This document shows, in pieces, positions 1-64,000 of a stretch of 64,000 nucleotides of DNA. The number at the start of each line of letters is the position of its first letter. Within the stretch, counting starts at the first letter, position 1. The position numbers were made by a program, and so were the translations under genes. Location of the stretch: assembly GCA_947259505.1 (NCBI GenBank), contig CAMYLT010000003.1, forward strand, positions 124,001 through 188,000, read 5' to 3'. This DNA comes from an uncultured Porticoccus sp. Its GTDB lineage: Bacteria; Pseudomonadota; Gammaproteobacteria; Pseudomonadales; Porticoccaceae. Below the pieces are notes generated by a model. It ran no database searches and was not told the DNA's origin. It saw only the letters and a program-made list of their open reading frames with translations.

Positions 1-1
1 C

Positions 2-457
2 AAGGATCTGAATGTTCTTGGAGAGGGACCAGTACTGGCTATTCATCAGCCTGATGCACTGTTGGATGGCATGGATGAGTGGAATACTCGTCAACATGGG
101 CGGTCGGGGCTGACTGAGCGGGTGCGTAATAGTGCCATTACCATGGCAGAAGCGGAGCTGGTCACGATTGAGTTTTTGAGCCAGTTTCTGGAAGCCGGTC
201 AATCGCCCATCTGCGGAAATTCCATTTGCCAGGACCGCCGCTTTCTCGCTCGCCAAATGCCGAAACTTGAGGCTTTTTTTCACTACCGGAATCTTGATGT
301 GAGTAGTGTGAAAGAGCTCATCCGCCGCTGGAGACCAGAGCTACTAAAAGGGCTGACTAAAAAAGGTGCTCATCTGGCTATGGACGACATCAAGGATTCC
401 ATTAGCGAGCTTAAGTACTACCGGGAGGTATTTTTCGTCATGGAGGCGGATAGTTGA
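2..457 (+). CDS. orn: Oligoribonuclease, C-terminal part (5' end outside window)
   Basis: Orn is the 3'-to-5' exoribonuclease of the DEDDh family that degrades 2-5 nt RNAs and pGpG in the cytoplasm. The reading frame is open from the first bases of the window, so the start lies upstream and only about the last 151 residues are present. The segment [11 protein letters not shown] followed by [10 protein letters not shown], a KKGAHLA stretch and the near-terminal [14 protein letters not shown] contains the conserved histidine and aspartate of the third exonuclease motif and matches the family's end closely. Gene order orn then queG is common in gammaproteobacteria. The stop overlaps the next start codon (TGATG), so ytoQ is probably translationally coupled. 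Confidence 0.95.
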
Positions 458-897
458 TGTGGCAAGTGTATCTCTCTGGTGAAATTCATACCGACTGGCG
501 GGACCAGATTATCAGTGGTGCGGATCAGCAGGGTTTGCCCGTAACGTTCAGCTCCGCCGTGACTGACCACGAGGCCAGCGATGCCGCCGGTGATTCCCTG
601 GGCAAAGAGGCCTCCCCGTTCTGGCGTGATCACAAGTCTGCGAAAGTTAACGCGATTCGCACCAAAACCCTGATCGAACAGTGTGACCTTGCGATCATCC
701 GTTTCGGTGACAAGTACAAGCAGTGGAATGCGGCTTTTGATGCGGGCTATTGCGCAGCGCTGGGCACCCCTTATATCACCCTGCACGACGCTGATATTGT
801 TCACCCGCTCAAGGAGGTGGACGGCAGCGCCATGGCTTGGGCTCAGACCCCTGAACAGGTAGTGGAACTCCTCGTTTATCTGACTCTACAGCAGTGA
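457..897 (+). CDS. ytoQ: YtoQ family protein
   Basis: A 146-residue protein opening with [18 protein letters not shown], which is the hallmark N-terminus of the YtoQ family. The family is related in fold to nucleoside 2-deoxyribosyltransferases (GEIHTDW and a later RFGDKYKQWNAAFDAG segment), but its substrate is not established to my knowledge. The ATG at 457 overlaps the orn stop by one base. It converges with queG, whose stop is only a few bases away, and no hairpin terminator separates them. It is an insertion into the usual orn–queG neighbourhood. Family assignment is firm, function unknown. Confidence 0.85.
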   Translation: MWQVYLSGEIHTDWRDQIISGADQQGLPVTFSSAVTDHEASDAAGDSLGKEASPFWRDHKSAKVNAIRTKTLIEQCDLAIIRFGDKYKQWNAAFDAGYCAALGTPYITLHDADIVHPLKEVDGSAMAWAQTPEQVVELLVYLTLQQ

Positions 898-902
898 GCG
901 AT

Positions 903-2024
903 TCATAAATCTGGCTGAGATGCGGGGTTGACGATCTTCCGCTTGCGTCGTTTTGGCTCGCGGTGTTGCTGTAGCGCCCAGCTCACATGCTCTCTGACAA
1001 GTGCTGAGGGGTGATCTTCGCGACGTTGCAGCGCCTGTAAGACCTGTTCCGATGTGGGCGCGTTTCCGAGGCCCACCGCCAGGTTGCGCAACCAACCCTG
1101 GTAGCCAATGCGGCGGATGGGTGAGCCCTCGGTATATTTGAGGAACTCCGCCTCGCTCCACAAAAACAGTTCCGCCAGATCCCGGTTATCCAGTTGGTGG
1201 CGGGGGGAGAAATCTTTCTCTGTTGATGATGGTGCAGCTTTGTTCCAGGGACAGATAGCCTGACAGTCATCGCAGCCAAATACCCGGTTGCCCATGGGTT
1301 CGCGGAACTCCAAAGGGATGCTGCCTTTGTTTTCGATAGTAAGGTAGGAAATACAGCGCCGGGCATCCAGTACATAGGGTTCCGGGAAGGCATCGGTAGG
1401 ACAGACCTTGAGGCAAGCGCGGCAGTCACCGCACTGATCTTGCTCACTGGGCTCATCCACTGGCAGCGGCAGGTTTGTGTAGATTTCACCGAGAAAAAAC
1501 CAGGAGCCCACTTCGCTATTGATGACCAGAGTGTGCTTGCCCATCCAGCCAAGGCCCGCTTTAACGGCTAACGGTTTTTCCATCACGGGTGCGCTGTCCA
1601 CGAAAGGGCGCTGGATCACAGAGTCAGGTACCGCTTGTTCAATGTCTTTGGCCAAAGTGGTTAAACGTTTGCGGATCAACTTGTGGTAATCCCGCCCCAG
1701 GGCATAGCGGGAGATATAGGCTTTATCTTCAGTCTTAAGAACGGCAATCAGGTCGCTGTCTTCAGGCAGGTAATCCATGCGCACGCTGATGACACGCACG
1801 GTTCCGGGCAGCAATTGCTCCGGATGATAGCGCTTGGGACCATGCTCACTCATCCAGCGCATCTCACCCTGATAACCCTTTGCCAGCCATTGGTTCAGCC
1901 GTTCACCGCTGGCGGACAGTTCGGTATCCGTAATCGCGACCTGCTGAAAGCCCAAGGCACGCCCCCAGTCCTTGATTTTTAAGGCCAGTTGTCGGTAGTC
2001 GATGTCGGAAGGGGGAGAAGCCAT
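903..2024 (-). CDS. queG: Epoxyqueuosine reductase QueG
   Basis: Catalyses the last step of queuosine biosynthesis, reducing epoxyqueuosine in tRNA to queuosine with a cobalamin cofactor and two [4Fe-4S] clusters. Both ferredoxin-like cluster motifs are visible: CGDCRACLKVCP and CDDCQAICPWNK. The N-terminal half carries the cobalamin-binding reductase domain (FVDSAPVMEKPLAVKAG, GWMGKHTL) and the C-terminal third is helical, like the HEAT-type tRNA-binding tail. Length (373 aa) is normal. The ATG at 2024 is divergent from nnr; the 65 bp between them must carry both promoters. Confidence 0.97.
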   Translation of the reverse strand: MASPPSDIDYRQLALKIKDWGRALGFQQVAITDTELSASGERLNQWLAKGYQGEMRWMSEHGPKRYHPEQLLPGTVRVISVRMDYLPEDSDLIAVLKTEDKAYISRYALGRDYHKLIRKRLTTLAKDIEQAVPDSVIQRPFVDSAPVMEKPLAVKAGLGWMGKHTLVINSEVGSWFFLGEIYTNLPLPVDEPSEQDQCGDCRACLKVCPTDAFPEPYVLDARRCISYLTIENKGSIPLEFREPMGNRVFGCDDCQAICPWNKAAPSSTEKDFSPRHQLDNRDLAELFLWSEAEFLKYTEGSPIRRIGYQGWLRNLAVGLGNAPTSEQVLQALQRREDHPSALVREHVSWALQQHREPKRRKRKIVNPASQPDL

Positions 2025-2050
2025 GGTCGAACTGCCGTCTATAGTTAACG

Positions 2051-2056
2051 TATAAT
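2051..2056 (+). promoter_or_regulatory. Candidate -10 element for nnr–tsaE–amiB–mutL
   Basis: A perfect TATAAT lies 34 bp upstream of the nnr start in the 65-bp gap divergent from queG. The -35 region at the expected distance is a poor match, so only the -10 is well supported. Confidence 0.4.
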
Positions 2057-2089
2057 TTTGCCAGATATCTACCGGATAATCGGAACTTT

Positions 2090-3580
2090 ATGTTTCAGCA
2101 TCTGCCCGTTCCACTTTACACCGCTCAACAGGTCCGCGAACTGGATCGTATTGCTATTCAGGACTGGGGTATTCCCGGCATCAAACTGATGAAAAGGGCC
2201 GGTTATGCCGTGTTCCAGCAGTTGATCAGCCGTTGGCCCGGCGTGCCGATAACCGTTTTTTGTGGGGCTGGCAACAATGGCGGCGATGGCTATATCGTGG
2301 CGGCCTTAGCCGCCGAGAGCAGATTGTCGGTGAGTGTGGTGCAGGTAGCGTCTGCGGACAAGTTAAGTGGCGATGCCCGACAAGCCTATGAATACGCCAA
2401 ACAGGCCGGGGTTGTGATGCGCCCGTTTAGTGAGTGTTCAAATCTGGACGCCGGTGTGGTGGTGGATGCCTTATTGGGCACCGGTCTGAACGGCCAGGTG
2501 CGCGAACCCTATGCACAGGCGATTCGCCTGATCAATCGCAGTGGTTTGCCGGTGGTGGCGGTGGATATTCCATCTGGTCTTTCCTGTGATACCGGTGTGC
2601 CTGCCGATCCCACGGTCAGTGCAGAATTGACCGTGACCTTTATCGGTTTGAAGCAGGGTTTGTTTACCGGTGAGGGACGGGTGTTTGCCGGCGAGTTGGT
2701 GTTCAGCGATCTTCGCGTGCCGCAAACCCTCTATCAACAGCTGCAACCCAGTGGGATGCGATTGGAGTTGGATGAGCTGCTTGTGGCGCTTCCTGAACGA
2801 CGTCGTGATGCTCATAAGGGCGATTTCGGCCATGTGCTGGTGGTGGGTGGAGAGCTTGGTTTTGGCGGTGCGGTGGCAATGGCTGCGGAAGCAGCATTGC
2901 GAACCGGTGCCGGTTTAGTTACTGTGGCCACCCGTCCAGAACACGTGTCGACGCTGTTATCCCGTCGTCCGGAGTTGATGGTGAGGGGGCTGACCTCGGG
3001 TCGGCAATTGCAGCCGTTGTTAAACAGCGCCACAGTGCTGGTGATTGGACCGGGCCTGGGGCAAACCCCTTGGTCCGAGCAGTTGTTGCAACAGGCCCTG
3101 GCCACTGGGCTGCCCACCGTGTTGGATGCAGATGGACTGAATTTACTCAACAATGAGCGTCTTAATATCACCCCCGCTGACAATTGGGTGATGACGCCAC
3201 ACCCCGGTGAGGCTGCGCGATTATTGGGAATCACCACTTCTGAGGTCCAGCGTGATCGTTTTGCCGCCGTGCGGGCACTGCATCAGAAATTCCATTGCCC
3301 TGTATTGCTCAAAGGCGCGGGTTCGCTCGTGTGTACAGCGGATGATCAGCCAATCATAGTGTGTTGTGGCGGTAATCCCGGCATGGCTTCCGGTGGTATG
3401 GGTGACGTGCTAAGCGGTATTATTGGTGGCTTGCTAGCTCAGGGAATCCCCGGCGAAGAGGCGTTGCCGCTTGCTGTTGGTTTACACGCCGAGGCCGCAG
3501 ATCGGGCATCTGTAGATGGCGAACGGGGCTTGTTGGCCACTGACCTGTTTGGACCGCTACGGCGGTTGGTGAATCCGTGA
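2090..3580 (+). CDS. nnr: Bifunctional NAD(P)H-hydrate epimerase / ADP-dependent NAD(P)H-hydrate dehydratase
   Basis: Repairs damaged nicotinamide cofactors: the N-terminal YjeF_N half (about residues 1-215) epimerises R- and S-NAD(P)HX, and the C-terminal ribokinase-like half dehydrates S-NAD(P)HX using ADP. Seen here are the Rossmann motif FCGAGNNGGDGYIVA and the metal/substrate motif DIPSGLSCDTG in the epimerase half, and VVGGELGFGGA, TPHPGEAARLLG and GNPGMASGGMGDVLSG in the kinase-like half; the last is the catalytic-aspartate signature. Length 496 aa is typical. Its stop overlaps the GTG start of tsaE, as in the standard nnr–tsaE–amiB–mutL operon. Confidence 0.97.
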   Translation: MFQHLPVPLYTAQQVRELDRIAIQDWGIPGIKLMKRAGYAVFQQLISRWPGVPITVFCGAGNNGGDGYIVAALAAESRLSVSVVQVASADKLSGDARQAYEYAKQAGVVMRPFSECSNLDAGVVVDALLGTGLNGQVREPYAQAIRLINRSGLPVVAVDIPSGLSCDTGVPADPTVSAELTVTFIGLKQGLFTGEGRVFAGELVFSDLRVPQTLYQQLQPSGMRLELDELLVALPERRRDAHKGDFGHVLVVGGELGFGGAVAMAAEAALRTGAGLVTVATRPEHVSTLLSRRPELMVRGLTSGRQLQPLLNSATVLVIGPGLGQTPWSEQLLQQALATGLPTVLDADGLNLLNNERLNITPADNWVMTPHPGEAARLLGITTSEVQRDRFAAVRALHQKFHCPVLLKGAGSLVCTADDQPIIVCCGGNPGMASGGMGDVLSGIIGGLLAQGIPGEEALPLAVGLHAEAADRASVDGERGLLATDLFGPLRRLVNP

Positions 3581-4044
3581 GTAACTTTTTTGAAATACTG
3601 TTGCTTGGTGAGCAGGCCATGGTGGACTTTGGCTCCCGTTTAGGCAAACTGCTGCCAGACGGCTGTCTGATTTTTCTGGAAGGTGATCTGGGTGCCGGAA
3701 AAACAACCCTAAGTCGCGGTATTCTGGGAGCCTTCGGCCATCATGGGGTGGTTAAAAGCCCCACGTATACTCTGGTGGAACCCTATAGGTTGGGCGAAAG
3801 GCTGATTTATCATTTTGATCTGTATCGTCTTGGTGATCCTGAGGAGTTGGAATTTATCGGCATTCGCGATTATCTGAACCAAGCCAGCTGTTGTCTCGTA
3901 GAGTGGCCTGAGCGTGGCGAAGGCATGCTGCCAGAGCCCGATTTGAGGGTGGCAATCAATGCTGTGGATGATGCGCGCTGTGTCGCGATATTTGCTGGCA
4001 CTATAAATGGACAAAAAATCCTAGGGGAGTTGAACGCTCAGTGA
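3577..4044 (+). CDS. tsaE: tRNA threonylcarbamoyladenosine biosynthesis ATPase TsaE
   Basis: TsaE is the P-loop ATPase that works with TsaB and TsaD to form t6A37 on ANN-decoding tRNAs. The Walker A motif is GDLGAGKTTLSRG, followed by the conserved KSPTYTLVEPY and HFDLYRLGDPEELEFIG segments and the VEWPERGE motif, all diagnostic. Translation starts at GTG 3577, overlapping the nnr stop (GTGA), so the two are probably coupled. 155 aa is normal length. Confidence 0.96.
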   Translation: MSNFFEILLLGEQAMVDFGSRLGKLLPDGCLIFLEGDLGAGKTTLSRGILGAFGHHGVVKSPTYTLVEPYRLGERLIYHFDLYRLGDPEELEFIGIRDYLNQASCCLVEWPERGEGMLPEPDLRVAINAVDDARCVAIFAGTINGQKILGELNAQ

Positions 4045-4057
4045 TGAGGACGACTTG

Positions 4058-5377
4058 TTGTTGAGAACAGCCGTCATTCGTAGCTTGGCTTTGCTGTTAC
4101 TGGTCCTGTGTGGGCCGCTGGCGGCTGCCACCGTGGACGGCGTGCGGCTGTGGCGTGCTCCCGACCATACCCGCTTGGTATTTGACCTCAGTGAGCCGGT
4201 CAGCCATAAGGTGTTCCCGCTGGATAATCCCCCCCGTCTAGTGGTGGACATTGCAAAAAGCACGCTAAATGCCAGCGCCGATAATCTTGATCTTTCCAAT
4301 TCCCCAGTTGCTGCCATGCGTAGCGGTGTTAAGGATAAAACCGACCTGCGGATCGTTTTTGACCTGAACTCCATGGTCAATCCGCGCAGTTTTGTGTTGG
4401 CGAAAAACCAGCAATACGGCCATCGCCTGGTGGTCGATCTCTACGACAATGAACAGAAAACCGTGAAAACGGTAGAGGACGTAGCCGGAGTAAAGGGCGA
4501 TCGTGACATCATCATTGCCATTGATGCCGGACATGGTGGTGAAGACCCAGGCGCACTGGGTCCCAAAGGTGTTCGAGAAAAACAGGTGGTACTGGCTATC
4601 AGTCGTGAGCTAAAGACGCTACTGGATCAAACTCCCGGCTTCCGGGCCAAGTTGGTGCGGGATGGTGATTACTATATTCCCCTGCGGGGTCGCACTCATA
4701 TTGCCCGCCAGCACCGCGCCGATATGTTTATCTCCATTCACGCAGACGCATTCACCAAATCATCGGCACATGGAGCCTCAGTGTTTGCGCTGTCCAGACG
4801 GGGTGCCACCAGTGAAACCGCTCGCTATCTTGCCAGCCGGGAAAATCAGGCGGATCTCATCGGTGGTGCCGGCAGTGTCAGCCTGGATGACAAGGATCAT
4901 ATGCTGGCCAGTGTACTGTTGGACCTCTCCATGACAGCTACCCTCAGCAGCAGCCTTGATGTGGGCGCCGAGGTGCTGAGATCTATCGGTGGTATTGCCA
5001 AACTGCACAAGAGACATGTGGAACAAGCAGGTTTTATGGTGCTCAAGTCCCCGGATATACCTTCTATTCTGGTCGAAACGGGTTTTATTTCTAATCCCGG
5101 TGAAGCCAAACTGCTTAGTAATCGCGCTTATCAGCAGAAAATGGCCCGTGCTATTTTTAACGGGGTCAGCCGTTTTTATGAGAAAGCACCGCCAGCCGGT
5201 ACCAAGCTGGCGGCCAGAAAACCCGGGAGTGGTGGTGTTCATGTTATTTCCAGCGGTGATACCCTCTCCGACATTGCCGAGCGTTACAGTGTGTCTGTCG
5301 ACGACTTGCTGCGCTATAACGGTCTGACCAGCACCCGCATCAGGGTTGGACAGCGCCTGAAAATTCCTACGTCCTGA
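4058..5377 (+). CDS. amiB: N-acetylmuramoyl-L-alanine amidase AmiB (AMIN–Amidase_3–LysM)
   Basis: Periplasmic zinc amidase that cleaves the septal peptidoglycan peptide stem during cell separation. Order of parts: signal peptide, AMIN localisation domain (about residues 25-120, GVRLWRAPDHTRLVFDLS), Amidase_3 catalytic domain with zinc ligands in DAGHGGEDPGALG and SIHADAF and the catalytic glutamate in VETGFISNP, then one C-terminal LysM (VISSGDTLSDIAERYSV). No ATG is available in frame; there are three consecutive TTG codons at 4055, 4058 and 4061. The AGGA at 4047-4050 is best spaced for 4058 or 4061, so 4058 was chosen. It lies 14 nt after tsaE. Confidence 0.95.
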   Translation: MLRTAVIRSLALLLLVLCGPLAAATVDGVRLWRAPDHTRLVFDLSEPVSHKVFPLDNPPRLVVDIAKSTLNASADNLDLSNSPVAAMRSGVKDKTDLRIVFDLNSMVNPRSFVLAKNQQYGHRLVVDLYDNEQKTVKTVEDVAGVKGDRDIIIAIDAGHGGEDPGALGPKGVREKQVVLAISRELKTLLDQTPGFRAKLVRDGDYYIPLRGRTHIARQHRADMFISIHADAFTKSSAHGASVFALSRRGATSETARYLASRENQADLIGGAGSVSLDDKDHMLASVLLDLSMTATLSSSLDVGAEVLRSIGGIAKLHKRHVEQAGFMVLKSPDIPSILVETGFISNPGEAKLLSNRAYQQKMARAIFNGVSRFYEKAPPAGTKLAARKPGSGGVHVISSGDTLSDIAERYSVSVDDLLRYNGLTSTRIRVGQRLKIPTS

Positions 5378-5389
5378 AGAATCTGTTGA

Positions 5390-7186
5390 ATGCCTAAAAT
5401 CCACCTGCTCAGTCCCCGGTTAGCCAACCAGATCGCCGCCGGTGAAGTGGTAGAGCGTCCCGCTTCTGTCATCAAGGAACTGCTGGAAAACAGCATTGAT
5501 AGTGGTGCCAGTCGCATTGATATCGATGTGGAAAATGGTGGTGTGAAACTAATACGGGTGCGGGACAACGGCTGTGGCATTGGTCAGGATGACCTGCCAC
5601 TGGCGTTGAGTCGCCACGCCACCAGCAAGATTGAACAGCTCGACGACCTGGAAGCTGTGGCAACACTGGGTTTTCGCGGGGAGGCTCTGGCCAGTATTTC
5701 TTCTGTAGCTCGTCTTGCCATCGCCACCAATGCAAATGACACGGGTCCCGGCTGGAAGGCTGAGGCAGAAGGGCGCGACATGGCCGTTAATCTGGCGCCC
5801 GCAGCACACCCGCGTGGTACTACGGTGGAAGTGCGAGACCTGTTTTTTAACACGCCAGCCAGACGCAAATTCCTGCGTGCTGAAAGCACTGAATACAAAC
5901 GCATTGATGAAGTGCTGCGTAAACTGGCGTTGAGTCACTTTGATGTCGACTTCACCCTGCGCAATAACGGTAAGGTGGTGCATCAGTTTCGTTCCGCCGA
6001 TGGTCAGCTTGCCCAAGAGCGGCGGGTGGCTGCCATTTGTGGCCCGGCTTTTATGGAAAATGCCCTCTACCTGGATGTGGCGGCTGCGGGTTTGCGCCTG
6101 TGGGGCTGGGTGGGGTTGCCGACCTTTTCCCGCAGCCAGGCAGACCTGCAACACTTTTATGTCAACGGGCGCAGCATCCGCGACAAGCTGGTCACCCACG
6201 CTGTGCGTCAGGCCTATCAGGATGTGATGTACCACGGTCGCCATCCGGCCTTTGTGCTCTATCTGGAACTGAACCCGGCGGATGTGGACGTTAACGTCCA
6301 CCCTACCAAGCATGAAGTACGTTTCCGCGATAGCCGTACCGTGCATGACTTTTTATTCCGCAGTTTGCACCGGGCAGTGGCGGATATACGGCCCGGCAGC
6401 CAAACGGTTTCAGCCGTAAGTAATTCAATGACACCGCCAGCGATCACGACGTATGGCACGCCGGTAGAACAAGCAGCGATCAGTTTCCCTGCCCGTCAGT
6501 CGGGTTTTCAGAATGTGTCTGAACAGATTTCCATTTATGGCGAATTGCACCGCGGACAAGATGAATTAGCGTCTCAGTCGTTGCCCGAAACGGATGAAAC
6601 ACTGCCGCCGTTGGGGTTTGCCATCGCTCAACTAAAGGGTATTTATATTCTGGCGGAAAATGCCGCTGGGCTGGTGCTGGTAGATATGCACGCCGCCCAC
6701 GAGCGCATCACCTACGAGCGCATGAAACAGGCTTTTTCGGCGGAGGGTCTGCGTTCCCAGCCGCTTCTGGTGCCGACATCACTGGCCGTCAGTCAGGCGG
6801 AAGCAGATCTCGCCGAAGAGCAATCAGCGATGTTTGAGGAGCTTGGCTTTCAACTGCAGCGGGCCGGACCAGAGAGCCTGCTGGTAAGGCAGATGCCGTC
6901 CATGCTGCGGGATGCTGATGTGGAGCCACTGGTGCGCGATGTACTGTCTGATCTGACCAGCCATGGCAGCAGCGATCGCATTCGTCAGCACCTCAACGAG
7001 ATCATGGCCACCATGGCCTGTCATGGCTCGGTGCGCGCCAACCGCAAGTTGAGCGTCGCTGAAATGAATGCCCTGTTGCGGGACATGGAGTCTACTGAAC
7101 GCAGTGGCCAGTGCAACCATGGTCGGCCCACCTGGACCCAGATTTCTCTGGATGAATTGGACAAACTATTTATGAGGGGAAAGTGA
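5390..7186 (+). CDS. mutL: DNA mismatch repair protein MutL
   Basis: GHKL-ATPase matchmaker between MutS and downstream nicking and excision. The ATPase motifs are [17 protein letters not shown] and [12 protein letters not shown]; the N-terminal region ends around residue 330, then a variable linker, then the dimerisation domain. The C-terminal domain carries [12 protein letters not shown] at about residue 432, i.e. the DxHA(x)2E(x)4E endonuclease pattern with Met for Gln, plus ACHGSVR and QCNHGRPT, which are metal-site motifs missing from the E. coli protein. It may therefore nick DNA itself, as in MutH-less bacteria (inference). 598 aa, downstream of amiB by 12 nt. Confidence 0.97.
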
Positions 7187-7925
7187 GTTTCCCTTGTCTT
7201 GCCACTGAGTGGAATGAAGAAAACAGCGGAAAGGTTTGGAGCTTGGTAGAGCTCCGAGCTCTAGTGAAAGACAAAGCCAGTAATTCCCATCAAATTATTT
7301 CAGTAATAAATTCTATTGATCGGCTAGGCGGAATTTTTATTTATCATCTTGAGCAAGCCAGAGAATCCGTAGAGAATTTTTTTCTCCAGATTCGAAAGTC
7401 GATCCAGTACGCTTGGTATTGGGTAGTTTTCCCGAACAAAAAAACTACCAGAAAGCTAGTTTGGTACACGAAGCAAATACAATTGCATTGCTTTATACCA
7501 CCCGCTCTATCTATGACATTTTCGCACAATTGATTAATAGTCTAATTCTGGAGGACAAGCTTTCGCTAGAACGGTGTGACATTAAGAAAGTGAGAAATGC
7601 CCTAGAAAATGGGGAGATAAAACAACTATTGGGCGATTTGCTTGATTCGATAGAATTCAAATACGTTGATGGTTTTATAAATTCGGTCAAACACCGCCAA
7701 TTAATTCAGCGGATGACTACCTTGGATTTTGAAAGTAATAGGGTTGGAGTAAGGTTCTCTGGTTTTCACTATAAGAAAAATAGAAACGAGAAAGAGGAAA
7801 AATTTCCATCATTATGGTCAGATGAAGTGTTGGTAATAGCGGTTCATGTAAAAAATCAAATTGTGGAAGCAGGTATTCTTTTAAACAAACAGTACATTCT
7901 GAAAGGTGATCCAAGAGAATGTTGA
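7183..7925 (+). CDS. Unrecognised AT-rich gene interrupted by a -1 frameshift (possibly HEPN-like)
   Basis: Two overlapping reading frames read as one protein of about 247 residues if a -1 shift occurs at the run of seven Ts at 7377-7383. The first frame starts with GTG 7183, overlapping the mutL stop, and runs to about residue 67; the second frame continues with [14 protein letters not shown] and ends at 7925. The heptamer T TTT TTT is in the correct phase for ribosomal slippage, but a decayed gene or a homopolymer sequencing error fits equally well. Base composition is far more AT-rich than its neighbours. The helical segment [14 protein letters not shown] and the later NSVKHRQL vaguely recall HEPN-type proteins; I do not recognise it with confidence. 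It overlaps yccF at its end, so mutL, this gene and yccF are tightly packed. Confidence 0.6.
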
Positions 7926-8317
7926 GAACAATCGGTAACATCCTGTGGTTTCTTCTCGGTGGACTGGTGATGGGGCTGGCGTGGTGGTTGATCGGACTGG
8001 TGGCTTTTATCACCATTATCGGCATCCCTTGGGGGCGAGCCTGTTTCGTCATTGGTCAGTTCACTTTTCTGCCTTTCGGACGCGAGGCGGTGGATCGTAA
8101 ACTGATTACCGGCAGGGATGACCTTGGCACCGGTGCCCTGGGTTTATTGGGCAATATTATCTGGTTTATCCTGGCGGGTTTCTGGCTGGCCATCGGCCAT
8201 ATCACCATGGCGCTGGCGCTGTGCCTGACCATTATCGGTATTCCCTTTGCCCTGCAACACCTCAAGTTGGCACTGCTGACGCTGGCGCCGGTGGGCAAGG
8301 TGATTGTTCAAAGATAG
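7919..8317 (+). CDS. yccF: YccF family inner-membrane protein
   Basis: A 132-residue membrane protein built of two YccF domains, each a hydrophobic pair of helices followed by a TIIGIPW or TIIGIPF motif (first copy about residues 6-50, second about 75-125). This repeated I-G-I-P signature is diagnostic. E. coli YccF is an inner-membrane protein of unclear function. Its ATG overlaps the stop of the preceding frameshifted gene (ATG at 7919, TGA ending at 7925), and AGGTG lies upstream. Confidence 0.9.
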   Translation: MLRTIGNILWFLLGGLVMGLAWWLIGLVAFITIIGIPWGRACFVIGQFTFLPFGREAVDRKLITGRDDLGTGALGLLGNIIWFILAGFWLAIGHITMALALCLTIIGIPFALQHLKLALLTLAPVGKVIVQR

Positions 8318-8498
8318 TCCCGCGCTTCAACCCCACAGGGTTGGCGGCTCTCGTCAATCCACCTGTCTATTTTATGACGCCGGTTGTCATCTGTGAGCTA
8401 CCGCGGCAGATTCCTGGTCTAATCTTATACTTACTGTATCTCCGGGTGACCGCGCTATCAGTGGACGCCAGTGTGGGTCGCCCAGGATCGGGTGCCTT

Positions 8499-9764
8499 AT
8501 GAATTATCGGTTTGTCGTCTCGGGATGTTTGGCGATTTGCCTGTCTGGGCCGTTGACTGTCAGCGGCGACGCGGGCAAGGGGGATCTGTGGCCAGTTAGC
8601 CGCGCGGCCGTGCCTATGGCAGATGGCCAACACTCCCGAGCGACTCTTGCCGTCGCGCCCACTGCAACCCAGTTCCCCTCTCTGGAACAAGCCTTTGTCT
8701 ATTACAACGAGCTGGCTCATTCCGGGCATTGGTCTGCCATTGGCTATGGTCCGCTGCTGAAGCTCGACGACAGTCATGAGCAAATTGGACAACTTCGGCA
8801 GCATCTGGGTTGGAGTGGGGATTATCGCCCGGAGGCGCCTCCCGCCAAGGGCGATACGTATTTTGATGAACCGCTACAGCAGGCGTTGCTACGTTTTCAG
8901 GAACGCCACGGGGCTGCCAAGGTGGATGGTATCCTCGGTCCCGAAACACGCAACTTACTGAATGTGCCTCCCTGGATCAGGGCGGACCAGATTTTGTTGA
9001 ATATCAATCGCCTGGAACAGTTCGGGGCGAGGGCTGGCCCCAGATACGTGCAGGTCAATATCCCGGCATATCGACTTAAACTGGTGGATGACGGCACAGT
9101 GTTGCTGGATATGAAAACCATCGTTGGTCGGCAGAGCAGGCAGACCCCGGTATTCAGCAGTGTGTTGCGCTCACTGGTGGTCAACCCCTCCTGGAGTGTC
9201 CCGAAAAGCATTGCCATGAAGGATATTTTGCCCAAGTGGAAGAGGGACAACAGTTATCTGGACAAGCAGAACCTGCAGGTGCTGTCTGGTTGGCAGGTGC
9301 CCTCGGTGGTGGTACCGAACAGCGCCATTGACCTGGCAAAGATGTATCGGGGAGCCGAGTACTATCGACTGTGGCAGCCACCCGGTCCCGGCAATACACT
9401 TGGTCGAGTCAAATTTGAGGTCTCTGATAGCGGCAGTATCTATCTCCATGACACCCAGAGTCGGCAATTATTCTCGGTCGGCAGGAGGGGCTTCAGTTCC
9501 GGCTGTATCCGTCTTGAAAAACCACTGGAGCTGGCAGAACAATTATTGGTGCTGGCAAATGCAGTTGAGCCGCGTGAGCTGAGTGCACTGTTTGAAACGA
9601 CACAAACCCACCATATTCGTTTCGACAACCCGGTGGAGTTGCACGTGACCTACTGGACAGCCTGGCTGGATGAGTCGGGAACATTGTATTTTGGCGATGA
9701 TCTGTATCGCCGCGATGAGGCCATTTTGGCGGAGTCTGGAACCCGCCAGGTAGCGGCAAACTGA
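8499..9764 (+). CDS. L,D-transpeptidase of the LdtD (YcbB) type
   Basis: Periplasmic enzyme that forms 3-3 crosslinks in peptidoglycan. A signal peptide precedes a variable region; a peptidoglycan-binding helical domain (about residues 120-150, ALLRFQERHG, VDGILGPETRNLLN) is followed by the YkuD catalytic domain (about 180-370). The catalytic motif appears as HDTQSRQLFSVGRRGFSSGCIRLEKP split around the nucleophilic cysteine in SSGCIRL, with the upstream histidine in IYLHDT. Length 421 aa is somewhat shorter than E. coli LdtD. It is followed by a DUF882 protein, as ldtD is by ycbK in enterobacteria, suggesting a conserved functional pair. Confidence 0.92.
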   Translation: MNYRFVVSGCLAICLSGPLTVSGDAGKGDLWPVSRAAVPMADGQHSRATLAVAPTATQFPSLEQAFVYYNELAHSGHWSAIGYGPLLKLDDSHEQIGQLRQHLGWSGDYRPEAPPAKGDTYFDEPLQQALLRFQERHGAAKVDGILGPETRNLLNVPPWIRADQILLNINRLEQFGARAGPRYVQVNIPAYRLKLVDDGTVLLDMKTIVGRQSRQTPVFSSVLRSLVVNPSWSVPKSIAMKDILPKWKRDNSYLDKQNLQVLSGWQVPSVVVPNSAIDLAKMYRGAEYYRLWQPPGPGNTLGRVKFEVSDSGSIYLHDTQSRQLFSVGRRGFSSGCIRLEKPLELAEQLLVLANAVEPRELSALFETTQTHHIRFDNPVELHVTYWTAWLDESGTLYFGDDLYRRDEAILAESGTRQVAAN

Positions 9765-9836
9765 TCATTTTCTGTACAGATGGGTGCTGCCAAAGCATAA
9801 TGTCACCCCGACGAAAGCATTGGTATAGTGCCCCTT

Positions 9837-10403
9837 ATGGAAAAAGATTCCCTCAAAACATCGCGCAGGAGGTTCCTGCGTATCATGGGTGGCTTCACTG
9901 CGGGCATGGCCGTTTCTGCCTCTGCATTGGCCAAAGTTCCGGTAACGTTGCCGAAAGCGCGCTCACTCTCTTTTTATAATTTGCATACCGGCGAATCCCT
10001 GGATACGACATTTTGTGTGGGTAAACATTTTCTGCCGGACAGCCTCAGCGAGGTGAACCGGGTACTGAGGGACCATCGCACCGGTGAAGAGTGCGACATG
10101 TCTCCCCAGTTGTTGGTACTGCTGGATGACCTCAGGAAGACACTCGGGACTTCCCAGCCGTTGCAAGTCATCTCCGGGTACCGTTCACCAGAGACCAATG
10201 CCAAGTTGGGTCAGCACAGCAGCGGTGTCGCCAAGAAAAGCCTGCATATGCAGGGGAAAGCCATTGATATCCGCATTCCCGGTGTTGAGGTTGGCAAACT
10301 GTATCGCGCCGCCAGGGCCATGAATGCTGGGGGTGTGGGACTTTATTCTTCAAGTGATTTCGTGCATCTGGATGTCGGATCCGTCAGATACTGGGGTGCC
10401 TGA
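9837..10403 (+). CDS. Tat-exported DUF882 / YcbK-like peptidase M15 family protein
   Basis: A 188-residue protein with a twin-arginine signal (TSRRRFLRIMGGF) and a DUF882 domain related to D,D- and L,D-carboxypeptidases of the M15 type. The zinc-ligand pattern is visible as SGYRSPETNAKLG, SLHMQGKAIDIRI and DFVHLDVG, so a metal-dependent peptidoglycan hydrolase activity is likely. The ATG at 9837 is preferred over GTG 9828. It lies 72 nt after the L,D-transpeptidase gene and probably forms a two-gene unit with it, acting on 3-3-crosslinked murein (inference). Confidence 0.9.
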   Translation: MEKDSLKTSRRRFLRIMGGFTAGMAVSASALAKVPVTLPKARSLSFYNLHTGESLDTTFCVGKHFLPDSLSEVNRVLRDHRTGEECDMSPQLLVLLDDLRKTLGTSQPLQVISGYRSPETNAKLGQHSSGVAKKSLHMQGKAIDIRIPGVEVGKLYRAARAMNAGGVGLYSSSDFVHLDVGSVRYWGA

Positions 10404-10411
10404 GGACGTGT

Positions 10412-10531
10412 TTAGAACTTGAACACATAGTCCAGGTACCGCCGGCTGTCGAAGTCGTCCTCCTTGACCACTGCCACCTTGACAGGTACGTCAGAGCGGT
10501 AGTTGTCGGCGATCCAGCCGAAACTCAGCCC
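10412..10531 (-). pseudogene. 3' fragment of a lost outer-membrane protein gene
   Basis: Reading the minus strand gives a 39-residue in-frame end, GLSFGWIADNYRS ... RRYLDYVFKF followed by TAA at 10414-10412. Alternating hydrophobic residues and a terminal phenylalanine are the pattern of an outer-membrane beta-barrel C-terminus. The frame is blocked immediately upstream by TAA at 10534-10532, and no start exists, so this is the tail of a deleted gene. The parent family is not identified. Confidence 0.5.
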
Positions 10532-10888
10532 TTATGCCTCTCTATACCCCACTGTGCACCACTTCAAAGCCGGGTCGGAGTGCCGCTCGTTCGCAACCCC
10601 TGATGAGGTGTCGAACATGTTTTCTGCCGTTTTCAGTGGGTGTGGGCAAGGCTGGTGGCCAGCCATTTCTGTCCATTCGTTCCTGGCGGCTGTCTAGTCA
10701 TATTGCCACGCTTCTTCACGCGCCGAATTCTTCGCTCGTACAAACCGTCTGCCATGTTCCTTTGAGGTGAAGGAGCCACCTTATATGGACAGTTGGTGAG
10801 CCTGTAGCAAGGGGGGTAACCCAGAACCAGTCCCGGATTTTTGAGTTAATCTTTCGACACCGGCTGTTTCAGTTTATGGAGGTTGTCA
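10532..10888. other. Gene-poor stretch between DUF882 gene and RND efflux gene
   Basis: No gene is confidently assigned here. On the minus strand a frame ending at TAA 10534-10532 reads ENMFDTSSGVANERHSDPAL then KWCTVGYREA, abutting the outer-membrane-protein relic; it looks like a genuine protein end but no family is recognised. A second minus-strand frame could start at ATG 10755. No tRNA, terminator with T-tract or terminal inverted repeat was seen. The stretch may be the scar of an insertion. Confidence 0.35.
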
Positions 10889-13800
10889 TCATTTGGGTTG
10901 TGGATACTCATCCAGTTGTCGGTCCAGTTTGCGGGAGACGTGTTGTGGTCCGTGGGAAAAGCATCCCAGCAGTTGGTAGGCCGCCGGCAGCACAAACAGT
11001 GTTAGTACCGTCGCAAAGGCCACCCCGCAAAATAGCGTAATGCCCAGCACTTGGCGGGTTTCAGCACCAGCACCAAAAGACAGGATAAGCGGTATCGAGC
11101 CAGCGATGGTGGTAATGCTGGTCATAATAATGGGCCGCAAACGCACCTGAGCCGCCTCGATGATGGCGTCGTGCACAGAGTCGCCCTGATCCCGCAACTG
11201 GTTGGCGAATTCGACAATGAGAATTCCGTTCTTGGCCGCCAGGCCGATCAGCATGATCAGCCCGATCTGGCTATAGAGATTGAGGGTATTGCCGCTGGCC
11301 CAGAGCCCCAATAGTCCCCCGGCAATGGCCAGTGGCACCGTGAGGATGATGATGAAGGGGCTGACATAGCTCTCGAATTGGGCTGCCAGCACCAGAAACA
11401 TCACCAGAATGCCCAGGGCGAAAACGAAATAGCTGGCGGTGCCGGATTTTTTGTAGTCCAAGGAACGGCCCTTGTAGTCGATCGCTGCCTGTTCTGGCAA
11501 ATGCGCCCTGACCAGGTTTTCCAGATGGGCCAGCCCCTCGCCCAGCGGCAGCCGGTCTTCCAGGTTGGCCTCAATGGTGATGGCGCGGCTGCGGTTGTAG
11601 CGGTTGAGTGTCTTGGAGTCCGCGTATTCCTGCAACGTCACCAGATTGGACAGGGGGATCAGCTGACCGGAGCGTTCGGAGCGCACATAGATGTTCGTGA
11701 GGTCGTGGGGACTGTTTTGTTGATCACGCACACCTTCGATCATCACATCGTATTCTTCACCGGCATCGATATAGGTGGTGACCCGGCGGGAGGCGAGCAT
11801 ACTCTCCAGTGTGCGGCCGATATTTTGTACCGATACGCCGAGTTCAGCAGCGCGGTCGTAGTCAATCAGCACCTGTACCTGGGGACTGGTTTCCCGGTAG
11901 TCGCTGTCGATATCGGTGAACCCGGGATTTTGCTTCTCAATCTCGGCAAACAGAATATCCCGCCAGGCTGCCAGTTCCTCGTAGGTTCCGCCGGCAACCA
12001 CAAACTGCACCGGTTTGGCGGTGCGGTTGCCAATGCCCTGGCGCATGATCGGGTGAATGCGCACCCCGGCCAGGTCAGCGGTCTTGGAGCGAATCTCGGC
12101 CATGATGTCCCAGGCTGAACGGCGTGACCCCCATTCCTCGAGCATTATAATCACCATCCCGGTGCTGAAGGCGTCCCTGGGGGCGCGCACCAGAATACGG
12201 TCGGCATCGCCGCTGTCAGTCAGGGGCAACAGGCGTTGTTCGATCACCTCTATATATTGCCTGGTGTATTCGTAGCTGGCCCCCTCGGGTGCCTGCACCA
12301 TGATAAAAAAGGCACCCCGATCCTCTTTCGGCACATATTCGTTGGGGATGCTGTTCACCAGCCAGACACAGAGGCCAATGCTGAGTGTAAACAGCAGTCC
12401 CACCAGTGCCGGTCGCCTTAATGATGCTTCCACCCAGCGGCTGTAATGGCCTTTAAAGCGGTTAAAGAGGCGATCAACCCGGTTGCCCGTCAGGCCGTTG
12501 TCGACGCGCTTGCGGAGCAACAATGACGCCAGCACCGGGCACAGGGTCAGGGCCACCAGGCTCGAAAACAGCACGGCGGCACTCATGGTGAGGGCGAACT
12601 CTGAGAAAAGCCGTCCCATATCGCCTTCCAGCATGGAGATGGGCGAGAACACGGCCACCAGCACCAGGGTGGTGGCGATCACCGCAAAGCCCACCTGTCG
12701 GGTGCCGCGAAAGGCAGCCACCAGCGCTGTCTCGCGATATTCCGCCATGCGGCGGTGGATGTTTTCCAGTACCACGATGGCGTCGTCCACCACCAGCCCG
12801 ATGGCCAGCACCAGTGCCAGTAGCGTTAGCAGGTTGACGGTAAAGTCCATCGCCATCAGCACGATAAAGGTGGCAATTAGCGAAATGGGCACCGTGACAG
12901 CCGGGACCAGCATGGCCCGGGCGCTGCCGAGAAACAGGTAAATAACAAAAATCACCAGTGCGATACTGATGGCCAGGGTTTTGTAGACTTCGCGGATGGC
13001 TTGCTCAATAAACACCGAGGAGTCGTAGCTCTCGTGAATCTGCATGCCCTCGGGGAGCAGTTGATTGAGTCGTTCCGCCTCTACCTTGGCGGCGCGGGAC
13101 ACTTCAATGGTGTTGGCGGTGGACTGCTTGGTGATGCCCACTCCGACCATGGTTTTACCGTTTCCCCTGAACAGGGTACGGTATTCCTCGGTGCCCTTTT
13201 GTACCGTGGCCACATCGGCCAGCCGCACCAGATAGCCATCTTCACCGCGGCTCAACACCAACTGGCTGAAATCCTCGGCGGTACGGAATACCCGTTTCAC
13301 CCGTACGGTGAATTCCTGCTGGATGGATTCGATCTTGCCGGCGGGCAGTTCGACATTTTCCGAGCGCAGCGCCGCCTCCACATCGCTGACAGTGAGGTTG
13401 TGGGCGGCGAGCTTGATTCGATCCAGCCAGATGCGCATGGCCAGGCTCTGGCCGCCACCCACTCGCACCCGTGCCACGCCATCGAGAATCGAGAAGCGAT
13501 CCACTAGGTAGCGCTCTGCATAATCGGTCAGCTCCGGTACGGAGAGGCGCTCACTGGTGAGGTTGAGCCACATGATCACCTCATCGTTGGTGTCCACCTT
13601 TTCCACCACCGGCAATTCGGCCTCTTCCGGGAGGTCGTCCAGGACTCGGGAAACCCGGTCGCGTACATCGTTGGCAGCGGCCTCTATATCCCGTGACAGG
13701 TTGAACTCGATATTGATTTTCGAAACCCCGTCCGAACTGTTGGATTCGATGTACTTGATCCCCTCGAGTCCGGAAATACGGTCTTCCAATAGTTGGGTAA

Positions 13801-13987
13801 TACGGGTTTCCACCACATTGGCCGCGGCACCGGGATATTTGGTTTCGATGGAGACGATGGGGGGGTCGATATCGGGATATTCCCTCAGGGTCAGGCGATC
13901 GAAAGCGATGACGCCGAATGCGACTAACAGTAGAGAAATAACCGAGGCGAAGACCGGTCGCCGGATGCTGATATCGGAGAGCAGCAT
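10889..13987 (-). CDS. RND efflux pump inner-membrane permease (HAE1 family)
   Basis: A proton-driven RND transporter of about 1032 residues. It opens with LLSDISIRRPVFASVISLLL, the usual first helix, followed by the periplasmic porter loops and two blocks of membrane helices. The proton-relay aspartates are present in LVLAIGLVVDDAIVVLENI, and the second half shows GLAAKNGILIVEFANQL. Start chosen at ATG 13987, four nt after the stop of the adaptor gene; a longer frame upstream overlaps the adaptor. No outer-membrane channel gene lies next to it, so a TolC-type partner must be encoded elsewhere. Substrate cannot be deduced. Confidence 0.95.
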   Translation of the reverse strand: MLLSDISIRRPVFASVISLLLVAFGVIAFDRLTLREYPDIDPPIVSIETKYPGAAANVVETRITQLLEDRISGLEGIKYIESNSSDGVSKINIEFNLSRDIEAAANDVRDRVSRVLDDLPEEAELPVVEKVDTNDEVIMWLNLTSERLSVPELTDYAERYLVDRFSILDGVARVRVGGGQSLAMRIWLDRIKLAAHNLTVSDVEAALRSENVELPAGKIESIQQEFTVRVKRVFRTAEDFSQLVLSRGEDGYLVRLADVATVQKGTEEYRTLFRGNGKTMVGVGITKQSTANTIEVSRAAKVEAERLNQLLPEGMQIHESYDSSVFIEQAIREVYKTLAISIALVIFVIYLFLGSARAMLVPAVTVPISLIATFIVLMAMDFTVNLLTLLALVLAIGLVVDDAIVVLENIHRRMAEYRETALVAAFRGTRQVGFAVIATTLVLVAVFSPISMLEGDMGRLFSEFALTMSAAVLFSSLVALTLCPVLASLLLRKRVDNGLTGNRVDRLFNRFKGHYSRWVEASLRRPALVGLLFTLSIGLCVWLVNSIPNEYVPKEDRGAFFIMVQAPEGASYEYTRQYIEVIEQRLLPLTDSGDADRILVRAPRDAFSTGMVIIMLEEWGSRRSAWDIMAEIRSKTADLAGVRIHPIMRQGIGNRTAKPVQFVVAGGTYEELAAWRDILFAEIEKQNPGFTDIDSDYRETSPQVQVLIDYDRAAELGVSVQNIGRTLESMLASRRVTTYIDAGEEYDVMIEGVRDQQNSPHDLTNIYVRSERSGQLIPLSNLVTLQEYADSKTLNRYNRSRAITIEANLEDRLPLGEGLAHLENLVRAHLPEQAAIDYKGRSLDYKKSGTASYFVFALGILVMFLVLAAQFESYVSPFIIILTVPLAIAGGLLGLWASGNTLNLYSQIGLIMLIGLAAKNGILIVEFANQLRDQGDSVHDAIIEAAQVRLRPIIMTSITTIAGSIPLILSFGAGAETRQVLGITLFCGVAFATVLTLFVLPAAYQLLGCFSHGPQHVSRKLDRQLDEYPQPK

Positions 13988-13991
13988 AGGA

Positions 13992-15074
13992 TTAATATGC
14001 CCCGCTCTCTGCTGGGGAGGATTGCTGTAGCAGTTGCTCCAGGGTCTCTTCACCCTGCTGGGTGGCGGCGATGGTGACCGCCGTGCCCTGGTTGAGACGC
14101 ATCACGCCGTGGGTCACCACCAGCTCTCCCGGCTTTATACCCTGGGTGACCACCACGGCCCCAGGCCGCCGGGAACCGATGTTGAGTTTGCGTTTGCTGA
14201 CGGTCGCCGGTTGCGTGCCGGTATTGACTACAAACGCGTACTGGTTGAAGCCTTCCTGTACCAAGGCTTCCTCGGGAATCATCAGGCTGTCCACCGCCGC
14301 TTTTTGCAGGGTCACCGTCATCAGCATGCCCGGTTTGAGATGCCGCTGCGGGTTGGACAACAGGACCCGCACGCCAATGGCGCGAGTCACCGGATCGACC
14401 CGGGAATCCAGGCTGGCGATTTCGCCCTCAAAAGGTTGGCCATTCAGTTCTTCCGCCACGGCGACGATCTTCAATCCCGGCTGCAAACTGCCGAGAAAAA
14501 TGGCGGGTACCGACATGTCCAGTTTCATGACGCTGTCGTCGTCCAGTGTGGTAATGGCCTCGCCGGGGGTTACCAGGGCGCCGACACTGATTTTGCGCAG
14601 CCCCACCACGCCATCGAAGGGGGCGACCACCAGTCGATCCTGTAGTCGCGATTGGGTGGCGCGCAATTTCGCCTGGGCGGTTTCATAGGCGGCACGGCGT
14701 TCATCCAGCAGCGACTGGCTGGCGAGGTTGGTCTTCACCAGTCCCTTGATACGCTGGTATTGGCGTTCTGCTTCCCGGAGGGTGGAGCGCGCTTCCTCCA
14801 GCTGTGCGTGTTCTTCCTCGCTGGTCATTTCCACCAGCACCTCTCCCGCCTTGACTCGCCTGCCGTCATCAAAGTGAATGGCAGTAATGGTTTCCGTGAC
14901 CGTGGCAGAGAGTGTTACGGCTTCATTGGCGCGCAGGGTGCCCAATGCTTCGATTGTTTCGGCAAAGGGTTCAACTGTCGCGGCTTTGACAAACACTGGC
15001 ACCGGTGGTGCGGCCACAGCCGGTAAGGGGGAGACCCCGAACAGCAAGGTGATGGCAATGGCTTTCAGTTGCAT
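13992..15074 (-). CDS. RND efflux periplasmic adaptor (membrane fusion protein)
   Basis: A 360-residue periplasmic adaptor of the HlyD/AcrA type linking the RND permease to an outer-membrane channel. A cleavable signal peptide (LKAIAITLLFGVSPLPAVAA) is followed by the first lipoyl half-motif (ETIEALGTLRANEAV), a coiled-coil hairpin (about residues 95-150), the second lipoyl half (LVVAPFDGVVGLRKISVGALV) and beta-barrel/proximal domains. No lipobox cysteine is seen. ATG 15074 is chosen because it begins the signal peptide and follows a GGA-type ribosome site. It is transcribed first, with the RND permease immediately downstream. Confidence 0.93.
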   Translation of the reverse strand: MQLKAIAITLLFGVSPLPAVAAPPVPVFVKAATVEPFAETIEALGTLRANEAVTLSATVTETITAIHFDDGRRVKAGEVLVEMTSEEEHAQLEEARSTLREAERQYQRIKGLVKTNLASQSLLDERRAAYETAQAKLRATQSRLQDRLVVAPFDGVVGLRKISVGALVTPGEAITTLDDDSVMKLDMSVPAIFLGSLQPGLKIVAVAEELNGQPFEGEIASLDSRVDPVTRAIGVRVLLSNPQRHLKPGMLMTVTLQKAAVDSLMIPEEALVQEGFNQYAFVVNTGTQPATVSKRKLNIGSRRPGAVVVTQGIKPGELVVTHGVMRLNQGTAVTIAATQQGEETLEQLLQQSSPAESGAY

Positions 15075-15203
15075 GTCTGAGCGTCCTTTTTTCGCGGTTC
15101 CCGGGGTTGCAAAGCATAAAAGTTGGGCTGTGATGAAATATGACAGTTCCCGCCGCCAATGCAAAGAAAAGCCTATGCCTGCAGGTATGGGTGGGATCAT
15201 TTG

Positions 15204-15220
15204 TGCACTGTTTTGGTGCC
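15204..15220. promoter_or_regulatory. Candidate NtrC enhancer site
   Basis: The 17-mer TGCACTGTTTTGGTGCC matches the NtrC consensus TGCACCA-WWWW-GGTGCA in both half-sites (TGCAC and GGTGC) and in the AT-rich centre. It lies about 120 bp upstream of a weak sigma-54-like element and 200 bp upstream of the guanidine riboswitch, in the correct range for an enhancer. Confidence 0.5.
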
Positions 15221-15336
15221 GACAGGCTTTTCTGCACTAAAAATAGCCATTCTGTCATCCTCTGAATGAGGTTTGTAACTGGCACCCATTCCCCTGGTGC
15301 CCCGTAGTCTGGGTGTTTGGGGGGTGCCCAAAAAAA

Positions 15337-15355
15337 TTGGCATGTATCCTGTATG
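15337..15355 (+). promoter_or_regulatory. Weak sigma-54-like -24/-12 element
   Basis: TTGGCATGTATCCTGTA matches the -24 box well (TGGCA) but the -12 box poorly (TGT where TGC is expected). Spacing GG to G-T is right. Considered only because of the NtrC-like site upstream; a sigma-70 promoter closer to the riboswitch was not convincing either. Confidence 0.3.
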
Positions 15356-15406
15356 AGGTTTCCACAAGTGTTCATACTTTTGGCAACACGATTCAAGACA
15401 ATCTGG

Positions 15407-15532
15407 CAAATAGAGCGCTAGGGTTCCGATCCGTTGAGATATGAAATCGATGGATGACTGGTCCGAGAGCACTCGACCTCTCAGTGGTATCAGAGGTTAC
15501 ACGGCGGGACAAAAGCCCGGGAGACTTGTTTG
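15407..15532 (+). ncRNA. Guanidine-I (ykkC) riboswitch
   Basis: The leader of the carboxylase operon holds the near-invariant aptamer blocks of the guanidine-I class in order: CTAGGGTTCCG at 15418-15428, ACTGGTCCGAGAG at 15457-15469, then ACACGGCGGGACAAAAGCCC with GGGAGA at 15499-15524. P1 can form from 15407-15413 with 15526-15532. A variable stem pairs ACCTCT (15476-15481) with AGAGGT (15492-15497). The riboswitch senses free guanidinium and normally turns genes on. The arm 15476-15485 is also a perfect complement of the downstream Shine-Dalgarno region, suggesting translational control. Confidence 0.95.
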
Positions 15533-15589
15533 GCGTTGAGCCAAAAGTACTCCACTTGCACCGGTGTAACCCGATACACAAGAAAACCG

Positions 15590-15599
15590 ACTGAGAGGT
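15590..15599 (+). promoter_or_regulatory. Ribosome binding site complementary to riboswitch arm
   Basis: ACTGAGAGGT contains the ribosome-binding GAGAGG 6 nt before ATG 15605. It is the exact reverse complement of ACCTCTCAGT at 15476-15485 inside the aptamer. When the aptamer is folded, six of those bases are occupied by AGAGGT 15492-15497, so ligand binding would free the site. Confidence 0.55.
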
Positions 15600-15604
15600 T
15601 TATC

Positions 15605-16648
15605 ATGAAAAAAACTGCCGCAATTCTGCTTGCTTCCCTGCTGTTCTCCTCCGGCGCCATGGCGCGCGATGATTTCAAAATCTGCTGGTCGATTTATGTC
15701 GGCTGGATGCCCTGGGCTTATGGTGCCGAATCCGGCATCGTCAAGAAGTGGGCCGATAAATATGACATCAGTATCGACGTGGTACAGATCAACGACTACG
15801 TGGAATCCATCAACCAGTACACCGCCGGCCAGTTCGATGCCTGCACCATGACGAACATGGACGCGCTGACTATCCCCGCTGCCGGTGGCGTGGACAGCAC
15901 TGCCCTGATCGTGGGCGATTTTTCCAATGGCAATGATGCGGTGATCCTCAAAGGCAAGGAGTCACTGGCAGACATCAAGGGCCAGAAGGTCAATCTGGTG
16001 GAACTGAGTGTGTCTCACTACTTGTTGGCGCGGGGCCTCGAATCTGTGGGTATGAGTGAAGCCGACGTGCAGGTGGTGAATACCTCCGATGCGGACATGG
16101 TGGCCGTGTACGGCACCGATGGCGTTACTGCGGTGACCACCTGGAACCCGCTGGTGAGCGAGATTCTCTCCATGCCCAATAGCCACAAGGTGTTCGACTC
16201 ATCCCAGATTCCCGGCGAGATCATCGACCTGCTGGTGATCAATACCGAAACCCTGAAAGAAAACCCTAAACTGGGCAAGGCATTGACCGGCGCCTGGTAT
16301 GAAATCATGGCGCTGATGAGCGGCACGGGTGAGGATGCCGAAGCCGCTCGCACTTTCATGGCCCAAGCCTCCGGCACCGATCTGGCGGGTTACGACGCCC
16401 AGCTGGCGGCCACCAAAATGTTCTACACCCCGGCGTCTGCCCTGGAACTGAACATGAGCGACAAGCTCACCGCCACCATGAAGGCGGTGGCCGAGTTTTC
16501 CTTTGACCATGGAATACTGGGTGATGGCGCTCCCGATGCTGGCTTTATCGGAGTGGAAACGCCTGCCGGACTCTACGGTAGCAGCACCAATGTCAAACTC
16601 CGATTTGATCCCAGCTACATGAAAATGGCTGCTGATGGCGAACTCTAG
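15605..16648 (+). CDS. Guanidine (annotated urea-carboxylase-type) ABC transporter, substrate-binding protein
   Basis: Periplasmic binding protein of the NMT1/TauA-like family found with urea carboxylase-type operons. It has a classical signal peptide (KKTAAILLASLLFSSGAMA) and a mature domain starting DFKICWSIYVGWMPWAYG; family features include QYTAGQFDACTMTNMD and AVTTWNPLVSEI. 347 aa. First gene after the guanidine-I riboswitch, so guanidine is its most likely ligand rather than urea (inference). A strong hairpin after its stop may raise its dose relative to the membrane components, as is usual for binding proteins. Confidence 0.88.
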   Translation: MKKTAAILLASLLFSSGAMARDDFKICWSIYVGWMPWAYGAESGIVKKWADKYDISIDVVQINDYVESINQYTAGQFDACTMTNMDALTIPAAGGVDSTALIVGDFSNGNDAVILKGKESLADIKGQKVNLVELSVSHYLLARGLESVGMSEADVQVVNTSDADMVAVYGTDGVTAVTTWNPLVSEILSMPNSHKVFDSSQIPGEIIDLLVINTETLKENPKLGKALTGAWYEIMALMSGTGEDAEAARTFMAQASGTDLAGYDAQLAATKMFYTPASALELNMSDKLTATMKAVAEFSFDHGILGDGAPDAGFIGVETPAGLYGSSTNVKLRFDPSYMKMAADGEL

Positions 16649-16669
16649 AAGTTAAGACTAACCGTTGCT

Positions 16670-16689
16670 GGGGGCCGCTCATGGCCCCC
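16670..16689 (+). other. Intercistronic hairpin after binding-protein gene
   Basis: GGGGGCC (16670-16676) pairs with GGCCCCC (16683-16689) around a GCTCAT loop. There is no T-tract; the next ribosome site follows directly. It probably protects the upstream mRNA 3' end or attenuates read-through rather than terminating fully. Confidence 0.6.
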
Positions 16690-16701
16690 TGAGGAAGAGT
16701 C

Positions 16702-17520
16702 ATGAAACGCCTTGTTAATCTGACGCCATCTCCGGTCATCAGCGCCATGCTGTCAATCCTGCCATTCGTGATGATACTGCTGGTTTACGTGGCCGCTTCC
16801 GATGTGCGACTGGAAGCCAACCCCAACGACAAGCTGCTGCCGAGTTTTACCCAGATCGGTGATGCCCTTCAGCGAATGGCCTTTGAGCCCAGCAAGCGCA
16901 CCGGGGAATATCTGTTCTGGCAGGATACCGCCAGCAGCCTGTCGCGCCTCGGGCTGGGGGTGTTGATTGCAGCTTCTTTAGGATTGCTGATCGGTATCTT
17001 CACCGGCGCGCTACCGTTGGTAAATGTGGGGGTCTCTCCGCTGTTGACCGTGGTGTCGCTGGTGCCACCGCTGGCGCTGTTGCCGATACTGTTCATTGTT
17101 TTTGGCCTCGGTGAATTGTCCAAGGTGATGTTGGTGGCCATCGGTATCACACCGGTGATCGCCAGGGATATCCAGCGCCGTGCAAGGGAAATTCCTGCAG
17201 AGCAACTGGTCAAGGCCCAGACATTGGGAGCCAGTACGCCACAGATTCTGATCCGCGTATTACTCCCCCAGTTACTGCCGAAACTCATTGATGCAGTACG
17301 GCTGTCTCTGGGCGCAGGCTGGTTGTTTCTGATTGCCGCCGAGGCTATTGCTTCCACCGATGGACTGGGTTATCGAATCTTTCTGGTGCGTCGCTATATG
17401 TCCATGGATGTGATTCTGCCCTATGTGGCGTGGATCACCTTGCTGGCTTTCTTCTTTGACGTGGCACTGGCCTGGATCAGTCGCAAGCTGTTTCCCTGGC
17501 ACGCACAGGGAGGGTCCTGA
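16702..17520 (+). CDS. ABC transporter permease of the guanidine/urea carboxylase locus
   Basis: A 272-residue inner-membrane permease of the BPD_transp_1 (SsuC/TauC-like) type with about six hydrophobic helices. The EAA loop, where the ATPase docks, is seen around residues 165-190 (IPAEQLVKAQTLGASTPQIL). The segment SRLGLGVLIAASLGLLIGI and the PLALLPILFIVFGLGE stretch are typical. It lies between the binding protein and the ATPase, two nt from the latter's ATG, and belongs to the permease subfamily seen next to urea carboxylase homologues. Substrate inferred from the riboswitch. Confidence 0.9.
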   Translation: MKRLVNLTPSPVISAMLSILPFVMILLVYVAASDVRLEANPNDKLLPSFTQIGDALQRMAFEPSKRTGEYLFWQDTASSLSRLGLGVLIAASLGLLIGIFTGALPLVNVGVSPLLTVVSLVPPLALLPILFIVFGLGELSKVMLVAIGITPVIARDIQRRAREIPAEQLVKAQTLGASTPQILIRVLLPQLLPKLIDAVRLSLGAGWLFLIAAEAIASTDGLGYRIFLVRRYMSMDVILPYVAWITLLAFFFDVALAWISRKLFPWHAQGGS

Positions 17521-17522
17521 TC

Positions 17523-18326
17523 ATGATGATTGAAGCGAAAAACCTCTGGAAACGCTATGGCGACAACGTGGTGCTCGAGCAGATTAATCTGCAGGTGGCC
17601 GAGCGGGAGTTCATCACCATGGTGGGCACTTCCGGTTGTGGCAAGAGCACCTTTCTGAAAATGCTGTTGGGTACCGAATCTTCCAGCAGTGGCACGCTGC
17701 TGCTGGACGGCAAACCCATCAGTACCGAGCCTGGTCCCGACCGTGGCATTGTATTTCAGCAATATTCGGTGTTTCCCCACATGACGGTGCTGGAAAACGT
17801 GGTGGCTGCCAAGGCTTTCCAGCGCAGGGGTATTACCGGCTACCTGTTCGGCAGCGCTAAAGCTGCAGCGCGCAAGGAAGCTGGCGACATCCTTCAGCAG
17901 GTGGGCTTAAGCCATGCTCTGGATCGCTATCCCCACGAACTGTCCGGCGGCATGAAACAGCGGCTGGCCATTGCTCAGGCGCTGCTCGCGAAGCCGCGCA
18001 TTCTACTGCTGGATGAACCGTTCGGTGCGCTGGACCCGGGCATTCGCGCCGATATGCACGATCTGATCCTGAACTTATGGCGGCAGTACAAGCTCACCGT
18101 CTTCATGGTCACCCATGATTTGAAGGAAGGCTTTTACCTGGGCACCCGGTTGTGGGTGTTCGACAAACTGCGCCACGACCCCCAGGCCCCCAACGCCTAC
18201 GGGGCCTCCATTACCTATGACTTGTCCGTTGGCCAGATGGACGCCAGTCTCTACCAGGAAATCGACGACAGTCTCAGGCCCATTGTGACTGGCCAGACGG
18301 TTGACGGGCTGGAAGGAACGCTATGA
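17523..18326 (+). CDS. ABC transporter ATP-binding protein of the guanidine/urea carboxylase locus
   Basis: A 267-residue ATPase energising the neighbouring permease. Walker A is GTSGCGKST, the Q-loop lies in VFQQYSVFPHMT, the ABC signature is LSGGMKQR, Walker B is RILLLDEPFGALD and the switch histidine is in FMVTHDLKE. The C-terminal extension after residue 215 (YDLSVGQMDASLYQEI) is characteristic of the urea carboxylase-associated ATPases. A GGAGGG ribosome site precedes ATG 17523. Its end overlaps the next ATG by four nt (ATGA), so the deiminase subunit is coupled to it. Confidence 0.92.
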   Translation: MMIEAKNLWKRYGDNVVLEQINLQVAEREFITMVGTSGCGKSTFLKMLLGTESSSSGTLLLDGKPISTEPGPDRGIVFQQYSVFPHMTVLENVVAAKAFQRRGITGYLFGSAKAAARKEAGDILQQVGLSHALDRYPHELSGGMKQRLAIAQALLAKPRILLLDEPFGALDPGIRADMHDLILNLWRQYKLTVFMVTHDLKEGFYLGTRLWVFDKLRHDPQAPNAYGASITYDLSVGQMDASLYQEIDDSLRPIVTGQTVDGLEGTL

Positions 18327-19075
18327 CACAGATGCACTACACCACCGACATCGCACCCGGCGGCCACTGGTCGCTGCGACTGCGCCGCGGCACGCTGATG
18401 CGGCTCACCGACCTCGAGGGCGGCGCCAACGTCGGTATGCTGTTCTACAACCCGGAAAATCTGCTGGAGCGCTACAACGCGCCGGACACCCTCAAGTGTC
18501 AGCACACCTTCAAATTGACCTGCGGCAACTGCCTGTATTCGGACATGGGGCGCATCTTCGCCTCGGTGGTCGAGGACAGCGTTGGCTGGCACGAAACCGT
18601 GTGCGGCAACAGCCGCGCCGACCAAATAGCGGTGCGCTGGGGACGCCGCGACTACCAGGGTGACCGCAACCAGTGGCACCAGAACGGCCACGACGCCTTC
18701 CTGGTGGAACTGGCCAAATACGGTCTCGGCAGCGCCGACCTTGCCGCCAACGTCAACTGGTTCAGCCAGGTTGCTGCCGATGACGACGGCAATCTGCGGC
18801 TGGTGGAAGGGGCCAGTCCCGCCGGCAGCCAGCTGAGCCTGCGCTTCGAGATGGACACTCTGGTGCTGTTGCACAGCTGCCCCCATCCCCTCAATCGCGC
18901 AGCCGACTATCCAGCTCGCCCGGTACGTATCGAGCTGGGGATTGCCGATCCGGTCAGCCTGGACGATGTCTGCCGCAACCACTGCCCGGAAAACCGCCGC
19001 GGCTTTGCCAACAATGCACTCTATTACTTGGGCACCGCCCCCGAGCTTGTGCCCATGCTGGGGGAGGATCTCTAA
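18323..19075 (+). CDS. DUF1989 protein, probable carboxyguanidine deiminase subunit (UAAP1-type)
   Basis: Belongs to the larger of two DUF1989 paralogues that accompany urea carboxylase-type operons (urea amidolyase-associated protein 1). In guanidine-riboswitch-controlled homologues the pair forms carboxyguanidine deiminase, which converts carboxyguanidine to allophanate and ammonia. Visible family segments are [24 protein letters not shown], shown here as its halves [15 protein letters not shown] and [12 protein letters not shown], a cysteine-bearing [19 protein letters not shown] and HSCPHPLN near the end; these carry likely metal ligands. 250 aa. ATG overlaps the ATPase stop, and the paralogue follows one nt after its stop. 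Confidence 0.87.
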
Positions 19076-19076
19076 C

Positions 19077-19718
19077 ATGCTGACCAGCAGTTCACGCCAA
19101 CCGGAAAATGCCTGCCTGCGGCAGCTGATCGATGCGGGGGATTACTATCTGGGCACGGTCAAGGCCGGGCAGACTCTGCGAATTCTCGATCTGGAGGGCA
19201 ATCAGGCAGCGGATACCCTGTTTTACAGCGCCGCCGACCCGGCAGAGCATTACAGTGCCACAGATACTATTCGCGAGCAGGGTAATCTCTACCTGACCAC
19301 CGGCTCGGTGCTGCGCTCCAACGAGAACCGCCCTATGCTGGAAATCGTCGCTGATACCTGTGGCCGCCACGACACCATTGGCGGCGCCTGTGCCACCGAG
19401 AGTAACACCGTGCGTTACGACCTGGAAAAGCGCTGCATGCACGCCTGTCGTGACAGCTGGATGTTGGCAGTCGCCGAGCACCCGGAATTCGGTATTGGCA
19501 AGCGGGGCATCAGTCACAACATCAATTTCTTCATGAATGTGCCAGTCACCGCAGAGGGTGGGTTGACCTTCGAGGACGGCATCTCCGCGCCGGGCAAATA
19601 CGTAGAGCTGACGGCCAAAATGGATGTGCTGGTGTTGATCTCCAACTGCCCGCAGCTCAATAACCCCTGCAACGGCTACAACCCCACGCCAGTGGAAATT
19701 CTGGTCTGGGATCACTAG
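19077..19718 (+). CDS. DUF1989 protein, probable carboxyguanidine deiminase subunit (UAAP2-type)
   Basis: Second DUF1989 paralogue, 213 residues, expected partner of the preceding gene. Family segments parallel those of its neighbour: [60 protein letters not shown] and [19 protein letters not shown]. The paired Cys/His positions (GRHDT, GGAC, NCPQ) match those in the first paralogue and probably bind metal. ATG 19077 follows the previous stop almost directly; a longer frame upstream lies inside the previous gene and was not used. Role inferred from biochemistry of homologues and from the riboswitch. Confidence 0.87.
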
Positions 19719-19796
19719 CCCACAACCCCTCTCCCTTCGGTGGACGGCCATCGAAGTCGCCATAAGAATCGGGACGACCCGGTCGAGGTTAGCAAG

Positions 19797-22700
19797 ATGT
19801 TCAACAAAGTCCTGATCGCCAACCGGGGCGCCATTGCCACCCGCATCATCCGCACCCTGAAGCGGCTCGGTATCGGCTCAGTGGCGGTGTACGCCAACTG
19901 CGATGCCGATAGCCTGCATGTGCGCCTGGCGGACGAAGCCTATCGCCTCGGCGAAGGCGGTGCCGCGGATACCTATCTGAACATGGACCGGCTGCTGGCC
20001 ATTGCCGCAGAATCCGGCGCCGAAGCCATTCACCCCGGCTACGGCTTCCTCAGTGAGAACACTACTTTTGTGGGGCGCTGTGAGGCAGCCGGTATCGTCT
20101 TCGTTGGCCCTACTGCAACGCAGATGGAGGCTTTTGGTCTCAAGCATCGGGCCAGAGAGCTGGCGCTGGAAGCCAATGTGCCTTTGCTGCCCGGTTCCGA
20201 GCTGTTACGGGATCTCGATGAGGCCAAAAATACTGCAGCCCAGATCGGCTATCCGGTGATGCTGAAGAGCACGGCCGGTGGCGGCGGCATCGGCATGCAG
20301 CTCTGCCACAGTGAAGAAGAGCTGTGTGGTACCTTCGATTCGGTAAAGCGACTGGGTGCCAATAACTTTGCCGACGATGGTGTATTCCTGGAAAAATTCA
20401 TCGCCCGCGCCCGCCACATCGAGGTACAGGTGTTCGGCGACGGTTGCGGTCAGGCACTGGCTCTGGGGGAGCGGGACTGTTCCAGCCAGCGTCGCAACCA
20501 GAAGGTGGTCGAGGAGTGCCCGGCTCCCAATCTGGCCGACGAAGTGCGTGAGCAATTGCACCGCACAGCCGAATCCCTGCTGGCCAGTGTCAGCTATCGC
20601 AATGCCGGCACCGTGGAATTTATCTACGATGCCGATAGTGACCATTTCTACTTTCTGGAAGTGAACACCCGGCTGCAGGTGGAGCACGGTGTTACCGAAG
20701 AGGTGTACGGGGTAGATTTGGTGGAATGGATGCTGCGGCTGGCGGCGGGGGAGGAGCTGTCTTTGGACACCCGCCGCCAGCAGCTGCATACCCGCGGCCA
20801 TGCCATTCAGGTGCGGGTCTACGCAGAGGATCCCTATCGGGGATTTCAGCCCTGCCCGGGCCTGTTGACCCAAGTGACTTTTCCGGGGGGGGAGGGCATT
20901 CGCATTGATCATTGGATCGAGGCGGGCACCGATGTGCCGCCGTTCTTCGACCCGATGCTGGCCAAGATCATTGTTCAGGGTAGCGATCGGGAGGATGCGC
21001 TGGCCAAACTGCAATGGACGCTGGACAACACCGTCCTGTATGGCAGCGAAACCAATTTGGACTATCTGCGCACCCTCAGTCGCGATCCAGTGCTGGCCCG
21101 TGGCGAAGTCACCACCCGCTACCTGAACAGCGTCAAATTCCAGCCCGCCCGCATCGACGTGTTGCAGGGCGGCACCCAGACCACTGTGCAGGACTACCCC
21201 GGTCGCAGCGGTCACTGGGATGTGGGTGTACCGCCCTCCGGTCCGTTCGACAGCTACTCCTTCAGGCTGGTCAATCGTCTGCTCGGCAATCCGGCAGATG
21301 CAGCGGCCCTGGAGATTACATTGCAGGGGCCGGCCCTGGCCTTCTCCTGCGACACCCAGATTGTTATTGGCGGCGCCGCCATCGACGCCACCCTGACAGT
21401 CGTCGAATCCGGCGAGCAGCGGCCCGTGCCTCTGTGGCAGGTAGTGGACGTCAAGGCCGGTCAGCAGCTCAGCCTGGGACGCATCCGCGACGGCGGTGCC
21501 CGTGCGTACCTGGCGGTACGCGGCGGCATCCAGTGTCCGACCTACCTGGGTTCCCGTTCAACCTTCACCCTGGGGCAGTTCGGTGGCCATTGTGGTCGCG
21601 CCCTGTGCAGCGGCGATGTACTGCATCTGGACAAAACGATTTCCCCGGTTGCACCGGCGCAGCTCGATCCGGTACTGCTGCCGCAGATCGGCAAAACTTG
21701 GCAGCTGCGGGTGATCTACGGACCCCACGGCGCGCCGGACTTTTTCACCGATGGCGATATCGAGACATTCTTCGCCCACGATTGGGAAGTACATTACAAC
21801 TCCAGTCGCACCGGGGTGCGGCTGATCGGGCCGAAACCGGCTTGGGCGCGGCAGGACGGCGGTGAGGCGGGACTGCACCCGTCCAACATCCACGACAATG
21901 CTTACGCCTTTGGCACAGTGGATTTCACCGGCGACATGCCGGTGATTCTGGGCCCGGACGGTCCGTCCCTGGGGGGCTTTGTCTGCCCGGCCACGGTGAT
22001 CAGCGCCGATCTGTGGAAACTGGGCCAGCTTCATGCGGGAGACGGGGTACGCTTTGTGCCGGTGGGCATCGAACAGGCGGTGGAATTGGAGGCGGCACAG
22101 CAGAGTCAGATCGACAGCCTTTCACCCCGGCAACAGCCCTGGCAGCCAGTGGCGCCGGATACCCCGGTACTGGCGCGACTGAAAGCCCATGAATTTGGTG
22201 ACGAAATTGTTTACCGCGTTGCTGGAGATCACTTCCTGCTGGTGGAATATGGCGATCAGGTGCTGGATATTCGCCTGCGCTTTCGCGCCCACGCGCTGAT
22301 GCAATGGTTGCAGAAAAATTCGCTGCCGGGCATCCGCGAACTGACACCCGGCATTCGTTCCCTGCAGATTCATTTCGACAGCCAGCAACTGAATCATCGC
22401 CGCCTGTTAGCTCACCTGCGCACTGCCGAGGAGGCGTTGGCGAGCAACCTGGAACAGCTGGCGGTGCCGTCGCGTATCGTCCATATCCCGCTGTCCTGGG
22501 ACGACGAGGCCTGTCGTTTGGCGATCGAGAAATACAGCCAGTCGGTGCGCAAGAATGCCCCCTGGTGTCCCAGCAACCTGGAGTTCATCCGCCGCATCAA
22601 CGGCCTGGACAGCATCGACGAGGTGAAAAACATTCTCTTTGAGGCTAGCTACCTGGTAATGGGCTTGGGTGATGTGTACCTGGGGGCGCCGGTGGCCACC

Positions 22701-23414
22701 CCGGTGGACCCGCGCCACCGGCTGGTGACCACCAAGTACAATCCGGCGCGGACCTGGACCGCGGAAAATTCCGTGGGCATCGGCGGCTCCTACCTGTGCG
22801 TTTACGGCATGGAGGGGCCGGGCGGCTACCAGTTTGTCGGACGCACCCTGCAAATGTGGAATCGCTACCGGCAGACGGCGGAATTTGCCAAACCCTGGCT
22901 GCTGCGCTTTTTCGACCAGATTCGCTTCTACGAAGTCAGTCAGGAAGAGTTGCAGGAGATCCGCCGGGAATTTCCCCGCGGCAACTATCCCCTGAAAATC
23001 GAGGAGACCAGCTTCAGCCTCGCCGACTATCAGCAGTTCATCGACAACCAAGCTGACGACATCGAACAGTTCCGCTCCAAACGTCACGCCGCCTTTCTGG
23101 AGGAGCTGGCTCAGTGGCACGCCACCGGCCAGTTCAATTTCGAAGCCGAGGAGCAGCAACAGGATGAGGATGAGGTGAGCTGGCCTGACGACAGCACCGT
23201 GATGGATAGCCCGGTATCCGGCAGTGTCTGGCAGACCGAAGTGGCGGTGGGCGATCACGTCCGCGCTGGCCAGGCGTTGGTGATTCTGGAATCCATGAAG
23301 ATGGAAATTCCCATCCAGGCGCCCAGAGACGGGGTGGTCAGCCACTTGCTATTGAGTGCCGGTCAGCGGGTGCGGCCTGGGCAGGCCATCGTGGTGTTGG
23401 AAGAGATTGTATGA
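19797..23414 (+). CDS. Biotin-dependent guanidine carboxylase (urea carboxylase family)
   Basis: A single-chain biotin carboxylase of 1205 residues, usual length for urea carboxylase homologues. Order: biotin carboxylase domain (about 1-450) with KSTAGGGGIGMQL and EVNTRLQVEHGVTEE; a carboxyltransferase built of two KipA/KipI-like halves (about 465-1000) with QDYPGRSGHWDVGVPPSGPFD and YLGSRSTFTLGQFGGHCGR; and a C-terminal biotinyl domain with the modified lysine at about residue 1168 in ESMKMEIP. Homologues under guanidine-I control carboxylate guanidine to carboxyguanidine with ATP and bicarbonate; urea is a poorer substrate. ATG 19797 begins the canonical FNKVLIANRGAIA; the upstream extension was dropped. 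Confidence 0.93.
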   Translation: MFNKVLIANRGAIATRIIRTLKRLGIGSVAVYANCDADSLHVRLADEAYRLGEGGAADTYLNMDRLLAIAAESGAEAIHPGYGFLSENTTFVGRCEAAGIVFVGPTATQMEAFGLKHRARELALEANVPLLPGSELLRDLDEAKNTAAQIGYPVMLKSTAGGGGIGMQLCHSEEELCGTFDSVKRLGANNFADDGVFLEKFIARARHIEVQVFGDGCGQALALGERDCSSQRRNQKVVEECPAPNLADEVREQLHRTAESLLASVSYRNAGTVEFIYDADSDHFYFLEVNTRLQVEHGVTEEVYGVDLVEWMLRLAAGEELSLDTRRQQLHTRGHAIQVRVYAEDPYRGFQPCPGLLTQVTFPGGEGIRIDHWIEAGTDVPPFFDPMLAKIIVQGSDREDALAKLQWTLDNTVLYGSETNLDYLRTLSRDPVLARGEVTTRYLNSVKFQPARIDVLQGGTQTTVQDYPGRSGHWDVGVPPSGPFDSYSFRLVNRLLGNPADAAALEITLQGPALAFSCDTQIVIGGAAIDATLTVVESGEQRPVPLWQVVDVKAGQQLSLGRIRDGGARAYLAVRGGIQCPTYLGSRSTFTLGQFGGHCGRALCSGDVLHLDKTISPVAPAQLDPVLLPQIGKTWQLRVIYGPHGAPDFFTDGDIETFFAHDWEVHYNSSRTGVRLIGPKPAWARQDGGEAGLHPSNIHDNAYAFGTVDFTGDMPVILGPDGPSLGGFVCPATVISADLWKLGQLHAGDGVRFVPVGIEQAVELEAAQQSQIDSLSPRQQPWQPVAPDTPVLARLKAHEFGDEIVYRVAGDHFLLVEYGDQVLDIRLRFRAHALMQWLQKNSLPGIRELTPGIRSLQIHFDSQQLNHRRLLAHLRTAEEALASNLEQLAVPSRIVHIPLSWDDEACRLAIEKYSQSVRKNAPWCPSNLEFIRRINGLDSIDEVKNILFEASYLVMGLGDVYLGAPVATPVDPRHRLVTTKYNPARTWTAENSVGIGGSYLCVYGMEGPGGYQFVGRTLQMWNRYRQTAEFAKPWLLRFFDQIRFYEVSQEELQEIRREFPRGNYPLKIEETSFSLADYQQFIDNQADDIEQFRSKRHAAFLEELAQWHATGQFNFEAEEQQQDEDEVSWPDDSTVMDSPVSGSVWQTEVAVGDHVRAGQALVILESMKMEIPIQAPRDGVVSHLLLSAGQRVRPGQAIVVLEEIV

Positions 23415-23426
23415 GGAGTCAGTGAT

Positions 23427-25241
23427 ATGAGCAGCGATATGACAATAGCCAGCTTGGGCAAAGCCTACCGTGACGGCACTCTCACCCCTTCCGGGGTGAT
23501 GGCGGAAATCCGCACCAGGGCGGCAGAATTTGCCGACCACAATATCTGGATTCACCTGCTCAGCGCAGAGGAACAGCAACCCTATCTAGCGGCCCTGGCA
23601 GACAAAGACCCGCAACAGTGCCCGCTGTGGGGTATTCCGTTTGCCATCAAGGACAATATCGATCTGGCAGGGGTGCCCACCACCGCCGGCTGTGAGGCTT
23701 TCGCCTATACGCCTTCAGTGTCCGCGCCAGTGGTGCAGCAGTTGCTGGACGCAGGAGCCATTCCGGTGGGCAAGACCAATCTCGACCAGTTCGCCACCGG
23801 CCTCAACGGCACCCGCTCCCCCTGGGGACCGTGCCGCAATGCCTTCGACCCCGATTACATCAGCGGTGGTTCCAGCGCCGGTTCTGCTGTATCCGTGGCG
23901 CTGGGATTGGCCACTTTCAGTTTGGGCACGGACACTGCCGGCTCCGGAAGAGTGCCTGCTGGCTTCAACAATCTGATGGGAGTCAAACCCACCCGCGGAC
24001 TGCTGTCCGCCCGGGGCATGGTACCGGCCTGCCGCAGCCTCGACTGCATCAGTATCATGGCCCTCAACAGCGATGACGCCAACGCGGTGCTGGCCTGTGC
24101 CGAGGGTTTCGATGCCGAGGACGGCTACAGTCGCCGCAATGGTTATGACAACCTCAGCCGCCACTACGGCTTCCGACAGGGGCCGTTGAAAGTGGGGGTG
24201 CTGCCGCAACAGCAGTTACAGTTCTTTGGCGACAGCGAGTATCAAGCCGCCTATGCCGCGACCCTGGCAAAACTCGCTGAATTGGGTTTCGAGCTGGTGG
24301 AAGTGGACTACAGTCCTTTTGATGAAGCGGCGCGATTGCTTTACGAAGGCCCCTGGGTGGCGGAGCGCTATATCGCCTGCCAACCGTTGATCGAGGAGAA
24401 CCCCGCGGCGCTGCACCCGGTAGTCCGGGCCATTGTGGAGCCGGGTGGCGAGCCGAAAGCCACTGCACTGTTCCGCGCCCAGTATCGACTTGAAGCCCTG
24501 AAAAAGGTCTGTGTGGAGACCCTGGAGCAGCTCGACTGCCTGCTGACTCCCACCGCCGGACGGCTGTTCAGCGTGGACGAAATGCTGGCGGAGCCGATTC
24601 TCCACAACAGCCAGCTCGGCTACTACACCAACTTCATGAACCTGCTGGATATGACCTCGGTGGCGGTGCCCGCGGCGTTTACGGCCAGCGGTCTCCCTTT
24701 TGGTATCACGTTGGTGGGCAACGCCTTCAGTGACCGGGCGTTGCTGTCTATCGCCAACCGCATCCAGCAGGGGCTGGCGCTGCCTGTAGGTATTGAGTGC
24801 GCCGCCGCAGAGCCCGCGGGATTGCCGCAGATGAAGCAGCCGGTGATGGATAACCGGCGTATTGATGTGCTGGTGTGCGGCGCCCACCTGGAAGGACTGC
24901 CGCTCAACTGGCAGCTCACCGAGCGGGGCGCGCTGCTGAAAAGTCGCACCCGTACCAAACCCTGCTACCGCATGTACGCCCTGGCCGGTGGGCCGCCGTT
25001 CCGTCCCGGACTGGTGGTGGATGAAAGCGACGGCGCCGCTATTGAGGTGGAAATCTGGTCGGTACCTGCCACCGAATTCGGCAGCTTTGTGGCGGGTATT
25101 CCCGCGCCGCTGGGGATTGGCAAGGTGATGGTGGAGGATGGCTCCGTGGTGACCGGGTTTATCTGTGAGCCGCGGGGTGTCGAGGGTGCCACCGATATCA
25201 CCCAGCTGGGGGGCTGGCGCGCCTATTTGGCCAGCCGCTGA
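23427..25241 (+). CDS. atzF: Allophanate hydrolase
   Basis: Hydrolyses allophanate to two ammonia and two carbon dioxide, the final step of the pathway encoded here. The amidase-signature domain (about 1-440) shows the catalytic lysine in FAIKDNIDLAG (residue 75), the cis-serine in SGGSSAGS (about 149) and the nucleophilic serine in GTDTAGSGRVP (about 173). The C-terminal domain (about 455-604), with DVLVCGAHLEGLPLN and YRMYALAGGPPFRPG, is the allophanate hydrolase-specific extension. 604 aa is full length. It follows the carboxylase by 12 nt. The symbol is borrowed from the best-known family member. Confidence 0.93.
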   Translation: MSSDMTIASLGKAYRDGTLTPSGVMAEIRTRAAEFADHNIWIHLLSAEEQQPYLAALADKDPQQCPLWGIPFAIKDNIDLAGVPTTAGCEAFAYTPSVSAPVVQQLLDAGAIPVGKTNLDQFATGLNGTRSPWGPCRNAFDPDYISGGSSAGSAVSVALGLATFSLGTDTAGSGRVPAGFNNLMGVKPTRGLLSARGMVPACRSLDCISIMALNSDDANAVLACAEGFDAEDGYSRRNGYDNLSRHYGFRQGPLKVGVLPQQQLQFFGDSEYQAAYAATLAKLAELGFELVEVDYSPFDEAARLLYEGPWVAERYIACQPLIEENPAALHPVVRAIVEPGGEPKATALFRAQYRLEALKKVCVETLEQLDCLLTPTAGRLFSVDEMLAEPILHNSQLGYYTNFMNLLDMTSVAVPAAFTASGLPFGITLVGNAFSDRALLSIANRIQQGLALPVGIECAAAEPAGLPQMKQPVMDNRRIDVLVCGAHLEGLPLNWQLTERGALLKSRTRTKPCYRMYALAGGPPFRPGLVVDESDGAAIEVEIWSVPATEFGSFVAGIPAPLGIGKVMVEDGSVVTGFICEPRGVEGATDITQLGGWRAYLASR

Positions 25242-25269
25242 CAGGCTGTTCGTTTCAGGCTGGGTGCGC

Positions 25270-25308
25270 CGACAGAGGAATGTTATGGTTATCAGCATTC
25301 CCCTGTCG
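25270..25308 (+). other. 13-bp hairpin in front of the DMT permease
   Basis: CGACAGAGGAATG (25270-25282) pairs with CATTCCCCTGTCG (25296-25308) with a single A-C mismatch and a 13-nt loop. The permease's GGAG ribosome site starts at the foot of the stem (25308-25311). No T-tract follows, so an attenuating or mRNA-processing role is more likely than termination. Confidence 0.65.
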
Positions 25309-25318
25309 GAGCCTGAGG

Positions 25319-26173
25319 ATGTCCACTACCGTGCGCGGCCTGTCCTTGAGAGCCTTTTCGCTGACCGGCTTGGCCATGGTGGCATTCGCCGGTAATTCCC
25401 TGCTTTGCCGTGCGGCCTTGAAAGGCACTGCCATTGACGCCGCAAGCTTCACCAGCTTGCGGTTGCTTTCCGGCGCACTGATGCTGTGGCTGATTGTCGT
25501 CCTGCGCCGCAGTGAGCGGGAGGGGCAGGGCAGTTGGCTGTCCGGCCTCTGGCTGTTTGCCTATGCAGCCGCCTTTTCCTTTGCTTACCTGAGCCTGTCT
25601 GCGGCCACCGGTGCATTGCTGCTGTTCGCCGCAGTGCAGGTGACCATGATCGGCCATGGCCTGTGGGTTGGGGAGCGGTTGCGGTCGTTGCAATGGCTGG
25701 GAGTGTGCCTGGCCATTGGCGGACTGGTGGGATTGCTGCTGCCGGGGGTGTCGGCCCCACCCCCGTTGGGTGCTGTGCTGATGATACTGGCGGGGGTGGC
25801 CTGGGGATTTTATTCCCTGCGCGGTCGTCGCGGCGGCGATGCCACCCGGGTGACGGCCGGCAATTTCCGCTACGCGGTGCCGTTTGCACTGTTGTTGAGT
25901 GTGCTGACGGCCTCGCAGTCCAGTATAGACCCCGCCGGTGCGGGTTACGCGCTGGCCTCTGGTGCTTTTGCCTCCGGCATGGGCTACGCCATATGGTATA
26001 CCGCGCTGCCATTTTTGAAGGCGGCCAGCGCTGCCACCGTTCAGCTCAGTGTGCCGGTTATTGCCGCTGTTGGAGGCGTGTTGTTGCTTGGTGAGCCTCT
26101 GGGTATACGGTTGGTGCTGGCTTCCCTGGCGGTGTTGGGAGGAATCGCCCTGGTTATTCTTGAACGCCGTTAA
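25319..26173 (+). CDS. DMT-superfamily (EamA) transporter
   Basis: A 284-residue inner-membrane protein with about ten hydrophobic helices arranged as two EamA repeats (first about residues 8-130, second about 150-284). Recognisable helix motifs are AFAGNSLLCRAALK, ASFTSLRLLSGALML and, in the second half, FLKAASAATVQLSVPVIAAV with GVLLLGEPLG. Start at ATG 25319, with GGAG 7 nt upstream. It lies 77 nt behind allophanate hydrolase on the same strand, behind a hairpin, so co-expression with the guanidine genes is possible but not shown. Substrate unknown. Confidence 0.88.
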   Translation: MSTTVRGLSLRAFSLTGLAMVAFAGNSLLCRAALKGTAIDAASFTSLRLLSGALMLWLIVVLRRSEREGQGSWLSGLWLFAYAAAFSFAYLSLSAATGALLLFAAVQVTMIGHGLWVGERLRSLQWLGVCLAIGGLVGLLLPGVSAPPPLGAVLMILAGVAWGFYSLRGRRGGDATRVTAGNFRYAVPFALLLSVLTASQSSIDPAGAGYALASGAFASGMGYAIWYTALPFLKAASAATVQLSVPVIAAVGGVLLLGEPLGIRLVLASLAVLGGIALVILERR

Positions 26174-26284
26174 GTTGCACTCACCCTGCTCCATTTACTC
26201 TTCCTAAAGAGCGCGCTTTGTCTTAATAGTCTGTTAAGTATCTGTATTTAGCATGGGCGCATTTTGATTCGAAGGAATATGCCC

Positions 26285-26830
26285 ATGAAAATAATCCCTA
26301 TGGCTGCTTTGCTCGTTCTTGCGTCGGTGCTCTCCGGTTGCGATACCTTTGAATATCAGCTTGCCGACAGGGTGGCCGAGTTACAGGTTAGCCTGGCGGA
26401 CCCGGCATGGGACGGATATGACATTCCCGAAGGGCAACAGTGCAAGAAATTTGGTGGCCATGGTGCGACGCCGCTATTGAAAGTGAGTGGTATTCCCGAT
26501 GAAGCCAATGCCGTAATTGTTGCCTTTAGTGATCGCAGCTGGTTTCTGATGGACCATGGTGGCCATGGCATGATCGGTCTCTGGACAGGAAGGTTGCATA
26601 ACAGCATCGAGATACCTGTTGTGGCCGGTGAGTCCTTCGATCTGCCGAAGGGGATGTTTCTGGAGCAGGCACACCAAGGGGGGCGTGGTGAGCCTGGCGC
26701 CTACCTGCCACCCTGTTCCGGTGGCCGCGGCAACCGTTATTTTGCCGAGGTGGCGGCTGTCTACAAGGGCTCGGGAGATGAGCCCACACAGTTACTGGCT
26801 AGCGGGGAAGTGTTCCTCGGTCACTACTGA
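26285..26830 (+). CDS. Lipoprotein with a PEBP (YbhB/YbcL)-like domain
   Basis: A 181-residue predicted lipoprotein: hydrophobic leader IIPMAALLVLASV with lipobox LSGC. The mature part recalls phosphatidylethanolamine-binding-like proteins: ATPLLKVSGIPDEANA corresponds to the P-PL-W---P segment, and GAYLPPCSGGRGNRYFAEVAAVY to the GPCPP-G-HRY segment near the end. Such bacterial proteins have no agreed function. ATG 26285 is chosen over 26279 because AAGGA is correctly spaced. Single gene, with a shared terminator after it. The family call is tentative. Confidence 0.65.
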   Translation: MKIIPMAALLVLASVLSGCDTFEYQLADRVAELQVSLADPAWDGYDIPEGQQCKKFGGHGATPLLKVSGIPDEANAVIVAFSDRSWFLMDHGGHGMIGLWTGRLHNSIEIPVVAGESFDLPKGMFLEQAHQGGRGEPGAYLPPCSGGRGNRYFAEVAAVYKGSGDEPTQLLASGEVFLGHY

Positions 26831-26851
26831 GGCTGGATAGCAGGAGTTACG

Positions 26852-26950
26852 TCACAGAGCCTGGTCGAGGCGTGGTAGGGATTGCCTAGGTCCTCGTAGC
26901 GCTCGACAATGGGATTGTTGAAGCCCTTTTTCGCACATAGCTCGAAGGTG
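26852..26950 (-). pseudogene. Relic of an acyl-CoA carboxyltransferase (liuB-like) gene
   Basis: Bases 26870-26923 align without gaps to 28811-28864 inside liuB with about 43 of 54 identical. The minus-strand translation NNPIVERYEDLGNPYHASTR parallels [20 protein letters not shown] of LiuB. Outside this block the frame loses similarity and soon stops. Same orientation as the liu operon, about 1.9 kb downstream of the matching part of liuB. It is the remnant of a second, deleted biotin-dependent carboxyltransferase gene. Confidence 0.75.
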
Positions 26951-26968
26951 TGTTGTCATCGCGGACAC

Positions 26969-26996
26969 AAAAACCCCACTTGCGTGGGGTTTTCAG
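26969..26996. terminator. Bidirectional intrinsic terminator
   Basis: AAAACCCCAC (26970-26979) pairs perfectly with GTGGGGTTTT (26984-26993) around a TTGC loop. The A-run on one side and T-run on the other let it act for the lipoprotein gene (plus) and for the PEP-CTERM gene (minus). Confidence 0.85.
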
Positions 26997-27012
26997 GGGG
27001 AAAAAGGTGGAT

Positions 27013-27552
27013 CTAGGCTTTCTTGTTGCGCCAGTTAAAGCCGACTACGCCAGCCAGCCCCAAACCAAACAGCCACAATGTTGCCGGCAGGGGCACATTG
27101 TTGTTGTCATTGAGTCTGTCCAGGTCGTAGGCCGTTTCAAGGCTGTTGTTTTCCTCATAGGCATCTGTGATGTAGGGGGCGGTGCTGTTTTCCGAAAAAC
27201 GATAAATGTTAACGAAATAATCTTTGCCGAGGATGGCTCCGAAGCTGATGATTTCATTGTCTGTGGTTGAGAACGCGCCCGCAAAGTAGCCGTTTTCATC
27301 AGCGGCTCGCATGTCGATATCCATTTCACTATCCAAAAAATACAGGTTTAGATTGATAGTGTCGGTCGCAGCCGCAGTCCATGTGTATACATCATTTGTA
27401 TCCAGGCTCTGATCGAGCGTGCCCGAGAGGCTGATGTCGTAAATATCGGAATTTAGGTAATCAATTTCAAAGGTATAGCTTGTGCCAGCGTGAAGCTGAA
27501 AAGATGCCAGCAGCAAACAAAGCAATAAAGAACCTTTTGTAATCCCTTTCAT
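27013..27552 (-). CDS. VPLPA-type PEP-CTERM sorting-signal protein
   Basis: A 179-residue secreted protein. It has an N-terminal signal peptide (GSLLLCLLLASFQLHA), an acidic beta-rich middle with DAYEENNSLETAYDL that recalls bacterial pre-peptidase C-terminal domains, and at the C-terminus VPLPATLWLFGLGLAG plus a short helix end and NWRNKK. That tripartite tail (motif, hydrophobic helix, basic cluster) is the exosortase/PEP-CTERM recognition signal, VPLPA variant, which sends proteins to the extracellular matrix together with exopolysaccharide. No exosortase is in this window. AT-rich upstream region; AAGGG precedes ATG 27552. Confidence 0.88.
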   Translation of the reverse strand: MKGITKGSLLLCLLLASFQLHAGTSYTFEIDYLNSDIYDISLSGTLDQSLDTNDVYTWTAAATDTINLNLYFLDSEMDIDMRAADENGYFAGAFSTTDNEIISFGAILGKDYFVNIYRFSENSTAPYITDAYEENNSLETAYDLDRLNDNNNVPLPATLWLFGLGLAGVVGFNWRNKKA

Positions 27553-27876
27553 GTGAAACCCTTACTTTGATGTTGTTTTATTAAATCGCTAGCAATCTAT
27601 ATTCCATCTTATAAAAATCAATGAGTTATGGTTCTCTGGAGGGGGCTTTTGTATATTTATCTGACAAAAAACGATTAAATAAACCCCTTTTTATACGGCG
27701 ATTACCTTTTTTGTTGCTGTTCCCAGTGACGGTTGTGATGAGGGGCTAGCTGCTGAGCCGATCGGCAGCGATGTAATAACAGCTGGTTAATTAAGGCGGG
27801 CACGATTTCTGAGGAATTCGTGTTGCTATTGCAAGCAGTTGGTCGTTGTACCAGTGATGGTTTGCTTTTTTTCCGG
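27553..27876. other. AT-rich intergenic region upstream of the PEP-CTERM gene
   Basis: 324 bp between the PEP-CTERM gene start and the liuC stop. It is richer in A and T than its flanks and must hold the PEP-CTERM promoter, but no convincing -35/-10 pair was found. The expected next liu genes (liuD, liuE) are not here, and no relic of them was recognised. Confidence 0.5.
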
Positions 27877-28659
27877 TCACCATTTCGGTGAACGCTTTTC
27901 CAGAAATGCGGATAATCCCTCCCGGCCTTCATCAGAGACCCTCAGTCGGGCAATGGTTTCACTGGTGTGCCATGCCAGCTGATCGTCGATGGGCTTGCCG
28001 GAGATGTAAGTGATCAATTGCTTCGCTTCCGCCATGGCCAGGGGGCCATTCTTCATCAGTCTATCGATCCAGGTTTCCACTACCTCATCCAGTTGTTCTT
28101 CATCCACAGTATCACTGAGGATACCCAACTGTTTTGCTGTGTTGGCGGTAATGGGCTCAGCGCTCAGAAAGTAACGCTTTGCCGGACGCGGGCCGATGGC
28201 GGCGATCACATAGGGGCTGATGGTGGCGGGAATCAAGCCCAGCTGAACCTCGCTAAAACAGAAGCGAGCGCTAGCCACCGATACCGCCATATCGCAACAG
28301 CAGATCAACCCCACTGCGCCGCCCCAGGCACTGCCCTGCACCCGGGCGATACTGGGTATGGGCAATTCATTGAGGGTGCGTAGCATGTTGGCCAGGGCCT
28401 CGGCGTCCGCCAGGTTGTCGTCGTAACTGGCATTGCCCATGCGCCGCATCCATTCCAGGTCCGCTCCGGCGGAAAAGTGCTTGCCAGTGGCGGCCAGCAC
28501 CATCACCCGAATCCTGTGATCGCTCGCCACCAGTTGAAAGGCCTCGCTCAGTCCGGCGATTATCTGCTCGTCAAAGGCGTTGTGCCGCTCCGGCCGATTC
28601 AGGGTGACGGTTGCGATACCGCGTGGATTGGTCTGGATGGTGACATTGGTTTTGCTCAT
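27877..28659 (-). CDS. liuC: Methylglutaconyl-CoA hydratase (enoyl-CoA hydratase family)
   Basis: Crotonase-fold enzyme of 260 residues. In leucine/isovalerate catabolism it hydrates 3-methylglutaconyl-CoA to HMG-CoA. The oxyanion-hole and CoA-binding segments are LNRPERHNAFDEQ, AATGKHFSAGADLEWM and VQGSAWGGAVGLICCCD; the catalytic glutamates correspond to FSEVQLGLIP. ATG 28659 is chosen because it follows AGGTG; an in-frame GTG three codons upstream is less likely. It lies 24 nt after liuB. Assignment to this step rather than a generic hydratase rests on the operon. Confidence 0.85.
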   Translation of the reverse strand: MSKTNVTIQTNPRGIATVTLNRPERHNAFDEQIIAGLSEAFQLVASDHRIRVMVLAATGKHFSAGADLEWMRRMGNASYDDNLADAEALANMLRTLNELPIPSIARVQGSAWGGAVGLICCCDMAVSVASARFCFSEVQLGLIPATISPYVIAAIGPRPAKRYFLSAEPITANTAKQLGILSDTVDEEQLDEVVETWIDRLMKNGPLAMAEAKQLITYISGKPIDDQLAWHTSETIARLRVSDEGREGLSAFLEKRSPKW

Positions 28660-28683
28660 AACAATCACCTATGGGTTGGGTGC

Positions 28684-30291
28684 CTACATGCGGAATACGC
28701 CAAAGCGGGTCTCTTCAATGGGGCGATTGGTGGCGATGGCCAGACAGTGGCCGATCACGTCGCGGGTTTGGGCAGGGTCAATAACGCCGTCGTCCCACAG
28801 TCGGGCCGAAGCATAGTAGGGATTGCCCTGGGCCTCGTAGCGCTCGATGATCGGTTGCTTGAAGATCTGTTCTTCTTCACTGCTCCAGGATTTATTTTCA
28901 CGCTCCAGTTGCTCCCGCTTTACCTGAGCGAGTACGCCGGCGGCCTGTTCGCCACCCATTACCGAAATGCGTGCATTGGGCCACATAAACAGGAAGCGCG
29001 GGTCGTAGGCGCGGCCGCACATGCCGTAGTTGCCAGCACCGTAGGAGCCGCCAATCAGCACCGTGAACTTCGGCACCCTGGCGCAGGCCACCGCCATGAC
29101 CAGTTTGGCGCCGTGCTTGGCGATACCGCCTGCTTCGTAGCGCTGGCCCACCATAAAGCCGGTGATGTTCTGCAGGAACAGCAACGGGATGCCGCGCTGG
29201 GTACAGAGTTCGATAAAGTGCGCGCCTTTCTGGGCAGACTCGCTGAACAGGATGCCGTTGTTGGCGACGATGCCCAGCGGGTAGCCCTGCCAGCGGGCAA
29301 AGCCGCACACTAGTGTAGGGCCATAGAGAGCCTTGAATTCGTCGAACTCGGAGCCGTCCACCAGCCGGGCGATCACTTCGTGTACGTTGTAACTAAGCTG
29401 CCGTTTCCTGGGTATCACCCCATACAGTTCCTCTGGGTCATATTGTGGTTCCATGGGTGTGACCAGATCTGTTTGGGTTGGCTTTGTTCGGTTCAGGCGG
29501 GCCACGCAGCGGCGAGCCAGATCCAGAGCATGCTGGTCGTTATCAGCCAAATGGTCCGCCACACCGGAGATGCGGCAGTGCAGGTCAGCCCCGCCCAGTT
29601 CTTCGGCACTGATCACCTCGCCAGTGGCGGCTTTCACGAGTGGTGGACCGCCGATAAAGATGGTGCCCTGCTCCCGTACGATAATGGTTTCGTCGGACAT
29701 GGCCGGAACATAAGCGCCGCCAGCTGTACAGGAACCCATTACCACGGCGATTTGTGGGATGTTCTGTGCCGACAGGTTGGCCTGGTTGAAGAAGATCCGG
29801 CCGAAGTGCTCTCGGTCCGGGAATACCTCTTCCTGGCGGGGCAAGTTGGCACCGCCGGAGTCCACCAGATAGATGCAGGGCAAGTGGTTGTCGGCGGCGA
29901 TCTGCTGGGCGCGCAGGTGCTTTTTCACCGTCAGCGGGTAATAGGTGCCGCCCTTGACGGTGGCATCATTGGCAATGATCAGGCAATCCTGGCCGGACAC
30001 CTTGCCGATGCCGCTGATCAGCCCCGCAGCGGGAACATCCTCTTCATATAGCTGCCAAGCGGCCAGTGGGGAGAGTTCCAGGAACGTGCTGCCGGGATCA
30101 AGTAGGTGCTGGATGCGTTCACGAGGTAGCAACTTGCCGCGTGCCTGATGGCGTTTGCGAGCGTGTTCTTCGCCGCCGAGGTGTACCTGCTCCAGGGTGC
30201 CATTGAGGCGATCCACCAATTCCTGCATATGCTGGGTGTTCTGTGCGAAATCAGTGCTCTGGGTATCCAGTTTTGTCGTGAGGATGGCCAT
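28684..30291 (-). CDS. liuB: Methylcrotonoyl-CoA carboxylase carboxyltransferase (beta) subunit
   Basis: 535-residue carboxyltransferase of 3-methylcrotonyl-CoA carboxylase, which transfers CO2 from biotin to 3-methylcrotonyl-CoA. Typical segments: the N-terminal half shows [39 protein letters not shown] and [14 protein letters not shown]; the C-terminal half shows [31 protein letters not shown] and [14 protein letters not shown]. These match the liuB/MCCB group more than propionyl-CoA carboxylases. The biotin-carrying alpha subunit (liuD) that it needs is not encoded beside it. 26 nt after liuA. Confidence 0.93.
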
Positions 30292-30317
30292 CTTGATATG
30301 CCTCCAAACGGGGCCGC

Positions 30318-31487
30318 TCAGGCGGTCTCCCGGAACAGTTCCCTGCCGATCAACATGCGACGGATTTCACTGGTGCCGGCACCTATTTCGTACAGCTTGG
30401 CGTCGCGCAGCAGACGACCGGTGGGAAAATCGTTGATGTAACCGTTGCCACCCAGCAACTGAATGGCATCCAGTGCCATACGGGTGGCCATTTCGGCTGT
30501 AAACAGAATGACTGCGGCGGCGTCTTTTCGGGATTCGTGGCCACGATCACAGGCGGCAGCCACCGCGTACAGATAAGCGCGGCTGGCGTTGAGCCCAGCG
30601 TACATATCCGCCAGCTTGCCCTGAACCAGCTGGAACTCGCCGATGGCTTGGCCGAACTGGCGGCGGTCATGCACATAGGGCAGCACCACATCCAGGCAGG
30701 CTTGCATGATGCCCACCGGGCCTCCGGCCAGTACCGCACGCTCGGTGTCGAGGCCGGACATCAGTACCGCCACGCCGTTGCCTTCGCCGCCGAGTATGTT
30801 CTCGACGGGAATGGGGCAATCCTGAAACACCAGTTCGCAAGTGTTGGATCCGCGCATGCCCAATTTGTCCAGCTTCTGGTGGCGGGAAAATCCGGGCAGA
30901 TCGCGGTCGACGATAAAGGCTGTGAGGTTGTTCTTTGCGGACTTGCCGCCGGTTTTGGCGTAGACCACATAGGTGTCGGCATCGGGACCGTTGGTGATCC
31001 ACATCTTGTTGCCGTTGAGCGAAAAGTGATCGTCCTTTTTTACCGCCTTCAGGCCCATGGCTAATACGTCGGAGCCGGCGTTGGGTTCCGACATGGCCAG
31101 CGCACCGACATGTTCGCCGCTACACAGTTTGGGCAGGTAGTACCGCCTCTGTTGAGTGGTGCCGTGGCGGTGGATCTGGTTGACACAGAGATTGGAGTGG
31201 GCTCCATAGGAGAGCCCCACAGAAGCTGATGCGCGGGACAGCTCCTCCATGACAACTACCTGGGCCAGGAAGCCCATGCCGCTGCCGCCATACTGATCAG
31301 GCACGGTGATACCGAGCAGACCGAGATCGCCCAGTTTGCGCCAGAGGTCTGTGGGAAATTCATTATCGCGGTCGATCTGTGCTGCGCGAGGGGCCAGTTC
31401 GTGGCTGGCAAACTGCTGCACACTGCGGCGCAGCAGGTCGATATCTTCACCGAGTTGGAAATCGAGGGTGGGGTAATTGCTAACCAT
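30318..31487 (-). CDS. liuA: Isovaleryl-CoA dehydrogenase
   Basis: FAD-dependent acyl-CoA dehydrogenase of 389 residues that oxidises isovaleryl-CoA to 3-methylcrotonyl-CoA, the first committed step after leucine transamination. Landmarks: [31 protein letters not shown] (FAD/substrate loop), [19 protein letters not shown] (region of the catalytic glutamate of isovaleryl-CoA dehydrogenases), and the C-terminal [19 protein letters not shown] and [20 protein letters not shown]. Fifteen nt after the regulator gene liuR and first structural gene of the operon. Confidence 0.94.
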
Positions 31488-31502
31488 GAGATGTGCCCGC
31501 CA

Positions 31503-31928
31503 TTATTTTTTGCCCGATTTTTTGCCCCCAGATTTAGGGGCGTTTTTGCGTGCTTTTTTCAAAGCCTTGCGGCAAGCGGCTTCGGCCTCATCCAGGGACT
31601 TGATCATCTTGTTGATGTCCCGGAGCTGGCGGGTAACTTTTTCACGCTGCTGCTGAATGTGTTCGGTCAGGGTCTGCAGCTGTTCCACATTACCGTGGGA
31701 CGGATCGTACAGGTCGACAATTGCGCGGCTCTCCTCCAGGCTGAAACCGAGCCGCTTGCCCCGCAGGATCAACCTCAGTCGGGTGCGATCCTCTGGGCTG
31801 TATATGCGTGTCTGGCCGCTTCGCTGCGGCTTGAGCAAGCCGATATCCTCATAGTGGCGGATGGTGCGGGTGGTGATATCAAATTCCCGCGCAAGGTCGC
31901 CAATGCTGAATGCCATCGAATCTGTCAT
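31503..31928 (-). CDS. liuR: MerR-family regulator LiuR
   Basis: 141-residue transcription factor controlling branched-chain amino-acid/isovalerate degradation genes. The N-terminal winged helix has the MerR pattern FSIGDLAREFDITTRTIRHYE followed by DIGLLKPQRSGQTRIYSPED (split here at the helix junction); a coiled coil (about residues 85-120) mediates dimerisation, and the tail is very basic (KKARKNAPKSGGKKSGKK), unusual in length and possibly an extra DNA contact. It heads the liuRABC operon. A perfect palindrome in its own promoter indicates autoregulation. Confidence 0.92.
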   Translation of the reverse strand: MTDSMAFSIGDLAREFDITTRTIRHYEDIGLLKPQRSGQTRIYSPEDRTRLRLILRGKRLGFSLEESRAIVDLYDPSHGNVEQLQTLTEHIQQQREKVTRQLRDINKMIKSLDEAEAACRKALKKARKNAPKSGGKKSGKK

Positions 31929-31979
31929 AGACTGCCTGTTGCAAAATGACTGGTTAGAGTTAGGGTCTTCTTTAAAGTT

Positions 31980-32010
31980 AGATTACCTTTACGTAAACGT
32001 AAAGTATCTA
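31980..32010 (-). promoter_or_regulatory. LiuR operator and MerR-type liu promoter
   Basis: A perfect inverted repeat CTTTACGT-AA-ACGTAAAG occupies 31987-32004, matching the known LiuR motif of the ACGTnnACGT type. On the minus strand it fits exactly into a 19-bp spacer between a -35 (TAGATA, 32010-32005) and a -10 (TAATCT, 31985-31980), the long-spacer geometry by which MerR proteins activate by DNA distortion. Confidence 0.85.
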
Positions 32011-32064
32011 TCGGTGAAAAATGACGGTATTACAGTACGGGAAAAGCGGTGTAACCGGTGTTGT

Positions 32065-33267
32065 CTAGCGGTGGCTAAGCAGCGCTATCTGGCGGGTTAG
32101 CAAGTTTTCACCGTCATCGCCCAGATTGACGATACGGCACAGGGCGCTGCCCTCCGCCAGTGGGGACAGTTCGAATTCGGTAACGGTTGGATGTTGGCAG
32201 GCAGCTTGGTCGAGCAGGATTTCGCCGTTGTCAGCTTTTTCCAGCAACTCTCTGAGCGTCTTCAGGTGTTGCCCTTGTTCCAGTTCGTTCAACAGAGTTG
32301 ATCCGGTACGCTCGCGAATGGAGGGTGATACGGCGGCTGCCAACTCCATGGTGACACCGTCGTTACCGAGAAGGGTGGTAGAAAGCCTCAGCAGGGCCGT
32401 GGCGCAGTAGGCGGCATTGATGCTCTGGTCATCTTCACCATCACTACCCTGGAACTCCAGGTAGATATTGTAGTGATCGCCGTGCAGACGTTGCCCACCG
32501 TAGAGCATCAGTGTGCGGTCGATGAGCTTATCAAAGCGACCCATCAGAGACTCAAAATGTTCGCGGTTGAGCAGCGTCTCCAATCGTGGCAGATTGCGAC
32601 AGGCAATGCCAAGCAGTGCCACCGGTTGTCGCCTCAGTTGCGGCGGATTGCCTTCCGGGATGGCCAGCAGCGGTTCCATACGCTGTTCCAGTGTGGCCAG
32701 TTCATCCAGGCCGCTTTCTTCTCCGCCAGGCAATTGTTGGATCAGTTGCCCAATCCGATTGGTGAGGGCCGCGCCCAAGCGATAGGCCAGTAATATCAGT
32801 AGTGCTGAACAGCCTGCCCAGATAGCGAGCACGGCCAGAAGTGGTTCTGAAAAGCTGCTGCGCATAAAGCTCGGTTCCAGGGCAACAGAGGTATAGCCTA
32901 CCTTGGCATCCTCAATGCTTACTGGACTGCGCTGCTCATACTCGCCTTCGATGTTGGCGTGTCCTCGCTGTGCCTGAGCGATAACCCGCTGGTTCACATC
33001 GAATATGGCTGCGCGCTGCACACCATTGATAGACAGTAATTCGTCCAGTTCCACTTGCAGGCTGAGGTTGTCGCGGTGAATGAGGGGGTCACGCACGGAT
33101 TTGGCGAGTTGGTATGCCAGGGTTTGGCTTAGCTGATTGCCCTGCCGTGTGGCCAGTGTGTCCAGCTGGTAATGCAACAACAGCGTAATAGCTAGCCCGC
33201 TGATAAGGGAGAAAAGTAGGGCAATAGCAGGTAGTAATTTTGCGTAGGACCTGGTGAGGTTGCCCAT
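32065..33267 (-). CDS. ytjB: AhpA/YtjB family membrane protein
   Basis: 400-residue inner-membrane protein. An N-terminal helix (LLPAIALLFSLISGLAITLLL) and a second around residues 160-185 (LLAVLAIWAGCSALLILLAY) flank a periplasmic sensor-like segment; a cytoplasmic region follows. This layout and its divergent placement beside serB are those of E. coli YtjB/Smp and Pseudomonas AhpA, whose role is poorly defined. The ATG at 33267 is chosen; the longer open frame beyond it runs antisense through serB and was discarded. It ends just ahead of the liu promoter. Confidence 0.85.
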   Translation of the reverse strand: MGNLTRSYAKLLPAIALLFSLISGLAITLLLHYQLDTLATRQGNQLSQTLAYQLAKSVRDPLIHRDNLSLQVELDELLSINGVQRAAIFDVNQRVIAQAQRGHANIEGEYEQRSPVSIEDAKVGYTSVALEPSFMRSSFSEPLLAVLAIWAGCSALLILLAYRLGAALTNRIGQLIQQLPGGEESGLDELATLEQRMEPLLAIPEGNPPQLRRQPVALLGIACRNLPRLETLLNREHFESLMGRFDKLIDRTLMLYGGQRLHGDHYNIYLEFQGSDGEDDQSINAAYCATALLRLSTTLLGNDGVTMELAAAVSPSIRERTGSTLLNELEQGQHLKTLRELLEKADNGEILLDQAACQHPTVTEFELSPLAEGSALCRIVNLGDDGENLLTRQIALLSHR

Positions 33268-33306
33268 TCGATGACATTTCCCTGTGAATTGGTGAAGACG
33301 GGTGCA

Positions 33307-33335
33307 TTCTATCTTATTCGCGGCTCTCCTATAAT
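33307..33335 (+). promoter_or_regulatory. Probable serB promoter
   Basis: A consensus TATAAT at 33330-33335 lies 26 bp before the serB start in the gap divergent from ytjB; the -35 region (TTCTAT) is weak. Confidence 0.4.
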
Positions 33336-33360
33336 ACCCGCCCCGATATGCTCGTGGCCG

Positions 33361-34608
33361 ATGCCACCGACAATGGAAACCCCTGTGAGAGAAATTCTGC
33401 TGATCAATGTTGCCGGCGAAGACAAACCCGGAATTACCAGTGCGGTATCGCGCGTACTCGATGAGCATGGCGCCGATATTCTGGATATCGGCCAGGCAGT
33501 GATTCATGACAATCTCAATCTGGGCATCCTGGTCAAGATCCCCGAAGGCCAATCTCCGGAGCAGGTGCAAAAGGAAATTCTGTTCAGTCTGCATACCATG
33601 GATATGAAGGTGCGCTTTCAGCCTATTTCGGAGCAGAGTTACGAGCACTGGGTTGCCCAACAGGGCAAGCCACGACACATCGTGACCCTGTTGGCCCGCC
33701 GTGTGGCCGCCCACCATATTGCCCGGGTGACCGCAGTTACGGTTGAGCAGGGGTTGAACATTGACAAGATCACTCGACTTTCCGGTCGTGTACCCCTGGA
33801 ACACATAGAGGCTAATACCAAAGCTTGTGTGGAATTTTCCCTGCGCGGGGTGCCTTGTGACCTGGCAGCGTTGCGTGCTTCGCTGCTGGAATTATCTTCT
33901 GAGCTCGATATCGACGTTGCCTACCAGGAAGATAATATTTACCGCCGCAATCGTCGTCTGGTGGTCTTCGACATGGATTCCACGTTGATCGAGGCGGAAG
34001 TGATTGATGAGCTGGCCATGGAAGCAGGTGTTGGTGAACAAGTCGCTGCAATTACGGAAGCGGCCATGCGTGGTGAGCTGGATTTCAAGGAAAGTTTTGC
34101 CCGTCGCATGGCACTGTTAAATGGCTTGGATGAAGTGGTTCTGGAGCGTGTTTCAGCCCGTCTGAAACTGACTGAGGGTGCGGAATTGTTGATGTCCACC
34201 TTGCGTCGCCTAGGGTACAAAACTGCCATTCTGTCAGGTGGTTTTGATTACTTCGGACGTTTTATCCAGCAAAAACTGGGCATTGATTATGTCTATGCCA
34301 ATCAGTTGGAAATTATTGACGGCAAGGTTACCGGCAGGGTGACGGGTGAAGTGGTGGATGGTCAGCGCAAGGCGCAGTTGTTGCGGGATATTGCCGCTCG
34401 GGAAAATATCTGTCTTGAACAGGTGATCGCAGTGGGTGACGGTGCCAATGACCTGCCCATGCTGAGCATCGCGGGCCTGGGCATTGCCTTTCGGGCTAAA
34501 CCCTTGGTGAAGGCCAATGCCAAACAGTCCATTTCGAAACTGGGACTGGATGGTATTCTCTATCTGATGGGGCTGAGTGACCGGGACACCCTGTTTTGGC
34601 AGGAATGA
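33361..34608 (+). CDS. serB: Phosphoserine phosphatase SerB
   Basis: Dephosphorylates phosphoserine, last step of serine synthesis. Two N-terminal ACT-like regions (about residues 8-180, beginning ILLINVAGEDKPGITSAV) precede the HAD domain. HAD motifs: nucleophile FDMDSTLIEAEVIDELA, motif II TAILSGGFDYFGRF, and motif IV AVGDGANDLPMLSIAG. 415 aa from ATG 33361; ATG 33373 (METPVRE) is equally possible because neither has a strong ribosome site. Divergent from ytjB as in E. coli and Pseudomonas. Confidence 0.96.
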   Translation: MPPTMETPVREILLINVAGEDKPGITSAVSRVLDEHGADILDIGQAVIHDNLNLGILVKIPEGQSPEQVQKEILFSLHTMDMKVRFQPISEQSYEHWVAQQGKPRHIVTLLARRVAAHHIARVTAVTVEQGLNIDKITRLSGRVPLEHIEANTKACVEFSLRGVPCDLAALRASLLELSSELDIDVAYQEDNIYRRNRRLVVFDMDSTLIEAEVIDELAMEAGVGEQVAAITEAAMRGELDFKESFARRMALLNGLDEVVLERVSARLKLTEGAELLMSTLRRLGYKTAILSGGFDYFGRFIQQKLGIDYVYANQLEIIDGKVTGRVTGEVVDGQRKAQLLRDIAARENICLEQVIAVGDGANDLPMLSIAGLGIAFRAKPLVKANAKQSISKLGLDGILYLMGLSDRDTLFWQE

Positions 34609-34630
34609 GTTTCCGGGGGCAGTCTACAAA

Positions 34631-36715
34631 TCAGTCGTCGGCGTTGAAGTCGTAGTCCATTTGGCGTGAGGGTGGCTGCAGGAAATGCCCCTGAATGTAG
34701 TGGACGCCGCAAGTCCACAAGGTGGGGATCATGTCGGCACGCTCTACAAACGGCACGATGATTTTTTCTTCGGCGCCTTTAAGCTGGCCGATCAGATTCT
34801 CCACTTCCTCCAGGCTTTCTTCGCTCTGATAGGCCTTCTCGATGATGACACTGTCGAATTTGACGTAATTGACAGACAGTTTGTGTAGTAACTTCATGGG
34901 TTCGATTGCCAGTCCAAAGTGGGAAAGAGCGACATCACCATTGATTTTGCTCAGCTCATTAATCAATTCGACCGAGCGATTAAATTGTCGGGCCAGATCG
35001 ATTTCACGCAGCTGAAAGATCACCTGACGGGGTGAAAGGTTGGAGGCCTTGAGTGCGACTTTCAACCAGGAAATGAAGCCTTCATCGCAGATGGTCTGGC
35101 TACTGATGTTGATAAACAGTCGGGTATTCGGAGCTCTTTTAAGGGTTTCTGTCAGATTTTTGAGCGCCTCCAAAATAACCCATCGATCAATCTCAGCCGC
35201 TACAGTGGTTTTAAAGACTTTGGCAATAAAGTTTTCCGGAAGCGACGCGGTTTGTGGCCCCTCTTTGGTATGCAGTAGCACTTCGTAGAACTCTTCCTTT
35301 GTGCCTTGCAGCGGAATCACCGGCTGGTAGAACAACTCGAATTGCTTGCCTTCGAGCATGGCTCTCACAGATTCAGTCAGGTCTTCTTCACAGAATTCGT
35401 GTCCGATCTCGGACTCGTAGAGTTTTGCACCATTTGCAAATCTACCGTCATTGGCCTGGTAGAGTTCATTGAGGGCAGAGAGTGCTCGGTCTATACAGCC
35501 TTCTGCAGTGGTGACTGTCTCACTGATGACCGTAGCGCCTATGCCCATAGTTAGCGTGTAGGTACGGTCTTCCAGTTCAAAAACACTGGCAGCGATACTT
35601 TCGCACAGGTGTGTGGCGTAGTGCAGGCCAGCGTCTGCCCCCGTACTTTGCATGAGCATGACAAAGGTATCTTCTTTAAAGCGCTTGAAAGGAAAATCCT
35701 GCTGATTTTCGTCGTTGATTTTTTCAACCAGCTGGGAAATCAGCTGTTCAGTATTTTGAATGCCAAGTTCACTCAGTGTGTTGAGGTAGTTATCCAGCGT
35801 GACATACAACATGATGGAGCTGTTATGTTTTAGTGCTGCCTGGCGGATGGCGATGTTGATGGTTTCAATCACCTTGTCCCGCTGAATGCTAATGGCATTG
35901 CCATCGTCGATGAGCATTCCTTCCTGGCTGCTTGTTACTCCATCCAGAAATTCACGGCTAATCAGGAATTCCAGTGCCGGTTCGCCCTGATAATCCACCT
36001 TGGCAATACGTGCTTCTATCGGTACTGGTATCCGGTCGTTGGTGATGCCAGTGAACGTCAGGTGCTCTGCGTAGATATCTTCGTTTTCCTCAATAGGACG
36101 CAGGTATTCCTTGAGGCGGGGGTGGTCTTCGTGGGCAATGGTGTCAATAACGGGTAGGCAGGACATGTTGTCGCCTTCCAGATGCCCAAACAGTTGCGCA
36201 TAACTGTCATTGACAAACAGATAGGTGCCCTCCTGAACAATGGCGATGGCATCTACTGATGAACTGAGCAGTCGATCACAACGGCTCTCTGATTCAGCGT
36301 AGCGGCGGCGGCAATTGCGCAGTCGGCGGCGTTGTTCCAGATCGTAGCGAGTGCGGGCCACCACCAGCAATAGGTGTTGGTCTTCGTCCATGGGGATCAC
36401 ATCCGCTGCGCCCAGGCGTAAACCCTCGACGATGTCCTGGGGGCTGTGTTCGTCGGAAATCAGGATGACCGGGGTGTCGGTGTTGAGTCGGCGTATCAGG
36501 GAAAAAATTGCTTTTGCGGGCAGTTTGGTGCTGCTTACCTGGCCGATGATAAGGTCCCAGGGTTTGTCCTGCAGGAGCTTGGAGAGTACATCCTCCTGAT
36601 CCACATGTTTTGACTCGGCCCGATAATTGGCATTTCGCAGCAGGCTTACGATGCGATTGGCTTCTTCAAAGCTGTCATGAACCAGTAGAAGTTTCAGGGC
36701 GTTGTCTGATGCCAT
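34631..36715 (-). CDS. FimX-like REC–PAS–GGDEF–EAL protein with degenerate catalytic sites
   Basis: A 694-residue cytoplasmic multidomain protein. Domains: receiver-like (about 1-125, LLLVHDSFEEANRIV, lacking a clear phospho-acceptor Asp since DLIIGQ replaces it), PAS (about 145-255), GGDEF (about 275-435) in which the GGDEF loop reads FKEDTF, and EAL (about 450-690) in which EAL reads EVL (FYEVLLHTKE). The same substitution pattern type occurs in Pseudomonas FimX, a c-di-GMP receptor for type IV pilus assembly, so a receptor rather than an enzyme is likely. Start ATG 36715. Convergent with serB, as in relatives where fimX and serB are close. Confidence 0.87.
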   Translation of the reverse strand: MASDNALKLLLVHDSFEEANRIVSLLRNANYRAESKHVDQEDVLSKLLQDKPWDLIIGQVSSTKLPAKAIFSLIRRLNTDTPVILISDEHSPQDIVEGLRLGAADVIPMDEDQHLLLVVARTRYDLEQRRRLRNCRRRYAESESRCDRLLSSSVDAIAIVQEGTYLFVNDSYAQLFGHLEGDNMSCLPVIDTIAHEDHPRLKEYLRPIEENEDIYAEHLTFTGITNDRIPVPIEARIAKVDYQGEPALEFLISREFLDGVTSSQEGMLIDDGNAISIQRDKVIETINIAIRQAALKHNSSIMLYVTLDNYLNTLSELGIQNTEQLISQLVEKINDENQQDFPFKRFKEDTFVMLMQSTGADAGLHYATHLCESIAASVFELEDRTYTLTMGIGATVISETVTTAEGCIDRALSALNELYQANDGRFANGAKLYESEIGHEFCEEDLTESVRAMLEGKQFELFYQPVIPLQGTKEEFYEVLLHTKEGPQTASLPENFIAKVFKTTVAAEIDRWVILEALKNLTETLKRAPNTRLFINISSQTICDEGFISWLKVALKASNLSPRQVIFQLREIDLARQFNRSVELINELSKINGDVALSHFGLAIEPMKLLHKLSVNYVKFDSVIIEKAYQSEESLEEVENLIGQLKGAEEKIIVPFVERADMIPTLWTCGVHYIQGHFLQPPSRQMDYDFNADD

Positions 36716-36895
36716 CTTGAATCGATTCCTCAATGTCTGGTCAATAGTGCGGACCTAATAATCGGCCATTATAGAGTAATGATGACGCTATATCACAGCA
36801 GGCAGCCAATGGCGTAGACAGGTAAGGGCTGGGGTATGGTGGCGGGGCACAACTTTTGTGGGGTGCATCACAAAACAGGTCGCGCCCCACACCTA

Positions 36896-37900
36896 TCACA
36901 ATGGCACCTTGTGAGGTGCATAAGGGGTTTCTCGTACCAATTTTGGTACCAGATAGCCTGGCAGGGAGGTCATCAAATTCTGGTGGAGCTGGCGGGCCTG
37001 TTGGTCAGAGACGGCAAAGTGTGCGGCGCCGCTGATCCGGTCAAGCTGGTGCAAGTAGTAAGGTAGAACACCGCATTCGAACAATCGCTCCGATAGTCGT
37101 TCCAGGGTGTCTTGCGCGTTATTAATCCCGGCCAGTAGCACGGTCTGATTTAGTAGCGTGACGTTGCTTTTTTTGAGCCGCCGTAAAGCAGCGTCGACAC
37201 TGTCATCCAGTTCGTTGGGATGGTTAGAGTGAATCACCATGGATGTGTGGAAGCGGTTGTCGCCCAACCATTGCAAACAGTTGTCGGTAATTCGGTCAGG
37301 AATCACCACCGGCAGGCGAGTGTGGATGCGTAGTCGTTTTAGGTGAGGTATCGATTCGAGCTGCTCGACCAACCATTGCAGTTGTCGGTCGCTGGCGGCC
37401 AGTGGGTCGCCACCACTGAAAATCACCTCGGTGATAGAGCTGTCTTGCGCAATATAGTCCAGTGCCTGTTGCCACTCTCCTCTTCCTGGCTTGTTGTCTC
37501 CATAGGGAAAGTGACGGCGAAAGCAGTAGCGGCAGTTGATGGCGCAATTGGGGCTGACAATCAGCAGCACCCGACCGTGATATTTGTGGATTAGCCCTGG
37601 TGCCGGGTTTGAGCTTTGCTCTTCAAGCGGGTCTGTGCTGTATCCGGGGGTGTCCAGTAATTCGGTGCCGAGGGGTAGTACCTGGCGCAGTAGTGGATCG
37701 TTTGCATTGCCTTTTTCTATGCGCTGCAGGTAAGCCGCAGGCACCCGCAACGGGAAATCCCCGTGGCCTGCAAGCGCTCCTTCCAGCAATTCAGGATCGA
37801 GTTCCAGTAGTTGAAGTAGTTCTCTGGGGTCGCGAATGCTGGTGGCAAGTTGTTCTTGCCAGCTCAGGCTATCCACAGTTGTGGCAGAACCGGTTATCAT
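36896..37900 (-). CDS. epmB: EF-P beta-lysylation protein EpmB (lysine 2,3-aminomutase-like)
   Basis: Radical-SAM, PLP-dependent aminomutase converting lysine to (R)-beta-lysine, which EpmA attaches to EF-P. The SAM cluster motif is [17 protein letters not shown], followed by [14 protein letters not shown] and the [13 protein letters not shown] segment; the PLP-binding lysine region lies in the later [17 protein letters not shown] area and family-typical [12 protein letters not shown] 37900 is chosen (the frame extends six codons further). Divergent from efp with a 46-nt gap, so both promoters lie there or within the coding starts. Confidence 0.95.
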
Positions 37901-37946
37901 AGCGCGCTCTTTTTTCAAGAAGTATTTACCGAGTGTTGAGGCAATA

Positions 37947-38510
37947 ATGGCTAACTATTCTACCAACGAATTTCGCTCCGGTCTGAAAGTCATGCTGGAT
38001 GGCGATCCCTGCTCCATTGTGGAGAACGAGTTTGTCAAACCCGGCAAGGGGCAGGCATTTAACCGGGTGCGCCTGCGTAACCTGAAATCAGGTCGTGTCT
38101 GGGAGCGTACCTTCAAGTCCGGCGACTCTCTGGAAGGCGCCGACGTGACTGACCGCGATATGCAATACCTCTACAACGACGGTGAGTATTGGCACTTTAT
38201 GGAGCCGGACACTTTCGAACAGCATCAGGCAGATGCCAAAATCGTTGGTGATGCCGCCCATTGGCTGAGTGAGCAAGACACGGTTATTGTGACCCTCTAT
38301 AACGGCGCGCCGTTGTCAGTGACACCGCCAAATCACGTGGAGCTGGAAATTGTTGAAACTGATCCGGGTTTGAAAGGTGATACCGCCCAAGGTGGTACCA
38401 AACCGGCTACTCTGACCACGGGTGCTGTGGTCAAGGTGCCACTGTTTCTGAATATCGGTGACAAGGTGCGAGTTGATACCCGTAATGGAGAATATCTCAG
38501 TCGAGCCTGA
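37947..38510 (+). CDS. efp: Translation elongation factor P
   Basis: 187-residue factor that relieves ribosome stalling at polyproline stretches. The modified loop is [13 protein letters not shown], with the acceptor lysine in PGKGQ, consistent with beta-lysylation by EpmA/EpmB, both encoded alongside. Three OB-like domains with the C-terminal signature [22 protein letters not shown] (split here). A long upstream open frame was dropped because ATG 37947 starts the conserved N-terminus [15 protein letters not shown]. Confidence 0.97.
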
Positions 38511-38557
38511 GTTCCCTCTGTGCACTCCTGTGCCTCCGGGAATCTGCTGGGATAGCG

Positions 38558-38582
38558 AGGGTGGCTGAGGCCGCCCTTTTTA
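38558..38582 (+). terminator. Intrinsic terminator after efp
   Basis: AGGGTGGC (38558-38565) pairs with GCCGCCCT (38570-38577) around TGAG and is followed by a T-rich tract. It separates efp from epmA, although some read-through is likely. Confidence 0.8.
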
Positions 38583-38613
38583 TTTTGACGGGCTGGGAAT
38601 TGAACGAACTGCG

Positions 38614-39570
38614 ATGACAAACTGGCAGCCAACCGCGACTTTGGAAACCCTGGCTCAGCGCGCCCATTTGCTGGCCCATATTCGTGCATTTTTTAATGCC
38701 GCCGGCATTCTGGAAGTGGATGTTCCCGTGCTCGCGGATACCGGTGTCACCGATCCGCATATCGACTGCCTGCAAGTTCAGGTCAATGGCCGTCTCCAGT
38801 ACCTGCAAAGCTCGCCGGAATATTACATGAAACGGCTGTTGGCGGCGGGAAGCGGCAGTATCTACTACCTCGGACGGGCCTTTCGTGATGGAGAGGCCGG
38901 TCGTCGTCACAACCCCGAATTCACTATGCTTGAGTGGTATCGCCCCGGTTGGGATGAGCACCGCTTGATGGAAGAGTTGATATCGCTGTTGGCCAGTCTG
39001 CAACCTGCCTGGGCCATTCATAAGGTGGCCTATGGAAAGCTGTTTCAGCAGGTGACCGGGCTGGATCCTCACAACGCCCCGCTAGATTCCGTTCAGCAAA
39101 AGGCGTGTGAATTGTCTGGTCGTTCATTTGAAGAGGAAAGCCGCAGTACCTGTCTGGACCTTATCTTTAGCCTGGTGGTGGAGCCATCATTGCCCGACGG
39201 CTTGGTCATGGTGCATGACTATCCGGCTTGCCAGGCCGCACTGGCACGACTTGATCATGATGCCGATGGCAATTTGGTGGCGCGACGCTTTGAAGCCTTT
39301 CTCAACCGCATGGAGCTGGCTAATGGCTATTTCGAGTTAACCGATCCTGTTGAGCAAAAAAGTCGTTTTGACGCCGACCTGGCCTTGCGCATGGCCACGG
39401 GTAAGCATCAGATGCCAGTCGATAAGCGACTGTTGGCGGCGATGTCTGTTGGCTTGCCGTCTTGTGCCGGTGTGGCGCTTGGAGTGGATCGGTTGCTAAT
39501 GCAATGCTTGAAGCTGGACGATATTCGTCAAACACTACCCTTCGCATTTGGATCAGATAATGAAAACTGA
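38614..39570 (+). CDS. epmA: EF-P--(R)-beta-lysine ligase EpmA
   Basis: Class II lysyl-tRNA-synthetase paralogue of 318 residues lacking the anticodon-binding domain; activates (R)-beta-lysine and transfers it to EF-P. Class II motif 2 is in [27 protein letters not shown] (seen as [20 protein letters not shown]) and motif 3 as [17 protein letters not shown]. With efp and epmB next door, the whole modification pathway is clustered. Its end overlaps the start of miaA by 11 nt, so the tRNA-modification gene is tied to this operon. Confidence 0.96.
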
Positions 39571-40555
39571 GGCGTTGCCTGCGGCCATTTTTCTGATGGG
39601 ACCCACGGCCACGGGTAAGACTGATTTGGCTGTTGCCCTTCGCGAGCATTTGCCTGTGGAGCTGATCAGCGTTGATTCGGCCCTGGTATACCGGAACATG
39701 GATATCGGCACGGCCAAGCCTTCAGCAGAGCTGCTAGAGGCAGTTCCACATCGATTGATCAATATACGTGATCCCGCAGAACCTTATTCTGCGGCCGAGT
39801 TTGTACGTGATGCGCGACAGGCTATGACGGAAATTACCGCCTCTGGGAGAATCCCTCTGTTGGTGGGCGGTACCATGATGTATTTCAAGGCGCTACTGGA
39901 TGGTTTGGCAGACATGCCCTCCGCCGATCCCGAGATGCGCAGGTTGATTGAGCTGGAGGCAGCTGAAAAGGGGTGGCCCTGGATGCATCGGCAATTAGCC
40001 GAGGTCGATCCGGAGGCCGCTGCCGAGTTGCACCCCAATCATTCTCAGCGGATTCAGCGAGCATTAGAAGTCTACCGCACCACTGGCAAGCCGTTGTCAG
40101 AATTCAAGCGCGAGCAGGGCGAGGGCGGCAGCGGCCTAGGGCCGATCCGAAATGCCTATCAGGTTGTCCAGCTCGCCCTGTTGCCGCACGATCGCTCTTT
40201 GTTGCACCGGCGTATTGAGAGGCGTTTCAAGCTGATGCTGGAAGAGGGTTTTGACGAGGAGGTGAGGGCGCTATATCGTCGCGGAGATCTCCATGCCGAC
40301 CTTCCTTCCGTTCGCGCGGTGGGCTACCGCCAGATGTGGCAATATTTGGAAGGACAGATTGACTACGTGCAGATGGTAGAGATGGCCCTCGCGGCTACCC
40401 GCCAGTTGGCGAAGCGCCAGCTAACTTGGCTGCGCGGATGGCCAGACCTGTATGAACTTTTTATTGATAATGTGACTCATCCGGCAATGAATTTGCTCGA
40501 CATTAAGGCAGAAACCTTGAAAATTCTTGAAAATGAACCCATATACAAGGTGTAG
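39560..40555 (+). CDS. miaA: tRNA dimethylallyltransferase MiaA
   Basis: Transfers a dimethylallyl group to A37 of tRNAs reading UNN codons. P-loop [14 protein letters not shown], the substrate aspartate region [36 protein letters not shown], and the later [17 protein letters not shown] and [15 protein letters not shown] are conserved. 331 aa. ATG 39560 is chosen; an in-frame TTG four codons upstream is less likely. In many gammaproteobacteria miaA directly follows mutL, but here it follows epmA. Confidence 0.96.
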
Positions 40556-40667
40556 GCCTGAGAGTATTATTGCTGGCTTATATGGATTTCTAGCTTCGCC
40601 GTACACGAATGTGTAATTGGTTGTTTTTACGGCGGTTTATTTTGTTCCTTTATTGAGGAGAACCCTA

Positions 40668-40928
40668 ATGTCGAAAGGGCATAATCTACAAGACCCTTTT
40701 CTAAACGTCTTGCGAAAAGAACGTATTCCTGTCTCTATCTTTCTGGTGAACGGTATTAAATTGCAGGGCCAAATTGAGTCTTTTGACCAGTTTGTGGTGC
40801 TGTTGAAAAATACGGTTAGCCAGATGGTATACAAACACGCCATCTCCACTGTCGTTCCCTCCCGCCCTGTACGCCTGCCTATGGCGACTCCCGGTGGCCC
40901 GGACGATATGATGGACGCTGGCGAGTAG
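40668..40928 (+). CDS. hfq: RNA chaperone Hfq
   Basis: 86-residue Sm-like hexameric chaperone that matches small RNAs to mRNAs. Sm1 is [19 protein letters not shown] and Sm2 is the [11 protein letters not shown] segment; the distal N-terminal [15 protein letters not shown] is conserved. The C-terminal tail is short, as in Pseudomonas. ATG 40668 has a GAGGAG ribosome site seven nt upstream. It sits between miaA and hflX, the classical arrangement. Confidence 0.98.
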
Positions 40929-40943
40929 ATTAAGAGGTACTGA

Positions 40944-42257
40944 TTGTTTTTTGATCGCCCCGAGTCCGGTGAAATTGCCGTATTGGTTCACATGAACCTA
41001 GGCAGTGAGGATGAACCGGAAGATCCCCGGGAGTTTGAAGAGCTGGTGCTTTCCGCTGGTGGCGATCCGGTTGCCCTGATTTCAGGGCACCGTAGAGCGC
41101 CTCACCCAAAATATTTTGTGGGCACCGGCAAACTCGATGAGTTGTCCTCTCAGGTGCAGGAAGCTTGCGCCGAACTGGTGATTTTCAACCACAATCTTTC
41201 CCCCAGTCAGGAACGGAACCTTGAAAGTGTTCTGAAGTGCCGGGTGCTTGACCGCACCGGGCTGATTCTTGATATTTTTGCGCAGCGTGCACGTACCCAT
41301 GAGGGTAAGTTGCAAGTTGAATTGGCTCAGTTGCAGCACATGTCGACACGACTGGTGCGTGGCTGGACCCACTTGGAGCGACAAAAAGGGGGGATTGGCC
41401 TTCGAGGTCCGGGTGAAACCCAGCTGGAAACGGACCGCCGCCTGTTGCGTGCTCGCATCAAGTCCATTCAGAAACGCCTCGAAAAGGTGCGCCGTCAGCG
41501 GGACCAGGGTCGACGATCCCGGCGCCGTGCCGACCTTCCCACATTGTCACTGGTGGGGTACACCAATGCCGGAAAGTCCTCATTGTTTAATCGGCTCACC
41601 GATGCTGAGGTCTACGCTGCCGACCAATTGTTTGCCACCCTTGATCCCACCATGCGGCGTATCGAACTCGAGGGTCTCGGCCCGGTAGTATTGGCGGATA
41701 CAGTGGGCTTCATTAGTCACTTGCCGCATAAATTGGTAGAAGCTTTTCGTGCCACATTGGAGGAGGCGGCCAGTGCGTCATTGCTGCTCCATGTGGTCGA
41801 TGCACACAATGATGAGCGAGCCATAAACATCGCGCGTGTCAATGAGGTGTTGTCTGAGATCGGGGCGTTGGAACTGCCCACCCTGACGGTATTCAACAAG
41901 ATTGATTTGCTGGAACATTCGGCTCCCCGTCTGGAGCGCGATGGTAACGGGCGTCCCTGTGCTGTGTGGCTGTCTGCCCAGACGGGTGAGGGCTGTGATT
42001 TATTATTGCAGGCCATCAGCGAACTGCTGGCCAATGAGACGGTTCACGATACATTTTTGTTGTCTCCTGACATGGGACGGCTGCGCGCCTTGCTTTACAG
42101 CAACAATGCGGTTGTTTCCGAATCCCCGGGCGATGAGGGCGATCTGATGATGGAGGTTGCTCTGCAGAAGGCCGACTTTCTAAAGATACTGAAGTCAGAG
42201 AATCTGTCTATGGAGCAGTTGCGTAGACTATCTGATTCAAATCGCAAAATTGCTTAG
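40944..42257 (+). CDS. hflX: Ribosome-rescue GTPase HflX
   Basis: 437-residue GTPase that splits stalled ribosomes. N-terminal HflX domain with VALISGHRRAPHPKYFVGTGKLDEL (read as HRRAPHPKYFVGTGKLDEL), a helical linker with GETQLETDRRLLRARI, then the G domain: G1 GYTNAGKSSLFN, G3 DTVGFISHLPH, G4 NKIDLL. It starts at TTG 40944, supported by AGAGG seven nt upstream and by the MFF-type N-terminus shared with Pseudomonas HflX. Fifteen nt after hfq. Confidence 0.96.
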   Translation: MFFDRPESGEIAVLVHMNLGSEDEPEDPREFEELVLSAGGDPVALISGHRRAPHPKYFVGTGKLDELSSQVQEACAELVIFNHNLSPSQERNLESVLKCRVLDRTGLILDIFAQRARTHEGKLQVELAQLQHMSTRLVRGWTHLERQKGGIGLRGPGETQLETDRRLLRARIKSIQKRLEKVRRQRDQGRRSRRRADLPTLSLVGYTNAGKSSLFNRLTDAEVYAADQLFATLDPTMRRIELEGLGPVVLADTVGFISHLPHKLVEAFRATLEEAASASLLLHVVDAHNDERAINIARVNEVLSEIGALELPTLTVFNKIDLLEHSAPRLERDGNGRPCAVWLSAQTGEGCDLLLQAISELLANETVHDTFLLSPDMGRLRALLYSNNAVVSESPGDEGDLMMEVALQKADFLKILKSENLSMEQLRRLSDSNRKIA

Positions 42258-42414
42258 TCTGTTAGCTGCCTCAGGATGCCGCGGTCAGGCACCAGTTTTT
42301 GGGTGTGTTCAGGGGGCGGTTTAAGTCGATTAAGGTACTTAAAACATAGTATTTACAGGCTGGCTTGGTACAATCAGCAGCCGTTTTACAACGCGCTATA
42401 TTTCGGAGAAAACT

Positions 42415-43542
42415 ATGGCTTGGAATGAGCCCGGTGGTGGCAAAGACCCTTGGGGGGGTAATAGTGGTAATGGCGGCCCTCCGGATTTGGATGAGGCGCT
42501 GAACAAGCTGCGTGCTCGTTTTGACAAGATTTTTGGCGGCTCCGGCGGCGGCAAGAGTGGTTCTGGTAACAGTCTGCTAGCGATCGTGTTGGGAGTGGTT
42601 GTTGTTGGTTGGGGGCTGTTTGGCTTCTACCAGGTCGACGAAAAAGAAAAGGCTGTTGTGTTGCGCCTAGGTAAATATCTGGACACAGTCGGGTCGGGAT
42701 TGCATTGGAGGCCGATGTTGATTGACCGGGTCTACCAAGTGCGTGTGACAGAAGAGCGGCAATATTCTTCTCGCGGACAGATGTTGACCGAGGATGAAAA
42801 TATTGTAGAACTGCCCTTGACCGTGCAGTACAACATCAGTGATGTAAAAGCATTTGTCCTGAATGTGAAGAATCCTGAAGTGAGTCTCCGTCACGCCACT
42901 GACAGTGCGCTACGTCACGTCGTCGGTAGCAGCAAGCTGGATGAAGTGGTCTCCACTGGTCGCGGCAAAATTGCCGATGAAGTGAAGCTGCGCCTGCAGC
43001 AGTATCTGGATAACTACGGCACCGGGATTTTGGTGCGCAAGATCAACATTCAGGAAGCGAAGCCGCCGACCGAGGTCAAAGCAGCCTACGATGATGTCAT
43101 CAAGGCGCGTGAGGATCGGGAGCGTCTGATTAATGAGGCGCAGTCCTACTCCAACGGTGTCATTCCGGAGGCGCGAGGTAAAGCTCAGCGCATGATTGAA
43201 GATTCGCACGGCTATCGTGAACAGGTGGTTGCTGAGGCCCAGGGTGAAGCGAGTCGTTTTGAGGCGCTATTGTTTGAGTATAAAAAGGCACCTGAGGTCA
43301 CTCGCCAAAGGCTGTATTTGGATGCGATGCAAGATGTCATGAGCAACAGTTCCAAGGTGCTGGTGGACGTTAAGGGTGGTAATAACATGCTCTATCTTCC
43401 TCTCGATAAAATCGTTGATACTGGCGTCTCCAGCAAGCAGTCAACTGGATTGAGTGGCACAGAAGTGAAAAGCATTGCGGATGAAGTGGTTAATCGTTTG
43501 AAGCGAGAGTCCACTACTTCGACTCGGCGGGAGGTGCGCTGA
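42415..43542 (+). CDS. hflK: FtsH regulator HflK
   Basis: Inner-membrane SPFH/band-7 protein that, with HflC, forms a large cage around FtsH protease. A glycine-rich N-terminus (WNEPGGGKDPWGG) precedes one transmembrane helix (SLLAIVLGVVVVGWGLFGFY, about residues 56-75) and the band-7 domain starting at EKEKAVVLRLGKYLDTV. 375 aa. A 157-nt gap after hflX presumably carries its promoter, but none was convincing. Stop and hflC start overlap (TGATG). Confidence 0.96.
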   Translation: MAWNEPGGGKDPWGGNSGNGGPPDLDEALNKLRARFDKIFGGSGGGKSGSGNSLLAIVLGVVVVGWGLFGFYQVDEKEKAVVLRLGKYLDTVGSGLHWRPMLIDRVYQVRVTEERQYSSRGQMLTEDENIVELPLTVQYNISDVKAFVLNVKNPEVSLRHATDSALRHVVGSSKLDEVVSTGRGKIADEVKLRLQQYLDNYGTGILVRKINIQEAKPPTEVKAAYDDVIKAREDRERLINEAQSYSNGVIPEARGKAQRMIEDSHGYREQVVAEAQGEASRFEALLFEYKKAPEVTRQRLYLDAMQDVMSNSSKVLVDVKGGNNMLYLPLDKIVDTGVSSKQSTGLSGTEVKSIADEVVNRLKRESTTSTRREVR

Positions 43543-44414
43543 TGACTTCGCGTTCAACAGGTTTATTGGTGGTCCTGGCGCTGGTGCTCATACTGGCTAG
43601 CTCATCGTTGTATGTGGTTCAGGAAACCGAGAGAGCAGTCAAGCTGCGTTTCGGGCGTCTTATTGAAGGCGACATTACTCCCGGTTTACATATCAAGATT
43701 CCCTTTGCAGAGAAAGTGCGCAAGTTTGATGCCCGGGTTTTGACATTAGATGCGGAGCCAGCCAGTTTCTTTACGGTAGAGAAAAAGCGGGTAATCGTCG
43801 ATGCTTTCTCAAAGTGGCGCATTGCTGATGTAGATACTTATTATAAATCCACTGGTGGTAGTGAAGACGTCGCACATGATCGTCTGGCCAGTCGGGTTAA
43901 TGATGGCCTGCGCAACCAGTTCGGCGAGCGCACTTTGCATGACGTGGTCTCCGGGGAGCGTGATTTGCTGATGGAGCAAATCAAGGACTACCTGAATACC
44001 ACTGTGCGCCAGTCATTAGGTGTCGAAGTGGTTGATGTAAGGGTCAAGCGTATTGACCTGCCTCCAGAGGTGAGTGATCAGGTCTACCGCCGTATGACGG
44101 CGGAACGGGAAAAAGAAGCCCGTGAATTGCGTTCCAAGGGCGCGGAGGAAGCGGAAAAAATTCGTGCTGATGCTGATCGGCAGCGTACGATTTTGCTGGC
44201 CAACGCCTACCGCGAAGCGGAGGAATCCAAGGGTGAGGGTGATGCAGCGGCGACATCCATTTATGCCGGAGCTTACAACAAAGACCCTGAGTTCTACGCT
44301 TTTCAGCGTAGTCTTAAAGCCTATAAAGAAGCTTTCGCCAATAAAGGTGATGTGATGCTGGTCGACCCAGATAGCGATTTCTTCCGCTATTTGGATAAGC
44401 AGCAAGGCAAATAA
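43542..44414 (+). CDS. hflC: FtsH regulator HflC
   Basis: Partner of HflK, 290 residues. N-terminal membrane helix (LLVVLALVLILASSSLYVV) and band-7 domain (ETERAVKLRFGRLIEGDITPG); the C-terminal part with ERDLLMEQIKDYLNTT, EREKEARELRSKGAEEAEKI and the DPEFYAFQRSLKAYKE motif is typical. The overlap with hflK implies coupled 1:1 synthesis. Two hairpin terminators follow. Confidence 0.96.
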   Translation: MTSRSTGLLVVLALVLILASSSLYVVQETERAVKLRFGRLIEGDITPGLHIKIPFAEKVRKFDARVLTLDAEPASFFTVEKKRVIVDAFSKWRIADVDTYYKSTGGSEDVAHDRLASRVNDGLRNQFGERTLHDVVSGERDLLMEQIKDYLNTTVRQSLGVEVVDVRVKRIDLPPEVSDQVYRRMTAEREKEARELRSKGAEEAEKIRADADRQRTILLANAYREAEESKGEGDAAATSIYAGAYNKDPEFYAFQRSLKAYKEAFANKGDVMLVDPDSDFFRYLDKQQGK

Positions 44415-44420
44415 AACAAT

Positions 44421-44445
44421 GCGGGCTCCAAGAGCCCGCCGTTTT
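44421..44445 (+). terminator. Intrinsic terminator after hflKC
   Basis: GCGGGCTC (44421-44428) pairs perfectly with GAGCCCGC (44432-44439) around CAA, followed by C and GTTTT. Seven nt after the hflC stop. Confidence 0.8.
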
Positions 44446-44517
44446 GATGCGCATTGGGTTGGCTTTTGGTGTCAACAAAAGTGCAGCAAGCGATGAGAGA
44501 CAGTGGTAGAATGCCGA

Positions 44518-44540
44518 AACCGGGGCTCCCCGGTTTTTTT
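44518..44540 (+). terminator. Second terminator-like hairpin upstream of yjeT
   Basis: AACCGGGG (44518-44525) and CCCCGGTT (44528-44535) are perfect complements; the inner pairs open into a loop, and seven Ts end at 44540. It lies 20 nt before yjeT, so it backs up the first terminator or acts as a leader attenuator. Confidence 0.7.
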
Positions 44541-44560
44541 ATGGCTGTCTGAGTGTTTGT

Positions 44561-44749
44561 ATGTGGGTGGATTTGGCCAAGGCATTTTGCTTGATGCTAG
44601 TGCTGGAAGGAATTATGCCCTTCTTGGCCCCAGGCCGTTGGCGCAATATGGCCGCCCTGTTAGCTCAGGTCGATGATCGCAGTATGCGAGTGATGGGTTT
44701 GCTTAGTATGTTGCTCGGGGCCGGCGCACTTTACTTTATCAGCGGGTAA
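44561..44749 (+). CDS. yjeT: DUF2065 small membrane protein YjeT
   Basis: A 62-residue protein with two predicted membrane helices (LAKAFCLMLVLEGIMPFLAP, and GLLSMLLGAGALYFISG at the end). This pattern, with the RWRN segment between them, is DUF2065, usually found between hflC and purA. Function unknown. Its TAA overlaps the hisZ ATG (TAATG), linking translation of the two. Confidence 0.9.
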   Translation: MWVDLAKAFCLMLVLEGIMPFLAPGRWRNMAALLAQVDDRSMRVMGLLSMLLGAGALYFISG

Positions 44750-45933
44750 TGACGATGACTGTGGCGGATCGGTGGCTGTTGCCAGACGGGGTTGAAGAAA
44801 TCCTTCCAAATCGGGCACTCCAGATAGAACGACTCCGGCGGCAAATACTGGATCTATACCACAGCTGGGGATACGATTTGGTGATTCCACCACTGGTGGA
44901 ATTCACGGATTCCCTGCTCAGTGGCACGGGTTCAGATCTGGACTTGATGACGTTTAAGGTTACGGACCAGATCAGTGGCCGCACCATGGGTATTCGTGCC
45001 GATATCACTCCGCAGACCAGCCGTATGGATGCCCACAGCCTTCAGCGCAAGGGCCCCAGTCGCCTGTGCTATGCCAGCACCGTCCTTTATACCCGACCCC
45101 GCCATGTTCTGGAAAGCCGCGCTCCTATACAGATCGGTGTGGAGCTGTATGGTGAAGCAAGTTTGGCAGCAGACATTGAAGTGATTAGCTTGATGGTGGA
45201 AACCATGCATCTTGCTGGGTTGGACACGCCGCAGCTGGATCTTGGCCACGTTGGTGTGTATGGCAGCTTGCTTGAGCATGCCGCGCTTTCTGCAGACCAA
45301 GAGACAGTATTGTTTGATCTGCTGCAGCGCAAGGCCGTGCCGGAACTGGATAATTGGGTCATTGCCAATCTGGCGGATCAGAATATGGCGAAAATGATTC
45401 GCGCTCTGGTTGATCTTGCCGGTGGTGTCGAGGTGCTTGATCGCGCCCGGGAGCTGTTTGCAGAAGCGCCGGCTGAGGTGGAGTTGGCTCTTGATGAATT
45501 GCAGGCCACGGTTGAAGCGCTGCAGGTCAATTACCCTGAGGCAGAACTCTATCTAGATTTGAGCGAGTTGCGAGGCTATCACTACCATACGGGTATTGTT
45601 TTTGCTGCCTATGCCCAAGGTGTGGGGCAGGCCATTGGTAATGGCGGACGATATGACCATGTGGGTGAGGGTTTTGGTCGGTCACGCCCCGCCACCGGCT
45701 TCAATATGAGCCTGCAGGCATTAGCTCAATTGGTCGACGGGCAGCAAATTGTTCCAGGAATTTTTGCTCCTGTATCGGAAGATACTGAACAGCGTCAGAT
45801 TATTACTGAATTGCGACTTCGCGGAGAACGTGTGGTCTGCGGATTCGCCGGTCAGCAGCCGGACTATGAAGAATTACACTGTAACCGTCAGCTGTTGCTG
45901 GTGGATGGAACCTATCAAATAAAACCTGTTTAA
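44749..45933 (+). CDS. hisZ: ATP phosphoribosyltransferase regulatory subunit HisZ
   Basis: Histidyl-tRNA-synthetase paralogue of 394 residues without aminoacylation activity; forms a complex with short-form HisG and confers histidine feedback on the first step of histidine synthesis. N-terminus RWLLPDGVEEILP, FRAD-like motif GIRADITPQTSRM, and ELRGYHYHTGIVFAAYA with GGRYDHVGEGFGRSRPATGF are the family marks; the anticodon-binding domain of a true HisRS is absent. No hisG is nearby. Location between yjeT and purA is standard for Pseudomonas-type genomes. Confidence 0.95.
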   Translation: MTMTVADRWLLPDGVEEILPNRALQIERLRRQILDLYHSWGYDLVIPPLVEFTDSLLSGTGSDLDLMTFKVTDQISGRTMGIRADITPQTSRMDAHSLQRKGPSRLCYASTVLYTRPRHVLESRAPIQIGVELYGEASLAADIEVISLMVETMHLAGLDTPQLDLGHVGVYGSLLEHAALSADQETVLFDLLQRKAVPELDNWVIANLADQNMAKMIRALVDLAGGVEVLDRARELFAEAPAEVELALDELQATVEALQVNYPEAELYLDLSELRGYHYHTGIVFAAYAQGVGQAIGNGGRYDHVGEGFGRSRPATGFNMSLQALAQLVDGQQIVPGIFAPVSEDTEQRQIITELRLRGERVVCGFAGQQPDYEELHCNRQLLLVDGTYQIKPV

Positions 45934-45953
45934 CCTTTATCGTTCAGGGCTAG

Positions 45954-47255
<1,302 letters not shown>

Positions 47256-47410
47256 GAAATAGGGATCAAATTGGTGGGGTTTTGCAGTGTCGGCCTGTTT
47301 GAGGGCGCTGCTGCAGTACACCGATTGCAGTTGATTTTGTAGTGAGAAGCAGCTTCCGTTGTGCGGATCTATGATTAAGGTAAAAGACTAGGAATTGAAG
47401 GTTACTGTTT

Positions 47411-47830
47411 ATGCTGAACTCAGTAGAACTAAAGGATTACATGCTACATAACCCCGTGAAGGTCAATCAGAACGACGACCTGTTTGTGGCGATTGATCTG
47501 ATCATTACTAACAAAATCTCTGGTGTTTGTGTTGTCGATGATGACAACAACCTGGTCGGGGTGCTGTCAGAAGTTGATTGCCTGAAAGCCATTCTGACTG
47601 CCCGATACAATCAGGAGACCAGTGTGGGTCCTGTTCAGGGTGTGATGACACGAGAAGTCTACGCAGTGACCCCGACGGCAGATATTATTGATATTGCTCA
47701 AGAGATGCTGAAACGCGGCTTTCGTCGCTGTCCGGTAGTGGAGAATGGCAAGCTGGTGGGGCAAATCACCTGTCGCCAGTTGCTGAATGGGGTTCGGAAA
47801 TTTGCCGCAACCACAAAAAAATCCGCTTAA
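47411..47830 (+). CDS. CBS-pair domain protein
   Basis: A 139-residue stand-alone CBS pair (Bateman module). First CBS about residues 9-60 (HNPVKVNQNDDLFVAIDLI, SGVCVVDDDNNLVGVLSEVD), second about 75-130 (MTREVYAVTPTADIIDIAQEM, RRCPVVENGKLVGQITCRQL). Such modules bind adenine nucleotides and usually regulate a partner, not identified here. Start at ATG 47411. Convergent with feoB, from which it is separated by a strong hairpin. Confidence 0.88.
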   Translation: MLNSVELKDYMLHNPVKVNQNDDLFVAIDLIITNKISGVCVVDDDNNLVGVLSEVDCLKAILTARYNQETSVGPVQGVMTREVYAVTPTADIIDIAQEMLKRGFRRCPVVENGKLVGQITCRQLLNGVRKFAATTKKSA

Positions 47831-47847
47831 GATTTTGCTTGCCTAAA

Positions 47848-47878
47848 CAGGCCGTTAATCAACGGCCTGGTAATTTTT
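47848..47878. terminator. Terminator between CBS gene and feoB
   Basis: CAGGCCGTT (47848-47856) pairs perfectly with AACGGCCTG (47861-47869) around AATC, followed by GTAATTTTT. It lies between convergent genes and may serve both. Confidence 0.8.
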
Positions 47879-47881
47879 CCT

Positions 47882-50215
47882 CTACCCATGCAGGTTGATT
47901 GCCGGAATCAGATTCTGGCGACGTACCTGTCGTTTGCCGTACTGCATCAGTAACAGGTAACCCGTCACCATGATTGCCAGCATGGCAGCAGTCCAGATCA
48001 TGGATTGTTGGGGGTGTGCGGTGAAACTTCCCAGTTGAAAGGTGGTTACCGCAACGGCATAGGCCAGCAGTGTGTTCCAGGTGGCGGAGAAAAATGCCCA
48101 AGCGCCACCGGCTTCTTTGTAAATAGCCCCCAGCGTGGCGACGCAGGGCATATACAGCAAAATGAAGAGGATGTAGCTGAAGGCCGCAAGTGGAGTTTCA
48201 AACAGTTGCTGCATCAAACCGATGGTTGTCAGCTGCACTTCCTGAGCTTCTGCGGCAGCTTGCTGGTCTTCCAGGTCGCCTACACTGAGTCCCAGCGGAT
48301 CCCCCCACATGTTGTTCACCTTAGCCAGATTTTGCGGGATAGAGGCAAAGGCTTCGCCCAGTAGTGAGGTTATGGTGGGGGCAACGTTATCCTGCGGACC
48401 ATTTTCTGTGCGGGCCATATCTGAGTAGAGTGCATCAAGGGTGCCGACCACCACTTCCTTGGCAAAAATGCCACTGAAAATGCCTACTGTAGCTGGCCAG
48501 TTTTCTTCCTTAAGCCCCAGTGGTTCAAAAATTGGCGTAATGGTTTTGCCGATGCTGGAAAGCAATGAGCGCTCGGTATTTTGGTTGTTAAAACTGCCAT
48601 CGGTGCCGATGGAGTTGACGAAATTAAGAATAATCACCACCGCCACGATGGCTTTTCCCGCCCTCAACATGAAACCGCGTAAACGGTGCCAGCTATGGAT
48701 CAGTAGTCCACGCAAAGTGGGAATGTGGTAGTTGGGCAGCTCCATAATGAATGGGGCGACATCACGGCTTAGCATTTTTCGCCGTACCAGCATACCAGTG
48801 AGCACCGCCAGGACGATGCCGATCACATAGAGTCCAAACACCACATTTTGGCCATTGTGGGTAAAGAACGCGGCAGCGAACAGGGTGTAGACGGTTAGTC
48901 TGGCGCCGCAGGACATGAATGGCGCCATCAAAGTGGTGAGGAGTCTATCCTGATGGGTATCGAGGGCGCGACTGGCCATTACGGAAGGCACATTACAGCC
49001 AAAGCCAACTACTAACGGTACGAAGGATTTTCCCGGAAGGCCAATGCTGCGCATGAGTCGATCAAGAATAAAGGCGGCGCGCGCCATATAACCGGAATCT
49101 TCCAGGAAAGTCTGGAACAGGAATAGCGTACCAATCACAGGTACGAAACTGGCCACCAACTGAATGCCTCCGCCGGCACCATCAGCGATCAGGGCGGTGA
49201 GCCATTCAGGACAATGGATGGCGGTGAGCAATTGTCGTGGTAATTCGACAAACAAAGCGCCGGCAGCTATATCAAAAAAATCAATGAAGGCCCCACCAAA
49301 GTTGATGGTCACCATAAACATCAGGTACATCACCCCGAGAAAGGCGGGGAAAGCCAAAAAGCGGTTCAGTAATACCGTATCCAAATAGTCTGAAATGGAT
49401 TTGCGCTGGATGGCGTCATAGTGAACGGCGCTGCCAATAGACCGGTTGATCCACTGGTAACGTTCAGTAATCAGTGCATCGGAAGCACTGCTCTGCAGAT
49501 CGGCTTCCAGAGCATCCACTTCTCCCAGCATCTGTTGTTGCAGGTCTTCACTAAACAACTGTAATACTGATGCGTCGCGCTCAAGCACCGCGGTGGCTTC
49601 AAGTCGCGAAGGGTTGGGTTGTTGTTGGGACATTAGCGCCAGGATGCGCAAACTTGCCTGTTCCAGCGGCTCAGAGATGGTGATCGGGCGAGTAATTTCC
49701 GGTTCTTTATGTAGCTGGTGGTTGACCACATCAACCAGTGTGCCAACACCTTCGCCACGGCTGGCTATCAGTGATACCACCGGGAAGCCCAGCTTTCGGG
49801 ACAACTCGTAGGGATCAATATGGATGCCGTTTTGGTCCGCCACATCCATCATATTGAGGGCGATGACCACGGGTACGCCTGCGTCCATCAGTTGGGTGGT
49901 GAGGTACAAGCCCCGCTCCAGACTGGATGCATCAATAATATTGATCAGCAGGTCGGCAGATTTTTCCAGCACAAAACGCTGGGCGATCTGCTGGTCGAGA
50001 GAGTCCTCCTGGCAGGAAATATGTAGTGAATAAGTGCCGGGAAGATCGACTACATTGAACAGTGTGTCAGCGTGGCGGAAATGACCGGTTTTCTGCTCGA
50101 CGGTCACCCCCGGCCAGTTGCCCACCTTTTGGTGGGTGCCGGTGAGATCGTTAAACAGGGTGGTTTTTCCGCAGTTGGGATTGCCTACCAGCGCAACGGT
50201 GAATTCACGACTCAT
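47882..50215 (-). CDS. feoB: Ferrous iron transporter FeoB
   Basis: 777-residue inner-membrane Fe(II) importer. The N-terminal G domain has G1 GNPNCGKTTLFNDL, switch regions NWPGVTVEQKTG and DLPGTYSLH, and G4 NMMDVAD; a helical spacer is followed by the polytopic region with Gate motifs (about residues 285-760; PLVVGFGCNVPSVMASRAL and PFMSCGARLTVYTLFAAAF). Its ATG overlaps the feoA stop (ATGA). No feoC is seen after it. Under apparent Fur control through the site upstream of feoA. Confidence 0.97.
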   Translation of the reverse strand: MSREFTVALVGNPNCGKTTLFNDLTGTHQKVGNWPGVTVEQKTGHFRHADTLFNVVDLPGTYSLHISCQEDSLDQQIAQRFVLEKSADLLINIIDASSLERGLYLTTQLMDAGVPVVIALNMMDVADQNGIHIDPYELSRKLGFPVVSLIASRGEGVGTLVDVVNHQLHKEPEITRPITISEPLEQASLRILALMSQQQPNPSRLEATAVLERDASVLQLFSEDLQQQMLGEVDALEADLQSSASDALITERYQWINRSIGSAVHYDAIQRKSISDYLDTVLLNRFLAFPAFLGVMYLMFMVTINFGGAFIDFFDIAAGALFVELPRQLLTAIHCPEWLTALIADGAGGGIQLVASFVPVIGTLFLFQTFLEDSGYMARAAFILDRLMRSIGLPGKSFVPLVVGFGCNVPSVMASRALDTHQDRLLTTLMAPFMSCGARLTVYTLFAAAFFTHNGQNVVFGLYVIGIVLAVLTGMLVRRKMLSRDVAPFIMELPNYHIPTLRGLLIHSWHRLRGFMLRAGKAIVAVVIILNFVNSIGTDGSFNNQNTERSLLSSIGKTITPIFEPLGLKEENWPATVGIFSGIFAKEVVVGTLDALYSDMARTENGPQDNVAPTITSLLGEAFASIPQNLAKVNNMWGDPLGLSVGDLEDQQAAAEAQEVQLTTIGLMQQLFETPLAAFSYILFILLYMPCVATLGAIYKEAGGAWAFFSATWNTLLAYAVAVTTFQLGSFTAHPQQSMIWTAAMLAIMVTGYLLLMQYGKRQVRRQNLIPAINLHG

Positions 50216-50439
50216 AGTTTTTCTACCTGCATGCCAGCAGCTTCATGACTGCGCAAACTGAGTCGAAATCCCCGTACCACAATTGCAATCGGGTCGCCCA
50301 AGGGGGCTCGGTACTGGACAGTAAAGGCGGTGCCGGGTGTCAGGCCAAGACTCATCAACCGGTTGCGATAAGCTTCCGGTACTTCGTTAAAACCCCGCAC
50401 CCGGGCGGAGTCTCCTGGCTGAAGTTGGTCAAATTGCAT
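50212..50439 (-). CDS. feoA: Ferrous iron transport protein FeoA
   Basis: A 75-residue SH3-like cytosolic protein required with FeoB for Fe(II) uptake. Conserved pattern: RVRGFNEVPEAYRNRLMSLGLTPG (read as YRNRLMSLGLTPG) and LGDPIAIVVRGFRLSLRSHEA. Start at ATG 50439 (MQFDQLQPGD) because a GGAA element is correctly placed; ATG 50457 is an alternative giving six more residues. First gene of feoAB. Confidence 0.93.
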   Translation of the reverse strand: MQFDQLQPGDSARVRGFNEVPEAYRNRLMSLGLTPGTAFTVQYRAPLGDPIAIVVRGFRLSLRSHEAAGMQVEKL

Positions 50440-50485
50440 ACAGTTAGTTTCCGGCATGTGTTGCCATTATTGCTCTTGCGCTTTA

Positions 50486-50504
50486 AATGATAATGATTAT
50501 CGAT
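50486..50504 (-). promoter_or_regulatory. Fur box upstream of feoA
   Basis: GATAATGATTATC at 50489-50501 is a perfect palindrome about a central G and matches the core of the Fur consensus (GATAATGATAATCATTATC). It lies about 50 bp before the feoA start, in the right place to repress feoAB when iron is plentiful. Confidence 0.85.
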
Positions 50505-50678
50505 TATAGAAAGAAAAGAGGCAAGAGCAAAAACCTTTCAGTTTGTGGGTATTTATCATAGGGGATAGTCATCATTGCCATGATGTAACTCAACTGACAG
50601 GGTGTCAGGGAGCGCAAGATATGGTGTCCTGATGGTAGCGGTCTGCTGTCAGACGTTGGCGGGGTGGAGTGAGAAATA

Positions 50679-50996
50679 ATGTATAAACTGGTGTTCTATG
50701 TACCTATAGATCATGTGGAGGCAGTGAAAGCGGCTGTATTTGCAGCAGGTGCAGGGAAAATTGGCAACTATGAGTACTGTTGTTGGCAGGTATTGGGAAC
50801 AGGGCAATTCAGGCCGCTGGTTGGTAGTACGCCCTACGTTGGCGAGCAGGATGAACTGACCCGGGTGGATGAGTATAGGGTGGAATTGGTTTGCGAAGAT
50901 GGGCGGATTGCTGAGGCCGTCATTGCACTGCTGGGTGCCCACCCATACGAAGAGCCGGCCTATGATGTCTGGCGCTTGGCGGAAATACATCTGTAG
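50679..50996 (+). CDS. NIF3-like (YqfO-type) small protein
   Basis: A 105-residue protein matching the inserted domain of YqfO/NIF3 family proteins, which has a PII/CutA-like ferredoxin fold. Signature stretches: YKLVFYVPIDHVEAVKAAVF, GAGKIGNYEYCCWQVLGTGQFRP (read as KIGNYEYCCWQVLGTGQFRP), EYRVELVCED and the terminal ALLGAHPYEEPAYDVW. Biochemical role unknown. Single gene, with no clear promoter motif in the 180 bp downstream of the Fur box. Confidence 0.88.
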   Translation: MYKLVFYVPIDHVEAVKAAVFAAGAGKIGNYEYCCWQVLGTGQFRPLVGSTPYVGEQDELTRVDEYRVELVCEDGRIAEAVIALLGAHPYEEPAYDVWRLAEIHL

Positions 50997-51019
50997 ATAT
51001 AGTCGCTGTAGGCATAAGT

Positions 51020-51559
51020 TCAACAAAGCCGTTTGATGACGGTGCCGCTGCGCACGCCGCGTAGTTCTGCTTGGCGGTCGGCAAAGTAATGTTCCAGCGC
51101 CCGGGATATGACGGGGAAGGCCAGATCTGCCCAAGGAACCTCCTGCTCCCGAAAAAGCTCTACTTCTAGAGATTCATCACCCACACTGAATGTATCGTTG
51201 ATCAGAGGCCCCCGGTAGAAAACATAAACTTGGCTGATATGGGGAATATCATAAATCCCACAGAGCAAGGGGTTGTGTAACTGTGCTCCGGCTTCTTCTT
51301 GGCACTCCCGAAGCGCTCCCTCCATGGTGGTTTCACCATTCTCCAGAAAACCGGCGGGCAGGGTCCAGTATCCGCGCCGCGGTTCAATGGCTCTTTTACA
51401 CAGCAGTACGCGATCGCCCGATGTCGGGATACAGCCTGCGATAATGCGGGGATTCTGGTAGTGGATGGTATTGCAGTGATCGCAGACGTGGCGTTCCCGA
51501 TGATCTCCATCAGGTACTTTTAAACAGGTGGATTTACCGCAGTGACTGCAAAAATTCAT
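51020..51559 (-). CDS. Nudix hydrolase with N-terminal zinc ribbon
   Basis: 179 residues. The N-terminus holds a CxxC...CxxC zinc ribbon (CSHCGK, CDHCNT), and the Nudix box is GFLENGETTMEGALRECQEEAGA, seen in parts as GFLENGETTMEGA and RECQEEAGA with all catalytic Glu/Arg positions. The ribbon plus CIPTSGDRVLLCKRAIEPRRGYWTLPAG (read as LLCKRAIEPRRGYWTLPAG) resembles NADH pyrophosphatase-like and ADP-ribose-type Nudix enzymes; the exact substrate cannot be told. ATG 51559. Divergent from a CoA-pyrophosphatase gene with a 67-nt gap. Confidence 0.88.
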   Translation of the reverse strand: MNFCSHCGKSTCLKVPDGDHRERHVCDHCNTIHYQNPRIIAGCIPTSGDRVLLCKRAIEPRRGYWTLPAGFLENGETTMEGALRECQEEAGAQLHNPLLCGIYDIPHISQVYVFYRGPLINDTFSVGDESLEVELFREQEVPWADLAFPVISRALEHYFADRQAELRGVRSGTVIKRLC

Positions 51560-51626
51560 GGAATACCGAAGGAATTGCGTAAGCTTAGTGTGAGCAGAGT
51601 ATAACGAAAGGTATGATAACAGCATT

Positions 51627-52238
51627 ATGTTGAAGCAGATTACGGACAGCCTCAAATCCATCCCAGTGGATCGAATTCCGCCTCTTGGTGAAGAGGGCGT
51701 GGAAGCTGCCATCCTGATTCCGCTTACCAGGGAGGTTCGCGACCCCAAGATCATTCTCACCAAGCGGGCTGAACACCTCAATTCCCACAGTGGCGAGGTG
51801 GCGTTTCCCGGTGGCAAATGGGAGCCGGAGGACGCAGATTTGTTGGTGACGGCCCTGCGGGAAACCAGTGAGGAGATTGCCTTATGGCCGGAGCAGATAA
51901 AGGTGCTTGCCGGCTTGCCCATCAATCGGACCCGACACTTGCTGAGGGTCAAACCCTATGTGGGTCTGATTGAGCCGCAACTGCCACTGGTGGCTAATCC
52001 GGAGGAGTTGGATGCGGTATTCGAGGTGCCGGTGAGCTATTTCCTCGACCCCGCCCACCTTACGATAGATCACTTCTCGGGTGAGGACTACAGTCTGGAT
52101 ATGCCCTGTTATATCTTCGAGGGTTACCGAATTTGGGGCTTCACTCTGGTAGTGCTGGTGGACTTTCTTAATCTGACACTGGATGCGGGCATACGCCTGC
52201 GCTACCCTGACCGTATCAATCTTCGCCCCCCTGCCTGA
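51627..52238 (+). CDS. CoA pyrophosphatase (NudL-type Nudix hydrolase)
   Basis: 203-residue Nudix hydrolase. The box GGKWEPEDADLLVTALRETSEEIAL is seen as VAFPGGKWEPEDADLL and ALRETSEEIAL; the upstream ILTKRAEHLNSHSGEVAFPGG segment contains the CoA-specific extension typical of NudL/YeaB enzymes, which cleave CoA to phosphopantetheine and ADP. Residues RTRHLLRVKPYVGLIE follow as usual. ATG 51627. Divergent from another Nudix gene; possibly expressed with the small DUF1289 gene behind it. Confidence 0.9.
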   Translation: MLKQITDSLKSIPVDRIPPLGEEGVEAAILIPLTREVRDPKIILTKRAEHLNSHSGEVAFPGGKWEPEDADLLVTALRETSEEIALWPEQIKVLAGLPINRTRHLLRVKPYVGLIEPQLPLVANPEELDAVFEVPVSYFLDPAHLTIDHFSGEDYSLDMPCYIFEGYRIWGFTLVVLVDFLNLTLDAGIRLRYPDRINLRPPA

Positions 52239-52315
52239 AAAGGGGTGGGCGCTTGAAGGTCGAAGCGATAGCGTCGATAATTCGCCCCCCACAAACTGCC
52301 GAGACGACATTCAAC

Positions 52316-52507
52316 ATGGCTTTTACTCCGGGTACCATTACCTCCCCGTGTGTTTCGATCTGTGCGCTCGACAAGGAGGACGTATGTATTGGTTGTTATC
52401 GAACCGCTAAGGAAATTCGCGACTGGCTGTTGATGGATGATGATGAGCGCCTGGATGTCATCATGAAAGCGGCGGAGCGTGGTCGTAAAAATAATCCATT
52501 TGCCTGA
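52316..52507 (+). CDS. DUF1289 protein
   Basis: A 63-residue protein with the cysteine pattern of DUF1289: SPCVSICALDKEDVCIGCYRT, followed by EIRDWLLMDDDERLDVI. Four cysteines (PC, IC, VC, GC) suggest metal or cluster binding; function unknown. ATG 52316 (MAFTPGTI) is used; the upstream frame is not conserved. It is 78 nt after the CoA pyrophosphatase gene. Confidence 0.88.
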   Translation: MAFTPGTITSPCVSICALDKEDVCIGCYRTAKEIRDWLLMDDDERLDVIMKAAERGRKNNPFA

Positions 52508-52547
52508 AAGAATGAGCTGTACCGCTAGTGCAGCCAAGCACCATTAA

Positions 52548-53891
52548 TCAATCCTCTTCTTCGTCCTCTTCATCGGCACTTGATCTATGAGCGCCAGTGA
52601 GCATCCGTTTGACACGTACTTTTGCCACCATTTTGTCGCTGAGCTCCAGGGTTTCGAAGCGATAGCGACCGATGGTAAAGCTGACATTGCCATCGGGAAT
52701 GCTTTCCAGTTGCTCCAGAATAAGACCGTTAATGGTTTTGGGCCCATCAGTAGGCAGATCCCAGAGGTTGGCTTTATTGATGTCGCGGATAGTGGCCGAG
52801 CCCTCAATGTCATACATGGTTTTGTCGAGAGCAACGATATCCTCCTGCTCATCCTCTGCCCGATTGGTGGTGAAATCGCCAACGATCTCTTCAAGGATGT
52901 CTTCCATGGTGACGAGTCCCTCAATCTCACCATATTCATCAACCACCAAGCCGATGCGACGCCGTACTTGTTGAAAATTCAGCAGTTGTTTGTTGAGAGG
53001 GGTGTTCTCAGGAACAAAATAGGGTTCTCGGGAAAACCGTTTGATACTTTCCTTGGTGAGTCCTTCGCCACCACTTCTTAGCAATCTGGCAACATTTTTC
53101 ATGTGCAGGAATCCCTCCACACGGCTGATATCGCCATTGTAGACAGGAAGGCGGGTGTAGCCGCAATTGATGATGGTGCTCAGCAGTGTATCGATATCAT
53201 CTTCGAGATTGAGGCCGACGATATCATTGCGAGGCACCATGATGTCGTTGACCGTCACTGTTTCCAGATCAAGGACATTGATGAGCATATCTTGATGTTC
53301 CGGGATATTTTGGCTGGAAACATCCACTACCGTTCGGATTTCCTCTTTGCTGAGGCTCACATCTATAGCCCTGTTGGTGTTCACGCCGAACAGGCGCAGT
53401 AAACCGTTAGACATGTGATTGACTAGCCAGACCATGGGGTAAAACACAAATAGTAATGGCTTCAGAATGTGGCTCGTTGAAAAAGCGATGCCTTCCGGGT
53501 GCAGAGCGGCTAGCGTCTTGGGTGTCACTTCAGAGAAAATCAGCACGGCTAGCGTGAGGAGTATGGTTGCGATGGCGATGCCCGCATCGCCATAGAGGCG
53601 CAGGGCGATGACGGTGGCAATCGCCGAGGCGAGAATATTCACCATGTTATTGCCGATCAGGATAATGCCGATCAGGCGGTCGGGTCTTTTTAATAAACGA
53701 TAGGCTTTGCGGGCGCCACTATACCTTTTTCGCAGGTGCTTCAACCGGTAGCGGTTGAGTGACATCATGGCCGTTTCTGAGCCGGAAAAGAAACCGGAAA
53801 GTAGTAGTAGGCCGCCAAGAATACTAAATAGCAGCCAGAGAGGGGCGTCATCCAAAGGGGGAAAGACCTCGTGCTTGAGCAGGGCGTCCAA
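52548..53891 (-). CDS. corB: CNNM/CorB-type transporter with CBS pair and CorC_HlyC domain
   Basis: 447-residue membrane protein. DUF21 (CNNM) region about residues 15-200 with FSGSETAMMSLNRYRLKHL and IGIILIGNNMVNILASAIATV (read as GIILIGNNMVNILASA), then two CBS motifs (TVNDIMVPRNDIVGLN; VEGFLHMKNVARLL) and a CorC_HlyC domain with GLVVDEYGEIEGLVTMEDILEEIVGD (read as GLVVDEYGEIEGLVTMEDIL). Linked to magnesium/cobalt handling. The very acidic end (DEEDEEED) is unusual. No ATG is available; TTG 53891 is the likely start. It lies beside ypjD/ffh, as in E. coli. Confidence 0.92.
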   Translation of the reverse strand: MDALLKHEVFPPLDDAPLWLLFSILGGLLLLSGFFSGSETAMMSLNRYRLKHLRKRYSGARKAYRLLKRPDRLIGIILIGNNMVNILASAIATVIALRLYGDAGIAIATILLTLAVLIFSEVTPKTLAALHPEGIAFSTSHILKPLLFVFYPMVWLVNHMSNGLLRLFGVNTNRAIDVSLSKEEIRTVVDVSSQNIPEHQDMLINVLDLETVTVNDIMVPRNDIVGLNLEDDIDTLLSTIINCGYTRLPVYNGDISRVEGFLHMKNVARLLRSGGEGLTKESIKRFSREPYFVPENTPLNKQLLNFQQVRRRIGLVVDEYGEIEGLVTMEDILEEIVGDFTTNRAEDEQEDIVALDKTMYDIEGSATIRDINKANLWDLPTDGPKTINGLILEQLESIPDGNVSFTIGRYRFETLELSDKMVAKVRVKRMLTGAHRSSADEEDEEED

Positions 53892-53995
53892 TGTTGAAGA
53901 AGTTTGCCGTAATTGGCAACCATTCCGTGAAGGGCGTCTAGCCCCTGTATGTGCTGCCGGGAGAGGCTTTCAGGATGGCGTTGGTGCAGTCTCGG

Positions 53996-54784
53996 TCAGG
54001 AGAGCACTACCTCAATCACGAATTTACTGCCCCAGTAAGCCAGTACCATGGCGCTGAAGCCGATCAGTGTCCAGCGAATAGCCGTGTTGCCTCGCCAGCC
54101 CTTGACGTGGCGCCCCCACAAAAGAATGGCGTAAAAGAGCCAGGAGCAGATAGAAAAGACGGACTTGTGCGCCAAATGTTGGGCGAAGAAATCTTCGAAG
54201 AACAGGAAGCCGGTGATCAGCGACAGGGTCAGTAGAATAAACCCGGCCCACAATACCTCAAACAGCAGTGCTTCCATGGTTTGTAAGGGCGGGACGACTT
54301 GCAGCCAGTTGCCGAGTCGTTTGTGCCGCAGGCGCCAGTTCTGAAGTGCCAATAATATTGCCTGAAAGGCGGCGATGGTCATCAGGCTGTATGCGAGGAT
54401 GGAAATAAAGATATGAATGCCGATGGGTGCAGAAACCGCTTTCCAGGGAGTGCCGGTACTGCCCATCAGAATTGAGATGGCAAGGATGATGGCAGCCAGC
54501 GGGAACAGCAGTAAAAACAGGTTATGTACGGGCTTGCGGAAGCTGCTCGCCAGAACGATCAGGTTGATGGTGAAGCTGATCGTTGTGCTCATCGAAAACA
54601 GGCCGAAATCCAGTCCCTGGTCGGTAAAGACCCAACCCATGCTGACATAGCCGTGCAGTCCAATCGCCAATGCCGCGACCAGCCGCAACGGCAGTAGTCG
54701 CAGACTTGGGTGCTGGCGCAGTTGCAATACCTGGAACATGGTTGCGCAGAGATAGACAGCAATAGCGGTGGTGGCGATAAACAT
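53996..54784 (-). CDS. ypjD: CcsA-like membrane protein YpjD (CorE)
   Basis: 262-residue membrane protein with about eight helices, related to the CcsA/CcmC cytochrome c assembly family but without that role assigned. Seen: GLHGYVSMGWVFTDQGLDFGLF, shortened here to HGYVSMGWVFTDQGLDFGLF, SAPIGIHIFISILAYSLMTI and SLITGFLFFEDFFAQHLAHKS, with the family's conserved HKS and GWRG segments. ATG 54784 begins the first helix; a longer frame reaches back over the ffh promoter and was dropped. Divergent from ffh and upstream of corB, the E. coli arrangement. Confidence 0.9.
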   Translation of the reverse strand: MFIATTAIAVYLCATMFQVLQLRQHPSLRLLPLRLVAALAIGLHGYVSMGWVFTDQGLDFGLFSMSTTISFTINLIVLASSFRKPVHNLFLLLFPLAAIILAISILMGSTGTPWKAVSAPIGIHIFISILAYSLMTIAAFQAILLALQNWRLRHKRLGNWLQVVPPLQTMEALLFEVLWAGFILLTLSLITGFLFFEDFFAQHLAHKSVFSICSWLFYAILLWGRHVKGWRGNTAIRWTLIGFSAMVLAYWGSKFVIEVVLS

Positions 54785-54917
54785 AAAGTTGTTGTCATCC
54801 TCGGTGGGTCGAAAGTGTGTCACAGATAGCCGGTAGCGAAAAGAGTCCGTCCCCAACCCAGTCACCTTTCGGGTATACTCTTTCACCCTAATTAGAGAAT
54901 CTATCGAAAGAACTGCC

Positions 54918-56342
54918 ATGGCGATGTTTGAAAATCTCAGTGACCGTTTATCTGCCAGCCTGAAGAAAATTTCCGGCAAGGCCAGCTTGACCGAAGACAA
55001 TATTCAGGAAACCTTGCGTGAAGTGCGCATGGCGTTGCTTGAGGCCGATGTGGCCTTGCCGGTGGTAAAAACCTTTGTCGACGGTGTCAAACAGCGGGCG
55101 TTGGGCCAGGAAGTCGGCACTAGCCTCAATCCCGGTCAACAGTTTCTAAAAATTGTTCAGACCGAACTCGAACATGTTATGGGCGATAAAAACGAGGAGC
55201 TTAACCTCGCCGCCCAGCCGCCAGCTGTTGTGTTGATGGCCGGTTTGCAGGGTGCTGGTAAGACCACCTCGGTGGCCAAGCTGGCCAAATATCTCAAAGA
55301 ACGTCAGAAGAAAAAAGTCATGGTGGTCAGCGCCGACGTTTACCGTCCGGCAGCCATCAAACAGCTTGAAACATTGGCCGGCGAAGTGGAGGCCGAATTC
55401 TTCCACAGTAGCGCCGACCAGAAACCGGTAGATATCGTTCGCAATGCACTGCAGGCGGCGAAAACGCGTTTTGTCGACGTGCTGCTGGTGGATACCGCTG
55501 GCCGTCTGCATATTGACGATGCCTTGATGGCGGAAATACAGCAGCTACATAAGGCCGTTTCTCCGGTAGAAACCCTGTTTGTGATCGACGCCATGATCGG
55601 TCAGGATGCGGTGGCCACCGCCCAGGCCTTCAACGAAGCGTTGCCCCTCACCGGTATCATTCTGACCAAAGTGGATGGTGACGCCCGTGGTGGTGCGGCA
55701 CTGTCAGTTCGCCAAATTACCGGGAAACCCATTAAATTTCTCGGTGTTGGCGAAAAGACCGATGCCCTGGAGCCGTTCCACCCAGAGCGGATCGCTTCCC
55801 GTATCCTCGGCATGGGCGACGTACTGTCCCTGATCGAGGAGGTGGAGCAAAAGGTTGACCGTGCGAAAGCTGAAAAGCTGGCGAAGAAGGTTGCCAAAGG
55901 CAAGGGTTTTGATTTGGAAGACCTGCGCGATCAGTTGCAGCAAATGAAAAACCTGGGTGGTTTCTCCAGCCTGTTGGACAAGTTGCCGGGTATGGGCAAT
56001 ATGTCTCAGATGGTGGAGCAGGCCAACATGGGCAGCCAGTTCGGCAAAATGGAAGCCATCATCAACTCTATGACCCCCGCCGAGCGGCGCAACCCGGATA
56101 TTCTCAACGGTTCGCGCAAGCGCCGCATCACTCAGGGCTCTGGCACCAATCTTCAGGACCTTAACCGTTTGCTTAAACAACATAAGCAGATGGGCAAGAT
56201 GATGAAGAAGATGAAGGGTAAGGGCATGCAGCAGATGATGCGCGGCATGGGTGGCAATCTGCCACCAGGAGCCGGTGGTTTCCCCGGCGGAGGCATGCCG
56301 CCTGGCGGCATGATGCCGGGAGGCAAGAAGTTTCCGTTCTGA
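54918..56342 (+). CDS. ffh: Signal recognition particle GTPase Ffh
   Basis: SRP54 homologue of 474 residues that with 4.5S RNA targets nascent membrane proteins. N domain (MFENLSDRLSASLKKISGK), G domain with G1 GLQGAGKTTSVAKLA, VMVVSADVYRPAAI, G3 DTAGRLHIDD and TKVDGDARGGAALSV, then the methionine-rich M domain with MKNLGGFSSLLDKLPGMGN and RRKRRITQGSGT-type segment, and a Gly/Met-rich tail. Start may be ATG 54918 or 54924; both fit. A terminator follows. Confidence 0.97.
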   Translation: MAMFENLSDRLSASLKKISGKASLTEDNIQETLREVRMALLEADVALPVVKTFVDGVKQRALGQEVGTSLNPGQQFLKIVQTELEHVMGDKNEELNLAAQPPAVVLMAGLQGAGKTTSVAKLAKYLKERQKKKVMVVSADVYRPAAIKQLETLAGEVEAEFFHSSADQKPVDIVRNALQAAKTRFVDVLLVDTAGRLHIDDALMAEIQQLHKAVSPVETLFVIDAMIGQDAVATAQAFNEALPLTGIILTKVDGDARGGAALSVRQITGKPIKFLGVGEKTDALEPFHPERIASRILGMGDVLSLIEEVEQKVDRAKAEKLAKKVAKGKGFDLEDLRDQLQQMKNLGGFSSLLDKLPGMGNMSQMVEQANMGSQFGKMEAIINSMTPAERRNPDILNGSRKRRITQGSGTNLQDLNRLLKQHKQMGKMMKKMKGKGMQQMMRGMGGNLPPGAGGFPGGGMPPGGMMPGGKKFPF

Positions 56343-56360
56343 CGGGATTGGCTCGCGGCT

Positions 56361-56408
56361 AACCCCTTAATCTCCCAGCACTTTGGTGTTGGCTGGAAAG
56401 GGGTTTTT
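56361..56408 (+). terminator. Intrinsic terminator after ffh
   Basis: AACCCCTT (56361-56368) pairs with AAGGGGTT (56398-56405) across an inner CAGC/GCTG stem, and the hairpin ends in a run of five Ts. It insulates ffh from the rpsP operon. Confidence 0.75.
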
Positions 56409-56412
56409 CAGG

Positions 56413-56441
56413 TATACACAACGACATGTTTTCGCTATAAT
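56413..56441 (+). promoter_or_regulatory. rpsP operon promoter
   Basis: TATACA (56413-56418) and a perfect TATAAT (56436-56441) are 17 bp apart, about 105 bp upstream of rpsP and just after the ffh terminator, with a GC-rich discriminator typical of ribosomal promoters. Confidence 0.65.
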
Positions 56442-56545
56442 CCCGCGCCTTTCAATGATGCCCGGCTTTTGCCGAGCATTGTGCTATGGCCCAGCGTTGG
56501 GCTTGGCAACCGGTAATTTGTAACTCAATACAGAAGAGAATTTTC

Positions 56546-56794
56546 ATGGTAACCATTCGTTTGGCTCGTGGCGGCTCCAAAAAACGTCCGTTCTATCACA
56601 TTAATGTCACCGACAGCCGTACTGCCCGTGAAGGTCATTACATTGAGCGCATTGGCTTCTTCAACCCGGTTGCTCGCGGCCAGGAAGAGCGTCTGCGCGT
56701 GGACACTGACCGTGTACAACACTGGGTTGGCCAAGGTGCAGGATTGTCTGCACGCGTTAGCCAACTGGTGAAAGAAGCGGCCAAGCAAGCCTGA
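56546..56794 (+). CDS. rpsP: 30S ribosomal protein S16
   Basis: 82-residue S16, an early 30S assembly protein. The whole chain matches the family: [40 protein letters not shown], and [19 protein letters not shown] 56546 is used; an upstream in-frame extension is not part of S16. First gene of rpsP–rimM–trmD–rplS. Confidence 0.98.
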
Positions 56795-56825
56795 TTGATA
56801 TCATAGAGCGGATTGCCTGAGCGCG

Positions 56826-57347
56826 ATGGATCCCATCGATCCTGTCACTGTCGGGCGGATAACCACCGTTCACGGCATCAAAGGTTGGGTAAAGGTGCAT
56901 TCGTTTACTCAGCCTGAAGACAATATCGTTGGCTACCAGCCGTGGTGGTTAAAGACTACTGATGGCTGGGAGATGATTGAAATCGACCAGTGCCGGGCTA
57001 CCGCCAAGGGGCTGATGGTTCACTTGGTGAAGGTGGATGATCGGGACCAAGCCCGGCAATACTGTCAGCGGGATATCGCTGTAGAGCGGGCCAATCTGCC
57101 GTCTCTGGAGACAGGGGAGTACTACTGGCACCAGCTTCAGGGCCTGACGGTAGTAACCACTGAGGGCGTTAAGCTTGGCAAGGTCTCCTCGTTGATGGAA
57201 ACCGGCGCCAACGACGTACTGGTGGTAGAAGGCGATGCAGACAGCCTGGATCAACAGGAACGCCTGATTCCCTACGTGGAACAGTTTGTTTTGGGTGTTG
57301 ATCTTGATGCCAGAGAGATCAAGGTCGATTGGGACCCCGATTTCTGA
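56826..57347 (+). CDS. rimM: 16S rRNA maturation protein RimM
   Basis: 173-residue factor that helps assemble the 30S head and binds S19. N-terminal barrel with VTVGRITTVHGIKGWVKVHSF (read as GRITTVHGIKGWVKVHSF) and PRC-barrel half with GEYYWHQLQGLTVV, TGANDVLVVEG and the ending IPYVEQFVLGVDLDAREIKV. Start at ATG 56826, 31 nt after rpsP. Gene order as in E. coli. Confidence 0.96.
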   Translation: MDPIDPVTVGRITTVHGIKGWVKVHSFTQPEDNIVGYQPWWLKTTDGWEMIEIDQCRATAKGLMVHLVKVDDRDQARQYCQRDIAVERANLPSLETGEYYWHQLQGLTVVTTEGVKLGKVSSLMETGANDVLVVEGDADSLDQQERLIPYVEQFVLGVDLDAREIKVDWDPDF

Positions 57348-57373
57348 GTAATTAACAGCGGAGCAGTGTGGCA

Positions 57374-58132
57374 ATGGCGGCAAAGAAAATAGCCCTGGTC
57401 ACCCTGTTCCCCGAAATGTTTGCCGCGCTGACAGACTACGGTATCAGCAGTCGCGCGATAAAACAGGGGTTGCTGGAGCTGGGTTTTTTTAACCCCAGAA
57501 CATACACCAGTGACCGCCACCAGACAGTGGACAGCCGACCCTATGGGGGCGGTCCCGGCATGGTGATGATGATTGAGCCGTTGCGGCAGGCTATTCATGC
57601 AGCACGGCAGTGGATAGATGGTCCGGCCAAAGTGGTGTATTTGTCACCACAGGGGATGGTTCTGGACCAGCCAGCAGTCAACAGTTTGGCTGCCGGCGGC
57701 AATTTGATTCTGCTGGCAGGACGCTATGAAGGCATCGATGAACGGCTGATCGAATTGGAAGTTGATGAGGAGTGGTCGATTGGTGACTACGTTCTCAGTG
57801 GCGGTGAGTTGCCCGCCATGGTGATGCTGGATGCATTGATTCGGCAATTGCCCGGAGCATTGGGGCATGAAGATTCTGCTGATCAGGATTCTTTTGCTGA
57901 AGGGTTGCTGGATTGTCCGCACTTCACCCGTCCGGAGCAGTACGAAGAGAGCAAAGTGCCCGAAGTGCTATTGTCGGGCAACCACGAAAGAATTCGGCAG
58001 TGGCGGCTCATGCAGTCATTGCAAAGAACCTGGCAGAGACGCCCGGATCTATTGGACAAGCTGACGCTCAGTGACGAGCAACGGCAATTACTGGACAGGA
58101 TCGTCAAAGAGTCGGCAGATGAGAGCGACTAG
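57374..58132 (+). CDS. trmD: tRNA (guanine-N1)-methyltransferase TrmD
   Basis: SPOUT-class enzyme making m1G37 in tRNAs to prevent frameshifting. Catalytic and knot motifs: [18 protein letters not shown]-type N-terminus, [29 protein letters not shown] (SAM-binding trefoil knot) and [15 protein letters not shown] with the catalytic aspartate later in [11 protein letters not shown]. 252 aa from ATG 57374; the GGAG at 57360-57363 favours it over GTG 57368. 26 nt after rimM. Confidence 0.97.
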
Positions 58133-58206
58133 TTCGTTCTCCTCTCTGTACGACGCTACTCAAAAAGGTGGCATGCCACCAACTGACAAAAGCTGAGGAG
58201 CAAACC

Positions 58207-58563
58207 GTGAGTAACAAAAACCCGATTATCGCCGCTATTGAAGCGGAACAAATGAACAAAGAACTGCCCCCGTTCGCCCCAGGCGATACCGTGGTTGTTC
58301 AGGTGAAGGTAAAGGAAGGCACTCGCGAGCGTCTGCAGGCCTTCGAAGGCGTGGTGATCGGCAAGCGTAACCGCGGCCTGAACTCTGCTTTTACCGTACG
58401 CAAGATCTCTAATGGTGTTGGTGTAGAGCGTACCTTCCAAACCTACAGCCCGCTGGTTGATAGCGTTCAGCTGAAGCGTCGTGGTGATGTCCGTCAAGCC
58501 AAGCTGTACTACTTGCGCGAGCTGTCCGGCAAGGCAGCCCGTATCAAGGAAAAACTCAACTGA
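58207..58563 (+). CDS. rplS: 50S ribosomal protein L19
   Basis: 118-residue L19 at the 30S-50S interface. Conserved [57 protein letters not shown] and the basic end [13 protein letters not shown] 58207 is the start, with GAGGAG eight nt upstream; the longer frame is not conserved. Last gene of the operon, followed by a strong terminator. Confidence 0.98.
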
Positions 58564-58585
58564 GTTTTCTTTGCGGCATCAAAAG

Positions 58586-58613
58586 AAGGCACCACTGGTT
58601 GGTGCCTTTTTTT
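58586..58613 (+). terminator. Intrinsic terminator of the rpsP–rplS operon
   Basis: AAGGCACCA (58586-58594) pairs with TGGTGCCTT (58600-58608) around CTGGT and is followed by a run of Ts to 58613. One of the clearest terminators in the window. Confidence 0.92.
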
Positions 58614-58670
58614 ATGTTTTTGAACAGGCGACTCAATTGCCCGGTGGCTTTGAGGTCGTTAGAGTGAGCC

Positions 58671-59573
58671 ATGGCTTGTAACCCTGTAGATCAGCAGCTC
58701 ATCGATACCTTTCTGGATGTCCTGTGGATGGAGAAAGGCCTCGGGCAGAATACCCTGGATGCTTACCGCCGCGATCTTGGCGCATTTGCTGATTGGTCCG
58801 GTCGGTCAGGCTTGCTACTCATTGCCGTGGGCGGCAGCGATATACAGCGCTATCTCGCCCATCGCTTCCAGCAGGGCATTTCCGCTCGCTCCGCTGCTCG
58901 CCAGTTATCCTGTCTGCGAGGCTTTTACCGCTATTTACTGCGTGAAAACCGTATTCAAGGCGACCCTACGGCACTGGTGGAGAATCCCAAACTGGGGCGA
59001 CCACTACCGAAAAGCCTGACAGAAGCCGATGTCGAAGCCTTGTTGAGTCAGCCCAACACAGAGGACGTGTTGGGTTTACGTGATCGCACCATGCTGGAAG
59101 TGCTCTATGCGACGGGTTTGCGTGTCTCCGAACTGGTTGGCTTAACACTGCATCAAGTCAATCTGCGTCAGGGCGTGGTACGTGTCTTCGGCAAGGGTGG
59201 CAAAGAGCGGCTAGTCCCGATGGGGGAGGAAGCACTCAGCTGGCTGGAGCGCTACATTCGTGAGGCGCGCCCCTTATTGCTTGGGGTCGTGCAAAGTGAT
59301 GTGATGTTTCCCAGCAACCGAGCCAGACAGATGACCAGACAAACGTTCTGGCACAGCATTAAACGCTATACCAAAGGCGCGGGGATCGAAAAGCCGCTAT
59401 CTCCCCACACCTTACGCCATGCATTTGCCACCCATTTACTTAATCACGGCGCCGATTTGCGCGTATTGCAACTACTGCTGGGTCACAGCGATCTTTCCAC
59501 TACCCAGATTTATACCCATATTGCCAGTACGCGGATCAAATCACTGCATGCCCAGCATCACCCCAGAGGTTGA
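58671..59573 (+). CDS. xerD: Site-specific tyrosine recombinase XerD
   Basis: 300-residue recombinase that with XerC resolves chromosome dimers at dif under FtsK control. N-terminal SAM-like core-binding domain (about residues 5-90; LGQNTLDAYRRDLGAF) and catalytic domain with Arg in ATGLRVSELVGL, Lys in GKGGKERLVP, HxxR in SPHTLRHAFATHLLNHGADLR (read as HTLRHAFATHLLNHGADLR), second His in LLGHSDLSTTQIYTHI and tyrosine in TQIYTH. Sequence is closer to XerD than to integrases of mobile elements. xerD then dsbC then hom is a typical gammaproteobacterial order. Confidence 0.96.
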   Translation: MACNPVDQQLIDTFLDVLWMEKGLGQNTLDAYRRDLGAFADWSGRSGLLLIAVGGSDIQRYLAHRFQQGISARSAARQLSCLRGFYRYLLRENRIQGDPTALVENPKLGRPLPKSLTEADVEALLSQPNTEDVLGLRDRTMLEVLYATGLRVSELVGLTLHQVNLRQGVVRVFGKGGKERLVPMGEEALSWLERYIREARPLLLGVVQSDVMFPSNRARQMTRQTFWHSIKRYTKGAGIEKPLSPHTLRHAFATHLLNHGADLRVLQLLLGHSDLSTTQIYTHIASTRIKSLHAQHHPRG

Positions 59574-59674
59574 GGGAACGTCTCGTGTCCCATACACTCA
59601 AACACAGTGCGGCAAGGCGACGAACAATGTCTTACCTACCGCGATGGACCGCCCTTTTGATGAGAAACGTTGAT

Positions 59675-60415
59675 ATGTTAAAAAAAATGGCCTGCCTGGC
59701 TTTGGCAATATTCCTGATGTCTGCCACCCAGGCGGCGGATGTTCCGACAGATGTCAGCGCAGCCATCATCGCCAAGCTGAAAGCGGCGAGGCCCGACATG
59801 CAATTTGGTGCCGTGGAGTCCTCACCCATTGACGGCCTTTATGTGGTACGCATCAACGGAACCCAGTTTCTCTATGCCAGTGCTGATGGGGAATACATCG
59901 TTGCCGGAGAGATGTATCAGTCTCGTCCTGGCATGTTTGTACCCGTCAAAGATCTTGCCGCAGCAGAAATTCGCAAAAAGATGATGTCCGCCGTAGCGAC
60001 AAAAGACATGATCATTTTCCCGGCCGTTGATAAACGCCGCGGCGCGCTCTACGTTTTCACCGATGTGGATTGTGGTTACTGCCGTAAACTGCATCTGGAA
60101 TCCGTGCCGGAGTTGAATATGGCTGGCGTGGAGGTCCGTTATCTGGCTTACCCGCGTGCCGGGATAGGCTCGCCTTCATACAAAAAAATCGCATCCGCCT
60201 GGTGTGCGGATGACCCGCAGGCAGCACTTACAGACTTGAAAAACAGTAAACCTGTCCCCGAAAATGTCTGCGACAATAATCCCGTGGCAGCTCAGTTTGA
60301 ACTGGGGCATCAGGTGGGCGTTAACGGCACCCCGGCGTTGGTGCTGGAAGACGGCACCCTGTTGCCCGGTTATCGTCCGGCACCCGAGCTGCTGAAAATG
60401 ATGGGGTTGAATTAA
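59675..60415 (+). CDS. dsbC: Thiol:disulfide interchange protein DsbC
   Basis: Periplasmic disulfide isomerase of 246 residues. Signal peptide (LKKMACLALAIFLMSATQAA), N-terminal dimerisation domain (about 25-85), then a thioredoxin fold with active site DVDCGYCRKLH and the conserved GVNGTPALVLEDG cis-proline loop. A second cysteine pair (WCADD, NVCDNN) matches the structural disulfide of DsbC. ATG 59675 begins the signal peptide; the longer frame overlapping xerD was rejected. Confidence 0.95.
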   Translation: MLKKMACLALAIFLMSATQAADVPTDVSAAIIAKLKAARPDMQFGAVESSPIDGLYVVRINGTQFLYASADGEYIVAGEMYQSRPGMFVPVKDLAAAEIRKKMMSAVATKDMIIFPAVDKRRGALYVFTDVDCGYCRKLHLESVPELNMAGVEVRYLAYPRAGIGSPSYKKIASAWCADDPQAALTDLKNSKPVPENVCDNNPVAAQFELGHQVGVNGTPALVLEDGTLLPGYRPAPELLKMMGLN

Positions 60416-60635
60416 CCCCATTTCAGCTGTTTCTGCCCCTCAGTCCCCGCGTCAGATTGACACCGGAGTTGCCGCCCTTTAAGGTTGCCATCCCTTTGTT
60501 ATGTCAGCCAGATTTCCCCATTGTGCCCGCAGGGATTGCCGATGTTTTGCTGCCGCGGATGGCGGTAAACAGCACAATCACAATTCGGCTGCCGTACGCA
60601 TCATTCAATAAACCGGTTTAACCAAGGCGAATACG

Positions 60636-61940
60636 TTGAACGCTGTAAAAATCGGCCTCTGTGGCCTGGGAACGGTAGCCAGTGGCACCGTAAACGTACT
60701 GCAACGCAATGCTCAAGTGATCAATGCTCGGGCAGGTTGTGCCATTGAAATTGCCCAGGTGGGCGCGCGCCGCGCGAACCCGGCCTGCGACCTCGGCGAT
60801 ATTCCCGTTACCAGCGATATTTTTGAAGTCGCGGCGAACCCGGATATCGACATTCTGGTGGAGCTGATCGGCGGTACCACCGTGGCCCGCGATCTGGTGT
60901 TGAAGGCCATCGAAAACGGCAAGCATGTGGTCACCGCCAACAAGGCGCTGATTGCCGAGCACGGCAACGAAATTTTTTCCGCGGCCAAAGACAAGGGCGT
61001 GACCGTGGCCTTCGAAGCCTCGGTGGCTGGCGGCATCCCGATTATCAAGGCCATCCGCGAAGGCCTTTCCGCCAACCGCATCCAGTGGCTGGCCGGTATT
61101 ATCAACGGCACCGGCAACTTCATCCTCACCGAGATGCGCGACAAGGGTCGTGCTTTTGAGGACGTGCTGGTGGAAGCCCAGCAGAAGGGCTACGCCGAAG
61201 CCGACCCTACCTTCGATGTGGAGGGCATCGACGCCGCCCACAAGCTGGTAATCCTGGCTTCGCTGGCCTTTGGTATTCCACTGCAGTTTGACAAGGTTTT
61301 CACCGAAGGTATCAGCAAGCTGGAGTCCCAGGACGTGGCCTATGCCCAGCAGCTGGGCTACCAGATCAAGCACCTGGGTATTGCCCGCCGCAATAACGGC
61401 GGCATCGAACTGCGGGTGCACCCCACCCTGATTCCCCGCAAGCGGCTGATCGCCAATGTGGATGGGGTGATGAACGCTGTGCTGGTGAAAGGCGATGCAG
61501 TTGGTCCGACTCTCTATTACGGCCCAGGCGCGGGTGCCGAACCCACCGCCTCCGCCGTGATTGCCGATATCGTCGACCTGGCTCGTACACTCACTGCCGA
61601 CCCGGAGCACCGGGTGCCGCATATGGGCTTCCAACCAGACCAGCTCAACGACTTCGAAGTGCTGCCCATCGACAAGGTGGAAACAGCCTATTATTTGCGT
61701 ATCACCGCGCGAGATGTACCCGGCGTACTGTCGAAAATCACCCTGATTCTCAGTGAAGCGAATATCGGCATCGAGGCGGTGATCCAGCACGAAGGAGAAG
61801 AGGGCGAGGAATACGTGCCCCTGATCATCATGACCGACCGCGCCATCGAGCAGAAACTCGACGAAGCAGTGGACAAGATCCAGTCTCTCTCCACCACCCA
61901 GGGTGACGTGGTACGTATCCGCGTAGAATCACTGGGCTAG
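60636..61940 (+). CDS. hom: Homoserine dehydrogenase
   Basis: NAD(P)-dependent reduction of aspartate semialdehyde to homoserine, leading to threonine and methionine. Monofunctional 434-residue form: nucleotide-binding GLCGLGTVASGTVNVL, VTANKALIAEHGNEIF, catalytic and substrate segment AGIINGTGNFILTEM with EADPTFDVEGIDAAHKLVIL (catalytic Lys in HKL), and a C-terminal ACT domain (about 350-430) for threonine feedback. TTG 60636 is the start, with AAGG in the right place; no ATG alternative exists. Followed 24 nt later by thrC. Confidence 0.96.
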   Translation: MNAVKIGLCGLGTVASGTVNVLQRNAQVINARAGCAIEIAQVGARRANPACDLGDIPVTSDIFEVAANPDIDILVELIGGTTVARDLVLKAIENGKHVVTANKALIAEHGNEIFSAAKDKGVTVAFEASVAGGIPIIKAIREGLSANRIQWLAGIINGTGNFILTEMRDKGRAFEDVLVEAQQKGYAEADPTFDVEGIDAAHKLVILASLAFGIPLQFDKVFTEGISKLESQDVAYAQQLGYQIKHLGIARRNNGGIELRVHPTLIPRKRLIANVDGVMNAVLVKGDAVGPTLYYGPGAGAEPTASAVIADIVDLARTLTADPEHRVPHMGFQPDQLNDFEVLPIDKVETAYYLRITARDVPGVLSKITLILSEANIGIEAVIQHEGEEGEEYVPLIIMTDRAIEQKLDEAVDKIQSLSTTQGDVVRIRVESLG

Positions 61941-61964
61941 GGCGCAACAGAACAGGTACCGAAC

Positions 61965-63365
61965 GTGAAATACATCAGCACCCGCGGGCAGGCGCCCGTA
62001 CTCAGTTTTGAAGATGCCATTCTGGCGGGCCTCGCCACCGATGGCGGCCTCTACCTGCCGGAAACTCTGCCACAGTTTTCCAAAGAGGAAATTGCTTCCT
62101 GGGCCGGACTGTCCTATCAGGAATTGGCTTTCAAGGTGATGGCACCGTTTGTGGACGGCGAAATTCCCGATGACGATCTGCGTGAGCTGATCGCCAACAC
62201 CTATAGCACTTTCCGCCACGATGCCATCGCGCCGCTGGTGCAGACTGCCCACAATGAATTCATCCTCGAACTGTTTCAGGGGCCAACCCTGGCATTCAAG
62301 GACTTTGCCCTGCAATTCCTCGGCAACCTGCTGGACTATGTGCTGAAGAAGCGTGATCAGCGGGTGGTGATCATGGGCGCCACCTCTGGCGACACCGGTT
62401 CCGCCGCCATCGAGGGCTGCCGCCACAGCGACAACGTGGATATCTTCATCCTCCACCCCCACAACCGGGTGTCCGAGGTGCAGCGCCGTCAGATGACCAC
62501 CGTGCTGGAGAAGAATGTCTTCAACATCGCTGTGGAAGGCAATTTTGACGACTGCCAGAACATGGTCAAGGCCAGTTTCGGTGACCAGTCGTTCCTGCCT
62601 GAAGGGCGCCAACTGGTGGCGGTCAACTCCATCAACTGGGCGCGCATCATGGCCCAGATCGTCTACTACTTCTACGCCGGCCTGGCACTGGGTGCGCCCC
62701 ACCGTCCGGTGGCATTCTCTGTTCCTACCGGCAACTTCGGCGATATCTTCGCCGGTTATCTGGCCAGCCGCATGGGCTTGCCGGTGGACCAGCTGGTGAT
62801 CGGCACCAACGCCAATGACATTCTGCACCGCTGCATCAGCGCCAACGACCACAGTCTGCATCAACTGGTGCACAGCCTGTCGCCGTCCATGGATATCATG
62901 GTATCCAGCAATTTCGAGCGCATGCTGTTTGATCTCTATGATCGCGACGGCGCCGCTATCTCCAAACTGATGGCAGACTTCAAGGCCAGCGGCAATTTGA
63001 GTCTCAGTGACACTGCGCTGGCCAAGGCACGTGAACTGTTCACCAGTTACCGCCTGGATGACGAACAAATGATCCGTGTGATTGCCGATGTTTGGGAACA
63101 CACCGAATACCTGCTCGATCCCCACACCGCCATCGGCGTGGAGGCGGCTCGCAAAACCCGTCGCCGTCAGGATATTCCCATGGTCTGTCTGGCCACCGCC
63201 CATCCGGCGAAATTCCCGGAAGCCGTGCGCAAGGCCGGTTATCCGCAAGATCCGCCGCTGCCTCACCACATGGCGGATCTGTTCGAGCGGGAAGAGCGCT
63301 ACGCCGTGCAGCCGAAAGACATTGCCGCCGTGCAGCAGTTCATGAAAGACAATATTCGCAAGTAG
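61965..63365 (+). CDS. thrC: Threonine synthase
   Basis: PLP enzyme of 466 residues converting O-phosphohomoserine to threonine. N-terminus YISTRGQAPVLSFEDAILAG, lysine binding PLP in GPTLAFKDFALQFLGN, phosphate loop GATSGDTGSAAIEG, and VPTGNFGDIFAGYLASRMG are all characteristic of the long proteobacterial form. GTG 61965 start, AGG upstream. Forms hom–thrC; the kinase step (thrB) is not in the window. Confidence 0.97.
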   Translation: MKYISTRGQAPVLSFEDAILAGLATDGGLYLPETLPQFSKEEIASWAGLSYQELAFKVMAPFVDGEIPDDDLRELIANTYSTFRHDAIAPLVQTAHNEFILELFQGPTLAFKDFALQFLGNLLDYVLKKRDQRVVIMGATSGDTGSAAIEGCRHSDNVDIFILHPHNRVSEVQRRQMTTVLEKNVFNIAVEGNFDDCQNMVKASFGDQSFLPEGRQLVAVNSINWARIMAQIVYYFYAGLALGAPHRPVAFSVPTGNFGDIFAGYLASRMGLPVDQLVIGTNANDILHRCISANDHSLHQLVHSLSPSMDIMVSSNFERMLFDLYDRDGAAISKLMADFKASGNLSLSDTALAKARELFTSYRLDDEQMIRVIADVWEHTEYLLDPHTAIGVEAARKTRRRQDIPMVCLATAHPAKFPEAVRKAGYPQDPPLPHHMADLFEREERYAVQPKDIAAVQQFMKDNIRK

Positions 63366-63374
63366 GGTAGAACA

Positions 63375-63719
63375 ATGTCCGTCGACCGTTTTCTGGAAAC
63401 GTTGAAAACCGCACCCGAAACCGTTTCCTTCAGTGACAGCATTGCCGTCATCGAAGAAAACTATCGCTTTGAGGAAACGGCATTCACCAACGGCCAGACC
63501 GAGAACCCGGCAGGCCAGAATAATGGTTCCTGCAAAATCTTTGCTTTTGGTCGCCTGAATGATTTAAGCGAGCAGCAAACCTTGCAGTGTTTTGGTGATT
63601 ATTACCGTGTGGATGTACTGCAAAATCCAGAGGGTGATGACCACCAGAACATTCGCAATTTCATCGAACACGGCTGGCCGGGTGTTGAGTTTTCCGGTGA
63701 GGCACTGGTTTTAAAATAA
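63375..63719 (+). CDS. HopJ-family protein
   Basis: A 114-residue protein matching the HopJ type III effector family by the pattern NYRFEETAFTNGQTENPAGQN (read as ENYRFEETAFTNGQTENPAG), GSCKIFAFGRLNDLSEQQTL, FGDYYRVDVLQNPEGDDHQN and the end FIEHGWPGVEFSG. The name comes from a plant-pathogen effector, but homologues are common in marine, non-pathogenic bacteria; no secretion genes are here and the role is unknown. Ten nt after thrC, so probably co-transcribed; converges with ppk. Confidence 0.9.
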   Translation: MSVDRFLETLKTAPETVSFSDSIAVIEENYRFEETAFTNGQTENPAGQNNGSCKIFAFGRLNDLSEQQTLQCFGDYYRVDVLQNPEGDDHQNIRNFIEHGWPGVEFSGEALVLK

Positions 63720-63727
63720 GCCAGCTG

Positions 63728-64000
63728 TTACTCGAATTTCTTCAGGTAGTGGTAAATCGCGATCTGTGAGCGAATCTTTTTCTTGTTGCCGCGTTTCACA
63801 TAAGCATTACTCTGCTCGGCGTCGATTACCCTGGCCTTGCTGCGGTCGGTAAACTGAATTTCCAGAATATCGATCACCTGCTTTTTCAATTTGGGGTCCA
63901 GAATAGGCAGGCCCACCTCCAGCCGATAGTCCAGATTCCGGGTCATCCAGTCCGCTGACGAAATATAGACCTCAGTATTGCCGCCATTGTGAAAAACCAG
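63728..64000 (-). CDS. ppk1: Polyphosphate kinase 1, C-terminal fragment (5' end outside window)
   Basis: The minus-strand frame is open to the window edge and gives the last 90 residues of Ppk1. The stretch [20 protein letters not shown] is part of the C2 catalytic domain (a conserved phospholipase-D-like histidine region), followed by [14 protein letters not shown] and the helical tail. Ppk1 makes inorganic polyphosphate from ATP. Converges with the HopJ-family gene; no terminator hairpin is evident between them. Confidence 0.95.

Follow-up and report, generated by a model that had tools for sequence, protein, structure and literature searches.

How a guanidine-I riboswitch may control its operon when one arm of the aptamer is complementary to the ribosome site of the first gene is the question raised by a leader within the window, the 64,000-nucleotide stretch of DNA from an uncultured Porticoccus sp. 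that was analysed here. An initial annotation, made from the sequence alone, had assigned 15407–15599 to the guanidine-I class and proposed that the unliganded aptamer arm masks the Shine-Dalgarno (SD) sequence until guanidinium frees it. The class assignment holds: RF00442 is the sole Rfam model reported at this site, and the match covers the full length of the model (1–107), with the conserved blocks and the P1/P2/P3 fold. By covariance model, the RNA is a guanidine-I member, and its aptamer would be expected to bind guanidinium.

An Rfam scan of the window found two RNAs above threshold, one guanidine-I and one guanidine-II, and the operon thus carries two guanidine sensors. Open reading frames and family searches place genes for guanidine transport and breakdown downstream of the guanidine-I RNA on the same strand (Table 1). 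UAAP1 and UAAP2 are candidate carboxyguanidine deaminase subunits. In the available text of two recent papers, carboxyguanidine deaminase occupies the same place in such operons (PMC12186494, PMC12508155). The layout matches that of the two-riboswitch operons of Raoultella, Erwinia, and Klebsiella, where the portion of the review available describes guanidine-I before importer and carboxyguanidine deaminase genes and guanidine-II before the carboxylase gene (PMC12186494), and is similar to the Vreelandella boliviensis operon as far as that paper's accessible text describes it (PMC12508155). Operon layout and ligand class are already known in kind. Directly upstream, a divergent pair of reading frames (10889–15200, minus strand) looks, by eye, like an RND efflux pump and a membrane-fusion protein.

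Table 1. Features of the guanidine locus, in window coordinates.
Feature	Position	Strand	Basis or remark
Sigma-54-like promoter element TTGGCATGTATCCTGTA (putative)	15337–15353	+	degenerate −12 half
P0 5′ strand TACTTTTGGC	15375–15384	+	perfect complement of 15540–15549
Guanidine-I aptamer, RF00442	15407–15525	+	Rfam, 86.2 bits; gathering score 63
Switch strand (P2 5′ strand and loop)	15475–15485	+	partner 15492–15498 (ON) or SD stretch (OFF)
P2 3′ strand and conserved joining strand GGTTACACGG	15495–15504	+	partner 15561–15571 in OFF
P4 5′ strand GGAG-ACTT, starting at aptamer 3′ end	15520–15527	+	pairs 15545–15553 in OFF
P0 3′ strand, shared with P4	15540–15549	+	pairs 15375–15384 (ON) or 15524–15534 (OFF)
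Inner-helix strand, complement of 15495–15504	15561–15571	+	folding and comparison
SD-containing stretch ACTGAGAGGT	15590–15599	+	masked in predicted OFF fold
ABC transporter substrate-binding protein, TIGR03427 (predicted regulated gene)	15605–16648	+	ORF and family search
ABC permease	16702–17520	+	best models taurine type, under their cut-offs
ABC ATPase	17523–18326	+	best model nitrate type, under its cut-off
UAAP1 (TIGR03425), candidate carboxyguanidine deaminase subunit	18323–19075	+	family search
UAAP2 (TIGR03424), candidate carboxyguanidine deaminase subunit	19077–19718	+	family search
Guanidine-II riboswitch, RF01068, 5′ of carboxylase gene	19736–19782	+	Rfam, 34.7 bits; gathering score 32
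Urea/guanidine carboxylase, TIGR02712	19797–23414	+	1850.4 bits
Allophanate hydrolase, TIGR02713	23427–25241	+	family search

The helices first read by eye fared differently. The pairing of ACCTCT (15476–15481) with AGAGGT (15492–15497) is P2 of the Rfam fold, and TTTGGC (15529–15534) and GCCAAA (15540–15545) are complementary as described, with 15530–15534 pairing 15540–15544 in the OFF fold. The strand at 15526–15532 had been called the 3′ strand of P1; as P1 it does not stand, the Rfam P1 lying inside 15413–15474, but a closing stem is possible there. When the closing stem P0 and P2 were both forced in folding, 15526–15531 paired with 15396–15401. The P1 closing strand as originally named is absent from the Rfam model, and P0 takes its place.

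For comparison, searches with RF00442 had matches in 12 of 58 relatives, 12 of 112 genomes of the family, 111 of 390 of the order (110 above the cut-off), and 29 of 369 of the class. The first set held 221 loci (L001–L221), of which 44 came from searches, 97 were further matches, and 80 were reached via the binding protein (the best 80 of 367). Leaving out 14 loci without anchors, none of which enters any statistic, and three records without an SD-bearing start gave 205 records, 184 of them unique; 9 of the 184 could not be parsed, giving 175 leaders in 104 clusters. An SD of at least 4 nt was required, which favours SD-bearing leaders; in L044, L052, and L115, no start codon with such an SD lay within the search distance. 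Also left out were three order matches below threshold (G297 had two and G219 one) and, from the class search, eight second matches; the position test further omitted L062 (103 rows), the inner-helix test one cluster (103), and the P0 test L012 and L191 (102). The class sample comprised 29 loci (L222–L250, with L243 a repeat of L109), 25 of which were anchored, giving 28 records that retain the near-twins L233/L237, L240/L241, and L225/L250. In the swap tests, each aptamer arm (or flank) was paired in silico with its own and with other clusters’ partner regions. The rows of alignments A1 (19) and A2 (32) were chosen by hand among leaders that share a similar architecture (GTRCTC is present in 61 of the 184); because related rows can exceed shuffles without structure, counts from these alignments illustrate, and the cluster swap tests carry the weight.

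Several loci stand apart. All seven named loci without anchors have RF00442, and six of the seven from the order sample could be read (L102, L103, L116, L127, L136, and L140, not L141); in these, GGTCCAAGAG replaces GGTCCGAGAG within a block that otherwise hardly varies, as it does in L229, L246, and L249. Some genomes hold two or three guanidine-I copies, in some cases only a few kilobases apart; examples are one contig of G472 (C14; L023, L045, L066) and G456, where L088 and L118 share a contig and L114 lies on a second one. The contig of L181 is labelled as an Acidimicrobiales MAG; its locus protein is 75% identical to the window’s gammaproteobacterial protein, and the contig is possibly mis-binned.

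In the window itself, ACCTCTCAGT (15476–15485) is 100% complementary to the SD-containing stretch, as the initial annotation had reported. By an arithmetic estimate, an aptamer of 119 nt and an SD region of 40 nt would share a perfect 10-nt complement by chance with a probability of about 0.005. A search of 15330–15620 for inverted repeats with arms of at least 10 nt (seed 8) returned three: the arm/SD pair, the P0 pair, and a palindrome at 15556–15569. RNA folding, which had been suggested as a check, gave a minimum free energy structure of 15407–15620 that contains the arm/SD helix (−75.3 kcal/mol, z −4.6 against shuffles); in the fold of 15407–15625 this helix has 11 bp, joining 15475–15485 with 15590–15600. 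The SD core was predicted to be unpaired with a probability of 0.005 when the leader was folded from 15385 and of 0.40 when only the sequence downstream of the aptamer was folded.

The initial annotation held that the two arms should covary in relatives, and they do. Across the 104 clusters, mean arm/SD energy was −11.28 kcal/mol with the own partner and −8.85 kcal/mol with swapped partners (z −11.2; reached in 0 of 20,000 permutations), 22 clusters falling singly in the best 5% of swaps. The controls gave z −0.6 (arm against coding start), +2.0 (P1 loop against SD), and −2.2 (reversed arm). Contiguous helices of at least 8 bp occurred in 43 clusters against 18.0 expected, of at least 9 bp in 28 against 7.2, and of at least 10 bp in 18 against 2.9. 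With arms anchored independently (103 rows), positions 2–4 beyond the CC:GG core covaried (z 3.7, 4.6, and 2.8), and covariation at position 1 and positions 5–11 fell short of significance. Compensatory changes are seen, for example, as ACCTTTTAGAT/ATCTAAGAGGT in L002, GACCTTCGAAG/CTTCGGAGGTT in L180, and CTCCAGTTG/CAACTGGAG in L039. When the test was limited to bases lying 5′ of the SD core, the signal was weak (z −2.6 vs. −2.1 for the reversed control). In the 19-row alignment, columns 27–31 were 100% paired and two SD-helix pairs had changes on both sides; pairs changed on both sides numbered 3 against 0.7 in shuffles (2 of 500), and the structure as a whole (SD helix, P4, and hairpin) showed no excess covariation (0.099 vs. 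0.097 shuffled).

Predicted accessibility follows the same pattern. The mean unpaired probability of the SD in the 104 clusters was 0.21 with the own aptamer, 0.30 with a swapped one, 0.32 with a shuffled one, and 0.35 for the downstream part alone; own was lower than swapped in 72 of 104 (Wilcoxon p = 1e-5). SD–P2 pairing exceeded 0.5 in 66 clusters. L002, from the same genus, has an 11-bp complement yet a predicted SD–P2 pairing of 0.08. Mutually exclusive aptamer and SD pairings that covary across relatives are the mark of a translational, SD-masking riboswitch, and the leaders appear to bear it. The comparative evidence thus supports the originally proposed masking and its release by guanidinium, and we infer that the window’s leader may control translation. 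Three elements had been missed: an inner helix, P0, and P4.

The inner helix involves a partner of the nearly invariant GGTTACACGG that lies between aptamer and SD. In the window, 15564–15571 (GTGTAACC) pairs 15495–15502, plus two further pairs. Across relatives, its energy was −10.8 against −8.0 for shuffled spacers (z −14.4, n = 103), and 39 clusters beat 95% of their own spacer shuffles; two other aptamer stretches gave z −0.4 and +0.8, and the reversed strand −3.5. The motif GTGTAA is present in 30 of the 104 spacers, where 1.9 would be expected. As the aptamer strand hardly varies, reading TTACACGG in 96 of 104 clusters, this evidence is conservation rather than covariation. In folding of the growing transcript, the inner helix is predicted to form before the SD is transcribed.

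P0 came to light from sequences flanking the aptamer: in the upstream sequences of relatives, a conserved GTACTC before the aptamer mirrors a GAGTAC after it. Both aptamer ends are unpaired in RF00442, from which P0 is absent, and folding without the 5′ flank (from 15407 or 15385) hides the stem. With P0 and P2 forced, a longer, interrupted stem joins 15365–15404 with 15522–15558. In 102 of the 104 clusters, flank energy was −24.5 kcal/mol for own and −18.9 kcal/mol for swapped partners (z −14.8), with 44 clusters singly in the best 5% of swaps and at least 9 contiguous bp in 51, against 15.4 expected. Controls gave z −3.6 (reversed flank), −1.9 (flank further upstream, n = 65), and −0.2 (flank against SD). 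The 32-row alignment contains 11 P0 pairs, 88.9% paired, with covariation of 0.335 against 0.201 in shuffles (0 of 500) and at most 0.118 when slid, and 31 cells changed on both sides against 10.2. Less telling in these rows were the pairs with changes on both sides (6 vs. 4.0; 37 of 500) and the pair types (12 vs. 11.5), and the pair at columns 31/229 was unpaired in 16 of the 32.

Since P0 and the SD helix cross, both cannot form in one nested fold. In the 102 clusters, the mean number of expected P0 pairs was 7.1 in the intermediate and 1.6 in the full leader, compared to 2.4 in intermediates with swapped flanks (medians in intermediates: 2.6 own, 1.3 swapped). At least 6 P0 pairs were expected in 38 of 102 own and 11 of 102 swapped intermediates, and 31 of the 38 lost more than half of them in the full leader. 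In the class sample, P0 is weaker yet present (z −3.6, n = 28). Among swaps, the four terminator-type records (from three genomes) hold ranks of 0.78, 0.33, 0.93, and 0.85; among the other 24, 8 rank at 0.41 or worse and 11 at 0.15 or better. These ranks are only suggestive that terminator-type loci may be without P0.

The P0 3′ strand has a second predicted partner in P4, a hairpin that joins 15520–15534 with 15540–15553 in the OFF fold. P4 was 92% paired in the 32-row alignment, where its covariation was not above shuffles, and its matched energy was modestly better than swapped (z −3.9). The absence of a T-tract terminator, remarked on from the start, was borne out: a search of 15150–15750 found none between aptamer and start codon, and its sole terminator-like site, at 15178–15195, is upstream of the aptamer. 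T5 runs occurred in 10 of 104 cluster spacers against 8.3 expected, and GGGC-T terminators in 0 of 184 unique leaders; the same pattern found them in 4 of 28 class-sample records (three genomes) and is therefore able to detect them. L225, L227, L234, and L250, outside the order, are guanidine-I loci of the terminator type. The aptamer strand GCCCGGGAG can take part in a terminator stem there; after it come a CTCC...GGG-type strand and a T-run, and P0 is not evident.

These pairings can be arranged in one proposed order of events. As the leader is transcribed, the aptamer would fold and its flanks would zip into P0 through the perfectly complementary strands, with further pairs. Without guanidinium, the strand at 15561–15571 would invade GGTTACACGG and open P2, the P0 3′ strand would change partners to form P4 locally, and the P2 5′ strand, now free, would capture the SD stretch at 15590–15600, giving the OFF state. 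Guanidinium would hold the aptamer, preserving P2 and P0 and leaving the SD accessible at least in part (ON). The pairings themselves, the covariation of the SD helix and P0, the fact that the inner helix and P4 are conserved, and the order P0, inner helix, SD helix are all computed results. In the growing transcript from 15365, P0 had probabilities of 0.96, 0.25, 0.98, and 0.94 at ends 15550, 15555, 15560, and 15565; at ends 15575 and 15580, P4 reached 0.85 and 1.00 and the inner helix 0.36 and 0.94; the SD helix reached 0.96 at end 15600. The model further supposes a strand-invasion step and a P2 that would stand beside P0 in the ON state.

The energies indicate what the ligand would have to do. 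P2 reached only 0.04–0.24 in transcripts ending at 15550–15575, and with P0 forced alone a non-aptamer fold (−72.9) was preferred over P0 with P2 (−70.7). P2 is therefore rare beside P0 in the folding model, a serious weak point, and the ON state would depend on ligand and tertiary contacts, which the model lacks. The OFF fold (−83.6) is favoured over P0 with P2 by 12.9 kcal/mol, a gap that was 22 kcal/mol when the aptamer and the downstream part were taken apart without the flank; with OFF so much more stable, the ligand must presumably take effect ahead of the inner strand, or else trap the fold kinetically. A weak AAACC/GGUUU stem pairs SD bases 15597–15599 when the ON fold is forced, and because these bases are still paired when P2 alone is forced, folding of the downstream part alone was used as the locked state. 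We regard the whole model, in which competing pairings of RNA strands make up a translational ON-switch that senses guanidine, as probable, with greater confidence in SD masking than in the role of P0.

Other readings of the leader have to be weighed against this. In a transcriptional switch with an intrinsic terminator, P4 would be the terminator stem. Such a platform would suit the class, described in the accessible text of two papers as usually (PMC12186494) or presumably (PMC12508155) transcriptional, P4 resembles the upper terminator stem of L225, L227, L234, and L250, and T5 runs do exist in 16 of 184 leaders. However, in the window no T-run follows P4, the frequency of T5 runs is near that expected by chance, GGGC-T terminators are absent from the 184 leaders, and the covariation with the SD would be left unexplained; we rejected an intrinsic-terminator platform for the window and consider the reading highly improbable. 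Almost as improbable, and already disfavoured, is that the complementarity of arm and SD is a by-product of a P2 5′ strand that reads CCTC like the 16S rRNA anti-SD, with regulation located elsewhere. Swapped arms do already reach −8.8 kcal/mol, and covariation is absent at position 1, beside the CC:GG core (matched 0.76, swapped 0.75). Against this stand the far better energy of matched arms (z about −11), the covariation of positions 2–4, the excess of helices of at least 10 bp, and the conservation of an independent inner helix.

Two further readings seem unlikely. Rho-dependent termination could be the main output of the masking, so that mRNA level changes too; two papers discuss, in the parts available, how translational riboswitches can be coupled to Rho and to mRNA level (PMC10907184, PMC12508155), although such coupling would add to SD masking and not replace it. 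P0 could also serve structure or stability, or be bound by a protein, with no part in switching. Its covariation would then look identical, and P2 is rarely formed beside it in the folding model; conversely, P0 shares its 3′ strand with P4, is crossed by the SD helix, and is predicted to be present in intermediates and lost in full leaders. For the window’s leader, we continue to favour the translational ON-switch.

The aptamer belongs to a known class; the proposed expression platform is a new variant. With guanidine-I (ykkC subtype 1), the window’s leader shares aptamer sequence and fold, the downstream guanidine genes, and the expected ON logic; it differs in a predicted SD-masking platform rather than a terminator, which is usual for the class, not class-defining. 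A 2025 review, as far as its text was available, describes guanidine-I as usually a transcriptional ON-switch (PMC12186494). The V. boliviensis guanidine-I RNA, which binds guanidine with an apparent KD of 44 uM, is presumed to be transcriptional in the accessible part of a 2025 paper (PMC12508155), whereas the window’s leader would argue for translation. A further difference is the covarying P0. The portion available of a 2018 study of crystal structures (PMC6031431, eLife) describes a P0 end helix in the PRPP riboswitch (ykkC 2b) that is involved in its expression platform and not present in guanidine-I; the absence of P0 is not among the features by which the class is defined. A possible likeness to the PRPP riboswitch lies in the end helix, recognised by complementarity in the window and by covariation in relatives. 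The differences are that the PRPP riboswitch has another ligand and purine genes (PMC7266159, available text), where the window has guanidine genes and its P0 is crossed by an SD helix; family searches found no purine-synthesis gene context at the window’s operon. As in strand-exchange translational riboswitches, described in the accessible text of PMC10907184, the switching strand would be held by either the aptamer or the expression platform, but here it comes from P2 and not from the first helix, and the inner helix and the P0/P4 exchange are added. In the literature searched, we recognised no description of a translational guanidine-I riboswitch or of a guanidine-I P0; the founding report of Nelson et al. 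2017 was outside the search, and an earlier mention is possible.

The promoter region may hold a second control input. For motif counts we took the sigma-54 consensus to be of the TGGCAY-N5-TTGCW type, a pattern that the window’s own element, TTGGCATGTATCCTGTA, does not match; if this element were used, transcription would be expected to start near 15364. Among the 98 unique leaders of L001–L221 whose upstream DNA was long enough, 30 have such a motif 5′ of the aptamer and 1 has it in a control stretch some 800–1000 nt upstream; a second count gave 29, at a median of 58 nt before the aptamer. On the evidence of these motifs, nitrogen limitation could be a control input of guanidine-I leaders.

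The competing helices give clear, mutually testable predictions. If the translational branch is real, mRNA measurements and terminator-based reporters would misjudge the response to guanidine, and the presumed mechanism in operons like that of V. boliviensis would be worth re-checking. P0 in guanidine-I would alter the contrast between guanidine and PRPP riboswitches within the ykkC family, as drawn in the available text of PMC6031431. A wider picture, which we hold tentatively and with slightly more doubt than conviction, is that the Gammaproteobacteria possess a large translational branch of guanidine-I riboswitches in which P0 is topologically exclusive with SD capture, GGTTACACGG serves as a toehold, the decision is kinetic, and sigma-54-like promoters add a second input. 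A strand made just after the aptamer would invade GGTTACACGG unless guanidinium had locked it, the P0 3′ strand would be handed to a hairpin resembling a terminator without its U-tract, and the decision would precede transcription of the ribosome site. Together with sigma-54-like promoters, such leaders would form a two-input gate that responds to nitrogen shortage and guanidine.
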